Below, in pieces: positions 1-46,645 of a stretch of 46,645 nt of DNA (the stretch's first letter is position 1; every line of letters begins with the position of its first letter). The translations under genes were made by a program, and so were the position numbers. A model generated the notes under the pieces. It did no database searches and was not told the origin of the DNA. It saw only the letters and a list, made by a program, of their open reading frames with translations. The stretch is from an uncultured Azospirillum sp. (GTDB lineage: Bacteria; Pseudomonadota; Alphaproteobacteria; RF32; CAG-239), in assembly GCA_947301965.1 (NCBI GenBank), contig CAMYUM010000013.1, positions 1 to 46,645 on the forward strand, read 5' to 3'.

Positions 1-2419
1 CAAAGCTTGATCCCGTACTTGTATCATCATTTGGTGCAAACAGGAATGGTACAACTGCATCCTCGGTATTATCCAATACATCAGGGTTAAGAGAATTGAC
101 CAGTACTCGGTACTGACCATCAATATCATCATCTACAAAGATTTGTCCGGTATGGACTGTATTGTTATCTTTATCAACCTCAACATCTACAGTGATAATC
201 GGAGATGATGCGGCATTGCCGGTGATGATTGCAGAACTGTCAATGTTCATATTTTGAGCATAGACTTTAGAGTTCAAGCCCAAGTGAGTAACCGAATTTG
301 CCCCTAATGTAAAGTTAGTTACGTTCTTAACCAAGTTGTTAAACTTGACTACACCGCTTCCGTCACCGGAAATGTTTATGTTGTATCCATCACCATCAAT
401 CTCGTCGTCAAACTGAATTGTGCTGTTATTGGTTGCGATTAAATTCAGGTTAGAAACTAAATCATAACTTGCATCGTTATAATAGAAATATTCTATATTA
501 AATTTGCTACCTTCCATATAAATAGCATTATTTTCGCCGTTAACGGTGTTACCGCTGAAGAGTGACGTTTTACCGTCTTTGGCAATGACATTGACATCGC
601 CGGTAGAATAAATCGCACCACCAAAAGCCCGACCGCTGTCAGAATCCGCGTGGTTGTTAATGAAACTAGTGTTTATCAAATTTAGGGCAGATTCAGCTTT
701 ATAATCTTTGACATTTTGTTGTAGTTCTTCTTCGGTAGTATATACATATCCTTGCTCAACCAAATAAGGTTCATAGTCATCTTCAGTATATCCACAGTTT
801 CCACATACGGATAAATTGATAGAATTGTATGTGTTATCAATTGCACCACCATACGCATTACCACCGGTAGAGTGCGCATAATTATTCTCAAAAACAGAAT
901 TATTAATAGTCATTGCACTAATAGACATATCATCATAAGGAACAACAACTAGCTTAGTTGTGCCATCATTCATAGCAATATTGAGTCCAGACAACTCCAC
1001 TGTGCTAGTACTAGAGATAGCCCCTCCTACGGCCTCTGTTCCTTCTGCATAGTTTTCTATAAAATTGCCAGTAATATCGCCAATAGAAGCATGGTATGAA
1101 GGGTCCATACTGTAATTATAAATAGCACCACCCGAAACATAGGCAACGTCGGAATAAACATGGTTGCCAATAAAGTCACCAGTGATATTGCCAATGGTAG
1201 CTCCTTTGTTATAAATAGCACCACCATTAACACCACCATAATCAGAGGACGAGCCATGAGCATAATTTCCGATGAAGTCCCCGGTAATATCACCAATGGA
1301 GGCATCGTATACGTTAGAAATTGCACCACCATGAGCATGGTCGTTCATAGAATATGCATAGTTTCCTATAAAATTTCCGGTTATATTACCTATAGGATTA
1401 CCAAAACTGTAGATGGCGCCACCATAAACCTCGTGGTAGGTAGAATGAGCATAGTTACTGATAAAATCTCCGGTTATATTACCTATAGTAGCAATAATAG
1501 AATTATAAATGGCTCCACCTTCAGCAATCCAGGAACCTCTGGCGTAGTTGCCGATAAAGTTGCCAGTGATGTTACCAATGGTGGCTGTTTCATTGTAAAT
1601 AGCCCCACCATGAGCATTAGCTGTATAATATGTTGCTTGAACATAATTGTTAATAAAGTTGCCAGTTATATTACCAATGGTAGAACGACTATAGTTATAA
1701 ATAGCACCACCTGATGCATAACCACGATTGCAATAAGAATAATTGCCTATAAAATTGCCAGTGATATCTCCGATAGTAGAATAACTTGTATTATGAATAG
1801 CACCACCATAAACTGTAGAATAACTATCAGCACTTGCAGAAGCATAATTGCTGATAAAATTTCCGGTGATGTTACCGATTGTAGTCTTAGTGTTATAAAT
1901 AGCGCCACCATGAGCACTGCCTGATGTCAATTTTGCATAATTGCCAATAAAATCTGAAAGTATATTGATATCACCATGGTTTTGATTATTTATGGTGATG
2001 GCTCCGCCATTGGTACTGCCTCCGATGTTTTTAAATACCTTTGAGGTAACATCTTTTTCACTTATTGAGTCGAGATAGGTATTAGTCTCAGTATACCCCT
2101 CTGGCATGGTGTAGGTGTAGTAGAGAGTTGTTGGAGTATCGGAATTGGGAAGTTTAACGTTAATGCTTCCAGTAGCATCTGTGCTATCGGTTGACCAGGT
2201 TATGCTGTCTTGAGTGCTGAAGTTGTCGGCGTTGAGGTTGATTTTCCAGTAGCTGGTGTTTTCACCATCGGTGGTCGTAAAGTTGTAGTCATCTTCTGTT
2301 CCGGCAACAATACTATAGGCGGCACCTTCTCTGTTTTCAGGTGTCCAATCTGCCCATGCCGGCATGCTCAAAAACGTGCCGCTCAACAATGCAATCATAA
2401 CGCTTGAAAGTTTTTTCAT
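1..2419 (-). CDS. Pmp-like repeat adhesin, N-terminal part (runs off the left edge)
   Basis: The open frame starts at 2419 (ATG after GAGG with 5-base spacing) and stays open to base 1, about 806 codons without a stop. A signal peptide starts MKKLSSVMIALLSG and ends near MPAWA. From about residue 135 come roughly eleven units of 30-36 residues of the form GGAIYN...IGNITGNFIGNYA. These carry the GGAI and FxxN tetrapeptides known from chlamydial polymorphic membrane proteins, which fold as beta-helix passengers of autotransporters. A longer GGAI-spaced region and a repeat-free stretch near NNLVKNV follow. No translocator barrel is visible because the C-terminus lies outside. The likely role is a surface-exposed adhesin or autotransporter passenger; this is inferred from the repeats and export signal. 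Its paralogue is at 44769. Confidence 0.8.
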   Translation of the reverse strand, partial: MKKLSSVMIALLSGTFLSMPAWADWTPENREGAAYSIVAGTEDDYNFTTTDGENTSYWKINLNADNFSTQDSITWSTDSTDATGSINVKLPNSDTPTTLYYTYTMPEGYTETNTYLDSISEKDVTSKVFKNIGGSTNGGAITINNQNHGDINILSDFIGNYAKLTSGSAHGGAIYNTKTTIGNITGNFISNYASASADSYSTVYGGAIHNTSYSTIGDITGNFIGNYSYCNRGYASGGAIYNYSRSTIGNITGNFINNYVQATYYTANAHGGAIYNETATIGNITGNFIGNYARGSWIAEGGAIYNSIIATIGNITGDFISNYAHSTYHEVYGGAIYSFGNPIGNITGNFIGNYAYSMNDHAHGGAISNVYDASIGDITGDFIGNYAHGSSSDYGGVNGGAIYNKGATIGNITGDFIGNHVYSDVAYVSGGAIYNYSMDPSYHASIGDITGNFIENYAEGTEAVGGAISSTSTVELSGLNIAMNDGTTKLVVVPYDDMSISAMTINNSVFENNYAHSTGGNAYGGAIDNTYNSINLSVCGNCGYTEDDYEPYLVEQGYVYTTEEELQQNVKDYKAESALNLINTSFINNHADSDSGRAFGGAIYSTGDVNVIAKDGKTSLFSGNTVNGENNAIYMEGSKFNIEYFYYNDASYDLVSNLNLIATNNSTIQFDDEIDGDGYNINISGDGSGVVKFNNLVKNVTNFTLGANSVTHLGLNSKVYAQNMNIDSSAIITGNAASSPIITVDVEVDKDNNTVHTGQIFVDDDIDGQYRVLVNSLNPDVLDNTEDAVVPFLFAPNDDTSTGSSF
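318..372. repeat. 55-base arm of a long-range inverted repeat (left)
   Basis: Bases 318-372 are the exact reverse complement of 46591-46645, in the coding region of both adhesins. The match ends on the right only because the window ends; on the left side the sequence continues. Confidence 0.9.
1014..2005 (-). repeat. Degenerate tandem repeat array coding for GGAI/FxxN units
   Basis: About eleven units of 90-108 bases begin at GGAI codons near 2000, 1908, 1806, 1708, 1610, 1519, 1427, 1330, 1227, 1132 and 1024. Each codes for a GGAI(Y/S/H) turn followed by I(G)(N/D)ITG(N/D)FI(G/S)N(Y/H). The units differ in length between the two motifs, so this is a coding repeat under protein-level constraint rather than a simple satellite. 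Confidence 0.8.
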
Positions 2420-2448
2420 AACTGCCTCACAACTATAGACTACAACTT

Positions 2449-2477
2449 ATTTTATAGTATACGTGTGTAACCGTTAA
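2449..2477 (-). promoter_or_regulatory. Promoter of the left adhesin
   Basis: On the minus strand TTAACG (2477-2472) and TAAAAT (2454-2449) are separated by 17 bases, placing the start of transcription about 22 bases before the ATG. The right adhesin has TTAACG-17-TACAAT at the same place, and the flanking sequence is alignable, so the element is conserved between the copies. Confidence 0.6.
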
Positions 2478-2497
2478 AAATGCTTTAATTTGCAATA

Positions 2498-2528
2498 AAA
2501 AAAGCCTCCCGAATAAGGAGGCTTTTTT
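2498..2528 (-). terminator. Terminator after the 187-residue barrel gene
   Basis: A 12-base stem (AAAAAAGCCTCC / GGAGGCTTTTTT) with a 7-base loop and T runs in both directions. It closes the gene at 2545-3108 and separates it from the adhesin promoter. The terminator before the right adhesin (44664-44692) has the same CCTCC/GGAGG core at the same distance from the promoter. Confidence 0.85.
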
Positions 2529-2544
2529 CTGAACTCTAAAAGAA

Positions 2545-3108
2545 TTAGAAGTTGTATCTTACACCAACAGAGAATTCGTCGATGGCGTCAACTTGAGATT
2601 TGTAAGTATATACATGGTGGTACATACCACGGAGAGACCAGTTCTCGTCGATGTTGTATTGAACACCACCATTCAAACGGAAACCTGTGCCGTGATCTTT
2701 AGCAGAGCCCAAACCAAGCTGTCTTACTTTGAAGATGTATTCACCGATACCAGCACCGGCAATCAATTCAACTTTGCCTTCGCAGCCCAATGGCAAATAA
2801 CCAAGAGCATCTAAACCATAAGCAGTGAAACGGCTGTGATAAAGATTATCATCTGTAAAAGAAGTTCTACCAGAGTTCTTTTCACCACCAGAAAGTTGAT
2901 AGAAAGCTTCCAAGCCAAAGTTGCGAACAAGTTTAGCACCGGCAATCAAAGAAACTGACTGGTAGTCATCTTCAATGGCGTTTTCAAGGTCATAGGCCCA
3001 GTCAAGGGTAGAATAGTTGCCGTCCAAACCGATGTAAGGTTTGATTTCAGCGTTAGCGGCAGTAGCGAACAAAGAAGCTACACCTGCCAATAATAAAGCT
3101 TTTTTCAT
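2545..3108 (-). CDS. Small outer membrane beta-barrel protein
   Basis: The 187-residue protein has a clear signal peptide (MKKALLLAGVASLFATAANA) and alternating hydrophobic strands. It ends in VGVRYNF with a terminal phenylalanine, the usual outer membrane barrel signature. Length and pattern fit an eight-stranded OmpA/Opa-type (OMP_b-brl) porin-like fold. A Shine-Dalgarno AAAGGA precedes the ATG. A paralogue lies at 15617-16168; both share AYGLDAL(G/A)YLPLGCEG in the middle. The single conserved cysteine in LGCEG is unusual for a small barrel. It has its own promoter and terminator. The exact function (adhesion, complement resistance or structural) cannot be told from sequence. Confidence 0.8.
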   Translation of the reverse strand: MKKALLLAGVASLFATAANAEIKPYIGLDGNYSTLDWAYDLENAIEDDYQSVSLIAGAKLVRNFGLEAFYQLSGGEKNSGRTSFTDDNLYHSRFTAYGLDALGYLPLGCEGKVELIAGAGIGEYIFKVRQLGLGSAKDHGTGFRLNGGVQYNIDENWSLRGMYHHVYTYKSQVDAIDEFSVGVRYNF

Positions 3109-3151
3109 ATTGTGTTTGTCCTTTTATAAAAGTTCATCTTAAATTTTTGTA

Positions 3152-3205
3152 GTCATTAATGACATATCACGCATATATAAAATACGTTTTAAGCAAATTT
3201 GTCAA
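3152..3205 (-). promoter_or_regulatory. Promoter and palindrome upstream of the barrel gene
   Basis: On the minus strand a consensus TTGACA (3205-3200) is followed after 17 bases by TTTTAT (3182-3177). A perfect 12-base palindrome GTCATTAATGAC (3163-3152) lies just downstream of the expected start of transcription, where it could be a repressor site or a hairpin at the 5' end of the transcript. Confidence 0.55.
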
Positions 3206-3257
3206 GCGATATTTGCCAAAACCAAGATTTGTGGGGAATGACGGCAATTTAAATAAG

Positions 3258-3287
3258 AAAAAACCGCCTTTTGAGAGGCGGTTTTTT
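3258..3287 (-). terminator. Terminator of the lone lipoprotein gene
   Basis: Stem AAAAAACCGCCT / AGGCGGTTTTTT with a 6-base loop and T runs on both strands. It follows the stop codon of the minus-strand gene at 3319-4023. Confidence 0.85.
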
Positions 3288-3318
3288 CTTGAATAATTGG
3301 CTTGTGCCGGAATCGAGA

Positions 3319-4023
3319 TCAGATAGCGGTCTTGAGATTGGCGACAGTGCGACCGGAAATAGGTTTGTCATCCCACATCTGGTCGGAGAACTTGACGGCG
3401 AGCTTGTCGAGGTTTTTGACAGCTTGGGCAGAAACGGACTTTTTGAGTACGTTGCCCGACTCGTCGAGAAGTTGGTACTTGTCGTCAACCTTGACCAGGA
3501 ACCGGTGATCGGATGCACCGTTCTGTTGAATAACGGTGATGGCATCGTACTGATCATCAAAGACTCCGTTCAGGCCCCACTTGTCATTGCTCTTGGTAAA
3601 AAGCAAGTCGCCGTGAGACTTGAAGTCTTGCTTGGGACCGATGACCTCGGTGGCGCCGTTCTTGAGGAAATACTGGTCATTGCCGGACTGCAGGATAAAG
3701 AATGTCGAGGTGTAAATTACCTGGTCGTAGGTGCGGCCGGTGACAGACTTTGCAGTGGTGGCATCGAGTAGATCCCAGGTGACGGGGCCGGTGGAAGGCA
3801 TGCCGATCTGACAGAGGAGATATCCGTACTTGTGGTTGACCTTGACGTAAAGAGGCTCGGTAAGAGCGGTCTTGGAGCCGGGTTGCTTGATGCCGATGAA
3901 CTGCGTTCCTTTGGCGGTGTACGCAACGAGATCAGTACCTTCGATAGGAATCTCAACTGATTTGAACCTGTTACAGCTGATAGCCAGCAGGCATACCAAA
4001 GCTGCGAAAAAAAACTTTTTCAT
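3319..4023 (-). CDS. Lone lipoprotein, WG-repeat-like
   Basis: A 234-residue protein starts MKKFFFAALVCLLAISC, with an LAISC lipobox, so it is a likely lipoprotein. The rest is a series of short beta-hairpin-like segments (KYGYLLCQIG, KWGLNGVFDDQYDAI, KYQLLDESGNVL) resembling WG-repeat proteins; this assignment is tentative. The coding region is visibly richer in G and C than murF next door. The gene stands alone with a TTGACA promoter and a terminator. Its leader (about 47 bases) is AT-rich without a clear Shine-Dalgarno sequence, a trait shared with four other orphan genes in this window. Possible lateral origin; function unknown. Confidence 0.7.
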   Translation of the reverse strand: MKKFFFAALVCLLAISCNRFKSVEIPIEGTDLVAYTAKGTQFIGIKQPGSKTALTEPLYVKVNHKYGYLLCQIGMPSTGPVTWDLLDATTAKSVTGRTYDQVIYTSTFFILQSGNDQYFLKNGATEVIGPKQDFKSHGDLLFTKSNDKWGLNGVFDDQYDAITVIQQNGASDHRFLVKVDDKYQLLDESGNVLKKSVSAQAVKNLDKLAVKFSDQMWDDKPISGRTVANLKTAI

Positions 4024-4076
4024 ACTTCTAGCTTTTTTTAGGATTAATAAAAGTGAATAATTCTCAATAGACTTTC

Positions 4077-4105
4077 GTTTTACAATATTTGTCTAAAATT
4101 GTCAA
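4077..4105 (-). promoter_or_regulatory. Promoter of the lone lipoprotein gene
   Basis: Minus-strand TTGACA (4105-4100), 17-base spacer, TAAAAC (4082-4077). The leader to the ATG at 4023 contains ATTATT and no strong Shine-Dalgarno sequence. Confidence 0.55.
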
Positions 4106-4174
4106 GAATCTTTAAATGATTTTTTATTTTTATGTTTTACAATGCAAGAAAACGTTTTTTTAAGGAAAAATACA

Positions 4175-5494
4175 ATGAAATTAAGTTCCGATGATTTAGT
4201 CAAAATATTGGGTTCAAAGTCTGAAGTCGTTTCCACTCTGATAAATAAGGTTATAACCGACAGCCGAAAAGCTGAAAAAAAATCGCTGTTTGTGGCTGTC
4301 AGAGGCGAAAAATTTGATGGACATAACTTTGTTAAAGACGTGTTGAATAACGGCTGTGAGTTGGCAATTGTCGACCATATGGTGACCGATGCTCCGGCGA
4401 ATCGGCAAATTGTGGTTAAAGATACGGTCGAAGCTTATGGGCAACTTGGGGCTTTTAGGCGGAAACAGTTTAAGGGAAAAGTTATCGGTCTGACCGGAAG
4501 TGCCGGAAAAACCACAACTAAAGAAGAAATTAAGTATGCGCTTTCGGCGTTCGGTAAAACATATGCTACGGGCGGAAATCATAATAATCATATCGGGGTG
4601 CCGCAAAGTTTGCTCGAGATGGATATGGATGCCGAATATGCGGTGATTGAGATGGGAATGAGTTCTAAAGGCGAAATTTCAAAACTGGTGTCGTATGTTA
4701 AACCGGATATTGCGCTGGTTACCAATGTTTATCCGATGCATATAGAGTTTTTTGACAGCTTTGAGGGAATCGCAGAGGCAAAAGCCGAAATTTTTGAAGG
4801 ATTGCCTAAAGGAGGTATCGCAATTATTAATGAAGATACCAACTTTGCTGATATTTTGGAAAAAAGAGCTCTCGAGCACGAGGCAAAAGTGATGAAATTC
4901 GGCACAAAACATCATTATAACGGTAAATTGGAACTTGAACAAGATGGCGAAATTCAGCGTTATAATGCCTGGGCGGCGTTGGCGGTGGTGAAAGCTTTGG
5001 GGCTTGATTGCGATAAGGCGGCAAAGGTATTAAAAGATTTCGGAGCTTTGGATGGTCGCGGCAAAAAGCATGTTTTGCCTTTAAAATCGGGCGGAAGCTA
5101 TACGTTGATTGATGATAGTTATTCCGGACAACCGGAGGCAATGAAAATTGCAATTAAGGCACTTGATGCCATGCCGTGCCAAGGTCGTAAAATAGCGCTC
5201 TTGGGCAAAATGGCAGAACTTGGCGATACATCAAAAGAGCAACATATATCGGTAGGCAAACTGTTGGCGGGGTGTGGAATTGATATTGTGGTCGGTGTAA
5301 AACCCGAAATGAAAGATATGTTGGCGCAGTTGCCGTCAAATATTGAGCAATATTATTTTGAAGATCGAAACGGGCTGGAGGATTTTCTGCAAAATAAATT
5401 GTTGCAAAATGGTGATATTTTACTTATAAAGGGGGCAAGATATTCATCAGAATTATACAAAGTTACCGAAGCATTGTTGAAGGGTGGCAACTAA
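4175..5494 (+). CDS. murF: UDP-N-acetylmuramoyl-tripeptide--D-alanyl-D-alanine ligase
   Basis: MurF adds D-Ala-D-Ala to the UDP-MurNAc-tripeptide, the last cytoplasmic step in making the peptidoglycan stem. The Mur ligase P-loop [14 protein letters not shown] is near residue 110, followed by [10 protein letters not shown] and [10 protein letters not shown] of the central ATPase domain, then the C-terminal domain with [12 protein letters not shown] start at 4175, where AAGG lies 9 bases upstream, rather than at the ATG at 4142; this gives 439 residues. In most MurF proteins the C-terminal motif reads DSYNAN-like; here it is SYSGQ. It heads the murF-nrdR-nusB-def-fmt run and overlaps nrdR by one base. 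Its place outside a dcw cluster is notable. Confidence 0.93.
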
Positions 5495-5973
5495 TGAAAT
5501 GTCCGTTTTGCGGCTGTCTTGACAGTCAGGTGAAAGACTCTCGTTTGAGCGAGGATAATACGTGCATTCGTCGTCGGCGTGAATGTCCGGAATGCGGTTC
5601 GCGTTTTACAACATTTGAAAGAGTGCTGTTGCGTGAACTTACGGTGGTTAAAAAAAGCGGCGAAAAAGTACGTTTTGACCGTGATAAACTGTTGCGTTCT
5701 ATCCAGCTGGCAGTACGCAAGCGTCCGATTACACCGGAAAGGGTTGATAAGATAGTCAATTCAATTCAGCGCAGATTGGAAAGCTCAGGTGAGGCGGAAA
5801 TTCCTTCGTCGGTTATCGGCGAATATGTAATGGAAGCGTTATCAACTCTTGATACGGTGGCTTATATACGTTTTGCTTCGGTGTATAATGATTTTTGTGA
5901 GGCCAGCGATTTTGAGGACTTTGTAAATAAAATTGATGAATTGGCAAAAAATAAAAAAAATACAGGGGAATAA
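5494..5973 (+). CDS. nrdR: Transcriptional repressor NrdR
   Basis: The 159-residue protein begins [17 protein letters not shown] with the zinc ribbon CPFC...CPECGSRF, then an ATP-cone domain ([16 protein letters not shown]). NrdR senses ATP/dATP and represses ribonucleotide reductase genes by binding NrdR boxes. Length and motifs match the family fully. Its ATG overlaps the murF stop by one base, so the two are probably translationally coupled. In most Alphaproteobacteria ribD, ribE and ribH follow nrdR before nusB; here nusB follows after two bases. Confidence 0.95.
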
Positions 5974-5975
5974 TA

Positions 5976-6461
5976 ATGGCTAAATATGTCTCTGAAAAAA
6001 TTAGGATGAAAAGTTCTGCTCGCTTGGCTGCCGTTCAGGCTACTTATATGATTGCATACAGCCAGCTGCCGGTTGACGAGGTTATTAAAGACTTTGTAAA
6101 CGGCGAAGTCGGTCGTTATGTGATTGCTGACAAAGATGACGGCGGTGAAGAAGCAATTGCGGTTGAGCCTATGGATGCTGAATATTTTGAAAAACTGGTG
6201 CGCGGTGTTCATACAGATAAGGAAAATCTTGAAAAATCACTCAATTTATTTTTGACCGGCGGTCGCAGTTTGGAACGTTGTGACGGAACTTTGCAGGCTT
6301 TGCTGTTGTGTGCGATGTATGAAATTGCCAATACCAGAGATGTCGATACCAAAGTCATTATCCAGGAATATGTTGATATGGCTTATGCTTTCTTTAGCAA
6401 AAACGAGCCGAAAATGGTCAATGCGTTGTTGGACCAGATTGCAAAACAAATAAGAGAGTAG
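5976..6461 (+). CDS. nusB: Transcription antitermination factor NusB
   Basis: 161 residues, all-helical NusB fold: SSARLAAVQATYMIAYSQ at the start (the RNA-binding N-terminal helix typical of NusB), and YVDMAYAFFSKNEPKMVNALLD near the end, matching the conserved EYV.(I/L)A..F....P..VN..LD signature. NusB with NusE binds boxA RNA to keep RNA polymerase on rRNA operons. It lies two bases after nrdR and one base before def, clearly within an operon. The middle (residues 40-85) is somewhat longer and more acidic than in shorter homologues. Confidence 0.92.
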   Translation: MAKYVSEKIRMKSSARLAAVQATYMIAYSQLPVDEVIKDFVNGEVGRYVIADKDDGGEEAIAVEPMDAEYFEKLVRGVHTDKENLEKSLNLFLTGGRSLERCDGTLQALLLCAMYEIANTRDVDTKVIIQEYVDMAYAFFSKNEPKMVNALLDQIAKQIRE

Positions 6462-6462
6462 A

Positions 6463-6987
6463 ATGGCAAAACTGAAAATTTATGAATATCCGGATCCGAT
6501 TTTAAAGCAAAAAGCCGAGCGTGTCGCAAAGGTTGATGATAAGTTGCGCAAGTTTTTGGACGACATGCTGGAAACAATGTATGTGGCTGACGGCGTAGGT
6601 TTGGCGGCGCCGCAAGTGGGAGTTTCAAAGCGGGTTGTTGTTATTGACGTAAGTCATCCCGATGAAGGAGAAGAACGCGCTCCGATGTATTTGGTTAATC
6701 CGGAAATTATATGGCATTCTGAAGAAAAAGGCTGTCAATTTGAAGGCTGTCTGTCAGTGCCGGAGCAACGAGCGGAAGTTGAACGCTATGTGCAGGTGAG
6801 AGTGCATTATCAGGATTATGACGGCAAAGAACAGGAAATCTTGGCTGACGGATTGTTGGCGATTGCACTGCAGCATGAGATAGACCATTTGGACGGGATC
6901 TTATATATCGACAGGATTAGTCGTTTGAAAAGGCAGATGTTGCTTAAAAAATTGCAAAAATTACGTGATGCAGAAGAGGAAAAATAA
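6463..6987 (+). CDS. def: Peptide deformylase
   Basis: Removes the N-formyl group from nascent proteins. All three metal-site motifs are present in order in the 174-residue protein: GVGLAAPQVG (motif 1, near residue 45), EGCLSVP with the metal-binding cysteine (near residue 95) and QHEIDHLDG with the HExxH zinc/iron ligands (near residue 137). It immediately precedes fmt, which adds the formyl group; the two overlap by one base, a common arrangement. Confidence 0.96.
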   Translation: MAKLKIYEYPDPILKQKAERVAKVDDKLRKFLDDMLETMYVADGVGLAAPQVGVSKRVVVIDVSHPDEGEERAPMYLVNPEIIWHSEEKGCQFEGCLSVPEQRAEVERYVQVRVHYQDYDGKEQEILADGLLAIALQHEIDHLDGILYIDRISRLKRQMLLKKLQKLRDAEEEK

Positions 6988-7880
6988 TGAAAATTGTGTT
7001 TATGGGAACGCCGGAATTTGCCTTGGAAGCATTAAAAGCCTTGGCAAAAGAGCATGAGATTTTGGCCGTATATACTAAAGAGCCTAAAGTTTCGGGACGC
7101 GGCAATCAAGTGTTGAAAACGCCGGTCCATTTGTGGGCAGAAGAACATAATATTGAAGTCAGAACTCCAAAAACTCTGCGTAATGAAGATGAGCAACGTA
7201 AATTCGCCGAGCTTAAGGCCGATATTGCGGTTGTTGCGGCTTATGGGTTGATTTTGCCGCAGCCGATTTTAGATGCATATCCGTTGGGATGTATCAATAT
7301 TCATGCTTCGTTGTTGCCGCGGTGGCGCGGTGCTGCCCCGATACAACGCTCAATCGAGGCCGGAGATAAGGTCAGCGGCGTTACGATTATGAAAGTGGCG
7401 GCAGGGCTTGATACCGGTGATATGTTGCTGAAGGGCGAGGTCGAAATTACTCCCGGTACTACCGGCGGAGATTTACATGATAAGTTGGCAACCATGGGGG
7501 CTGATTTGGTTCTGAAGACTTTGCGTGAGTGGTCAAATATTAAACCAGAAGTTCAAGATGATGCTTTGAGTTGCTATGCCGCAAAAATTGAAAAAGAGGA
7601 AAGCTTGCTTGATTGTAATTTGAGTGCAGAGCAGTTGACGCGTAAAATCATGGCTTTTAGTCCTTATCCGGCGGTATATTTTGAACACAACGGCGAACGT
7701 TTTAAGATTTTGCGAGCAGTTGCGGCAAATGAAAATATTGAAAAAGGAAAAATTGCACAACAAGGCAAAAAGCTGTTCGTCGGATGCAACGGCGGTGCGG
7801 TTGAAATTACCGAGATACAACGTCAGGGCAAAAGAGCCATGACGGCAGAAGAATTGTTACGCGGGTATTCGTTCAATTAA
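6987..7880 (+). CDS. fmt: Methionyl-tRNA formyltransferase
   Basis: Formylates Met-tRNA(fMet) from 10-formyl-tetrahydrofolate. The 297-residue protein has the N-terminal Rossmann start MKIVFMGTPEFALEAL, the formyltransferase signature with INIHASLLPRWRGAAPIQRS near residue 105, GDTG-like LDTGDML, and the C-terminal OB-like domain. Length is close to the bacterial norm. Its stop overlaps by four bases the stop of the convergent glycosyltransferase gene (7877-8851), with no obvious terminator between them, so antisense read-through is possible. Confidence 0.95.
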   Translation: MKIVFMGTPEFALEALKALAKEHEILAVYTKEPKVSGRGNQVLKTPVHLWAEEHNIEVRTPKTLRNEDEQRKFAELKADIAVVAAYGLILPQPILDAYPLGCINIHASLLPRWRGAAPIQRSIEAGDKVSGVTIMKVAAGLDTGDMLLKGEVEITPGTTGGDLHDKLATMGADLVLKTLREWSNIKPEVQDDALSCYAAKIEKEESLLDCNLSAEQLTRKIMAFSPYPAVYFEHNGERFKILRAVAANENIEKGKIAQQGKKLFVGCNGGAVEITEIQRQGKRAMTAEELLRGYSFN

Positions 7881-8851
7881 CGCAGTTTAATTTGGTTTTT
7901 GTAGCACAGAATCGGTAGAACTCCGAACAGCAAAACTCGTACTTTATATTCATTGGTGAAAATTGATAACAGCGGTATGCCTAAAAACGAAACCAGCGTG
8001 CGTTTGCTGTTAGAATGACAGCTGAAAATAGGGATAAAGTCAAAAAGCAAAGCTCGGCTGCGCTCGTTATGTGTTACGTATGTAAGCAAAGGTATGCCGT
8101 CAAAAAGGCAAAAACGGTTGGTATGAGTTGCTTTGCTCAAAAATTCCTGAAAGAGCTCCGGGTTTTCACGTTTGACAAAGGAGTGAATGCGATGCGAGGC
8201 ATCAGTCATCTCGTCCATATGAAGTTTGGAAGTATTGGTGCGGTGTTTGCGATATTTGAACAGCACGTCGGGCAGGTTGTGAAATTGGGTGTATTTAATC
8301 AACCGGCAAAATAGAGCATAGTCTTCGGAAGGGGAATATTCTGCCTCGTAGCGAATATTATTGTCGAGCAGAAGTGATTTGCGGATCATTGAACCGGGGT
8401 GAATCATGGCGCAGGTACGCATTAATGCCAACTTTATCTGGTGGTCGGACAGAGGGGTACGATAGTTTTTGTTTTCGTCGGGAAAAGCTTGAAAACGGGT
8501 TGATACAACGCCGACTTCAGGGTGTTTATCAAGAAAATCAACTTCTTTGGCAAAACGATTGGGAAGAGAAATATCGTCATGGTCCATTACGGCAAGATAT
8601 TCACCTTTAGCCATTTCTATAAGTCGGTTACGAGCTCCGGATATACCCATATTGCGCTCATTGCGTGCATATTTTATGCGCGGGTCGGAATAAGTTTTAA
8701 CAATATTTTCGACGGATTTATCTGACGGGCAATCATCTAAAATCAGAAATTCAAAGTCAGTAAAGGTTTGAGCTAAAATGCTGTCAATAGCTTCACGCAG
8801 GTGTTGCGGGTTGGTTTTGTAAACAGGCATTAACACAGAAACTTTAGGCAT
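7877..8851 (-). CDS. Family 2 glycosyltransferase with C-terminal repeats
   Basis: A GT-A glycosyltransferase starting MPKVSVLMPVYKTNPQHLRE, with DFEFLILDDCPSD and the metal-binding VMDHDDISLP motif. I start at 8851, where AGGAG lies 8 bases upstream, rather than at 8917; this gives 324 residues. It overlaps the upstream glycosyltransferase by 8 bases, so the two form an operon. After the catalytic domain comes an odd C-terminal module of two similar blocks (LFDGIPLLTYVTHNERSR and SFLGIPLLSIFTNEYKVR), hydrophobic and possibly membrane-associating. The likely role is transfer of a sugar onto lipopolysaccharide or another surface glycan; the acceptor is unknown. Confidence 0.88.
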   Translation of the reverse strand: MPKVSVLMPVYKTNPQHLREAIDSILAQTFTDFEFLILDDCPSDKSVENIVKTYSDPRIKYARNERNMGISGARNRLIEMAKGEYLAVMDHDDISLPNRFAKEVDFLDKHPEVGVVSTRFQAFPDENKNYRTPLSDHQIKLALMRTCAMIHPGSMIRKSLLLDNNIRYEAEYSPSEDYALFCRLIKYTQFHNLPDVLFKYRKHRTNTSKLHMDEMTDASHRIHSFVKRENPELFQEFLSKATHTNRFCLFDGIPLLTYVTHNERSRALLFDFIPIFSCHSNSKRTLVSFLGIPLLSIFTNEYKVRVLLFGVLPILCYKNQIKLR

Positions 8852-10019
8852 ATCTATTCTCCTTGACGGTTTCGTCAATAAGGCTGGTCCACTTGGCAAT
8901 AACATTGTCCGGGGCAAAAGTTTTTACGTCTTCAATCGCATTGTGTCCGAATTTGATGCGCAAGTCTTGGTTGCGCATAAGTTCGGTAAGTTTGGTGGCG
9001 AAGTCATCAATATCAGAGACTAAAAAGCCGTTGCGATTGTTGATAATAAGTTCGTTTACGGCAGGAGCATCGGCAAAGCCGATTGTCGGCAAACCGGCAG
9101 CTTGTCCGTCTGCAATTCCCAATCCGAAACCTTCACATTTGCTGGGAAAAGCCTGGATATCGGCATTTTTGTAGACAGAAAGTATGTCAGTGGTATAGCC
9201 CCTTATGAATACACGGTCTTTAATATGGTATTGAGCCGCAATTTTCAAAAGTTTTTCTTCATACTGAGGATATTTTTGCAGTCCCCAAAACTCTATGGTC
9301 CAACCCGGAAAGTCTTGGGCAATTTTACCAAAGGCTTCAACCAAAATATGTTGTCTTTTGATATTGGGTTCAATTCTGCCGATATAAATAATTTTCTTCT
9401 TTTCAACGGTTAAGTCAGCGTAATCTTGAGGAGATAATTGTTGCACCATATTAGGTATGGCAACAACTTTTTGAGGATTAAATTCTTTGTCGATCATAGA
9501 TTTGAACGAAGATAACAAAACCTGCCAGACGCTGATTTGTTTGAAAGATTTATGGTGCAACCAACGTAATGGTGAAAATTCTTTGTTTTTATAGCCAAAA
9601 TCATCAGAGACGGGTGAATTTTTGTATTTTCCGAGTATAATATCCGGAACACTATGTAACATCATAATAATCGGAATTTTGTGTTTTTGAAACATGGTAA
9701 TATTAAATAAGTCAGTCGGAAAATAACAAATGATTACATCTGGTTTTTCTTTTTCAATCAACTTTTTGTGCCGAAACCAGCCGGGAGTTGTTTTGCAACG
9801 GATGCGGTGGTACAAGTTGGTTAAAGAATTGTTGGTTTGACCATCAAGATTTATCAGTTTTATTTTGGGGTTGAAAGAGAGTTCATTGCCGACCTTTTTA
9901 TAGGTGTCACACACAACACTTATATCATAATCAGGGCGCTTTTCCTGCAGAGCGTTGATGTATTGAACCAACCACTTGGTGTTTAGCACGTTGCGGTTGC
10001 GGATGAACATTAATTTCAC
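8844..10019 (-). CDS. Family 4 glycosyltransferase
   Basis: The 391-residue GT-B protein has an N-terminal acceptor domain and a C-terminal nucleotide-sugar domain with IIYIGRIEPNIKRQHILVEA, VFIRGYTTDILSVYKNADI and FPSKCEGFGLGIADGQAAG, the E-x7-E type motif of GT4 enzymes. Translation starts at GTG 10019, supported by AAGG 8 bases upstream. The N-terminal part (residues 1-150) is AT-richer than the C-terminal half. It is cotranscribed with the GT2 gene and probably builds the same surface polysaccharide. Confidence 0.88.
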   Translation of the reverse strand: MKLMFIRNRNVLNTKWLVQYINALQEKRPDYDISVVCDTYKKVGNELSFNPKIKLINLDGQTNNSLTNLYHRIRCKTTPGWFRHKKLIEKEKPDVIICYFPTDLFNITMFQKHKIPIIMMLHSVPDIILGKYKNSPVSDDFGYKNKEFSPLRWLHHKSFKQISVWQVLLSSFKSMIDKEFNPQKVVAIPNMVQQLSPQDYADLTVEKKKIIYIGRIEPNIKRQHILVEAFGKIAQDFPGWTIEFWGLQKYPQYEEKLLKIAAQYHIKDRVFIRGYTTDILSVYKNADIQAFPSKCEGFGLGIADGQAAGLPTIGFADAPAVNELIINNRNGFLVSDIDDFATKLTELMRNQDLRIKFGHNAIEDVKTFAPDNVIAKWTSLIDETVKENRYA

Positions 10020-10110
10020 GATATTGACCTTAATTTAATTGGCTATATATGGCTTTATATTAAGTGTAGTCAAACTAAAGTCAACGTGATTTTATGATTT
10101 GGTAACAAAT

Positions 10111-10139
10111 AAAGCCCACCGCGATGAGCGATGGGCTTT
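10111..10139 (-). terminator. Terminator of the fadL-like gene
   Basis: Stem AAAGCCCACCGC / GCGATGGGCTTT with a 5-base loop and one mismatch, then TTATTTG on the minus strand. It lies 20 bases after the stop codon of the FadL-family gene. The T run is weak. Confidence 0.65.
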
Positions 10140-10158
10140 AGAGAAGATAAATTCACAA

Positions 10159-11421
10159 TTAGAAATTGTAGGTAATAGAGCCGGCAACAATGTGAATTTT
10201 ATTGCTGTAATTGGCGCTGAGCGTGCCGCGTCTGTCATCACCGCGATGGTCGCCACGGAGATTAACTTTGGCGCTGTCTGCGGCAATGTGAGTATAACCG
10301 ACATTGAATGTCAAATGGTCGTTGTACTTATATTCCAAACCTGCAGAAAACCAAGTACGGTTGCTGTCAGGAATACGCGGAGTACGATATTCGTTGCCGA
10401 CGGCACCTTTTTCGTAAGCTACGCCAAGACGCAACTTCCATTGAGGATCAAGCTGTTTGCTGATACCTAAAGCATAAAAATCGGTATCTTTCCATTTTTC
10501 GGCAGTATAGCTCAACATTCCGGTTTTTTCGCCGTTGATGACTAATTTATCAAAACTTGACCAGAAAACGCGGCTGTATTCGGCCATAACAGCCCAGTCA
10601 TCATTGATTTGGTGGTAAACACCGAGGTTTAAGGTGGCGGGGGTTGTCAGGCGAGCAGAAACATCTTGGTTCATACCCATTTGACCAAGCACTCCATTAA
10701 ACGCAATATCACCTTTGATTTTGTGCTTGATTCTGCTGCGGTAACCGGCGCCAAAGCGTGTGCCTTTCCAGGGTTCATAAATGGTACCGAATTGATAGCC
10801 GACATCAATGGTTTTGCCTTGAACGGTCGATTTGTCTTCAACCAAAGCACCGGTCTGCGGATTTGCGCCGGCAATAACGCCATTGCGCAAAGTGGCTTTA
10901 ATGTATTGAACCTGAACACCGGCACCGAACGATAACTGATTATTCAATTTATAAGCAACCATCGGAGTAAATGTGGCACTGATGATTTTTGATAATGTGC
11001 CATGATTGCGTCCGGCCCAGTCGTCAGCATATTTAGTAATCATACCATAAGGTGTGTTAAGCGAAATGCCGGCAGTAACTTTATCATTAATCTGATGTGA
11101 AAAATAAGCCTGCGGAGAAGCTGCGGCATGAACAATGTTGCCGGCGTAGTCATCATGATCACCAAAACCGTTGTTGGCATTCTTGGCAACAGAAGTCGGT
11201 GAAATCCATGTGCCGCCAAACTCTACATTGGTGCCGGAATGATAAGCCAGGGCAGCCGGGTTGAAATAAGAATAAGAAATATCTTCAGCTCCAGCAGTGG
11301 CTCCAGCATAGGCGTTACCTTGTGCGGCGGCAGATTGTTCTTTTAAGTAAAATCCCGATGCGCTAGCATCAGAACAAGCCAAAACTGCTCCGAGAGCAGT
11401 CAAAGTTAGTAGTTTTTTCAT
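10159..11421 (-). CDS. FadL/OmpP1-family outer membrane transporter
   Basis: The 420-residue protein has a signal peptide (MKKLLTLTALGAVLACSDASA) and the FadL hatch signature right after it: SGFYLKEQSAAAQGNAYAGA and SYFNPAAL with the NPA motif. The rest is a long run of beta-strands ending in VAGSITYNF with terminal phenylalanine. The family moves long-chain fatty acids or other hydrophobic compounds across the outer membrane. It is divergent from a fused acyltransferase/acyl-ACP synthetase at 11705, which suggests uptake and direct use of exogenous fatty acids. A CAAAATGTT motif occurs three times in the shared upstream region. Confidence 0.9.
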   Translation of the reverse strand: MKKLLTLTALGAVLACSDASASGFYLKEQSAAAQGNAYAGATAGAEDISYSYFNPAALAYHSGTNVEFGGTWISPTSVAKNANNGFGDHDDYAGNIVHAAASPQAYFSHQINDKVTAGISLNTPYGMITKYADDWAGRNHGTLSKIISATFTPMVAYKLNNQLSFGAGVQVQYIKATLRNGVIAGANPQTGALVEDKSTVQGKTIDVGYQFGTIYEPWKGTRFGAGYRSRIKHKIKGDIAFNGVLGQMGMNQDVSARLTTPATLNLGVYHQINDDWAVMAEYSRVFWSSFDKLVINGEKTGMLSYTAEKWKDTDFYALGISKQLDPQWKLRLGVAYEKGAVGNEYRTPRIPDSNRTWFSAGLEYKYNDHLTFNVGYTHIAADSAKVNLRGDHRGDDRRGTLSANYSNKIHIVAGSITYNF

Positions 11422-11704
11422 TGAAATTTTCAGTTTTTAAAAAGTTAAACAAATGCAACATTTTGTGCTCGGGAGCTTAAGAGGTTAAAAGTTATTATTG
11501 ATTATGATTTAAGCCGTTATCCGAATGCAACAATCTGAAACAAAATGTTACGGGGATTGTTTTTAGCAAATAAAAAGTTAAAATCAAGTAAAATTTTTTA
11601 TTCATTGCTAAACGAAAGCATTTTTTGCATAAAAAACAAAATGTTATGATCTAAAAACAAGGTGTGAAAAAACCAAAAATAATTTTTTCTTTACAAAAAA
11701 GGAT
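11422..11704. promoter_or_regulatory. Divergent regulatory region between fadL-like gene and aas-like gene
   Basis: This 283-base AT-rich spacer has no gene. It carries three copies of a CAAAATGTT core: inverted at 11454-11467 (TGCAACATTTTGTG) and direct at 11540-11552 (ACAAAATGTTACG) and 11636-11648 (ACAAAATGTTATG). Because both flanking genes handle fatty acids, the copies are candidate sites for a shared regulator; this is an inference from spacing and repetition only. Confidence 0.4.
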
Positions 11705-13933
11705 ATGAGGGAGTACATTGACTCAATTAGTGTTAACTTGGAGACTAATATTTTGAGAAAATTTGTCAGGTTTTGTTTGAGAACAATCTTCCATGTATTT
11801 AAGGTAAGATGCTCAATTGATTTTGACGAAAACAGAACCCCTAAGAAAGGTGTGTACGTTTCTAACCACGTTTCGTATCTTGATCCAATAATTTTGTTTG
11901 CGTTTTTACCTGGTAATCCGGTTTTTGCCTTAAACGGACATCTGTACCGTAGCCGACTGATAAGGTTTTTGATGCGCACGGCAGATATTATGCCGTTTAA
12001 TCCGATTGAACCGGGTGATATTAAGGAGTTGATTGCTAAAGTTGACAGCGGTCGTTTGTGCGTGATTTTTGCCGAAGGTCGTATTACGGAAACCGGCGGA
12101 TTAATGAAAATTTATGAGGCTCCGGGCTTGGTTGCTGATAAGTCGAAAGCACCACTCATTCCGGTATGGATTGACGGTCCGCAATATGGGTATTTTTCAA
12201 AAACAGCCGGCAAGTTACCGCACCGTCCGTTGCCAAAGGTTCGCGTTGTAGTCGGAAAACCACGTCCGTTTAAGTTGAAAGATGAATTGCGCCGTCAACG
12301 TGACCACATCAGCAATGAAGTTTATATGATTTTGCGCGATATGGGTTTTGAAATTAATTACAATCCTGATATTTCGTTGTTCGCAATGTTGATGAAGGCG
12401 GCAAAAGTGCACGCCAAAAAAGGCTTGTTCCGCAGACCTAAATTTGTGGAAGATGTTCAGCGCAAGCCGAATTCTTATCGCGATATAGTTATTAAGTCGT
12501 TTGTATTGGGCAAATATTTTAAACGTCGTACTGCTCCGGAAGAACATGTCGGAGTGTTGTTGCCTAATTCTATTGCGGCAATTTGCACGTTTTTCGGGCT
12601 GACAGCATACAGCCGTATCCCGGTTATGCTGAATTTTTCAGTCGGGGCAAAAAATATGCTCTCAATGTGCAGAACCGCAGAAGTTAAGATGGTTATTACC
12701 TCTTTGACATTTATTAAAATGGCAAAGATGGAGGAGTTTGTTGAGACTCTGGAACAAGCCGGCGTTAAGGTAGTGTTTTTGGAAAAACTGGCTAAATCTA
12801 TCGGATTGTGGGAAAAAATCAATGCCTATTTGCGCTATAAAATTAAAAGAGTTCCTCACAAACGCGGCGGAAACCGCAAGGCGGTTGTTTTGTTTACATC
12901 AGGCTCGGAAGGTGCTCCGAAAGCAGTGGTCTTGAGCCATGCGAACATTATTTCAAACATTAAACAAATTTCGGCGCTCGAGACGGTTAATAAGCGTGAT
13001 ATTGTGTTTAATGCTCTGCCGATGTTCCATAGCTTTGGGCTGGTTGTAGGCACGTTGTTCCCGTTGTTTGAGGGAGCAAAGCTGTTCCTGTATCCGTCTC
13101 CGTTGCATTATCGTGTTATTGCTGAGTTGGTATATGAACTGGGCGCAACAATTATGTTCAGTACGGATACGTTCTTCCGTGGTTATGGGCGTATTGCACA
13201 TCCGTTTGATTTCCATAATGTCCGCTTTATGTACGGTGGTGCCGAGGCAATTAAGCCTGATACACGCAATATGTGGATGGAACGTTTGGGTGTGAAAGTG
13301 ATGGAAGGATACGGAACCACCGAGTGTTCGCCATTGGTTTGTGCTAATAACAGCATATTTAATCGTTTCGGCTCTATCGGTAAGATTATGCCGGCAATGG
13401 AATATAAGATTGAACCGGTTCCGGGGATTGAAAAGGGCGGCGAGCTGGTTGTTCGCGGTCCGAACGTAATGTTGGGATATATTATGCCAGATAACCCGGG
13501 AGTTTTGGTGCCGCTCAAAGACGGTTGGTATCATACCGGAGATGTGGTCGATATTGATGAAATCGGATTTGTGTACATTAAAGATCGTATTAAACGTTTT
13601 GCCAAAATTGGTGGTGAAATGGTATCATTGAACGCGGTCAGCGAGATGGTTTGCAATGCTTATGCCAGTGATGGCGAATATCAGTACGGTGTTGTAGCTA
13701 CTCCGCATGAAAGTAAAGGTGAGCAGATTGTTTTGGCGACAAATAACCCGAATGTTACACAAGAAAAGCTACATAATTATATTAAGCAGAACGGTATGTC
13801 AGAGCTGTATTTGCCGAGAGTTGTTCTGTATATGGAAAAACTACCGGTATTCGGTACCGGAAAGATGGATAATGTGACCTTGAAAAGGTTGGTTTTGGAA
13901 GAATTGGACAACGATAGGTCGCAGGCAGCGTAA
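11705..13933 (+). CDS. aas: Fused lysophospholipid acyltransferase / acyl-ACP synthetase (Aas-like)
   Basis: The 742-residue protein joins two domains. Residues about 45-230 are a PlsC-like acyltransferase with NHVSYLD (the H-x4-D catalytic motif) and FAEGRITETGG. Residues about 255-735 are an AMP-forming ligase with VLFTSGSEGAPKAVVLSH (P-loop), GYGTTECSP and GWYHTGDVVDID. This matches Aas, which activates fatty acids with ATP and reacylates lysophosphatidylethanolamine at the inner membrane. ATG 11705 has AAGGA only about two bases upstream; TTG 11753 with GGAG 8 bases before it is an alternative start that removes 16 residues. It is divergent from the FadL-type gene and ends in a strong terminator. 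Confidence 0.9.
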   Translation: MREYIDSISVNLETNILRKFVRFCLRTIFHVFKVRCSIDFDENRTPKKGVYVSNHVSYLDPIILFAFLPGNPVFALNGHLYRSRLIRFLMRTADIMPFNPIEPGDIKELIAKVDSGRLCVIFAEGRITETGGLMKIYEAPGLVADKSKAPLIPVWIDGPQYGYFSKTAGKLPHRPLPKVRVVVGKPRPFKLKDELRRQRDHISNEVYMILRDMGFEINYNPDISLFAMLMKAAKVHAKKGLFRRPKFVEDVQRKPNSYRDIVIKSFVLGKYFKRRTAPEEHVGVLLPNSIAAICTFFGLTAYSRIPVMLNFSVGAKNMLSMCRTAEVKMVITSLTFIKMAKMEEFVETLEQAGVKVVFLEKLAKSIGLWEKINAYLRYKIKRVPHKRGGNRKAVVLFTSGSEGAPKAVVLSHANIISNIKQISALETVNKRDIVFNALPMFHSFGLVVGTLFPLFEGAKLFLYPSPLHYRVIAELVYELGATIMFSTDTFFRGYGRIAHPFDFHNVRFMYGGAEAIKPDTRNMWMERLGVKVMEGYGTTECSPLVCANNSIFNRFGSIGKIMPAMEYKIEPVPGIEKGGELVVRGPNVMLGYIMPDNPGVLVPLKDGWYHTGDVVDIDEIGFVYIKDRIKRFAKIGGEMVSLNAVSEMVCNAYASDGEYQYGVVATPHESKGEQIVLATNNPNVTQEKLHNYIKQNGMSELYLPRVVLYMEKLPVFGTGKMDNVTLKRLVLEELDNDRSQAA

Positions 13934-13938
13934 AAACA

Positions 13939-13968
13939 AAAAAAGCCCCATGGTTCGGGGCTTTTTTT
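13939..13968 (+). terminator. Terminator of aas
   Basis: Stem AAAAAAGCCCC / GGGGCTTTTTTT with a short loop, 8 bases after the aas stop. The T run is strong. Confidence 0.88.
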
Positions 13969-13972
13969 GTAG

Positions 13973-14001
13973 TTGACGGAAAATCTAAAAATATGTATAC
14001 T
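13973..14001 (+). promoter_or_regulatory. Consensus promoter of the 111-residue orphan gene
   Basis: TTGACG (13973-13978), 17-base spacer, TATACT (13996-14001). It covers the first possible start codon in this frame (TTG 13973), so translation must begin later, at ATG 14042. The leader of about 35 bases has no Shine-Dalgarno sequence. Confidence 0.7.
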
Positions 14002-14041
14002 GCACGGCGATAAACTGATTTTTAACTTTAATTATTATCTT

Positions 14042-14377
14042 ATGGAAACAGTACTAGTAGTAGTTTTGGTCGTAGTAGTTTTGGGTATGGCTGTAACCTT
14101 GGGCAGACAAAACCGTAAATTGAGAGAGCTCAAAAAGGATTATTATTCGGTTGTCCAACAGATTGGTAGTTTTAGTTCACGGTTGCGGTTTTACAATGAG
14201 TGTATGCGAGAGATTCTGCCTTGCTTGTCAAAAGATGTTTCGGCTACATTGAAAGAAAAAGTTTTGGACCAGCAAAAAGAAACAGAATGTTATAGACATT
14301 CTCCGCAACGAGAAGGTAAAATCATTGCGTGCCGTGAAATAGTCGGTCTGATTGATGATGCTACGAAAAACAAATAG
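14042..14377 (+). CDS. Small membrane-anchored orphan protein
   Basis: 111 residues: one N-terminal membrane segment (METVLVVVLVVVVLGMAVTL), then a basic/helical stretch (RQNRKLRELKKDYYSVVQQI) likely to form a coiled coil, and a C-terminal part with three cysteines. No family recognised. The start is fixed by the promoter at 13973-14001, which rules out the upstream TTG. The ATG follows TTTAATTATTATCTT with no Shine-Dalgarno sequence. It is monocistronic with its own terminator. It belongs to a set of five such orphan genes in this window. Confidence 0.65.
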   Translation: METVLVVVLVVVVLGMAVTLGRQNRKLRELKKDYYSVVQQIGSFSSRLRFYNECMREILPCLSKDVSATLKEKVLDQQKETECYRHSPQREGKIIACREIVGLIDDATKNK

Positions 14378-14395
14378 TTTCGGCTATAAAAAGGT

Positions 14396-14428
14396 AAAAG
14401 ACAGGAACTCGGTTTTCCTGTCTTTTTT
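14396..14428 (+). terminator. Terminator of the 111-residue orphan gene
   Basis: Stem AAAAGACAGGAA / TTCCTGTCTTTT with a loop of about 7 bases followed by further T residues. Confidence 0.88.
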
Positions 14429-14507
14429 GTTGCCTATTTAAGGATTTTGACTTGCGTTTTTTGTATTTTTTATTAAGCTTAAGGCAGTTATTTAAGGGGA
14501 GAAAACT

Positions 14508-15149
14508 ATGAAAAAACTTATTGGTATTGCTATTTTAACAAGTATGTTGGCCGCTTGTGCAACAGATCCCTATACCGGGGAAAGCAAGGTCGCAAAAACA
14601 GCCTGGGGAACAGGAATCGGAACAGCCGTAGGTGCCGGGGTAGGGGCTTTGATTGGCGGTGAAAAAGGCGCATTGATCGGAGCCGGTGTTGGTGCAGCAA
14701 CCGGTGCGGCTACTGGAGGATATATGGATTTGCAGGCAAGAGAACTGCGTCAACAGTTGCAGGGTACCGGCGTTCAATTGCAAAAGTTGGATAATGGTCA
14801 AATTTTGCTGGTTATGCCGAGTAATATTACGTTTGCTACGGATTCAGCAGTATTTCAAACCGGATTTAATAATATTTTGGACTCGGTTGCCATTGTTTTG
14901 AAAAAATATGACAAGACTTTGATTAATGTTACCGGACATACGGACAGTACCGGTTCGGATGCGTACAATCTTAATCTGTCACAACAACGTGCTGCGGCAG
15001 TTGGAAATTATTTGAATCTGCGGGGGGTTAATGCCTCACGTTTGATAGTCAGAGGTATGGGAGAATCGATGCCAATTGCTTCAAACGATACCGAAGCCGG
15101 ACGTGCCCAGAACCGCCGTGTTGAGCTGAGCATTCAGCAAGTAAACTAA
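14508..15149 (+). CDS. OmpA-family lipoprotein with glycine zipper (YiaD-like)
   Basis: 213 residues. The N-terminus is a lipoprotein signal (ILTSMLAACATDP). A glycine-zipper segment with repeated GTGIGTAVGAGVGALIGGE-type glycines spans residues 40-75. A C-terminal OmpA domain binds peptidoglycan, with NVTGHTDSTGSDAYNLNLSQ and GMGESMPIASNDTEAGRAQN RR-type motifs. The protein should link the outer membrane to peptidoglycan. AAGGGGAG lies a few bases upstream of the ATG. The gene is monocistronic, with a terminator 19 bases after the stop. Confidence 0.9.
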   Translation: MKKLIGIAILTSMLAACATDPYTGESKVAKTAWGTGIGTAVGAGVGALIGGEKGALIGAGVGAATGAATGGYMDLQARELRQQLQGTGVQLQKLDNGQILLVMPSNITFATDSAVFQTGFNNILDSVAIVLKKYDKTLINVTGHTDSTGSDAYNLNLSQQRAAAVGNYLNLRGVNASRLIVRGMGESMPIASNDTEAGRAQNRRVELSIQQVN

Positions 15150-15168
15150 AATTTATGTTTGGTATAAG

Positions 15169-15195
15169 GGCTCGGATAAAAATCCGAGCCTTTTT
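15169..15195 (+). terminator. Terminator of the OmpA-like lipoprotein gene
   Basis: Nine-base stem GGCTCGGAT / ATCCGAGCC with a 4-base loop, then TTTTT. Confidence 0.87.
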
Positions 15196-15277
15196 GTTAT
15201 AAAAACTCATCTTGAATTGATGATAACCGTTACCATATTGAATTTTGATGGATTAATAACAAGATGAGTAAAATAAA

Positions 15278-15571
15278 ATGAAAAATATTGCAGCTCTGAT
15301 TATGCTGACTTTTTTAGCGGTAACCGGTTATTATGTCGGTGCTGCGGTGGCAATGAACCATACTCCGGGTGAAAACCAAAATGAGCCGACAGGAGTTATG
15401 GTGGTAGAAGAAGAATATGGAGTTGTGGCAACTCCGGATGGACAAAATGTTCCGCATACAACTAAAGATAATAATCATCACAAAGATCAAAAGCATAATA
15501 TGAAAAACGGTAAATCAAATGACGGCACAATGGTCGTTGAAGAAGTTGATGAAATGGAAACAGTAGAGTAA
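15278..15571 (+). CDS. Small exported protein of unknown function
   Basis: 97 residues. A signal peptide or anchor (MKNIAALIMLTFLAVTGYYVG) is followed by a hydrophilic tail. The tail contains two copies of MVVEE (in TGVMVVEEEYG and DGTMVVEEVDE) separated by a His/Lys/Asn-rich linker (KDNNHHKDQKHNMKNG). No family recognised. The Shine-Dalgarno sequence is weak, and a five-codon ATG frame (15264) overlaps the region just before the start. It converges on the barrel gene at 15617 and shares a bidirectional terminator with it. The histidine-rich linker could bind metal; this is speculation. Confidence 0.6.
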   Translation: MKNIAALIMLTFLAVTGYYVGAAVAMNHTPGENQNEPTGVMVVEEEYGVVATPDGQNVPHTTKDNNHHKDQKHNMKNGKSNDGTMVVEEVDEMETVE

Positions 15572-15584
15572 CTAAATCAAATGT

Positions 15585-15614
15585 AAAAAAAGCCGCTTCA
15601 AAGCGGCTTTTTTT
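15585..15614. terminator. Bidirectional terminator between convergent genes
   Basis: Stem AAAAAAAGCCGCTT / AAGCGGCTTTTTTT with a 2-base loop and T runs on both strands. It serves the small exported protein gene on the plus strand and the beta-barrel gene on the minus strand. Confidence 0.9.
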
Positions 15615-15616
15615 GA

Positions 15617-16168
15617 TTAAAAAGTGTATCTTAATCCGACGGTGTATTCAGTCAAATGATCGTGATATTTAATATCGTCGGTATGGATATAACGGGCAAT
15701 AGCACGAACAGCCCAATTGTTATCAATGTTATATTGTAGTCCGCCGCCGAATCGATAGCCCCAACCATGGTCTTTTTTGTGGTGGTTGTTAATCATTTTG
15801 TTGCGAAAAGTATATTGCCCGATACCCATGGTGGCAAGAGGGGCAATATGACCTTCACAACCGAGCGGCAAATAAGCCAAAGCATCAAGGCCGTAGGCAT
15901 CAAAATGGGTGTTACGTACGGCATTGTGTCCGAGAGTGTCTTTGTCAGAATATTGGTAAAAGACTTCAGTACTGAAGAAACGGTTATAAGTTGAACCCAA
16001 AACCGCACTGACAGAATTATGATGCGGATGCAGACCTTTAGCGGTAACCGAGGTATAGCCGTAATTTATGCCGATGTATGGGGTATATTGATTTTCAATT
16101 GCGTGAGCCGAAGTTGAAAACAGGGAAATGATTGCCAAGAGTGCAAATTTCGAAGTCAGATTACGCAT
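15617..16168 (-). CDS. Small outer membrane beta-barrel protein (paralogue of 2545-3108)
   Basis: 183 residues with a signal peptide (FALLAIISLFSTSAHA). Beta-strand alternation follows and the protein ends VGLRYTF with terminal phenylalanine. It shares DAYGLDALAYLPLGCEG and the terminal strand with the protein at 2545-3108. It contains several His-rich loops (LHPHHN, NNHHKKDHGWG, KYHDH), which may face the outside. AAAGGA precedes the ATG. It is divergent from a type IV pilin-like gene, and the shared upstream region carries a symmetric inverted repeat (16183-16228), so the two may be co-regulated. Confidence 0.8.
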   Translation of the reverse strand: MRNLTSKFALLAIISLFSTSAHAIENQYTPYIGINYGYTSVTAKGLHPHHNSVSAVLGSTYNRFFSTEVFYQYSDKDTLGHNAVRNTHFDAYGLDALAYLPLGCEGHIAPLATMGIGQYTFRNKMINNHHKKDHGWGYRFGGGLQYNIDNNWAVRAIARYIHTDDIKYHDHLTEYTVGLRYTF

Positions 16169-16182
16169 TTTTTATTCCTTTC

Positions 16183-16228
16183 TTCACTATTTTTTAGTAT
16201 AATATAAACTATACTTTTGAAAAGTGAA
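16183..16228. promoter_or_regulatory. Symmetric divergent promoter/operator
   Basis: TTCACT-N7-AGTATA (16183-16201) is mirrored exactly by TATACT-N7-AGTGAA (16210-16228) around 16205.5. Each arm provides a TATACT-type -10 box pointing outward, one toward the barrel gene and one toward the pilin gene. A palindromic CTTTTGAAAAG overlaps the right arm. Confidence 0.55.
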
Positions 16229-16259
16229 GTAAAATTTACGACAGTTGGCGGAGGTCGAA

Positions 16260-16904
16260 ATGAAAAATAAAAGTTCCCAGTCTGGTTATACATTACTTGA
16301 GGCAATAATGTTTATCGGTGTTATTACAGCGGTAGCGATTGCAATTGTGAGTGTAACCTCAAAAATGCTCGATAGGTATAGAATTAGTCGTGCATCATCA
16401 CAGTTGGTAGAAATACAGAGAGCTATTGCTAACCGTTTTGCAGCTTCGCCGGGTTATGGAGAAATAAAAACCAGTGGAAGCAGTCAAACTAATGTGGATA
16501 AGCTTTTGAAGAGGGAAAAGCTATTACCGGCTGATATATATTGGAAAAATAATGTCCCATATCATAAATTGAATGGGAAGATAGTGATAAACAGCCAATA
16601 TGTAGGTAATGTAACTGGTACGGGAACGTATAACAGAAGAAGTGATACCAATGTTTCGCCATATAATGTATTTCAGGTTTTCTTTTACGGTTTAACACAA
16701 AAACAATGTGTAGAACTGGCCTCTATGAGTTGGGACAATGTAGAGTATAATGTTTTGTTGACGATACAGATTAATGGCGGAAATACGTTTTATTGGCAAA
16801 AATATAACAGTAGTGCAAAGCAGTTTTTGCCGGTTACGATGGCAAAAGCAAAACAGTTTTGCAATAAAGCAAGAGACAATTCAATACGTTGGGCTTTTCT
16901 GTGA
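16260..16904 (+). CDS. Type IV pilin-like protein
   Basis: 214 residues from ATG 16260, which has GGAGG 5 bases upstream; the TTG at 16245 is less likely. A short basic leader ends in SQSG, followed by YTLLEAIMFIGVITAVAIAI, a prepilin peptidase site (G before YTLLE, with glutamate at +5) and hydrophobic helix. The C-terminal half has two cysteines (KQCVELASMSWDN and KQFCNKARDN) that could close a disulfide loop as in type IVb pilins such as PilS. No pilus assembly genes are in the window, so it needs a system encoded elsewhere. Divergent from the barrel gene at 15617. Confidence 0.75.
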   Translation: MKNKSSQSGYTLLEAIMFIGVITAVAIAIVSVTSKMLDRYRISRASSQLVEIQRAIANRFAASPGYGEIKTSGSSQTNVDKLLKREKLLPADIYWKNNVPYHKLNGKIVINSQYVGNVTGTGTYNRRSDTNVSPYNVFQVFFYGLTQKQCVELASMSWDNVEYNVLLTIQINGGNTFYWQKYNSSAKQFLPVTMAKAKQFCNKARDNSIRWAFL

Positions 16905-16927
16905 TTATGTCGAATAAATAGTGATTT

Positions 16928-16957
16928 TTGCTTGAATATATGGTACAAATATATAAT
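16928..16957 (+). promoter_or_regulatory. Promoter of dksA-family gene
   Basis: TTGCTT (16928-16933), 18-base spacer, perfect TATAAT (16952-16957), 35 bases before the ATG, which has AAGGAG upstream. Confidence 0.6.
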
Positions 16958-16992
16958 GTTGTCTGTAATGATAAATGTGAAGGAGAGCTAAA

Positions 16993-17418
16993 ATGGTAGA
17001 AACTTCAGTAATTCTTCCTCCAGACTATAAACCGTCGGCTGATGAGGAATATATGAATGAGTTGCAGCTGGAATATTTTCGCCGCAAACTTGAGGATTGG
17101 AAAAAATCACTGGTTAGCCAATCAGAAGACACGTTGGAAGATTTGCGTCAAGGCGGATTGAATCAACCTGACGATATTGACCGTGCGTCTTTGGAAACCG
17201 ATAAAGCTCTCGATCTTCGCACCAAAGATCGCGCCCGTAAGCTGATTTCTAAAATAAATGATGCTCTCAAACGGATTGAAGACGGGGAATACGGTTATTG
17301 CGAAGAAACAGGAGAGCCGATAGGAATCGAGCGGTTGGAAGCCCGTCCGGTGGCCACTCTTTGTTTGGAAGCTCAAGAACGCCACGAGAGAATGGAAAAG
17401 ACTTATAGCGAGGACTAA
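16993..17418 (+). CDS. dksA: DksA/TraR-family RNA polymerase-binding factor
   Basis: 141 residues. The N-terminal two thirds form the coiled coil that enters the RNA polymerase secondary channel, with the acidic tip within DLRQGGLNQPDDIDRAS. The C-terminal zinc-finger region reads GEYGYCEETGEPIGIERLEA then PVATLCLEAQERHE. Only two of the four cysteines of the classical C4 finger are kept, a pattern known in several DksA-like proteins, so zinc may be bound weakly or not at all. Together with Rsh (38921) it would carry out the stringent response. Strong SD AAGGAG. Confidence 0.92.
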   Translation: MVETSVILPPDYKPSADEEYMNELQLEYFRRKLEDWKKSLVSQSEDTLEDLRQGGLNQPDDIDRASLETDKALDLRTKDRARKLISKINDALKRIEDGEYGYCEETGEPIGIERLEARPVATLCLEAQERHERMEKTYSED

Positions 17419-17427
17419 AACGTAAGT

Positions 17428-18000
17428 ATGACGGCAACGGATTTTATATTGGCGTCGGGATCGCCACAGCGCAAGGCGTTGTTGGAAAAGGTGGGTTTTG
17501 TGCCTAAAAAAATTTGTCCCGCAGATATTGACGAAAGTGTGCGCCAATATGAAAAACCGGTGGCTTACGTTAAGCGTATGGCAAGAGAAAAAGCCCTGAA
17601 AGCTGCTCAAGAAAATAGAGGTGAAAATGTTTTGGCCGGCGACACGGTAGTTTGTGTCGGGCGGCGAATTTTGCATAAATCGCGTAATGATGATGAACAG
17701 CGTGAAGTTATGGAGTTGTTATCCGGTCGGGCATGTAAAGTTATAAGTGCGGTTTGTGTAGTGCGGCGCGATGGTAAAGTAGGAGCCAGGTGTGTTACAT
17801 CAAAGGTAGTTACCAAAAAATTGAGTAAACAAGAAATTGATGACTATGTAAACGGACACGAATGGGTCGGTTGTTGCGGCTACAAAATTGAAGGAAGTTT
17901 TGAGGCGTTTGTGCGCCAGATTATCGGTTCATACAGCGGTATTGTCGGTCTGCCCCTGTTTGAAACCGTGAATTTGTTAAAAGGGATGGGAATAAAATGA
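17428..18000 (+). CDS. maf: Maf-like nucleoside triphosphate pyrophosphatase
   Basis: 190 residues beginning FILASGSPQRKALLEKVGF, the Maf signature, with VLAGDTVVCVGRRIL and EWVGCCGYKIEGSFEAFV. Maf proteins hydrolyse non-canonical or specific nucleotides to the monophosphate and influence cell division. The usual SPRR is SPQR here. The gene overlaps the RNase E/G gene by four bases (ATGA), so it is part of the maf-RNase E/G-yacG operon, a typical alphaproteobacterial arrangement. Confidence 0.93.
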   Translation: MTATDFILASGSPQRKALLEKVGFVPKKICPADIDESVRQYEKPVAYVKRMAREKALKAAQENRGENVLAGDTVVCVGRRILHKSRNDDEQREVMELLSGRACKVISAVCVVRRDGKVGARCVTSKVVTKKLSKQEIDDYVNGHEWVGCCGYKIEGSFEAFVRQIIGSYSGIVGLPLFETVNLLKGMGIK

Positions 18001-19166
18001 GTATAGATACGATTGTTTATGATAAAAACAGCCAAGTTACCGGTATTGCCACAGAAGAAAACGGTGTGGTCAGAGATATTGAAATTGTCAGCGGAAACCA
18101 GGCAATAAGCGGAAATGTATATTTGGGAAAAATTACCAAAAAAGTCACGTTGGCACAGGAAAGAGAAGGTTTTTTTGTAAATATCGGTGATGGAAAAGAA
18201 GCCTTTTTGAACGGTGACGAATATGGTATGAACGAGAGCAAATTGGTTGAGGGACAAAGTGTGGTTGTGCAGGTTGCCCAGGAACGTCATGCCGAAAAAA
18301 ATGCCCGTTTGGTACGCTCAATTCAGTTGGTCGGGACGTATCTTGTTTATTGCCCGTATAGAATGGATGTTGAGGCTTCAAGCAAAATTGAGGACAAAGC
18401 CAAAGTTTCGGATTTGCTTGATGCGGTAAAAGGCAATATTACCGGTCAGGAAGGATGGGTTATTCGCACAGCGGCGGGATCAGCGGACATTAAATCTGTT
18501 ACCGATGAGATGGTTGAATTGCGCGATACTTTTGAAAATATAAGAGTTAAAGCGCGTAACGGACAAGCCCCGATTTTGCTCTACAGCAGGCCGGATACTA
18601 TATTTGAGTATATTAATCATTATAAAAATGCAGGTTTAAAAAAGGTAATTACCAATTGTCGCAATTTGGAAGAAAATTTGAAAGACAGCGGGGTTGAAGT
18701 TAGTGTCGTAAACAGTCCGTTTGAGGAATGCGGCGTTGATGAAGTGATTGGTGAAGCTTTGGAAAAAACAATCAATTTGAAATCCGGCGGAAGGGTTACG
18801 ATTGAGGAAACAAGGGCTTGTGTGGCGATTGATGTTGATAGCGGTCATGATAACGGCGGAGGAATGCTGAATCATTTGAATGAAGAAGCGGCGCATGTTA
18901 TTGCCAGACAAATCAGATTGCGTAATTTGGCAGGAAAGATAGTTATTGATTTTGCCGGACATTCTGAGTTCAGGTTTATTAAACCGCTGTTGGAAATCTT
19001 GGAACAAGACTTAAGTGAAGATCTGACAAAAAGTCGTGTTATAGGTTTGAGCCACGGCGGATTGGTTGAAATTGTACGTGTACGTAAACGCCCGACATTG
19101 CTTGAACTGATGAGTGAAGAATGTCGCACTTGCCAGGGAACGGGAAGAGTTGAAAAAGGGGCTTAA
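17997..19166 (+). CDS. rng: Ribonuclease E/G family protein (short form)
   Basis: 389 residues. An S1-like RNA-binding region (VYLGKITKKVTLAQEREGFF) is inserted near residue 40, and the catalytic region has the metal-binding aspartates in CVAIDVDSGHDN and KIVIDFAGH. A zinc-link-like CRTCQGTGRV ends the protein. It is shorter than E. coli RNase G (about 489 residues) and lacks the scaffold tail of RNase E. It probably processes rRNA and mRNA 5' ends; it could act alongside a larger RNase E elsewhere. Overlaps maf by four bases and abuts yacG. Confidence 0.9.
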   Translation: MSIDTIVYDKNSQVTGIATEENGVVRDIEIVSGNQAISGNVYLGKITKKVTLAQEREGFFVNIGDGKEAFLNGDEYGMNESKLVEGQSVVVQVAQERHAEKNARLVRSIQLVGTYLVYCPYRMDVEASSKIEDKAKVSDLLDAVKGNITGQEGWVIRTAAGSADIKSVTDEMVELRDTFENIRVKARNGQAPILLYSRPDTIFEYINHYKNAGLKKVITNCRNLEENLKDSGVEVSVVNSPFEECGVDEVIGEALEKTINLKSGGRVTIEETRACVAIDVDSGHDNGGGMLNHLNEEAAHVIARQIRLRNLAGKIVIDFAGHSEFRFIKPLLEILEQDLSEDLTKSRVIGLSHGGLVEIVRVRKRPTLLELMSEECRTCQGTGRVEKGA

Positions 19167-19379
19167 ATGACTGAAGTGATTAAGACTCACCGTTGTCCGA
19201 TTTGTAAAAAGATTTTTACAGATACTAAATATCGTCCTTTTTGTTCAAAGCGCTGTGCCGATATCGATTTGGGAAATTGGTTTAATGAATCATATCGATT
19301 TGAAGCTGAAGAAGTAGATGAGCAAGATTTGGAAGAACTGGCTAAAGCAGTTGAAAAAAACAACGAAGAAAAAGATTGA
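19167..19379 (+). CDS. yacG: DNA gyrase inhibitor YacG
   Basis: 70 residues with a four-cysteine zinc site (CPICKKIF and [14 protein letters not shown]). The C-terminal tail is acidic. YacG binds GyrB and inhibits gyrase. It begins directly after the RNase E/G stop codon, with GGGG 5 bases before the ATG. Length and motifs match the family. Confidence 0.92.
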
Positions 19380-19394
19380 TTATTTAAGCGGTTT

Positions 19395-19411
19395 GAGGTA
19401 TAGCTCAATTT
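19395..19411 (+). repeat. Partial copy of the tRNA-Ala 5' end
   Basis: GAGGTATAGCTCAATTT resembles the tRNA-Ala 5' part (GGGGTATAGCTCAGTTG) 24-25 bases downstream with few mismatches. It covers only the D-arm start and cannot fold as a tRNA, so it is a duplicated fragment. Confidence 0.5.
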
Positions 19412-19418
19412 GCTGATT

Positions 19419-19494
19419 GGGGGTATAGCTCAGTTGGGAGAGCGAATGGTTCGCAATCATTAGGTCGTCGGTTCGATCCCGATTACCTCCACCA
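19419..19494 (+). tRNA. tRNA-Ala (anticodon CGC)
   Basis: A 76-base cloverleaf with acceptor GGGGGTA / TACCTCC that includes the G3:U70 pair that identifies alanine tRNAs. D-arm is GCTC/GAGC, anticodon stem AATGG/TCATT with anticodon CGC (19452-19454), T-arm GTCGG/CCGAT. The CCA end is encoded. It decodes GCG. Its last 17 bases plus five more are repeated exactly at 19678-19699, as in integration sites. Confidence 0.93.
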
Positions 19495-19499
19495 ATTTT
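19478..19499 (+). repeat. Left copy of a 22-base attachment-like direct repeat
   Basis: The 22 bases from the T-arm to just past the CCA of tRNA-Ala are repeated exactly at 19678-19699. Such a duplication of a tRNA 3' end is the usual mark left by integrase-mediated insertion. Confidence 0.65.
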
Positions 19500-19502
19500 G
19501 CT

Positions 19503-19531
19503 AAAAGAGGCACAAGTAGCCTCTTTTTTTT
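19503..19531 (+). terminator. Terminator after tRNA-Ala
   Basis: Stem AAAAGAGGC / GCCTCTTTT with a 7-base loop and a long T run, 8 bases after the tRNA end. Confidence 0.88.
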
Positions 19532-19677
19532 GTTTGGAATCGAACCAAGGTTCGTCTTGCTACGTAAGTGTGCGCTTTTATGGCGCGCACTAACTTTGCT
19601 TCGGTCAAGTTTGTTGTATTATTCGCCTTTATGCCTGATCAGGCAAGGCTCATAAACAATAACTACAGCTCTCGGCC
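19532..19677. other. Short segment between attachment-like repeats
   Basis: This gene-free stretch holds three inverted repeats: CGAACC-AA-GGTTCG (19543-19556), GTGTGCGC / GCGCGCAC near 19567-19590 and the perfect palindrome GCCTGATCAGGC (19632-19643). Read on the minus strand, the first resembles a tRNA T-arm (TTGG-TTCGATT-CCAA). No protein could be supported. It looks like the residue of a deleted mobile element. Confidence 0.4.
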
Positions 19678-19699
19678 CCCGATTACCTCCACCAATTTT
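19678..19699 (+). repeat. Right copy of the 22-base attachment-like direct repeat
   Basis: Exact copy of 19478-19499 (tRNA-Ala 3' end). The rest of the tRNA is absent, so it is not a second tRNA gene. Confidence 0.65.
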
Positions 19700-19707
19700 A
19701 ATAATAA

Positions 19708-19742
19708 AAAAAACAGCGTGCTTTGAGGGCCGCTGTTTTTTT
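19708..19742 (-). terminator. Terminator of the four-helix orphan gene
   Basis: Stem AAAAAACAGCG / CGCTGTTTTTT with a 12-base loop; T runs on both strands. Lies 26 bases after the stop of the gene at 19768-20181. Confidence 0.82.
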
Positions 19743-19767
19743 AATTTAGTTTTAGTGTAATGTCTGT

Positions 19768-20181
19768 TTAGTGGTCGGCAGAGTTTGGATTGTCTTCGAA
19801 ACGTTGAGACGTGTGAAGGATGATGCCGAACAAAGCAAAAATTACCGAGACAACGATAATACCGACAATGCACAGCAGTCCGGTATTTTCGGAGGTGAGT
19901 TGGCAAGTACCGAAGTGAAAGCCATACGCGAGGATTAGTAGCATCCACAAAAAGATGATGGCGCACCATTCCTTACGATAAACACGCCAGCGTGATTGGT
20001 TCGTGGTTTGGGGTACGAGACGGTATGAGAGGAAAAGTTCAGCGATGTAGAATATGAACATTCCAATGCCCCATACCCAACCTGACGGTACTATGTACAA
20101 TAACACGCAGTAAATTGCCATCAGCAAAACAGACAACCCAAGAAGGGCAAGCTCGTTAGAATAAATTTTTAATTTGCTCAT
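19768..20181 (-). CDS. Orphan membrane protein with four predicted helices
   Basis: 137 residues with four hydrophobic segments: near 12-32, 36-52, 72-90 and 98-122. The soluble C-terminus reads HTSQRFEDNPNSADH. No family recognised. The coding region is richer in G and C than the genes around it. It has its own promoter (20226-20254) and terminator, and an AT-rich leader (CAATTTATAATTACTTAAATT before ATG) with no Shine-Dalgarno sequence. It lies immediately beside the attachment-like repeat at tRNA-Ala, which suggests arrival by lateral transfer, though it is outside the repeat pair. Confidence 0.65.
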   Translation of the reverse strand: MSKLKIYSNELALLGLSVLLMAIYCVLLYIVPSGWVWGIGMFIFYIAELFLSYRLVPQTTNQSRWRVYRKEWCAIIFLWMLLILAYGFHFGTCQLTSENTGLLCIVGIIVVSVIFALFGIILHTSQRFEDNPNSADH

Positions 20182-20225
20182 AATTTAAGTAATTATAAAT
20201 TGGTAATAATACATTTCTGCGGAAA

Positions 20226-20254
20226 AATATATCACTATCAATTTAATGGTGCAA
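20226..20254 (-). promoter_or_regulatory. Promoter of the four-helix orphan gene
   Basis: Minus-strand TTGCAC (20254-20249), 17-base spacer, TATATT (20231-20226). The leader contains ATTATT and no Shine-Dalgarno sequence. Confidence 0.6.
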
Positions 20255-20263
20255 GTTAAAAAA

Positions 20264-21214
20264 TTATTGGTCTGTCTGCGATGTTTTGCGCATAAGTGAG
20301 GCTGCAATGCCTACAAAAATTACGCTGAAAGTAACGCATAATGATTGTAAAGGAGTAACCTCCCAACCAATGTGGGGCAGGAAGATTTTGATACCTATGA
20401 AAATCATAATTACCGATAGAGCCGGCTTGAGGTAGTAGAATTTGTGGACGGCAGCTTCCAATAAAAAGTATAATGCCCGCAGCCCCAAAATGGCAAAAAT
20501 ATTACTGGTGTAAACAATGAATATATCTTGAGTGATGAGGAAGATGGCGGGTATGCTGTCGAGGGCAAAAATTACGTCCATAATCTCGATGGTCATTAGA
20601 GCAAAAAACAACGGGGTGATGTAGTGTTTGCCGTTTTCTTTAACAAAAAAATGCCCGCTGTGAATGGTGGTAACGTGGAAAAAGCGGCTTAGCGTTTTGT
20701 AAAGAGTTGAATCTTCAAATTTGCCCTCATCTTTTTGGGGTAAAACCATTTTGATACCGGTATAAAGTAAAAATGCCGAGAAGACATAAAGCACCCAGTG
20801 GAAATTAGAAATCAGAGTTTCTCCAACCAAAATTAAAATGGCGCGCATAACGATAGCACCAAGAATGCCCCAAAACAGGACACGGTGTTGGTATATGCGA
20901 GGTATGCCGAGTGAGGTGAAAACAACCGACATGATAAAAATGTTATCTAAAGACAAGCTCTTTTCAACCAAGAAACCGGTAAAGAAGAGCATTCCATCGT
21001 CGGTTCCGTGTTCGTACATTATAAACAAGCCAAAAAGCAGACCGGCAGCAATGTAGACAATGCAGAGCAAGAGTGTGTGGGAAAATACGGGAATTTCATT
21101 TTTACGATTGAGGAAGAATAAGTCCCAAGCCAAAAGGATAATGACGGCAACGCCAAAAATTGACCACATGGCAGTATTGGACATGTGTGATAAAAATGAA
21201 AGAGATTGTCCCAT
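20264..21214 (-). CDS. TerC/Alx-family integral membrane protein
   Basis: 316 residues with about nine hydrophobic helices. The family's acidic intramembrane motifs are present: FLVEKSLSLDNIFIM and MTIEIMDVIFALDSIPAIF. TerC/Alx proteins are inner membrane proteins linked to manganese export, metal or tellurite tolerance and alkaline pH response. AAAGGA lies 8 bases upstream of the ATG. A perfect 14-base palindrome TTTACAATTGTAAA (21226-21239) overlaps the region just before the Shine-Dalgarno. The upstream space (about 90 bases) is too short for a yybP-ykoY riboswitch, which controls many relatives. Confidence 0.9.
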   Translation of the reverse strand: MGQSLSFLSHMSNTAMWSIFGVAVIILLAWDLFFLNRKNEIPVFSHTLLLCIVYIAAGLLFGLFIMYEHGTDDGMLFFTGFLVEKSLSLDNIFIMSVVFTSLGIPRIYQHRVLFWGILGAIVMRAILILVGETLISNFHWVLYVFSAFLLYTGIKMVLPQKDEGKFEDSTLYKTLSRFFHVTTIHSGHFFVKENGKHYITPLFFALMTIEIMDVIFALDSIPAIFLITQDIFIVYTSNIFAILGLRALYFLLEAAVHKFYYLKPALSVIMIFIGIKIFLPHIGWEVTPLQSLCVTFSVIFVGIAASLMRKTSQTDQ

Positions 21215-21225
21215 ATCAAAAGTCC

Positions 21226-21239
21226 TTTACAATTGTAAA
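21226..21239. promoter_or_regulatory. Palindrome upstream of the TerC-family gene
   Basis: Perfect 14-base palindrome TTTACAATTGTAAA next to the Shine-Dalgarno of the TerC gene, with another TTTTACAAT 19 bases further upstream. Possible operator. Confidence 0.35.
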
Positions 21240-21304
21240 CATTATGGTTTTACAATGGAATTTAGGTTTTATCAATCAAAAATTTTAAGATGGTGGGGTT
21301 GTTA

Positions 21305-21634
21305 TTAAGAATGTTCAGTATTGCGACGCATAATTGCTGTAATGGCATCAATACTGTCAGGCTGGCGAGGATCTTCACTTATTTTGTTGCTACGTTCAAA
21401 ACCGCATTTTTGACAGCGATGAATGATTTGATAACCTTTTTTAGAATTATAAATAATTTTTATCGGTTCCATCAAACCGCCGCAGTTGCAGGCGCGATCT
21501 CCGGGAGTGATATCGACATGGAGCGAGTATAGGCAAAACGGACAGTGGTTACGGTAACTGCCGTCGGTGAGCGGCAAAACTTCTTTGCCGCAATGTCGGC
21601 AAATAAAGCCGGTGTTTTCGGTTTTACGACTCAT
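21305..21634 (-). CDS. RNHCP domain protein
   Basis: 109 residues. The motif that names the family is present as SYRNHCPFCLYSLHVD, with further zinc-type pairs FICRHCGKE, CNCGG and RCQKCGFER. The function of RNHCP proteins is not established; the four Cys-containing knuckles point to zinc and possibly nucleic acid binding. It overlaps the end of the TPR-methyltransferase gene by 11 bases, so it is the last gene of a UDG-TPR-RNHCP operon. Confidence 0.85.
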   Translation of the reverse strand: MSRKTENTGFICRHCGKEVLPLTDGSYRNHCPFCLYSLHVDITPGDRACNCGGLMEPIKIIYNSKKGYQIIHRCQKCGFERSNKISEDPRQPDSIDAITAIMRRNTEHS

Positions 21635-23366
21635 CGTTTTTTCCCTTGGCTAAAAAAATTGTTCCTAAAACATCTTGTCCGTTTTCGATGCGGAGAACAC
21701 AATCCTTAGACGAGATGTTTTGATATCCGCAACGCGTAAGAATGTCATGAATATACTGTTTGTTATAAACATATCTTCCGTTGGGCAGTAGAGTATAATT
21801 ACTGCATTTGTTATCGGTTGCTATAGAAAAAGCAAACGGGTGAGGATATATTTTTTGCAACAGAGGTTCAATATTGCCGATATATCCCATAACGTCGGCA
21901 GCGGTAACAAAGGCTTGGGGCGGAAGATGGTTACAATATTCAATAATATCGACTTGTTCAAGTCGATCATAAATGTTTTTGTTTTTAGCTTTTTGAAGCA
22001 TTTGTTCGGATATATCAATACCTATAATATGATTGTGAGGTCTTTTGATTTGTTCTCCGAGCAGGCCGGTTCCGCAACCGAGATCAATAATTGTGCCGAG
22101 AATATCGCCGATAAATTCAGACATTTTAAGAGGTAATATATAGTTAATGTCTTGCATTGTCTGTTCATAAGTGGGGGCAAAAACATCAAAGAGCTGTTGG
22201 CTGTATTTGCTGTCGGTATCAGTGGTTTTGTTTTCAAAAGCTGCGTTTATACGTTGGGCAAAAATATTGTCAGGATATTGTTCAAGCCAACGTTGAGCAA
22301 CTTGCTGGGCTTGTTGAGGTTGTTCAGCGTACATAATCGTCAGAGTTTCGGCAATATCAAGTGCATATTGCGGATTGTTGGGATTAAGACTGAAAGAGTT
22401 AAAAAACAATCCCAAAGCTTGTGTAAATTCCCCCATTTGGCGTTGCAAAATGCCTAAATTGTGGCTGACTTCGGATGAATCGGGATTGATGGTGACGGCT
22501 TTGCGGTATTCTTCCAAGGCCTCGGATAAACGATTTTGATTATGCAACAGTACAGCATAATTGAGGTGTGCATCAAAATCTCGGGGTGATATATCAAGGG
22601 CCTGTTTATACATTTTTTCCGCAGTTTTGGCATCAGGCTCGGCATTGGCGAGATTAATCAAAGCGGTGACTGATTTAGGATTAATTTGCAAGGCTTCGCA
22701 AAAATAAACTTTAGCACTTTCAGGGTGATGATTTTGCAAATGAAGCTCACCTGCCAGGAGCTGATAACTTTCTATCGGAGTATTTTGTGCAGCTTTAACC
22801 GCGTAGTCGAGAGCTTTATTTAAATCGGCTTTTTTTTGAAAGAGCAGGGCTAACTGATAGGCCGTGAATGAGTGTTCGGGATGTTTGTGATAAATTTTTT
22901 CGAGCTCGTTTATATCATTTTTTAAATAAGCCAAATTGCTCAAGGCTTCTGGATATGAAGGATCAAAATTAAGGGCGCAATGAAACATTTCTTCGGCTTT
23001 GCGGTGATTGCCGGTGATGGCATATATTTCGCCCAAAGAGTTATAGGCTTCTTTAGTATCGGGTTTGAGTTTAATTACTTTATGATAAGCATTTGCGGCT
23101 TCGTTGTATTTACCGAGGGCGAACAAAGACCAACCGAGATTAAAATAGATTTCAAAATTATTAAAATCTTTAAGTATTGATTTTTCAAAGTATGATACGG
23201 CTTCTTGGTGAAGGCCTTTAGATTGTGCAATGAGTCCCAATAAATTGAGTACTTGGGGATGATCTGGTGCGGTTTGTAAAATTTGGCGATAAAGTTTTTC
23301 AGCTTCGCCAAAGTTGCCCTGTTGGTGAAATTTTAAAGCTTTTTGAAGCATATTATCGTAAGACAT
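21624..23366 (-). CDS. TPR protein with C-terminal SAM-dependent methyltransferase domain
   Basis: The start is at 23366 (MSYDNMLQKALKFHQQGNF) because GGGAG lies 7 bases upstream; the frame is open to 23522, but those codons overlap the UDG gene. This gives 580 residues. Residues about 5-360 hold roughly ten tetratricopeptide repeats (for example NFEIYFNLGWSLFALGKYNE). The last 170 residues form a class I methyltransferase with TIIDLGCGTGLLGEQIK, the SAM-binding loop. The substrate is unknown; related fusions are often near surface glycan or pilin modification genes. It overlaps the UDG gene by 14 bases. Confidence 0.87.
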   Translation of the reverse strand: MSYDNMLQKALKFHQQGNFGEAEKLYRQILQTAPDHPQVLNLLGLIAQSKGLHQEAVSYFEKSILKDFNNFEIYFNLGWSLFALGKYNEAANAYHKVIKLKPDTKEAYNSLGEIYAITGNHRKAEEMFHCALNFDPSYPEALSNLAYLKNDINELEKIYHKHPEHSFTAYQLALLFQKKADLNKALDYAVKAAQNTPIESYQLLAGELHLQNHHPESAKVYFCEALQINPKSVTALINLANAEPDAKTAEKMYKQALDISPRDFDAHLNYAVLLHNQNRLSEALEEYRKAVTINPDSSEVSHNLGILQRQMGEFTQALGLFFNSFSLNPNNPQYALDIAETLTIMYAEQPQQAQQVAQRWLEQYPDNIFAQRINAAFENKTTDTDSKYSQQLFDVFAPTYEQTMQDINYILPLKMSEFIGDILGTIIDLGCGTGLLGEQIKRPHNHIIGIDISEQMLQKAKNKNIYDRLEQVDIIEYCNHLPPQAFVTAADVMGYIGNIEPLLQKIYPHPFAFSIATDNKCSNYTLLPNGRYVYNKQYIHDILTRCGYQNISSKDCVLRIENGQDVLGTIFLAKGKNDES

Positions 23367-23994
23367 CCAAATTCTCCCTGATGTCGGTGATAACAGTATT
23401 AAACATTTGGGCGGAAAGTACGCCGGTGTTGATGTTGTAACGAGAAGTGTGGTAGGAGTCAAAAAGAAAAATATTGTGTTGGGGTAAAAGGTATTTAGCT
23501 CCGTGTGCAAATTTAAAGGCACTTTTTTTATAGTTCAATGTTGAAAGTAACGTGTTGTGTGCAACGGTCCCGAGAGTGAGAATAACCTTTAAATTAGGCA
23601 TAGATGCAATTTCATCAGCCAGAAAACGGCGGCAATTGTTGACCTCTTCAGCAATGACCTTATTCTGTGGTGGAACGCAACGAACAGCATTGGTAACGCG
23701 GCAGTTCAGCAGCTTAAATCCGTCATTGGCACGTTTGCCGTAAATTCCCTGAGCAAAACCGAATTTTTTGAGAGCTGGGTACAAAATATCGCCGGCATAG
23801 TCGTTGGTAAATGGTCGTCCGGTTTGATTAGCACCGTTTAGCCCCGGAGCCATACCGATAACCAAAAATTGTGCATTAAGGTCGCCGAAAGAGGGTACCG
23901 GAGCATTAAAATAGCTCGGAAATTTTTTGCGATTGTCATTACGAAACGCAGTCAGGCGTTGACATAAATTGCAATTTGCGGTTGGGCAAAGCAT
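23353..23994 (-). CDS. Uracil-DNA glycosylase, family 5 (UDGb) type
   Basis: Start at 23994 (MLCPTANCNLCQRL) chosen because GGAG lies 6 bases upstream; ATG 24006 lacks such a site. This gives 213 residues. Motif 1 is VIGMAPGLNGANQTGRPFTN, the form of family 5 enzymes, which lacks the catalytic Asp/Asn of other families. Cysteines in CNLC, VRCVPP and NNCRRF fit the 4Fe-4S cluster of families 4 and 5. Motif 2 appears as LTLGTVAHNTLL. The enzyme removes uracil and other deaminated bases from DNA. First gene of the operon with the TPR and RNHCP genes. Confidence 0.88.
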   Translation of the reverse strand: MLCPTANCNLCQRLTAFRNDNRKKFPSYFNAPVPSFGDLNAQFLVIGMAPGLNGANQTGRPFTNDYAGDILYPALKKFGFAQGIYGKRANDGFKLLNCRVTNAVRCVPPQNKVIAEEVNNCRRFLADEIASMPNLKVILTLGTVAHNTLLSTLNYKKSAFKFAHGAKYLLPQHNIFLFDSYHTSRYNINTGVLSAQMFNTVITDIRENLDVLR

Positions 23995-24064
23995 ATTGTT
24001 CTCCATTTCTGTTTTAATTTATCACATTTTTTTTTATTTGCACTCTTATTAATGCGTTAAAAAC

Positions 24065-24102
24065 AAAAATCCGTATTCAGAGGATACTGATTACGGATTT
24101 TT
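24065..24102 (-). terminator. Terminator of the 70-residue orphan gene
   Basis: Stem AAAAATCCGTA / TACGGATTTTT with a 16-base loop. Follows the stop at 24116. Confidence 0.78.
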
Positions 24103-24115
24103 GAAGAGTACCGAC

Positions 24116-24328
24116 CTAGTGGTCATAGGGATTAAAGTCTTTGTCGGTGCCGCTATCGAAGCTCACGCCAAGACATTCAAGTCCGACTTTCATGAGCTCG
24201 AGCGGAAAAAGAACGGCACCGAGACAAAACCAGAAGACACGTTCAAAGAAGGTGACTTCCGGATCTCGATCAAATGCGAGTTTCATCATGCCGACGGTTG
24301 ACATGCGAGGTTCTTTTTCTTCTTTCAT
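24116..24328 (-). CDS. Small orphan membrane-associated protein
   Basis: 70 residues: a charged N-terminus (MKEEKEPRMSTVGMM), one or two hydrophobic stretches (FFERVFWFCLGAVLFPLELM and VGLECLGVSF), and an acidic tail ending DFNPYDH. No family recognised. The coding sequence is GC-richer than its surroundings. Leader about 47 bases, AT-rich, without Shine-Dalgarno sequence. The C-terminus resembles that of the orphan at 19768 (DNPNSADH). Own promoter and terminator. Confidence 0.6.
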   Translation of the reverse strand: MKEEKEPRMSTVGMMKLAFDRDPEVTFFERVFWFCLGAVLFPLELMKVGLECLGVSFDSGTDKDFNPYDH

Positions 24329-24382
24329 AGCAGTAGGATTTTGAGTGTTTATATAATTTAATAATAATCATTGGCTACGAAT

Positions 24383-24412
24383 ATTGTCGCATAACAATGT
24401 AGAAACTGTCAA
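24383..24412 (-). promoter_or_regulatory. Promoter of the 70-residue orphan gene
   Basis: Minus-strand TTGACA (24412-24407), 18-base spacer, GACAAT (24388-24383). The leader holds GATTATTATT and no Shine-Dalgarno sequence. Confidence 0.55.
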
Positions 24413-24445
24413 ATTTTAAAAGTTAGTTTGAGCTAAATAAATAGC

Positions 24446-24533
24446 TTGCGAATCGAATTATTTTAGCGTACTATCAACAATGGTGCGATTGTTAAACGCA
24501 TAATTTAAGCCCTCGAATTAGGAGGGCTTTTTT
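24446..24533 (+). ncRNA. Candidate small RNA
   Basis: A possible promoter, TTGCGA (24446-24451), 17 bases, TACTAT (24469-24474), is followed about 30 bases later by a strong plus-strand terminator (stem AAGCCCTC / GAGGGCTT, 7-base loop, six T residues ending at 24533). No plus-strand gene explains this terminator. The transcript would be about 50 bases from near 24481 and includes an eight-codon frame, ATG 24479 to TAA 24502, whose ATG lies right at or just ahead of the expected start. It might instead be a terminator for the minus-strand DUF2207 gene, but the T run is poor in that direction. Confidence 0.35.
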
Positions 24534-24534
24534 G

Positions 24535-26298
24535 TTACCAAGAACCGCCGCCGCCACCACCGCCGCCACCGCCGGAAAATCCGCCACCGCCAGAAGAGCG
24601 AGATATGCCGCCGTTTGCGGTAGAAGGAACGGAAACGCTACTGAAAGAGCGGGTAAAGTTATTAAATCGTGTGGAGCTCAAATGGGTACCGGAATACCAT
24701 TCCGGGGTCAATTTGGTGATGTCTTCAAATTGTTTAATCCATTTGTCGGAAATTCCGAAAATGTAAGCCATCGGTAAAATATTATAAAAGTATTGCGGAT
24801 CTTGTTTGACCAGCTGTTGAAGTTTGGGCTTTTCGGCAACTTCAATAAACTTTTTCAGGCCTTTGAGATGCTCCAAAAAACTTTGTCCGCGCGGATTGCG
24901 GCGTGGCAGTTGATAGGTGCAAATTGCAGAGATAACCAGGCAGATTGCTCCGAATACGGTTACTGCTCGGTTTTCCAATGTAAACGCATTTGTCAAAAGC
25001 AACATCAAAGGCACTCCGCCAAAGCCGATTGACCAGATAATTATAAAAATAATCTGAAGCCAATTTCTGTTTGAAGATGCTATTGTTGAATATAGGACAA
25101 TCAAGGCAATTAACGGGAATAACAGTACCGGAAAGTTTTGAAAAAGTTCATAAACACTAAAATTAAAGACCGGAAGAAAAGTCAGAACCAATACCCCGAT
25201 GCAGCATGCTGTCATAAGTGCGCGTAATTTGAAACTTATTGATGAAGCATAAAAAATTTTGCTGCGTTTTTTGTTAACATCTTTGATAATATCACGGCAG
25301 TTTTTATAAAAACTTCGAGATGTTTCCAGATCGCCTTTTGTAACCTTGGTTTTGCTGCCGCCGAAAATGGCTTTGAGTAAATCAAGCTGGTTGTCGTCGA
25401 GGTCTGTTGGTTCTTTAAGTTTGTGTAAAGTCCAACTTGTGCCGTGAGTTTCGATTTTGATGCAGCCTTTTTGTGCGAGTTCTACCAAAAGGGCAACAAT
25501 TCCTTGTGTTGAGGCTTTTCCTTTATAAGCAAGTTCGTTTTCAATAGCATTTAGGCCCTTAATGGGATAAAAGTTTACAAAAGGTATTACCTGGTCATCT
25601 TTTCCGTGAATAAACCAGGTCATAAATGCAATTATGGTCAGCAAAAACAAACCGGGAATCGTATATTTTTTGATTGGGTTTTCACGAAACTTAAAATATC
25701 CGTGCGGAACTTCTACCCTCAGAGTAATTCCTTCATAAGGGGCAAGAGCGCGTGCGGTTTCACCGAAGATTACCCGTCCGTCAACATGATAGATTGCATC
25801 TCCGTCAAAACCGGCGGTTCCGTATTGTCCGATGGAAAGTCCGACTTGGGAGGAATCAACCGGCTCGGGCAAAACAACTTTGAAGCTGGCTCTATTGATG
25901 TTGGTTTTCCATTCAGTGCCGATAATGTTATGATAAAATTCGTCTTTTCCGTCATAGTAATTATATCGATATTGGATAATATAGCGATGAGGCCCGGTAA
26001 TAAGTTGATTGGGATTGCCGATTTTGATGTTGGTCTTATCCATGGAACGAGATTTTTTGTTTCGTTCCGAAACGCTGACATCAGTAACTGTGGCGTTTTT
26101 GGAAGGAATTTCACGATAAATTCCATGCGACGGATAAAAAAAGTTGACATCAATTGTTTCGGTAATAAAGGCTGATTTGTCTTTATCAACGTTGATTTCA
26201 ACGTCATAATTAGTGATGTCAAAATTCTCCGCCATGGCAGAGCCGGCAAGGCTCAACCACAGCAGAAAAGCGGATATAAGTATGGCAGTTTTTTTCAT
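24535..26298 (-). CDS. DUF2207 membrane protein
   Basis: 587 residues. A signal peptide (ILISAFLLWLSLAGSAMA) is followed by an external beta-rich DUF2207 domain with FDITNYDVEINVDKDKSAFI and HGIYREIP. Hydrophobic helices follow near 210-228 and in the 370-460 region. The protein ends in a glycine-serine tail (SGGGGFSGGGGGGGGGGSW), characteristic of the family. The family's function is unknown; it is regularly paired with LemA. LemA lies immediately upstream with four bases between stop and ATG and no Shine-Dalgarno for DUF2207, suggesting translational coupling. Confidence 0.88.
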   Translation of the reverse strand: MKKTAILISAFLLWLSLAGSAMAENFDITNYDVEINVDKDKSAFITETIDVNFFYPSHGIYREIPSKNATVTDVSVSERNKKSRSMDKTNIKIGNPNQLITGPHRYIIQYRYNYYDGKDEFYHNIIGTEWKTNINRASFKVVLPEPVDSSQVGLSIGQYGTAGFDGDAIYHVDGRVIFGETARALAPYEGITLRVEVPHGYFKFRENPIKKYTIPGLFLLTIIAFMTWFIHGKDDQVIPFVNFYPIKGLNAIENELAYKGKASTQGIVALLVELAQKGCIKIETHGTSWTLHKLKEPTDLDDNQLDLLKAIFGGSKTKVTKGDLETSRSFYKNCRDIIKDVNKKRSKIFYASSISFKLRALMTACCIGVLVLTFLPVFNFSVYELFQNFPVLLFPLIALIVLYSTIASSNRNWLQIIFIIIWSIGFGGVPLMLLLTNAFTLENRAVTVFGAICLVISAICTYQLPRRNPRGQSFLEHLKGLKKFIEVAEKPKLQQLVKQDPQYFYNILPMAYIFGISDKWIKQFEDITKLTPEWYSGTHLSSTRFNNFTRSFSSVSVPSTANGGISRSSGGGGFSGGGGGGGGGGSW

Positions 26299-26302
26299 AG
26301 TT

Positions 26303-26857
26303 TTAGAATTTTACCTTAATGTTTTGTCTTTCCGAATCGTCAATTTCAAACAGTTTTTCAGGTTTGAAACCAAAGATGTTACAGATGATGTTAGAAGGGA
26401 AAACCTCGGTGAAGGTGTTGAGAGTTCTGACCGTGCCGTTATAATATTTGCGGGCGTTGGCAATGTCTTCTTCAACAGATGAAAGGTCGTTCATCAGGGT
26501 ATTAAAGTTTTCGGAGGCACGCAGGTTGGGGTAGTTTTCAGCAACAGCCAAAAGCTTGGGAACAATGGTACCGAGTTGCATATTGGTTTGCAATTTTTCG
26601 CCCATGGACATATCGGCATAATTTTTGGTTCTGAGTTCAGTTAGTTCGGATAACAGACCTTTTTCGTGTTCCATATAGCCTTTTACCGACTCAATAAGGT
26701 TGGGGATTAAATCCCAGCGTTTTTTCATATAAACGTCCATGGTTGAAAAGGCTTCACGGACATAATTGCGAAGGGTTATTCCTTTGTTATAGGCGCTGAT
26801 GACGTATAAAACAACAGCAACAATGATGACTAAAATTGTAATTAAAAAAGGACTCAT
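26303..26857 (-). CDS. lemA: LemA family protein
   Basis: 184 residues: N-terminal membrane helix (FLITILVIIVAVVLYVI) then the helical LemA domain with VREAFSTMDVYMKKRWDLIP, AVAENYPNLRASENF and RKYYNGTVRTLNTFTEVFPS. LemA proteins are membrane-anchored with the helical bundle on the outside; their biochemical role is not settled. GGAG lies 7 bases upstream. Forms a two-gene operon with DUF2207. Confidence 0.93.
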   Translation of the reverse strand: MSPFLITILVIIVAVVLYVISAYNKGITLRNYVREAFSTMDVYMKKRWDLIPNLIESVKGYMEHEKGLLSELTELRTKNYADMSMGEKLQTNMQLGTIVPKLLAVAENYPNLRASENFNTLMNDLSSVEEDIANARKYYNGTVRTLNTFTEVFPSNIICNIFGFKPEKLFEIDDSERQNIKVKF

Positions 26858-26964
26858 AAGTTTTCTCCAAAAATAAAAATAAATGCTAATTTTAGCTTAT
26901 AAGTTGTTGGTTAAATTTTGTTTAAAACAAAAAAAGCACCGCGAGGGTGCTATTTTGTTTTAAA

Positions 26965-27053
26965 TGGCGGAGAGTTAGGGATTCGAACCCCAGGTGGGAG
27001 TTACCCACGACGGTTTTCAAGACCGCTGCATTAAACCACTCTGCCAACTCTCC
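26965..27053 (-). tRNA. tRNA-Ser (anticodon UGA)
   Basis: An 89-base tRNA on the minus strand with acceptor GGAGAGT / ACTCTCC, discriminator G and encoded CCA. The anticodon loop CTTGAAA gives anticodon TGA (27019-27017). A long variable arm (TCGTGGGTAACTCCCACC) places it in the serine class. The T-arm is GGGG TTCGAAT CCCT. Confidence 0.93.
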
Positions 27054-27087
27054 ATTTAATATTCACAATGCGTCAACAGACTCTTTT

Positions 27088-27122
27088 TCGGTTGCTTTTC
27101 GTTTGTAACCAAAAGCAACCGA
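27088..27122. promoter_or_regulatory. Perfect 12-base inverted repeat upstream of tRNA-Ser
   Basis: TCGGTTGCTTTT (27088-27099) and AAAAGCAACCGA (27111-27122) form a 12-base stem with an 11-base loop between the gene at 27148 and tRNA-Ser. On the minus strand, TTGACC-17-TACAAA overlaps it and may be the tRNA promoter; the stem may also terminate the upstream gene. Confidence 0.5.
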
Positions 27123-27147
27123 AAGGTCAAGAGTTTTTTTGTAAAAA

Positions 27148-27498
27148 TTATATTTTGAAAATGAAGCGAATGTAATCAACGATGAATACAATGCCCAAGA
27201 AGCTGAAACCTCTTACGCAGGCTCTGTACAAGTCAAGGTTAGAAAGCGAGCCTGAAAAATAGATTTGGCTGCCCAAAGCAACAACAATGGCGCAAATCAA
27301 AATGCTGCCCCAGTAATGTTTGAATTTGGCAAAAACAATACCGCAGATTACAGCCAAAACCCAAATCGGCCATTCATTGACCATATCACGCATGGTGTCA
27401 AGAACGGAAACAATCGGTTTAATGTTTAATAACACGCCGGCAACGGCAATAATAATGGCAGTTACCAAAATTGAAAAATATGTACTTTTTTTAGTCAT
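27148..27498 (-). CDS. Small integral membrane protein of unknown function
   Basis: 116 residues with four hydrophobic segments (near 8-28, 43-60, 64-80 and 92-112) and short loops. AAGGA lies 9 bases upstream of the ATG, unlike the orphan genes without Shine-Dalgarno. No family recognised. It is divergent from rlpA. Confidence 0.7.
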   Translation of the reverse strand: MTKKSTYFSILVTAIIIAVAGVLLNIKPIVSVLDTMRDMVNEWPIWVLAVICGIVFAKFKHYWGSILICAIVVALGSQIYFSGSLSNLDLYRACVRGFSFLGIVFIVDYIRFIFKI

Positions 27499-27554
27499 TA
27501 ATTTTTCCTTTCAAGAAAGTTAATCAGGTGAATCGTATCACGATAAAATTATTT

Positions 27555-27595
27555 GGCAACAAAGATTTTTTTACTGCATATCTTTGTAAGATGCC
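27555..27595. promoter_or_regulatory. Inverted repeat in the rlpA upstream region
   Basis: ACAAAGAT (27559-27566) and ATCTTTGT (27580-27587), with outer GGCA/TGCC, form an interrupted stem between the divergent membrane protein gene and rlpA. It may be an operator or attenuator. Confidence 0.35.
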
Positions 27596-27651
27596 TTTAC
27601 GAGCCTGAAAATCTATTATAAGATAAAGCCCGAAATTGAATAGGTGAAAAA

Positions 27652-28584
27652 ATGAAACTATCTGAAATATTACGCTTTTTGACTTTGTCCGGGGTTATTG
27701 TGTCGGTTGTTGCGTGCGGAAGTTCTTCGCCCGATATTACCGATCCTCCGCAAAAACAGGCCGCCGCCATCTTGAACCAAGGCGGTGTTTATAAAGTAGG
27801 CAGTCCGTATAAGATTTTGGGACGTTGGTACTACCCTAAAGAAGATTACAATTACAAAGAAGAGGGTGTGGCTTCGTGGTATGGACCGGATTTTCACTCA
27901 AAACGTACGGCTAACGGTGAAAAATATGATATGAATGCGCTGACAGCGGCGCATCGTACTTTGCCTTTGCCGTCAATCGTCAGAGTTACTAACCTTGAAA
28001 ATGGGCGTTCCCTGGTTGTAAGAGTGAACGACCGCGGTCCGTATGCAAGGAATCGTATTATTGATGTGTCTAAAAAAGTGGCACAATTGTTGGGTTTTTT
28101 GGAACAGGGAACCGCAAAAGTGCGGGTAGAAGTGCTTGAAAAAGAAAGCAAGAACCTGAAGGCAGCTTTGACAGGCAGCCCGATATATGAAGATGTTACC
28201 GCTGCACCGGTGGCAAAAATCGAGGCGGCAAGAATGGAGCCGCTGGAAGGTGCCGCCGTTGCTTCATCATATGATAAACTGAGCCCGAATTATGATTATG
28301 AACCGGCAGATAATTCCGATGCTCCGGTGCTGACACAAGATGAAGTTGTCGGAGAGGGCGGTTTTTTTGTGCAGGCGGGCGCTTTTACGGATGTTGATGC
28401 TGCCGAATCGTTGAAACAGAGGTTGAGTTCGTTCGGACCGACTTCGGTTTCGGTAGCAAAAATCAACGGACAGATGTTCTATAGGGTAAGAGTTGGGCCC
28501 TACAGCGGACAAAATCAAGCTTTGGATATGTTGTCGAGAGTTAGAGATTTTGGAATACAAACCGCTCATATTGTTGAAAACTAG
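27652..28584 (+). CDS. rlpA: Septal ring lytic transglycosylase RlpA with SPOR domain
   Basis: 310 residues with a lipoprotein signal (VIVSVVACGSS). The double-psi beta-barrel RlpA domain follows, with EGVASWYGPDFHSKRTANGE, TAAHRTLPLP and VRVNDRGPY (catalytic Asp region). The C-terminal SPOR domain (FFVQAGAFTDVDAAESLKQR) binds denuded glycan strands at the division septum. The enzyme cleaves peptidoglycan glycan chains at division. It is first in the rlpA-dac-tmk-holB-tatD run and lies 9 bases before the carboxypeptidase gene. Confidence 0.95.
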   Translation: MKLSEILRFLTLSGVIVSVVACGSSSPDITDPPQKQAAAILNQGGVYKVGSPYKILGRWYYPKEDYNYKEEGVASWYGPDFHSKRTANGEKYDMNALTAAHRTLPLPSIVRVTNLENGRSLVVRVNDRGPYARNRIIDVSKKVAQLLGFLEQGTAKVRVEVLEKESKNLKAALTGSPIYEDVTAAPVAKIEAARMEPLEGAAVASSYDKLSPNYDYEPADNSDAPVLTQDEVVGEGGFFVQAGAFTDVDAAESLKQRLSSFGPTSVSVAKINGQMFYRVRVGPYSGQNQALDMLSRVRDFGIQTAHIVEN

Positions 28585-28593
28585 AGGTAAAAA

Positions 28594-29733
28594 ATGAAAT
28601 TTTATACATTGTTATCAGTTGTTGCCATTGCCACAAGTTTGTCAATGTCGGCAAATGCTATTGAAACTAAAGCTAAAAATGTGTTGATTATGGATTATGA
28701 AACCGGGGAATATTTATACGAAAAAGATGCTTATACTCCGGTAGCTCCGGCTTCAATGAGCAAATTGATGACGGTTTATCTGCTGTTTGAAAAAATTAAG
28801 AGCGGCGGTTTGTCGTTGGAAGATACTTTTACGGTAAGTGAAAATGCTTGGCGTAAAGGCGGTTCGGCAAGCGGCGGTTCAACCATGTTTCTGCCGTTGG
28901 GGGCAAGTGTTACGGTAGAAGACTTGATTAAGGGCATTTTGATTCAGTCAGGTAATGATGCTTGTATCGTGGTTGCTGAAAATATAGCCGGTTCGGAAGA
29001 AGATTTTGCTGATTTGATGAATAAAAAAGCTGAGGAAATGGGGCTGAAAAATTCTCATTTTGAGAATTCTACCGGTTTGCCTTCGCCTGATCATAAAATG
29101 TCAGCTGAAGATTTGGCAAAATTGGCCAGAGCAATTATTCATGATTTTCCGGAGTTTTATCCGATTTTTTCACAAAAGACTTTTACCTATCATAATATTT
29201 TGCAAGGAAACCGCAATCCTTTGCTATACAGTATGCCGGAGGCCGACGGGCTTAAAACCGGTCATACCGATGAAGCCGGCTTTTGTCTGACAGCATCGGC
29301 AAAACGCGGGGATAGACGCGTTATTAGCGTCATGAGCGGAATGAACTCAAACAAAGAACGCTCCGAGGAGGCTGAAAAAATGATGAATTGGGCTTTCCGC
29401 GAGTTTGATAATTATAAGGCTTTTAAGCAGTACGAAAGAGTGATTTCGGTTCCGGTCTATATGGGAGTTGAAAAAACAATTGATTTGGTCGCCGGAGAAG
29501 AAGTGGTTGTTACTTTGCCGAAATCCGAAGTCAAGGGTGCTAAAATGACGGCAGTTTATAAAAAACCGATTAAGGCTCCGATTGAACAGGGACAGAAACT
29601 CGGAGAAGTGCGTTTGGAAATTGAGGGACGCGAACCTAAGATAATACCTTTATATGCTGATCATAGTGTAGCAAGATTGGGATTTTTCGGAAGAATTAAA
29701 AGCAACGTAATGTATGCTTTGTTTGGAGAATGA
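28594..29733 (+). CDS. dacC: D-alanyl-D-alanine carboxypeptidase (PBP5/6 family)
   Basis: 379 residues with a signal peptide (LLSVVAIATSLSMSANA). The three penicillin-binding motifs are SMSKLM (SxxK, near residue 55), SGN (near 118) and KTG (near 217), followed by a PBP5 C-terminal domain and an amphipathic end (RLGFFGRIKSNVMYALFG) that could attach to the membrane. It removes the terminal D-Ala of stem peptides and limits cross-linking. It fits beside rlpA. The exact paralogue name is uncertain. Confidence 0.93.
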   Translation: MKFYTLLSVVAIATSLSMSANAIETKAKNVLIMDYETGEYLYEKDAYTPVAPASMSKLMTVYLLFEKIKSGGLSLEDTFTVSENAWRKGGSASGGSTMFLPLGASVTVEDLIKGILIQSGNDACIVVAENIAGSEEDFADLMNKKAEEMGLKNSHFENSTGLPSPDHKMSAEDLAKLARAIIHDFPEFYPIFSQKTFTYHNILQGNRNPLLYSMPEADGLKTGHTDEAGFCLTASAKRGDRRVISVMSGMNSNKERSEEAEKMMNWAFREFDNYKAFKQYERVISVPVYMGVEKTIDLVAGEEVVVTLPKSEVKGAKMTAVYKKPIKAPIEQGQKLGEVRLEIEGREPKIIPLYADHSVARLGFFGRIKSNVMYALFGE

Positions 29734-29736
29734 TAG

Positions 29737-30375
29737 ATGTCCGGACGTTTTATTACCTTTGAAGGCGGTGAGGGAACCGGCAAAACTACACAGATAAAAC
29801 TGTTGGCAGAGTATTTAAAAGGTAAAAAAGTTGATGTTGTATTGACTAAAGAGCCGGGCGGAACGCCGATCGGACAGGAATTACGTACAATGCTTTGTAC
29901 CGGCGATAAAGATAAGTTTGACGCGGTAGCCGAAGCATTGTTGTATTATGCCGACAGACGTATTCATATGCAGCAAAAAGTATTGCCGTCTTTGGCAAAA
30001 GGCAGTTGGGTTATCAGCGACCGTTTTGCTGACTCGACAATGGCTTATCAATATTACGGGTATAATAAAAGAGTGCCAAAGCAAGTGCTTGAGGAACTTT
30101 ATAAAATGACTGTCGGTGATTTTTATCCTGATATGACAATCATTTTAGACATTGACCCGGAAATCGGGTTGGCACGTTCAGTGGCTCGCAATAATGCAAG
30201 TGCGGTACAAGAAACAAGGCATGAGAGCAGAGGAATTGAGTTTCATCAAAATTTACGCAAAGGTTTTTTGGAAATTGCTAAAACGGCCGAAAGGTATGTT
30301 GTTGTCGATGCCAACAAAACAATTGAGGATTTGCATGCCAATATCGTAAAGCTGGTTGAAGAAAGGTTATTTTAA
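29737..30375 (+). CDS. tmk: Thymidylate kinase
   Basis: 212 residues with the P-loop FEGGEGTGKTTQIKLL, the DRFADSTMAYQYYG motif (DR(Y/F) plus tyrosines) and DIDPEIGLAR. It phosphorylates dTMP to dTDP. The standard neighbour of holB; its stop overlaps the holB ATG by one base. GGAG lies 8 bases upstream. Confidence 0.96.
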   Translation: MSGRFITFEGGEGTGKTTQIKLLAEYLKGKKVDVVLTKEPGGTPIGQELRTMLCTGDKDKFDAVAEALLYYADRRIHMQQKVLPSLAKGSWVISDRFADSTMAYQYYGYNKRVPKQVLEELYKMTVGDFYPDMTIILDIDPEIGLARSVARNNASAVQETRHESRGIEFHQNLRKGFLEIAKTAERYVVVDANKTIEDLHANIVKLVEERLF

Positions 30376-31415
30376 TGCCTGACGATGAAATTGTAACACC
30401 GCAAAATAATTTTTTTCTGCTGGGACAAGAAGATGCGGAAAAAGTTGTTTTGGATTGTTACAATAATCATACTTTGCATAATTCGTGGTTGATTTCGGGT
30501 GAAAAAGGGATAGGTAAAGCTACTTTTGCGTACAAGTTTGCTCGGTTTCTGCTGGATCCGAATCGAAGTGAAAAGACTTTGAATACCAGTCCGGACAGTC
30601 AGTCGAATCGTTTGATAACCAGCAATTCGCATCCTGATTTTAAAGTTATTGAACGTGATTATATCGACACAGATCGTAAAAAAGTTTTGAAGGCAATAAA
30701 AGAAGGCGAAGCAATGAGCGAAAGCGAGTTGCAAAATTTGAGAAAATCAGCATTTATTCGGGTTGATGATGTGCGCACAATCAATGATTTTATGGCCAAA
30801 AAATCTTCGCAGGACGGTTGGCGCGTTGTGATTGTGGACAGTATTGATGATATGAATACGGCAGCGGCAAATGCTTTGCTGAAAATTTTGGAAGAACCGC
30901 CGGCAAAAAGTGTGATTATGTTGATAAGCCATAACGTCGGTAAATTGTTGCCGACCATAAAGTCAAGGTGTTCAAAATTAGTATTAAAGCCTTTGGATGA
31001 AAACAATTTGATTTGTCTGTTGCGACGATATCGCCCCGAATTGGAAGAAAGGGAAATCAAAGGCATTGCACATATTGCATCGGGAAGCATCGGAAAAGCG
31101 CTGGCCTATGCGGATGGCAATGCATTGAGTATGTATGAGGGATTACAAAAAATTGTTTTTTCAGGGACAAAATTTAAATTGGCAGATTTGCTCGGTTGGG
31201 TAGATGAAGCAGTAGCAAGTGATGAAAATTTTGCATTGGCGCAGGAATTGATTTTGAAATTTTGTTCGGACAATATTGTTAATAGCGGTAATGTTGAGGA
31301 GATGGCAAAAGTTTGGGAAAATGCCGTCAAGAGCTTTAGATTAACAAGCAGTTTGAATCTTGACAGAAAACAGGTATTAATAAATGCGGTCGGACAGTTG
31401 TGTAAAATAAATTGA
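30375..31415 (+). CDS. holB: DNA polymerase III subunit delta prime
   Basis: 346 residues. AAA+ clamp-loader fold with a P-loop-like SGEKGIGKATFAYKFAR near residue 40, a VDSIDDMNTAAANALLKILE Walker B/LLK region and SRCSKLVLKPL sensor region (SRC). The usual zinc-ribbon cysteines between the P-loop and the HPD motif are absent: only SNSHPDFKVI remains. This subunit opens the beta clamp within the clamp loader. Coupled to tmk. Confidence 0.93.
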   Translation: MPDDEIVTPQNNFFLLGQEDAEKVVLDCYNNHTLHNSWLISGEKGIGKATFAYKFARFLLDPNRSEKTLNTSPDSQSNRLITSNSHPDFKVIERDYIDTDRKKVLKAIKEGEAMSESELQNLRKSAFIRVDDVRTINDFMAKKSSQDGWRVVIVDSIDDMNTAAANALLKILEEPPAKSVIMLISHNVGKLLPTIKSRCSKLVLKPLDENNLICLLRRYRPELEEREIKGIAHIASGSIGKALAYADGNALSMYEGLQKIVFSGTKFKLADLLGWVDEAVASDENFALAQELILKFCSDNIVNSGNVEEMAKVWENAVKSFRLTSSLNLDRKQVLINAVGQLCKIN

Positions 31416-31423
31416 GGTAAGAT

Positions 31424-32218
31424 ATGTTAGTAGACAGCCATTGTCATATTGATTTTAATGATTTTGAAGATGATATTGAAGAAATTATCCAGCATATGAA
31501 AGATGGCGGAGTTACAACCGCACTGAATGCCGGAAACGGTTTGGAGGATTTCGGAAATCAATTAAAACTGTCAAAAAAATATCCGTTTATTTATACGGCG
31601 GTGGGAGTACACCCGCATAATGCCGATGATTATCTGAATGTGACGGCACAAGATTTGATTGCAAAAACTCGCTATAAAAAAGTGGTGGGAATCGGTGAGT
31701 GCGGATTGGATTATTATTATGATTATAGCGCAAAAGACAACCAAATAAGACTGTTTAGAGAACATGTAAAAGCTTCGCAAGAAACGGGATTGCCGTTGAT
31801 TATTCATACGCGCAATGCAGATGAAGATACGATGGCAATATTGGACGAGATGTATAAGCAAAAACCGTTCAGCGGTGAAATCCACTGTTTTTCGTCATCG
31901 AAAGAATTGGCAGATTTTGCGTTATCAATCGGTTTTTATATTTCGGCATCGGGGATTATAACATTTAATAAGAGCGGTGATTTGCGGGATATTTTTGCAA
32001 CAATACCAAATGAAAAGTTATTGGTTGAAACGGATTCTCCTTTTCTGGCACCGATACCGTTGAGAGGACATCGCAATGAGCCGGCAAATGTTAAATATGT
32101 GGTTGAGAAGCTGGCTCAGATTAAAGATATGTCATTTGAAAAGGTAGCAGAACTGACATCTCATAATTTTTATAAATTATTCAGGAAAGCGAGTGATAAG
32201 GGGAGGTATAAGTATTAA
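31424..32218 (+). CDS. tatD: TatD-family hydrolase
   Basis: 264 residues with the metal-dependent hydrolase motifs DSHCHIDF (HxH), GIGECGLDYYY, PLIIHTRNAD, GEIHCFSS and LVETDSPFLAP. TatD/YcfH proteins are deoxyribonucleases of the amidohydrolase superfamily. GAGG precedes the ATG by 6 bases. It follows holB as in most Alphaproteobacteria and overlaps the next gene by one base. Confidence 0.94.
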   Translation: MLVDSHCHIDFNDFEDDIEEIIQHMKDGGVTTALNAGNGLEDFGNQLKLSKKYPFIYTAVGVHPHNADDYLNVTAQDLIAKTRYKKVVGIGECGLDYYYDYSAKDNQIRLFREHVKASQETGLPLIIHTRNADEDTMAILDEMYKQKPFSGEIHCFSSSKELADFALSIGFYISASGIITFNKSGDLRDIFATIPNEKLLVETDSPFLAPIPLRGHRNEPANVKYVVEKLAQIKDMSFEKVAELTSHNFYKLFRKASDKGRYKY

Positions 32219-33006
32219 TGTATAAGATAATTATTTTAGGAAGCGGAGCCGCCCCCGGAGTTCCGGCAATAGCAATGGGATGGGGAAATTGCAATCCGGA
32301 AAATCCTAAAAACTTCCGCACTCGCACCACAACATATTTGGAATATAACGGAACAAAACTGTTGATTGATACATCGCCGGATTTGCGTGGGCAAATGCTT
32401 CAGAACGGAATAACTACTCTTGATGCGGTTTTATATACGCATTCTCATGCCGACCATTTACACGGGATTGATGATTTGCGCGAAATTAACCGAATTAATC
32501 ATGGGAGTTTGGATGTTTATGCAAGCGATGATACCGTGCGTGTGATTAAGCAGCGTTTTCCTTATTTATTGGCAACACCGTCGAAGGCAAACAATGTTTC
32601 AATGCAACCGAGTTTGGTCGCAAATGAAGTTAAATATTATGAGCCGTTTTATATAAATGATTTGAAAATTGTTGCCGTCAGGTTGTTAGGGCATGCCGTA
32701 CCGTCAACAGGATACATATTTAATGACGGAGAAGTGGTTTATATTGCTGATTATCGTAAGCTGGAAGATGAGACGTTTAAATTTATAAAGAAAGAGGTTG
32801 AATTGGCAATTTTTCCGATGACGACAATGGAAGGATCGGAATTTCATGCCGGGCTGAATGAAATTTTACAAGATATTAAACGTTTTGGGTGTAAACAGGC
32901 AATAGTTAATCATATGGCGGCAGAATGTGATTATGACAAAGTGAGAAAGAACACTCCTAAAAATGTTGAGCCGGCATATGATAATATGGTGATTAAGATA
33001 GAGTAA
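32218..33006 (+). CDS. MBL-fold metal-dependent hydrolase (PhnP/YcbX-like)
   Basis: 262 residues with the metallo-beta-lactamase signature THSHADHLHGIDDLRE and later metal ligands GHAVPSTGY and ADYRK, plus VNHMAAECDYD near the end. PhnP-type enzymes of this layout hydrolyse cyclic phosphates; the substrate here is unknown. It follows tatD with a one-base overlap, a widely conserved pair. Confidence 0.9.
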   Translation: MYKIIILGSGAAPGVPAIAMGWGNCNPENPKNFRTRTTTYLEYNGTKLLIDTSPDLRGQMLQNGITTLDAVLYTHSHADHLHGIDDLREINRINHGSLDVYASDDTVRVIKQRFPYLLATPSKANNVSMQPSLVANEVKYYEPFYINDLKIVAVRLLGHAVPSTGYIFNDGEVVYIADYRKLEDETFKFIKKEVELAIFPMTTMEGSEFHAGLNEILQDIKRFGCKQAIVNHMAAECDYDKVRKNTPKNVEPAYDNMVIKIE

Positions 33007-33016
33007 GGGAAAGAAA

Positions 33017-33868
33017 ATGCTTTGTATTTATCATGTTGCAGATCATGATGGAAAAGGTTCCGGTGCAATTATTAGGAGTGTGTATCCTGAAGTTGAATTG
33101 TTGGGACTTAATCATGATATGGAAATTCCATATGATGAAATTGCCAAACATGAGAAAATATTTGTATGTGATTTTGCGTTGCCGCTTAAGTTTATGTTTG
33201 AGCTGAATGATACCAAAGATCTTACGTGGATAGACCATCATGCCTCGGTTATTGAGGAATATAATAAAGCGGTTGCTCGGGGTGAAAAACCGATTAAAGG
33301 TTTGACAAAAGTGGGGCAGGCGGCAATAGAACTTTGTTGGCAATATTTTTATCCGGACAAAGAAGTACCTTTGGGTGTGCAGTTGTTGGCAAAAAATGAT
33401 TTGTTTGATTTGAGTGATCCGAGAGTGCGTCCGTTTGAATATGCAATGCAGTCGATGGGCGTTAATTCTCCCGATGATAAAATTTGGCAAGATTTGCTGT
33501 TCGGAGACTTTGACGTTGGTAAAATGGTCGAAGAAGGACAGCGGATTTTGGCGTGGATAAATGTGCGCAATTATCGCTTGGTCAGAGGAATGTCATTTGA
33601 AGCCGAAATTGACGGATTGAAATGTATATGCGGCAATATGGCGCAGGGATATTCGTCTTTTTATGATTCTTTACCGAATCGTGATAAATATGATGTGATG
33701 ATCAATTTTTATATGAACAAAAATCGCAAATGGAATTTGTCGTTTTATTCAAGCAAAGAAAATGTTGACGTTTCAAAATTGGCGGCAAAGTTCGGCGGCG
33801 GCGGTCACAAGGGAGCGGCGGGAGCTTCAGCTTTGGACGAGTTGCCGGAGTTTTTGCTGAGAAGATAA
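33017..33868 (+). CDS. DHH/DHHA1 family phosphoesterase
   Basis: 283 residues. The first metal motif is ADHDGKGSGA; DFALP and WIDHHASVIEEY give the DHH motif. The C-terminal DHHA1 motif FGGGGHKGAAGAS is complete. Proteins of this family degrade short oligonucleotides or cyclic dinucleotides. The spacing of motifs fits the short bacterial subfamily; specificity cannot be told. GGGAAAG precedes the ATG. Confidence 0.88.
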   Translation: MLCIYHVADHDGKGSGAIIRSVYPEVELLGLNHDMEIPYDEIAKHEKIFVCDFALPLKFMFELNDTKDLTWIDHHASVIEEYNKAVARGEKPIKGLTKVGQAAIELCWQYFYPDKEVPLGVQLLAKNDLFDLSDPRVRPFEYAMQSMGVNSPDDKIWQDLLFGDFDVGKMVEEGQRILAWINVRNYRLVRGMSFEAEIDGLKCICGNMAQGYSSFYDSLPNRDKYDVMINFYMNKNRKWNLSFYSSKENVDVSKLAAKFGGGGHKGAAGASALDELPEFLLRR

Positions 33869-33933
33869 TTTTTGCTTGAATTGCTTAAAATTTGCAGATA
33901 GCCTGAAAGCAGGTAAGAATAAAGGAGAGCGTT

Positions 33934-34800
33934 ATGGCTTTAATGAGAAAAAATAAAGATGAAGATATTTCACGTATTTCGGGATTGCCGGGACTGATAC
34001 ATAAAATAGTTATGTTTTTTACCTATCCTTTCCGGCGTCCGTTACGCTTTTTGTTGTTTGTGCTGGCTCTGTGCGTTATAGCATACATTATCCCTATATT
34101 GTATGGTGTGGCACCAAAAGATGTGTGCAGCTGGTATCTTGATTTGATCAAAAATGTTCGTCAGCAAGTTACGGTGGTACACGAGAAAAGAGGAACGGAT
34201 AAACTGGTCGATAACGATTATCAGCCAACCCCTCGTGAAGTCAGACGGCGGATGTTTGAGGCAGCATCAGGGCAAGATCCGCAAAGGGTTGATGTGTTGA
34301 GAGAATCGGCTGCAGATGTTGTGGATATTAAAGACGTGCAACGAGATGTTATGGTTGAAATGCCGGAGGAAACAGTCGCCGAGCATAAGCCGGAACTAAT
34401 TAAGGTTTATGATGAACCGGCTGTTGTTCAAGAAGCGGAAAAAAGCGAAAAACCAAGAGAGTTTGATTATACCAAGCATTATGGTGAATATTCAAACCTT
34501 GACTATGTCGCTACACCATTGGAAATCAGCGGTGAGGCTAAGGTTTATGATGTAAATGATATGTCAATAGGCGATACTTATGTATTTTTGTACGGTATAT
34601 ATTCAAATCCGCGCACGGAAAAGGGCGTTAAGGGAAAAGTATTTTTGAAAAATTTTGTGCAGGATGAGAACGTGATTTGCAAAATTGTTGCTTATACAAA
34701 AACTGATAAAACTGCAACCGCCGTATGTTATGTAGGCGAGGTCGAAATTAATTCTTTGTTGGTAGAACGAGGCTTTTCTGATTGGGTTGCAGCTCGTTAG
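33934..34800 (+). CDS. Membrane-anchored protein with a degenerate SNase-like domain
   Basis: 288 residues. A basic cytoplasmic N-terminus, one or two membrane segments (residues about 27-65), and an acidic linker of about 100 residues precede a C-terminal OB-fold domain. Its pattern (VNDMSIGDTYVFLYGI...INSLLVERGFSDWV) resembles staphylococcal-nuclease-like domains. The catalytic Arg and Glu positions of true nucleases are not recognisable, so it is probably a binding rather than cutting domain. AAGGAG precedes the ATG. The gene lies between the DHH gene and trkH; partner unknown. Confidence 0.65.
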   Translation: MALMRKNKDEDISRISGLPGLIHKIVMFFTYPFRRPLRFLLFVLALCVIAYIIPILYGVAPKDVCSWYLDLIKNVRQQVTVVHEKRGTDKLVDNDYQPTPREVRRRMFEAASGQDPQRVDVLRESAADVVDIKDVQRDVMVEMPEETVAEHKPELIKVYDEPAVVQEAEKSEKPREFDYTKHYGEYSNLDYVATPLEISGEAKVYDVNDMSIGDTYVFLYGIYSNPRTEKGVKGKVFLKNFVQDENVICKIVAYTKTDKTATAVCYVGEVEINSLLVERGFSDWVAAR

Positions 34801-34818
34801 CGTAGGGAGTGACCGAAT

Positions 34819-36264
34819 ATGTGGCAACTTGTTTTAATGATAAACGGTTATTTTATAAGCGTTATCGGCTGCGCGATGCTGGCAGTTGCCGGATATGACA
34901 TGTATGTTAGCTCCAGTAGTTGGTCGCTGTTTCTGAATTCGGCATTGTTTACAATGTTTATCGGACTGTCTTTGTTTTTATCAAACAGAACCTCAACCAA
35001 CAGTATAAGTATGAGACAAGGGTATTTGCTGACGACCACCAGCTGGTTTAGTATAGGTTTGTTGGCAACATTACCGTTTGTAATGTACGGAGTGGTACCA
35101 AGTTTTCATGATGCGTTTTTTGAAGCGGTATCGGGGGTTACCGGCACCGGTGCGACAATATTTTCCGATGTTGAGAGTTTACCGAGACCGATTTTGTTGT
35201 GGCGGTCGGTATTGAATATGATCGGAGGTATCGGAGTGGTTGTTTTTGCATCAGCTTTGTTACCATTTTTGGGTATCGGCGGAATGCAAATTTTTCAACG
35301 TGAAAACTCGGACATCAATGACAAATTTATGCCGAAGTTCAGGTATATCGCGAAAAGAATTATCTTGGTTTATATATTCTTTTTAATTTGTTGTATTACG
35401 TGTTTGTACTTTGCCGGTATGGATATGTTTGATGCGGTAAATCACGGCTTTTCGGCAGTGGCAACATCAGGGTTTTCTACAAAAAATAATTCAATCGGCT
35501 ATTTTGACAGCCCGCTTATTGAAGCTATAATTATACTTTTTATGTTGCTGTCAGCATTGCCAATGACATTTTTTATATTGCTGGTGCAAAATAAGTTCAG
35601 GCATTCTCTGCGTACGGTACAGGTTGTGGCTTTTTTAAAAATAGTATTTTTTACTGTTGTGGCGATGACATTGTGGCTACGCCTGAGCGGCAAAATTGAT
35701 GATATAGTTCAAGCATTCAGATATGCGGCGTTTAATGTGGTATCAATTATGACCACAACAGGGCTTTCATCTACGGATTATTTGGCGTGGGGATCCTTTG
35801 CGGTGGCGGCGTTTACCGTAATCGGCTTAATCGGAGGATGCTCAGGGTCTACGACCGGTTCAATAAAGATTTTTCGTTGGCAGGTTATTACGGCATTTTT
35901 ACGTCAGACATTGGCGCTGGCGGTTGCTCCGCGAAGAATGGTGCCTTTAAAAATAAAGCAATTTGTACTGGGCAATGAGGTTGTTGTTTCAGTATTGATT
36001 TTTACGACCCTGTTTTTCTTGGTCGCCGCGTTTTTGATTTTGTTATTAACATTGAGCGGTGTAGATGCTTTTACGGCTTTTGCGGCAGTTATGGGATGTA
36101 TCACCAATGTCGGTCCCGGTGTGGCGGAAAGTATCGGTCCGAGCGGCAGTTTTGCAATGTTTTCGCCGTTTGTAAAATATGTTTTAGCATTGGCAATGCT
36201 GTTGGGAAGATTGGAAATTTTGACAATCCTGGTGGTGTTTACACGAAGTTTTTGGAGAAAATAG
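34819..36264 (+). CDS. trkH: Potassium uptake protein TrkH
   Basis: 481 residues with about ten membrane helices and the selectivity-filter loops of the Trk/Ktr channel family (GVTGTGATIF, SAVATSGFST, MTTTGLSSTDY and VTNVGPG-like CITNVGPGVA). It conducts potassium with TrkA, whose gene is not in this window. Two charged residues in GGCSGSTTGSIK match the family. GGGAG 9 bases upstream. It ends in a strong terminator. Confidence 0.95.
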   Translation: MWQLVLMINGYFISVIGCAMLAVAGYDMYVSSSSWSLFLNSALFTMFIGLSLFLSNRTSTNSISMRQGYLLTTTSWFSIGLLATLPFVMYGVVPSFHDAFFEAVSGVTGTGATIFSDVESLPRPILLWRSVLNMIGGIGVVVFASALLPFLGIGGMQIFQRENSDINDKFMPKFRYIAKRIILVYIFFLICCITCLYFAGMDMFDAVNHGFSAVATSGFSTKNNSIGYFDSPLIEAIIILFMLLSALPMTFFILLVQNKFRHSLRTVQVVAFLKIVFFTVVAMTLWLRLSGKIDDIVQAFRYAAFNVVSIMTTTGLSSTDYLAWGSFAVAAFTVIGLIGGCSGSTTGSIKIFRWQVITAFLRQTLALAVAPRRMVPLKIKQFVLGNEVVVSVLIFTTLFFLVAAFLILLLTLSGVDAFTAFAAVMGCITNVGPGVAESIGPSGSFAMFSPFVKYVLALAMLLGRLEILTILVVFTRSFWRK

Positions 36265-36281
36265 CAGTATGCCGGAATACA

Positions 36282-36310
36282 AAAAAATCCCGAAATTTCG
36301 GGATTTTTTT
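36282..36310. terminator. Terminator between trkH and gcrA
   Basis: Perfect stem AAAAAATCCCGAAA / TTTCGGGATTTTTT on both strands, serving trkH (plus) and gcrA (minus). Confidence 0.9.
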
Positions 36311-36327
36311 GTATCTATTAATTTGAA

Positions 36328-36918
36328 TTATTTTTTGCTGTTTGGCTTGACATATGCGAGAGCCGCATGCTCTTCGCAATAGGTTTGTCCGACTTTTACC
36401 TTACGACCGCAAAAATGAAAGTTTTCGTCTTTGGGATCGCCAAGAGGCCAACGGCATGTGTGATTATCAAGATCAGTAAGTTTGGCATTGCCGTTATATG
36501 TTTTTGCAGGTTGAACAGGCTTGGGGGTAAAAATGTGTTCGGGAATTTTAGAAGTTGGTTGCTTTTTTTCCTGCGGTGCTTTTTTAGGTTCAGACACCGG
36601 CTTGACTTTTTTCTGCGGAGATGCAACAACCTTCTTCTCCGAGGCTTTTACCGCCTTGGAAACAGTCTTTTCAGCCTTTTTTTCGGCAGGCTTGTCGGCT
36701 TTCAGTTTAGTTTTTTTTTCAGCCACAGCAGATTTAGTATTTTCAGTTTTTTCACCTTTCTTTTTGATTGGGGAAGGACGTGCATCAAGTTGCAAACGGT
36801 GAACTTTGCCGACAATGGAGTTCTTTGAAACGCCGAGGCGCTTGCCGATTTCACCGGTGGTAAGTCCTTGTTTCCACATAATTCTCAGGTCTTCAACCAT
36901 CTTTTCTGTCCAAGCCAT
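36328..36918 (-). CDS. gcrA: GcrA cell cycle regulator
   Basis: The start is at 36918 (MAWTEKMVEDLRIMWKQG), with AGGAG 7 bases upstream; the ATG at 36924 sits too close to that site. This gives 196 residues. The N-terminal helix-turn-helix (GEIGKRLGVSKNSIVGKVHR) binds DNA at CcrM-methylated GANTC promoters and recruits RNA polymerase. A long Lys/Ala/Pro-rich linker (residues about 50-140) precedes the C-terminal motif CRWPLGDPKDENFHFCG and TYCEEHA. GcrA is limited to Alphaproteobacteria, which anchors the taxonomic call. Here the linker is longer than in Caulobacter GcrA. Confidence 0.94.
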   Translation of the reverse strand: MAWTEKMVEDLRIMWKQGLTTGEIGKRLGVSKNSIVGKVHRLQLDARPSPIKKKGEKTENTKSAVAEKKTKLKADKPAEKKAEKTVSKAVKASEKKVVASPQKKVKPVSEPKKAPQEKKQPTSKIPEHIFTPKPVQPAKTYNGNAKLTDLDNHTCRWPLGDPKDENFHFCGRKVKVGQTYCEEHAALAYVKPNSKK

Positions 36919-37049
36919 AGCCATTCTCCTTAAATGTTATGAACAATTTGATATTAGAACAATATTTCGCGCGAGTCTAGAAAATTATTTAAATGTTACT
37001 TTTTATTAAAGAAATTATTATATTTTTATATCAGAAACGGAGTGAATTG

Positions 37050-38294
37050 ATGAAAAGCAAATTGTTTTTTTCGACTTTAATGGCCATAGTTATGGGGTGC
37101 TCAGGCGTGTGGGCAATTGCTCCGTACGATTTTGCACCGAAGTTTAAGGTCGATCTGGATGAAGAACTGCCACCGATTACGGAGTTGAGAGAGCAGTTTC
37201 GTCCGGCTCCGGTGTATGATCGTAAATATAAATATTATTGGCGAATCGGAAATCAATTTGACAGAGAGTTTGCTCAAACCATACGTCGCTATGGAAGCAG
37301 AGATCGACGCCTGAAATGGGAAGGCGAAGATGAGTTTTATGCAATGATAAAAAATATGGATCCTAAAATGTATCCATATATAGGACCGTATCTGCATACG
37401 GTTCCAGGAATTCCCGAAAAAATATTAAATATGCCGGGAATTAAAGAAACCAAAAATAAATTTCCAACAAGAATTGCTCCCCAAGTGGCCGATATAGAAG
37501 ATTTGGAAATGTTGTCTCCGGTATTTTATTTTTTGCTTATGCCGGAGGCGTGGAAAGACAATACCGAGCATGAGGAAATTCAAATTCCGCGGAAGTTGCC
37601 GGAACCGGTTAATAAATACCGTTTGAAATTGCTTAATGACATATCTCGCATTATTCGACCGGAAGATTTTGCTCCGGGAGCGGTTGCGGCAAGCAAAGTA
37701 GAAAAAAGTTTGCGAACAATAAATCCAACCGAAAATTCACCGTTAACCAGCCCGGATATTGAAGCATTTGTGGGAACGCTTGATGAGCTTAATAATTTTG
37801 GTGACAACTTGATGGTCGAACTGAGGTTGATTGAGGCCGGAAATTTGCTTGAAGCATGGGAAAAAGCAAATGATAAAAGTCCGGGAGTTCCAGGGCTTAA
37901 AGATTTGGTTAATCCGTGCGTGAGATTGGTGCAAAAGGTTCGTCTTGCAGGGTTGGAAGGTGAGTTTAAAAGTATTATCGCCAAGCAAGGTTTTAATGAA
38001 AAAGAGTGGGCGTACACATGTGATAAAACCGTAAAAGCTTATCGTGTGCTGAATATGACGCAAATTGAAACACGAGCAGTAAAGTTTTATAAGAAAAATG
38101 TGTTTGAAGATGTGTTGAATTCATATGAATATAAATATGGCGAAATGATTGCGGCAACAATGCAGAGTATTGTGGAAATGTATACCGCCCCGCTGGAAGA
38201 TGTATTGGAGGTTAAGAAGAATTATAAGGCGATTGAGGACAGTTTGACCAAGAGTCATCAGCGAATCGGCGCTCAAACAATTTATTTGAAGTAA
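37050..38294 (+). CDS. Secreted protein of unknown function
   Basis: The start is at 37050 (MKSKLFFSTLMAIVMGCSGV), with GGAG 7 bases upstream; the ATG at 36993 is upstream of the signal peptide and less likely. This gives 414 residues: a signal peptide cleaved near VWAIA, then a hydrophilic, largely helical body rich in Glu and Lys. Cysteines occur at NPCVRLVQ and YTCDKTVK, spaced so as to allow a disulfide. No family recognised. It lies between gcrA (divergent) and rpoZ, with no sign of an operon with either. Confidence 0.7.
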   Translation: MKSKLFFSTLMAIVMGCSGVWAIAPYDFAPKFKVDLDEELPPITELREQFRPAPVYDRKYKYYWRIGNQFDREFAQTIRRYGSRDRRLKWEGEDEFYAMIKNMDPKMYPYIGPYLHTVPGIPEKILNMPGIKETKNKFPTRIAPQVADIEDLEMLSPVFYFLLMPEAWKDNTEHEEIQIPRKLPEPVNKYRLKLLNDISRIIRPEDFAPGAVAASKVEKSLRTINPTENSPLTSPDIEAFVGTLDELNNFGDNLMVELRLIEAGNLLEAWEKANDKSPGVPGLKDLVNPCVRLVQKVRLAGLEGEFKSIIAKQGFNEKEWAYTCDKTVKAYRVLNMTQIETRAVKFYKKNVFEDVLNSYEYKYGEMIAATMQSIVEMYTAPLEDVLEVKKNYKAIEDSLTKSHQRIGAQTIYLK

Positions 38295-38398
38295 AAACAA
38301 TGTGTTACCATTTAAAAAGTACGGTTTTTCTTGCCGAAATTTAAAATGTGCAATATAGTGGCAACCAAAATGTTTTAACAACCAGAAAAGGTAAAAAA

Positions 38399-38896
38399 AT
38401 GGCAAGAGTAACAGTCGAAGATTGTATTGATAAAATTCCCAATCGTTATGAATTGGTAATGGTTTCAACCCAGCGCGCAAAAGATATTTCGTCTGGTGCG
38501 CCGATTATGGTAGAACGCGATAATGACAAAAACCCCGTAATTGCATTGCGTGAGATTGCTGAGGAAAAAGTTAATATTGAAGAATTGCAAAAATCTTTGG
38601 TTATGGGACTTCAAAAATATGTTGAAGTTGAGGAACCTGAAGAAGAAGAAATGGAAATTATGGCTGCCGAGAAAGAATTGTCGGAATTGGACGAACAGTT
38701 CTCAGGGCTGTTGTTGGATAATGAAGTTTCGGATAATATGCAGGTTCATAGCAGCGATGACGACATTGATTTTGATGCCGTAATGGAAGGTGATGCCGAT
38801 GATACGGAAAATCTCGGCGATGATGAAGATGACCTCGGTTTTGATGATGGTGTCGAAGCCGGTGGCGATGACTTTGATGATTTTGGTGAGGAATAG
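38399..38896 (+). CDS. rpoZ: DNA-directed RNA polymerase subunit omega with acidic tail
   Basis: The start is at 38399 ([20 protein letters not shown]), with AAAGG 7 bases upstream. This gives 165 residues. The N-terminal omega fold ([17 protein letters not shown] and [13 protein letters not shown]) covers about 65 residues. The following 95-100 residues are strikingly acidic (many Asp/Glu runs) and have no match to the core subunit. Omega helps assemble RNA polymerase and, in other bacteria, forms part of the ppGpp site. It precedes rsh (ppGpp synthetase), a conserved alphaproteobacterial pair. Confidence 0.93.
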
Positions 38897-38920
38897 TTAA
38901 AACAAAGGTGATTTAGCCGG

Positions 38921-41059
38921 ATGTTAAGACAGTATGAATTAGTGGATTTGGTCAAATCATATGACCCGGATGCAGACGAAGAAGCTCTGAACCGTGCGTA
39001 TGTATTTGCCATGAAAAAACACGGTGCGCAATTGCGTGCATCAGGTGATCCATATTATTCGCATCCGGTTGAAGTTGCCGGTATTCTTACTAAATTCAAG
39101 CTTGACTGCAATTCGGTTATTGCCGGTTTGCTGCATGATACGGTTGAAGATACCGATACGACGATTGAAGAAGTCCGCTCATTGTTCGGCGATCAGGTTG
39201 CAACATTGGTTGACGGCTTGACTAAGTTGGCAATGATTGAGCAAAAATCAATATATACCAAACAAGCCGAAAATTTCCGCAAGCTTTTGTTAGCAATGTC
39301 GGAAGATATACGAGTTCTGCTGATTAAGTTGGCCGACAGGTTGCATAATATGCGCACTCTGCATTTTCTGAAGCCGGAAAAAAGAACTCGCATTGCCCGA
39401 GAAACACTTGATATCTATGCCCCGTTGGCGGAACGTATAGGTATGCAGGAAGTTAAAAGTGAGCTGGAAGAACTTGCTTTTAAAGAGTTATATAAAGATG
39501 CGCATGATTCAATTGTCGCACGCCTGAACTTTTTGCGCGAAAAAGGCAGTGATATTGTTCCGAAGATTATTGAAACACTCAAAAAAGACATGGAAGAAAA
39601 TGGTGTCAAATGTGTGGTTACCGGACGTGAGAAAACGCCGTATTCAATTTGGCGTAAGATGCAGCAGAAGAACGCATCGTTTGAGCAATTATCAGATATT
39701 ATGGCTTTTCGTATTTGTGTGGAAGATATTGCAACCTGCTATCAGGCGCTGGGTATTGTTCATAGCAAATATCACATGGTGCCGCGTAGGTTTAAGGATT
39801 ATATTTCTACACCTAAACCTAATGGATATCGTTCATTACATACGGGAGTAATCGGTCCGGAAAATACGAGAATTGAGATTCAAATCCGTACCTATGAAAT
39901 GCATGAAATTGCCGAAAAAGGTGTGGCCGCTCACTGGGCGTATAAACAAGGACAAAAGGCCGAGGGCAAGAACTTCCGTTGGATACGCGAGTTGTTGGAA
40001 ATTTTGGATCAGGCCTCAAATCCGGAAGAGTTTTTGGAAAACACCAAGCTTGAGATGTATAATGACCAAGTGTTCTGTTTTACCCCAAAAGGGGATTTGA
40101 TTGGTCTGCCAATCAATTCAACCCCGGTTGATTTTGCATATGCAGTACACTCATCAATCGGGGATACTTGCGTCGGTGCAAAAATAAACGGCGAGATCAG
40201 GCCTTTGCGTACAGTATTGCAAAATGGTGATCAAGTTGAGGTGCTGACCTCAAAAGCACAGCATCCTTCAACGGAGTGGGAGCGTTTTGTGGTTACAGGA
40301 AAGGCTAAAGCCGCAATCAGGCGTTATGTCCGCGCCAACAAACGCGATCAGTTTATTGTTCTCGGACAGGAAATCTTGGAAAAACTGTTTAAAGGTGAAA
40401 ATTTAGAGTTTTCAGAAAAGAATTTGGTCAATGTTTTGCCAAACTTTGAGGCAGAGTCAATCAGCGATTTGTATGCTAAAGTCGGTGAGGGGCTGGTGAC
40501 CGGCTGGGATGTGATGAAAGCGGTCTATCCCGCCTACAAACAGTCAAAACTGGAAAAAGTTGTTAAGGCAATTAAGGTTCCGGCGTTTAAGAAAACCAAG
40601 AAAAAAGACGAAAACCCGTTGCAAATTGAAGGGCTTATTCCGGGTATGGCGATGCATTTTGCAGGTTGTTGCCATCCTCTTCCCGGGGACAGAATTGTTG
40701 GCATTGTCACAACCGGTAAAGGGGTGGCTGTACATACGATTGATTGTAAGGTGTTGGAAAAATATTCTAATGAGCCGGAGCGGTGGTTGGATATTTCCTG
40801 GGGTAAAATTGATGAGGCTGAAACATATACTGGACGTTTGAAGATTATGTTATCAAACGAACCGGGAAGTTTGGGCGAAATTTCTAATATTATGGCAAGA
40901 CACAATACTAATATTTCTAATCTTAATATTGTGTATCGTACGGTGAGCTATTTTGAAATCATGTTGGATTTGGACGTTAAAAACGTGCAACAACTGGAAG
41001 AGATTATAGCTTCGTTGAAATCATGCAAAGCGGTTAGCTATGTCGCTCGCGCAAATTAG
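38921..41059 (+). CDS. spoT: Bifunctional (p)ppGpp synthetase/hydrolase (Rsh)
   Basis: 712 residues with the complete Rel/SpoT layout. HD hydrolase domain: HPVEVAGILTKF and GLLHDTVEDTDTT. Synthetase domain: YSIWRKMQQKNASFEQLSD, FRICVE and NGYRSLHTGVIGP. A TGS domain (VFCFTPKGDLIGLPINSTP) and a C-terminal ACT domain (NEPGSLGEISNIMARHN) follow. The intact HD motif points to both making and breaking ppGpp. It acts with omega and DksA. In many relatives pdxJ or pyrE lies between this gene and acpS; here a DUF2062 gene does. Confidence 0.95.
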   Translation: MLRQYELVDLVKSYDPDADEEALNRAYVFAMKKHGAQLRASGDPYYSHPVEVAGILTKFKLDCNSVIAGLLHDTVEDTDTTIEEVRSLFGDQVATLVDGLTKLAMIEQKSIYTKQAENFRKLLLAMSEDIRVLLIKLADRLHNMRTLHFLKPEKRTRIARETLDIYAPLAERIGMQEVKSELEELAFKELYKDAHDSIVARLNFLREKGSDIVPKIIETLKKDMEENGVKCVVTGREKTPYSIWRKMQQKNASFEQLSDIMAFRICVEDIATCYQALGIVHSKYHMVPRRFKDYISTPKPNGYRSLHTGVIGPENTRIEIQIRTYEMHEIAEKGVAAHWAYKQGQKAEGKNFRWIRELLEILDQASNPEEFLENTKLEMYNDQVFCFTPKGDLIGLPINSTPVDFAYAVHSSIGDTCVGAKINGEIRPLRTVLQNGDQVEVLTSKAQHPSTEWERFVVTGKAKAAIRRYVRANKRDQFIVLGQEILEKLFKGENLEFSEKNLVNVLPNFEAESISDLYAKVGEGLVTGWDVMKAVYPAYKQSKLEKVVKAIKVPAFKKTKKKDENPLQIEGLIPGMAMHFAGCCHPLPGDRIVGIVTTGKGVAVHTIDCKVLEKYSNEPERWLDISWGKIDEAETYTGRLKIMLSNEPGSLGEISNIMARHNTNISNLNIVYRTVSYFEIMLDLDVKNVQQLEEIIASLKSCKAVSYVARAN

Positions 41060-41069
41060 GGGATAGGTA

Positions 41070-41624
41070 GTGTTTAGAAGAAAACAAAAACCGACTTTTT
41101 TGCAACGACTGAAATCATATATATGGCCGACTATCGGTTGGAAGAAATATGTAAAATATTTGGGATTGAGGTTAAGCCGAATGGGCAGTTCTCCCCAAGC
41201 GATTGCTGCAGGCGTGGCTTGCGGTGTAGCAATATCTTTTACGCCTTTTGTGGGGTTGCATTTTGTACTGGCGGCAATAACAGCTTTTTTATGCAAAGGT
41301 AATGTATTGGCCAGTGCTTTAGGAACTGCAATGGGAAACCCCTGGACTTTCCCGTTTATTTGGGTTTCGGTGTTTTATACCGGGCGTTGGTTTTTGGGAG
41401 TTGAAGGAGAGATCAGGGTTTCATTCCTGACTGTATTTGAAAAATCGATGCATGCACTTATGACATTTGATTTTTCAGGTTTTGCCAGTGATGTCTGGCC
41501 GGTATTTTTCCCAATGTTGGTAGGTTGTATTCCTTATTACATTGTGGCGTGGGTAGTTACATATTGTATAGTTAAACACGGATTGACCAAACTTATTGAA
41601 AAAAGAAGGAAAAATGCAAAATGA
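41070..41624 (+). CDS. DUF2062 membrane protein
   Basis: 184 residues from GTG 41070 (a GTG start; next ATG would cut into the domain). The N-terminus is basic (FRRKQKPTFLQRLKSY); the DUF2062 core shows QAIAAGVACGVAISFTPF, FVLAAITAFLC, ASALGTAMGNPWTFPFIW and three to four membrane helices. The function is unknown; the family is common between rsh and acpS in Rhizobiales-type gene orders. It overlaps acpS by four bases. Confidence 0.88.
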   Translation: MFRRKQKPTFLQRLKSYIWPTIGWKKYVKYLGLRLSRMGSSPQAIAAGVACGVAISFTPFVGLHFVLAAITAFLCKGNVLASALGTAMGNPWTFPFIWVSVFYTGRWFLGVEGEIRVSFLTVFEKSMHALMTFDFSGFASDVWPVFFPMLVGCIPYYIVAWVVTYCIVKHGLTKLIEKRRKNAK

Positions 41625-42007
41625 TTGTCGGTTTGGGATGTGATATATGTAATATTGAGCGGATTGCCGAGGCTTTGCAAAAGTTTGGCGAGCGTTTTGT
41701 GAACAGATCTTGCAGTGAGGCAGAACAAAAAGAACTTGAGGCAGTTAAAAATTCAAAACAATATGTTGCAGATGTGGCTAAGCTTTTTGCGGCCAAGGAG
41801 GCCTTTGTAAAGGCGTTGGGAACAGGTTTTATTGATGGCATTAAAATGTCAGAAATAGAAATTTTGCACGATAGTCTGGGCAAGCCAGAATTGAGAGTAA
41901 GCGGTCGCGCGGCTGAGTTTGCAAGCAAGATTGAAGGTAAAAATTTTTGGGTAAGCTTGTCAGATGATTTTCCGTTTGCGCAAGCTGTCGTGATTATTGA
42001 AAAATAA
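41621..42007 (+). CDS. acpS: Holo-[acyl-carrier-protein] synthase
   Basis: 128 residues starting MIVGLGCDICNIERIAEALQ, with the magnesium-binding aspartate, and FAAKEAFVKALGTGF with the conserved Glu. It transfers the 4'-phosphopantetheine arm to acyl carrier protein. ATG overlaps the DUF2062 stop (ATGA). Precedes lepB as in most Alphaproteobacteria. Confidence 0.95.
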   Translation: MIVGLGCDICNIERIAEALQKFGERFVNRSCSEAEQKELEAVKNSKQYVADVAKLFAAKEAFVKALGTGFIDGIKMSEIEILHDSLGKPELRVSGRAAEFASKIEGKNFWVSLSDDFPFAQAVVIIEK

Positions 42008-42018
42008 GTGAGGATATT

Positions 42019-42750
42019 ATGGAAGAAAGAGAGAGTTGGTCAGAGACGATAAAAACGGTGATTTATGCAATTTTGATTGCAATGGTAATCAGGAGTTTTT
42101 TATTTGAGCCGTTTAAAATTCCGTCGGGATCAATGTATCCTAATTTGTATGTCGGAGATTTTCTTTTTGTGAGCAAATATACCTATGGATACTCAAAACA
42201 TTCATTGCCGTTCAGCATTCCGCTGTGGTCAGGGCGCATTTGGGCTGATGAGCCGCAGGTCGGTGATGTTGTGGTATTCAAATATCCTCAAGACAATCGT
42301 ACTGACTTTATAAAGCGGATTATCGGTCGTCCGGGAGATAAAATTAAACTGGAAAATGGGCGTTTGTTTGTTAATGGTAAAGAATTGCTGCGAGAAGAAA
42401 AAGAAAATTTTGTATTGAGAAACAGTTTTGGCTATGCGGAGCGCTTTCACCAGTATGATGAAACTTTGCCCAATGGTGTAAAGCATGATATTTTGGAAGT
42501 TTCTGACGAAGAAAGCGAAGATAATTTTGAAGAGATAACGGTTCCCGAAAACAACTATTTTGTGATGGGTGATAATCGCGATCGATCAGATGACAGCAGG
42601 GTCCATGTCGGTTTTGTACCATTTGAAAATTTGGTCGGTAAGGCGCGAGTTTTGTTCTTTTCCTATGATCCGGAAGAGGGTTCTTGGCTAAAGCCGTGGA
42701 CTTGGGGCAAAAAAATTCGTTGGCGCCGATTGTTTAATAAGATTTCATAG
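42019..42750 (+). CDS. lepB: Signal peptidase I
   Basis: 243 residues: N-terminal membrane anchor (TVIYAILIAMVIRSFLF), then the catalytic Ser region (IPSGSMYPNLYVGD), the catalytic Lys region (DFIKRIIGRPGDKI) and the third box (VMGDNRDRSDDSRV). Cleaves signal peptides of exported proteins on the periplasmic side. The stop overlaps the GTG of rnc by one base. Confidence 0.96.
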   Translation: MEERESWSETIKTVIYAILIAMVIRSFLFEPFKIPSGSMYPNLYVGDFLFVSKYTYGYSKHSLPFSIPLWSGRIWADEPQVGDVVVFKYPQDNRTDFIKRIIGRPGDKIKLENGRLFVNGKELLREEKENFVLRNSFGYAERFHQYDETLPNGVKHDILEVSDEESEDNFEEITVPENNYFVMGDNRDRSDDSRVHVGFVPFENLVGKARVLFFSYDPEEGSWLKPWTWGKKIRWRRLFNKIS

Positions 42751-43433
42751 TGTGGCATGGAATGATGGATAAGTTGGAACAAATTTTAGGTTATTCTTTT
42801 AAGAATAAACATTTGTTGGAGCAGGCGGTTACCCATACCAGTATAACCGGTGATTTGGCGCAGAACTATGAGCGCCTTGAATTTTTGGGCGATCGGGTAT
42901 TGGGAGTTTCGGTAGCGCTGTTGCTTTACAAAATGTTTCCGACAGAGCCGGAAGGCAATTTGTCGCAAAGATTGATGGCGTTAGTGTGCAAAGAAACCGT
43001 AGCTGAAATTGTTATTGAATTGGGAATTGATGCGTATATCAGGTCAGAAGGTATTGATATACGGCATAATGATAACGTTTTGTGCGATGTCGGTGAGGCA
43101 ATTATCGGGGCAATTTTTCTTGATGCAGGAAGTGAGGTTGCAATAGAATTTGTTCAACGGCATTGGCGCGGATTGATAAATACTCATACCCGTCCGCCCA
43201 AAGATGCCAAAACATCATTGCAGGAATTTGCTCACGGAAATGGTTGGCAGACGCCGACTTATGTTGAAGTATCACGCGAAGGTAGTGAACATAACCCTCA
43301 GTTTTTTATGAAAGTTTTGATTGAGGGGCATGGCGAAGCTGTGGGGCAAGGACATAACAAAAAAATGGCCGAACAGTATGCCGCCAAAAAGCTTTTACAC
43401 GAATTGGGAGTGCAAAATGGCAGCAAAAGATAA
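42750..43433 (+). CDS. rnc: Ribonuclease III
   Basis: 227 residues. RNase III signature ERLEFLGDRVLGVSVA near residue 45 and DVGEAIIGAIFLDAGS with the catalytic Asp/Glu, followed by a double-stranded RNA-binding domain (KTSLQEFAHGNGWQTPTYV and GQGHNKKMAEQYAAKKLL). It processes rRNA precursors and other dsRNA. The start is uncertain: GTG 42750, or ATG 42762 or 42765, as no clear Shine-Dalgarno precedes any of them. It overlaps era by 17 bases. Confidence 0.94.
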   Translation: MWHGMMDKLEQILGYSFKNKHLLEQAVTHTSITGDLAQNYERLEFLGDRVLGVSVALLLYKMFPTEPEGNLSQRLMALVCKETVAEIVIELGIDAYIRSEGIDIRHNDNVLCDVGEAIIGAIFLDAGSEVAIEFVQRHWRGLINTHTRPPKDAKTSLQEFAHGNGWQTPTYVEVSREGSEHNPQFFMKVLIEGHGEAVGQGHNKKMAEQYAAKKLLHELGVQNGSKR

Positions 43434-44331
43434 TGAATTGCTGACACGATGCGGTTTTGTGACGCTACTTGGAGCTCCTAATGCCGGAAAATCAACGATT
43501 ACCAATGATTTTGTCGGATCTAAGGTTTCGATTGTCAGTCCGAAAGCCCAGACGACAAGGACAACTATCAAGGGCATCGGGATTTTTGAAAACACACAGA
43601 TAATTTTTCAAGATACGCCGGGAATTTTCAAGCCGAAAAGAAGACTTGACCGTTCAATGGTGGCTTCGGCATGGAGCGGAGCCAAGGACGGTGACATTTT
43701 GGTTTTGGTGGTTGATGCCAAACGAGGTTTTGATAATGAGACCAAAGCTATAGTTGAGGAACTGAATCAACAAACACGACCTACGGTGTTGGTTTTAAAC
43801 AAAATTGATATGGTGGCAAAGAATAAGCTTTTGCCCTTGGCTGCGGAAATTAATGAGGCGGGAAAGTTTGTTGAAACTTTTATGATTTCGGCGACCACAA
43901 GAGAAAATATTGATGAATTTTATAAATATTTGGCTGATAACCTGCCTGTATCTCCGTGGTATTATCCCGAAGAACAGATGTCGGATATGCCACTCAAACT
44001 TTTGGCAGCAGAGGTAGTGAGGGAAAAACTGTTTTTGATGTTGCAACAAGAGATACCTTATGCGCTGACAGTTGAACCCGAATTGTGGCAAAGACGTGAT
44101 GACAATTCGGTACGGGCAGAAATGACGATTTATGTTGAGCGTGAGGGGCAAAAGAAGATTATTGTCGGCCAAGGCGGACAAATGATTAAAAAAATCGGTG
44201 AAAAAGCCCGTCTTGAGTTAGAAGAACTGTTGGAATGCCGTATTCATCTGTTTTTGTATGTTAAAGTCCGTGAAAACTGGGGGGATGATCCGGCCAGATA
44301 CAGCGATTGGGGCTTGAATTATAATGCCTAG
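43417..44331 (+). CDS. era: GTPase Era
   Basis: The start is at 43417 (MAAKDNELLTRCGFVTLLG) with GGAG 6 bases upstream; the frame is open further upstream inside rnc. This gives 304 residues. G1 is GAPNAGKST, G3 is QDTPGIF (D-x-x-G), G4 is LNKIDM and G5 is ISATT. The C-terminal KH domain with IIVGQGGQMIKKIGEKAR binds 16S rRNA. Era helps 30S assembly. In most Alphaproteobacteria recO follows; here an orphan gene and an adhesin follow. Confidence 0.95.
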   Translation: MAAKDNELLTRCGFVTLLGAPNAGKSTITNDFVGSKVSIVSPKAQTTRTTIKGIGIFENTQIIFQDTPGIFKPKRRLDRSMVASAWSGAKDGDILVLVVDAKRGFDNETKAIVEELNQQTRPTVLVLNKIDMVAKNKLLPLAAEINEAGKFVETFMISATTRENIDEFYKYLADNLPVSPWYYPEEQMSDMPLKLLAAEVVREKLFLMLQQEIPYALTVEPELWQRRDDNSVRAEMTIYVEREGQKKIIVGQGGQMIKKIGEKARLELEELLECRIHLFLYVKVRENWGDDPARYSDWGLNYNA

Positions 44332-44340
44332 CCAACAGGC

Positions 44341-44369
44341 TTGACTTGAAAAACAATTCTCTGTATAAA
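44341..44369 (+). promoter_or_regulatory. Promoter of the 75-residue orphan gene
   Basis: TTGACT (44341-44346), 17-base spacer, TATAAA (44364-44369), 9 bases after the era stop. Transcription should begin near 44376, making ATG 44375 unusable and ATG 44414 the start. The leader contains ATTATT and no Shine-Dalgarno sequence. Confidence 0.65.
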
Positions 44370-44413
44370 GTTATGTGCAGTTTTATTATTTATTAACTAT
44401 CAAACTTAAACTT

Positions 44414-44641
44414 ATGGAAATCAAAGTTGTTGTTCAGAAAGTGAGTGATGTTACTGAAGACATGCTCAACTTGACTGCTCGTGATGAAACCGGTGGAATT
44501 ATGCATTTCAACTGGAAAAAGAAGAATGGTGTTCCCGCGGTAGGTGATGAAATTGGTCTGCGTTATATGCGTACTAGCTGCAAGAAACTTGTCGGCATGG
44601 TGTGGAAAGGGCAGACTTACGCTTCCGATGCAGTCGCTTGA
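44414..44641 (+). CDS. Small soluble orphan protein
   Basis: 75 residues (MEIKVVVQKVSDVTEDMLNL at the start, WKKKNGVPAVGDEIGLRYM in the middle), alternating beta-strand pattern, possibly a small OB or barrel fold. No family recognised. ATG 44414 is chosen because the promoter places transcription start near 44376. The leader (TTATTATTTATTAACTATC and onward) has no Shine-Dalgarno sequence. It is flanked by its own promoter and terminator. It sits where recO usually follows era. Confidence 0.65.
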   Translation: MEIKVVVQKVSDVTEDMLNLTARDETGGIMHFNWKKKNGVPAVGDEIGLRYMRTSCKKLVGMVWKGQTYASDAVA

Positions 44642-44663
44642 AATGGACCTTTTTCCTACTGAT

Positions 44664-44692
44664 AAAAAACCTCCTGAACGGGAGGTTTTTTT
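44664..44692 (+). terminator. Terminator of the 75-residue orphan gene
   Basis: Stem AAAAAACCTCC / GGAGGTTTTTT with a 6-base loop and extra T residues. Same core and position relative to the adhesin promoter as the terminator at 2498-2528. Confidence 0.87.
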
Positions 44693-44711
44693 GTTGCAAA
44701 TTAAAGTATTT

Positions 44712-44740
44712 TTAACGGTTATGCGCGTAGTCTGTACAAT
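44712..44740 (+). promoter_or_regulatory. Promoter of the right adhesin
   Basis: TTAACG (44712-44717), 17-base spacer, TACAAT (44735-44740), matching the left adhesin promoter in boxes, spacing and flanks (TTGCAAATTAAAG upstream in both). Confidence 0.6.
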
Positions 44741-44768
44741 AGGTTATAGTCTATATTGCGAGGCGGTT

Positions 44769-46645
44769 ATGAAAAAACTTTCAAGTGTAATGATTGCGTT
44801 GTTGAGTGGCACGTTTTTATGTGCGCCGGCAATGGCCGGGGATTATGATTTAACCCTGGAAATGTTGCAAAATGCGGTAGATTCTTCAAAAGTTATTTGG
44901 GCAGAAAGCGAAGATTCTCCAGCCGAAGACCAGCCCGCAAATCAGGGGGCTTTTGTAGTTTCCACGACATCTGGACCGCATCAGTTTACATATACATATC
45001 TTCCAGAAAATCTCTCTGATGTAAGATTTGTCACAAATATTCCTGCAGATACCGATGGTGTTTTGGGAATGCATTTGGAGAATGATACGCAAACTCAGCC
45101 GAATTTGAATGCGGATTTGATTGCCAGCGCGTTAGCTAACGGCTCACGTATGGGAAACATAAATGCCGATATTATCGGAACTACATCACAAGATGACTTT
45201 GCTATCATAAACAGTGCTGAAATTGCTGGATATTCGGTTACTTTTGGAGATATTAATGGTAGCATAATCGGCACCAGAGGTATATTTAACGGTATGGCAG
45301 GGGGGCAGGCAGATGGTAACTATACTGCTATGATTGGGGATATAAATGCTAAACTTATTGCCGGAAATTTCGGTTTGATGAGAGGAAACACTTGGTCACA
45401 AGGACGTGGCGGTTTGGGCGGATTTTTGGTCAATGAAAACGGCACCGTTGGTAATATCACCGCAGATTATATTATTAACAACTACGTAACACTTAATGAT
45501 GATTATTCTATGTCGCATGGTTTTATGTCGGGCGGTGCAATCTATAATAACGGCAACCCCGGTGCTTATTATACGGAAGTTTACGATAATGATCCGGGAT
45601 ATTTATGCGAAGGTTGTTGGCATGAATATGAAGCAGATTGGCATAAACGTGAGAAACAATATGTTTCTGTGATTGGTGACATTAAAGCACAAATTATGGG
45701 CAACTCTGCTTTTGGCAGAAATGCCCGGGGTGGTTTTTTGCATAACGAATGGGCTCAAGTAGGTTCAATTGATGGAGATATGTTGGGTAACTTTGTTCAA
45801 TATTTTGCTTATAGTGAAGATGATGATGGAGATGAAGGGGATGAGCAAAACCGTCCGACACATCTGGGAGGAGCTATTTATAACGAAAATGGTAAAATCG
45901 GTACTATCTTGAGCAAAAACATCAAAGACAATTTTGCCAATGGCCCGATAGCTATGGGTGGTGCCATTTATAATGCATCGTTTGTTGAGATACAAAGTGA
46001 TGAATATTATAACGACGGCGATATGACATATTTCTATTCACAAAACACGGCTTATGACGACATCGGTATGAAAATTGACGGTTCAACTTTTGATGGCAAC
46101 TATGTTCACTCAACAGAAGGTAATGCCTATGGTGGTGCAATTGTTAATGAATTATCGATTCGACAGTTGTTAACAAATGACGAAAGAAATAGGTATGGAG
46201 ATTTTGAAGAGAAAACTTTAGAAGAAAAAATTGCGGATGTAAAAGCCTCTAAGGCTGCTCGTGCAATGACTTTGACTAATACTAACTTCATCAGCAACCA
46301 TGCTGATTCTGATAGCGGTCGCGCTTTTGGTGGAGCGATTTATTCTACCGGAGATCTCAATATTATTGCCAACAACGGTAAAACATCTCTGTTCTCCGGC
46401 AATACCGCCAATGGTGAAAACAATGCCATTTACATGCAGAAGTCTAGTTTGGATACCATGGATTGGCGGCACGAAGCGGGGGATATTGATGAAAATGAAA
46501 CATTTTATTCCAACCTCAACTTAAGTGCTGTCGGCAAAGGTACGATCCAGTTTGATGACGTGATTGATGGTGAAGGCTATAATATCAACGTTTCCGGTGA
46601 CGGAAGCGGTGTAGTCAAGTTTAACAACTTGGTTAAGAACGTAAC
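44769..46645 (+). CDS. Pmp-like repeat adhesin, N-terminal part (runs off the right edge)
   Basis: The frame starts at ATG 44769 (GAGG 5 bases upstream) and is open to the last base, 625 codons. The signal peptide begins with the same MKKLSSVMIALLSGTFL as the left adhesin. Repeats of the form IGDI(N/K)A..I.GN and GGAIYN...FxxN follow, less regular than on the left. The final part (GGAIYSTGDLNIIANNGKT to NNLVKNV) aligns closely with the left copy. A CxxC pair lies in YLCEGCWHEYE. It is a probable autotransporter-type adhesin; the C-terminal barrel is outside the window. Confidence 0.8.
   Translation, partial: MKKLSSVMIALLSGTFLCAPAMAGDYDLTLEMLQNAVDSSKVIWAESEDSPAEDQPANQGAFVVSTTSGPHQFTYTYLPENLSDVRFVTNIPADTDGVLGMHLENDTQTQPNLNADLIASALANGSRMGNINADIIGTTSQDDFAIINSAEIAGYSVTFGDINGSIIGTRGIFNGMAGGQADGNYTAMIGDINAKLIAGNFGLMRGNTWSQGRGGLGGFLVNENGTVGNITADYIINNYVTLNDDYSMSHGFMSGGAIYNNGNPGAYYTEVYDNDPGYLCEGCWHEYEADWHKREKQYVSVIGDIKAQIMGNSAFGRNARGGFLHNEWAQVGSIDGDMLGNFVQYFAYSEDDDGDEGDEQNRPTHLGGAIYNENGKIGTILSKNIKDNFANGPIAMGGAIYNASFVEIQSDEYYNDGDMTYFYSQNTAYDDIGMKIDGSTFDGNYVHSTEGNAYGGAIVNELSIRQLLTNDERNRYGDFEEKTLEEKIADVKASKAARAMTLTNTNFISNHADSDSGRAFGGAIYSTGDLNIIANNGKTSLFSGNTANGENNAIYMQKSSLDTMDWRHEAGDIDENETFYSNLNLSAVGKGTIQFDDVIDGEGYNINVSGDGSGVVKFNNLVKNV
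46591..46645. repeat. 55-base arm of a long-range inverted repeat (right)
   Basis: Exact reverse complement of 318-372. The match may extend beyond the window edge. Confidence 0.9.

Follow-up and report, generated by a model that had tools for sequence, protein, structure and literature searches.

The window, by which we mean the whole stretch of DNA analysed here (46,645 bp), corresponds to contig C13 in a genome of 1.29 Mb that is assembled into 21 contigs. It contains an intact tRNA-Ala(CGC) gene at 19419-19494 on the plus strand (found by ARAGORN and by the Rfam tRNA model, 64 bits), which is the host gene of the features described below. On its 5' side lie the genes of a ribonuclease E/G and yacG, and on its 3' side a convergent ORF of 137 aa without a Pfam family, followed by a TerC/Alx gene. 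The final 17 bases of the tRNA plus the five that follow (ATTTT) form the sequence CCCGATTACCTCCACCAATTTT at 19478-19499, and a first-pass annotation of this DNA had already pointed out that these 22 bases recur exactly 200 bp downstream. This was confirmed: the second copy, on the same strand at 19678-19699, is an exact direct repeat with a start-to-start distance of 200 bp, and the two copies are 93% identical when stretched to 27 nt. With up to three mismatches allowed, CCCGATTACCTCCACCAATTTT has these two matches only in the window, and none in 100 shuffles of it. The tRNA is thus followed by a displaced copy of its own 3' end, which makes the right border of the interval and has a counterpart at the matching place in the genome of a relative (G002).

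Several folded features are packed between the two copies. A terminator-like hairpin (19503-19527, plus strand, pattern scan) adjoins the intact tRNA and would, if the interval is modelled as one inserted unit, be part of it. It is followed by a foldback at 19536-19554 (plus strand), with the sequence GGAATCGAACC-AA-GGTTCG, that reads as the T-arm of the tRNA in inverted form (by eye, with one mismatch) and then a direct half T-arm, and includes the palindrome CGAACC-AA-GGTTCG (19541-19554, by eye); 3'-side copies at other tRNAs have a foldback at the same place. The remainder, 19555-19676 on the plus strand, is what we call the core, here 122 bp long and without the terminal hairpin of its 155-bp counterpart in G002. 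It includes a strong hairpin, P2, of 10 pairs at 19567-19591 (plus strand, pattern scan), a helix with compensatory changes in the family described below, and a second palindrome, GCCTGATCAGGC, at 19633-19644 (by eye). No convincing gene was found between the repeat copies, the sole ORF of at least 90 aa that reaches in (19619-19969, minus strand) being without a Pfam match. The description of the interval in the first-pass annotation, a terminator and palindromes but no gene, is accurate.

Outside the repeats, two further features deserve mention. Just beyond the right copy, a second terminator-like inverted repeat at 19703-19746 (94% complementary, with a similar one in G002) is probably the terminator that belonged to the site originally, used also by the convergent orphan gene. 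Upstream of the tRNA, 25 bp away, a partial copy of its 5' end (19392-19410, plus strand, direct repeat of 84%, 16 of 19 bases) is present also in G002, and in another relative, G009, it stands ahead of a 5'-side core (by eye); it may be a remnant of an older 5'-side unit. The orphan ORF itself (19768-20181, minus strand) encodes a membrane-like protein, whose DedA-like match is weak (E=0.00013 in NCBIfam, far under the cut-off), and is found at the same place in G002 with 62.6% protein identity. No link was found between this gene and the insert with which it was suggested to have arrived: the gene sits outside the right repeat, its GC content (44.7% against 41% for the window) is only mildly richer, and it is kept in G002.

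The comparison with G002 clarifies the nature of the interval. There the neighbourhood is the same and the arrangement recurs, spaced by 238 bp and with an additional terminal hairpin; the window unit, at 200 bp, is about 38 bp shorter because this hairpin has been lost. The constancy in all relatives that would have refuted the first-pass annotation is not seen, G009 being without the arrangement on the 3' side. What lies beside tRNA-Ala in the window is one slightly worn, nearly whole copy of a small gene-less repeat element.

Parts of the interval were matched beside other tRNAs in relatives, namely Ala-GGC and His, and at a Pro gene on the 5' side. An 18-mer, TCGAACCAAGGTTCGTCT, searched with one mismatch allowed, occurs at seven places in four of 57 relatives' genomes; all are exact, and all adjoin either a tRNA gene or a fragment of one. 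A 20-base version of it, scanned against a collection covering 84,980 species, gave 13 matches in 11 stretches, whose titles name Alphaproteobacteria, Rhodospirillales or proteobacterium without exception. Twelve cores, including that of the window, were aligned and folded, and a covariance model (R1) was built on them. R1 has matches in 120 of the 126 family genomes sampled (E <= 0.01) and none in the other six; up to 24 candidates per genome were scored under strict filters, so that the copy numbers are minimum values. Some of the copies from which the model was built lie beside tRNAs, which may favour finding more of the same kind, but the copies of genome G088, discussed below, were found as well. 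When 50 kb of E. coli and eight tRNA loci of class-level relatives were searched as controls, a single match resulted, with E = 0.8. In the window R1 matches 19556-19690 with 74.9 bits and E=6.6e-18, this core being among the 12 used to build the model. The window's own genome has four R1 matches among those listed; copies other than the one at tRNA-Ala stand beside tRNA-Thr and tRNA-Glu. Several genomes hold many copies of the core, which is typically of about 150 bp. Two contigs of genome G082 end inside cores (C11:55433 and C12:1). Breaks of this kind probably lead to under-counting of the elements in short-read assemblies, and counts may be distorted. A phage or plasmid origin was considered and rejected, since the interval of the window had no match in phage records, one core (from genome G120) had none in plasmid records, and three scans of viral contigs with exact patterns gave no match.

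The fold of the core is supported by covariation. The fold obtained from the 12 cores has 33 pairs, 20 of which show compensatory changes. In 117 R1 hits, drawn from 100 searched sources, standard pairs make up 90.3% of the paired cells, a share that falls to 42-52% when the partners are slid by one to three columns, and double-sided changes are seen at 31 of the 33 pairs; no value as high came from 500 shuffles. In these statistics the alignment is fitted to R1 and the shuffles leave relatedness in. Cells with G.T outnumber those with A.C by 79 to 58 without G088 and by 133 to 65 with G088 included, counting cells that are not independent of one another. Because the excess is small without G088, we lean weakly towards a structure formed at the DNA level rather than in a transcribed RNA. 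A known structured RNA family was rejected as an explanation: in the window only tRNA reaches the gathering score of any Rfam family, and a relaxed search of five loci added to tRNA nothing but matches below that score.

A marked feature of the family is its position beside tRNA genes. When the best R1 match per genome was inspected at 30 loci, a tRNA gene was present in 28, at about 43-85 bp from the core and belonging to many isotypes. A fuller sample was taken from 12 genomes, with R1 matches listed at about E <= 0.001; its 143 hits (at least one listed match, G088:C21:12-107, was left out) were reduced to 130 counted copies by removing 12 partial or weak ones and one merged duplicate. Among the matches listed, the 11 genomes other than G088 account for 92 copies, 54 of which overlap a tRNA gene or lie within 110 bp of one, while another 19 have one at 111-560 bp, contig ends account for 12, and seven are without a tRNA found. 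Zones of 110 bp around tRNA genes make up an estimated 1% or so of a genome. Three geometries are represented among the matches listed (3' side on the same strand, 19; 3' side on the opposite strand, 17; 5' side on the opposite strand, 12), and a 5' side position on the same strand was not seen. Genome G088 is different, with four of its 38 counted copies at tRNAs and 34 away from them (among the matches listed). This genome (loci L119-L153) has about 40 cores, which by eye are mostly beside intergenic palindromes within repeat mosaics, the palindromes being of two kinds, CCCTCCC...GGGAGGG and CACCC...GGGAGAGG.

The flanks of the tRNA-side copies are local. Of 52 copies, 42 have a right flank whose strictly best match, in competition with 16-18 other tRNAs, is the own tRNA (the test fails in the other 10), and 34 have such a left flank, the foldback (the test fails in 18). 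The copy in the window fails both tests because the model hit overruns the right border and the foldback is worn.

The displaced tRNA ends were used as a measure of unit length. At 22 loci with a 3'-side copy, mostly high-scoring, a displaced 3' end (up to two mismatches) was present in 18 and none was shown in four. The first displaced end lies 230-247 bp off in 17 of the 18, and 200 bp off in the window. Units of this length, which leave no room for a usual gene, are found beside several different tRNAs and in a number of genera. Some 3'-side loci carry arrays of two or three units, and congeners differ in their number: at tRNA-Arg(CCG) there is one displaced end in G082 vs two in G074.

One tRNA site allows a comparison of the empty and filled states; it concerns a 5'-side unit, the window's own copy being of the 3'-side class. 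The tRNA-Pro(TGG) gene is empty in the window's genome (G000) and in G012, the upstream flank directly adjoining the tRNA. In G009 an insert of 250 bp stands between the tRNA and the flank known from G000 (85% identity), with 38-40 bp of the 5' half of the tRNA on either side of it. At the same gene two units are present in G002, and in G008 at least that part of one unit which is proximal to the tRNA. Where the site is filled, the native flank lies on the side away from the tRNA, and the new upstream region of the intact tRNA is alike in G009, G002 and G008. This polarity is the one described for islands in tRNA genes in passages of PMC4383910.

The core itself seems to move between tRNAs, because near-identical cores are found at different tRNAs with sharp ends and local flanks. 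Cores 89-95% alike are located at the His and Lys tRNAs of G074 and at a Gly tRNA of G082, in each case with such ends and flanks. More generally, the nearest neighbour of a core is at the same tRNA in the same genus for 26 of 71 cores, at the same tRNA in another genus for six, and at another tRNA for 39. In G115 (L101) a displaced Val fragment contains a nested Pro-type core, with no duplication visible by eye. The ends of the cores show by eye only a short CTGG/CCAG symmetry, and no transposase was matched to them. Gene conversion among copies could be the source of part of the likeness of cores, and part of the tRNA-site pattern is inheritance, since congeners hold a similar core at many tRNA sites.

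A search for a possible mobiliser was carried out in 12 carrier genomes. Y1 transposases are present in four of them. Reverse transcriptases (RVT_1) are found in only two, the window's genome not among them, and the IS110-type Transposase_20 in none, so that we rejected both a retroelement and a derivative of IS110/IS1111. Phage_integrase genes are found in all 16 genomes examined (the 12 carriers and four without a model match), with two to eight in each. G000 and G088 have two each (312 and 315 codons, and 316 and 361 codons, respectively), which from their size and number we read as XerC/XerD; those of G000 lie on contigs other than the window's. Among the recombinases, transposases and reverse transcriptases searched, nothing is common to the carriers beyond this pair, recognised by its size. 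Two larger tyrosine integrases were also noticed: one of 436 aa in G095 (L250 2860-5600) by a cut tRNA-Lys piece and a core, with a Resolvase gene near, and one of 402 aa in G115 (L251 4400-4800) by a cut tRNA-Thr piece and a core. Both loci are presumably larger islands. At the border that was read in each, the tRNA piece begins in the anticodon region and the core is on its far side, and these integrases were not taken as mobilisers of the element.

Given the repeat family, its fold and tRNA association, the local flanks, the empty and filled site and the near-identical cores at different tRNAs, all of which are observed, the interval in the window is, in our view, probably a slightly decayed, gene-less and non-autonomous mobile element that lands at tRNA genes, a reading that we hold with some reserve. 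The sharp-ended core of about 150 bp (ends roughly TCTkGCT...CTCC) would be the movable part, folding probably as single-stranded or extruded DNA. The unit beside a tRNA, usually of about 235-250 bp, would consist of the core plus a second copy of one end of the tRNA gene, either the 3' end with its terminator or the 5' half, which would leave the tRNA intact and place the displaced end at the far border, as is the case for tRNA-integrated islands. The folded core may be recognised in trans by a recombinase or transposase and would be joined at target DNA able to form hairpins, such as tRNA arms or intergenic palindromes, and the copies that spare the essential tRNA would be those that survive. 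More tentatively, such elements could represent a new class of gene-less transposable DNA, with a folded core of about 150 bp moved by a recombinase of the host or in trans, inserting at the hairpin arms of tRNAs and copying the local tRNA part and foldback, which would let the core switch tRNAs without breaking them.

The alternative that survives best, although we think it unlikely, is that the unit is a circle of 230-250 bp integrated by a tyrosine recombinase, XerC/XerD or another acting in trans. The circle would carry a tRNA end and an attP, with the crossover in a tRNA loop and the core as the folded attP region. Unit borders do often fall within T or anticodon loops (by eye), and tRNA loops are known crossover places according to sections of PMC8371274 and PMC4383910. 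The near-constant period of the tandem arrays, the shift of the native flank to the far side and the presence of just two Phage_integrase genes in each of G000 and G088 also fit such a circle. Some borders are elsewhere, however (the base of the anticodon stem at tRNA-Thr, the D-loop at the Ala site of G009), and cores occur also without a tRNA end. Near-identical cores also have local ends at different tRNAs, whereas a circle bearing the end of one tRNA would make hybrid tRNAs at another.

The first-pass annotation had seen in the repeat the scar of an attachment site, what remains after most of an integrated element was lost. The insertion at the tRNA stands, with the whole tRNA followed by a displaced end and the contrast of empty and filled states at another tRNA; the loss of most of a larger element does not. 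A once larger tRNA-integrated island, prophage or CIME whose genes were deleted between attL and attR would share the whole tRNA and displaced end, and integrase genes do adjoin cores and pieces of tRNA-Lys and tRNA-Thr in G095 and G115, but at those two loci the tRNA piece comes from the anticodon region and has the core on its far side. Units of 230-247 bp at 17 of 18 3'-side loci, beside various tRNAs and in various genera, are not the outcome of independent deletions, nor is a covarying core what such deletions would leave; near-constant unit and covarying core together led us to rule out the lost island, and we retain for a scar of this kind a very small probability. The same two features, across genera, speak against a CIME that arose from an ICE or IME through gene loss, although as an indirect test.

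Just as improbable to us is a functional non-coding element, for instance one with an effect on tRNA expression, whose copies are inherited and stay alike through concerted evolution. The conserved fold, the matches in 120 of 126 genomes and the occupation of the same tRNAs in congeners agree with a function, but the orthologous tRNA is empty in the window's own genome, copy number varies, three different geometries are used, and 34 of the 38 counted copies of G088 are off tRNAs (among the matches listed). The small G.T excess over A.C without G088 is also below the expectation for a transcribed RNA.

No description of such elements was found in Rfam or in the open-licence literature (best-ranked matches, by title and start of abstract), which does not disprove its existence. 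Several known systems offer a comparison. REP/RAYT and IS200/IS605 elements are hairpin-rich and possibly recognised as single strands. The present core is likewise hairpin-rich, but a Y1 transposase was found in just four of 12 carriers. Bacterial MITEs and other small repeats such as NEMIS, RUP, ERIC and RPE are portrayed in parts of PMC2229807 as gene-less, folded sequences of less than 200 bp with many copies and a mobiliser that is mostly unknown. The present core of about 150 bp is also gene-less, multicopy and folded. The small repeats have terminal inverted repeats, TA ends and target duplications (in the same parts of PMC2229807), whereas the present element is located mainly at tRNA genes in 11 of the 12 genomes sampled and is accompanied by a duplicated part of the tRNA gene.

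CIMEs, defined in a portion of PMC5704250 as elements that have lost their integration and transfer genes, resemble the present units, going by that portion, in their att-like borders, the absence of integration genes and their tandem occurrence, but differ from units of near-constant length with a folded core conserved across genera. The family, with its many copies, empty site and tandem arrays, makes the minimum size of a tRNA-integrating element testable, and likewise what mobilises the element and how a core switches its tRNA target without destroying the tRNA. Lastly, islands classically dock at tRNA genes, and in the islands and IMEs of the type collected by Islander the tRNA target also stays whole, with the displaced cognate fragment at the far border; their borders are often in the T or anticodon loop, and they form tandem arrays as well. 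The present unit differs from them in having neither an integrase gene nor any other gene and in its length of about 235 bp (200 bp in the window), well below 2 kb. Surveys of the Islander kind would overlook gene-less elements of about 0.2 kb because, as set out in part of PMC4383910, they demand an integrase gene and discard candidates of less than 2 kb.
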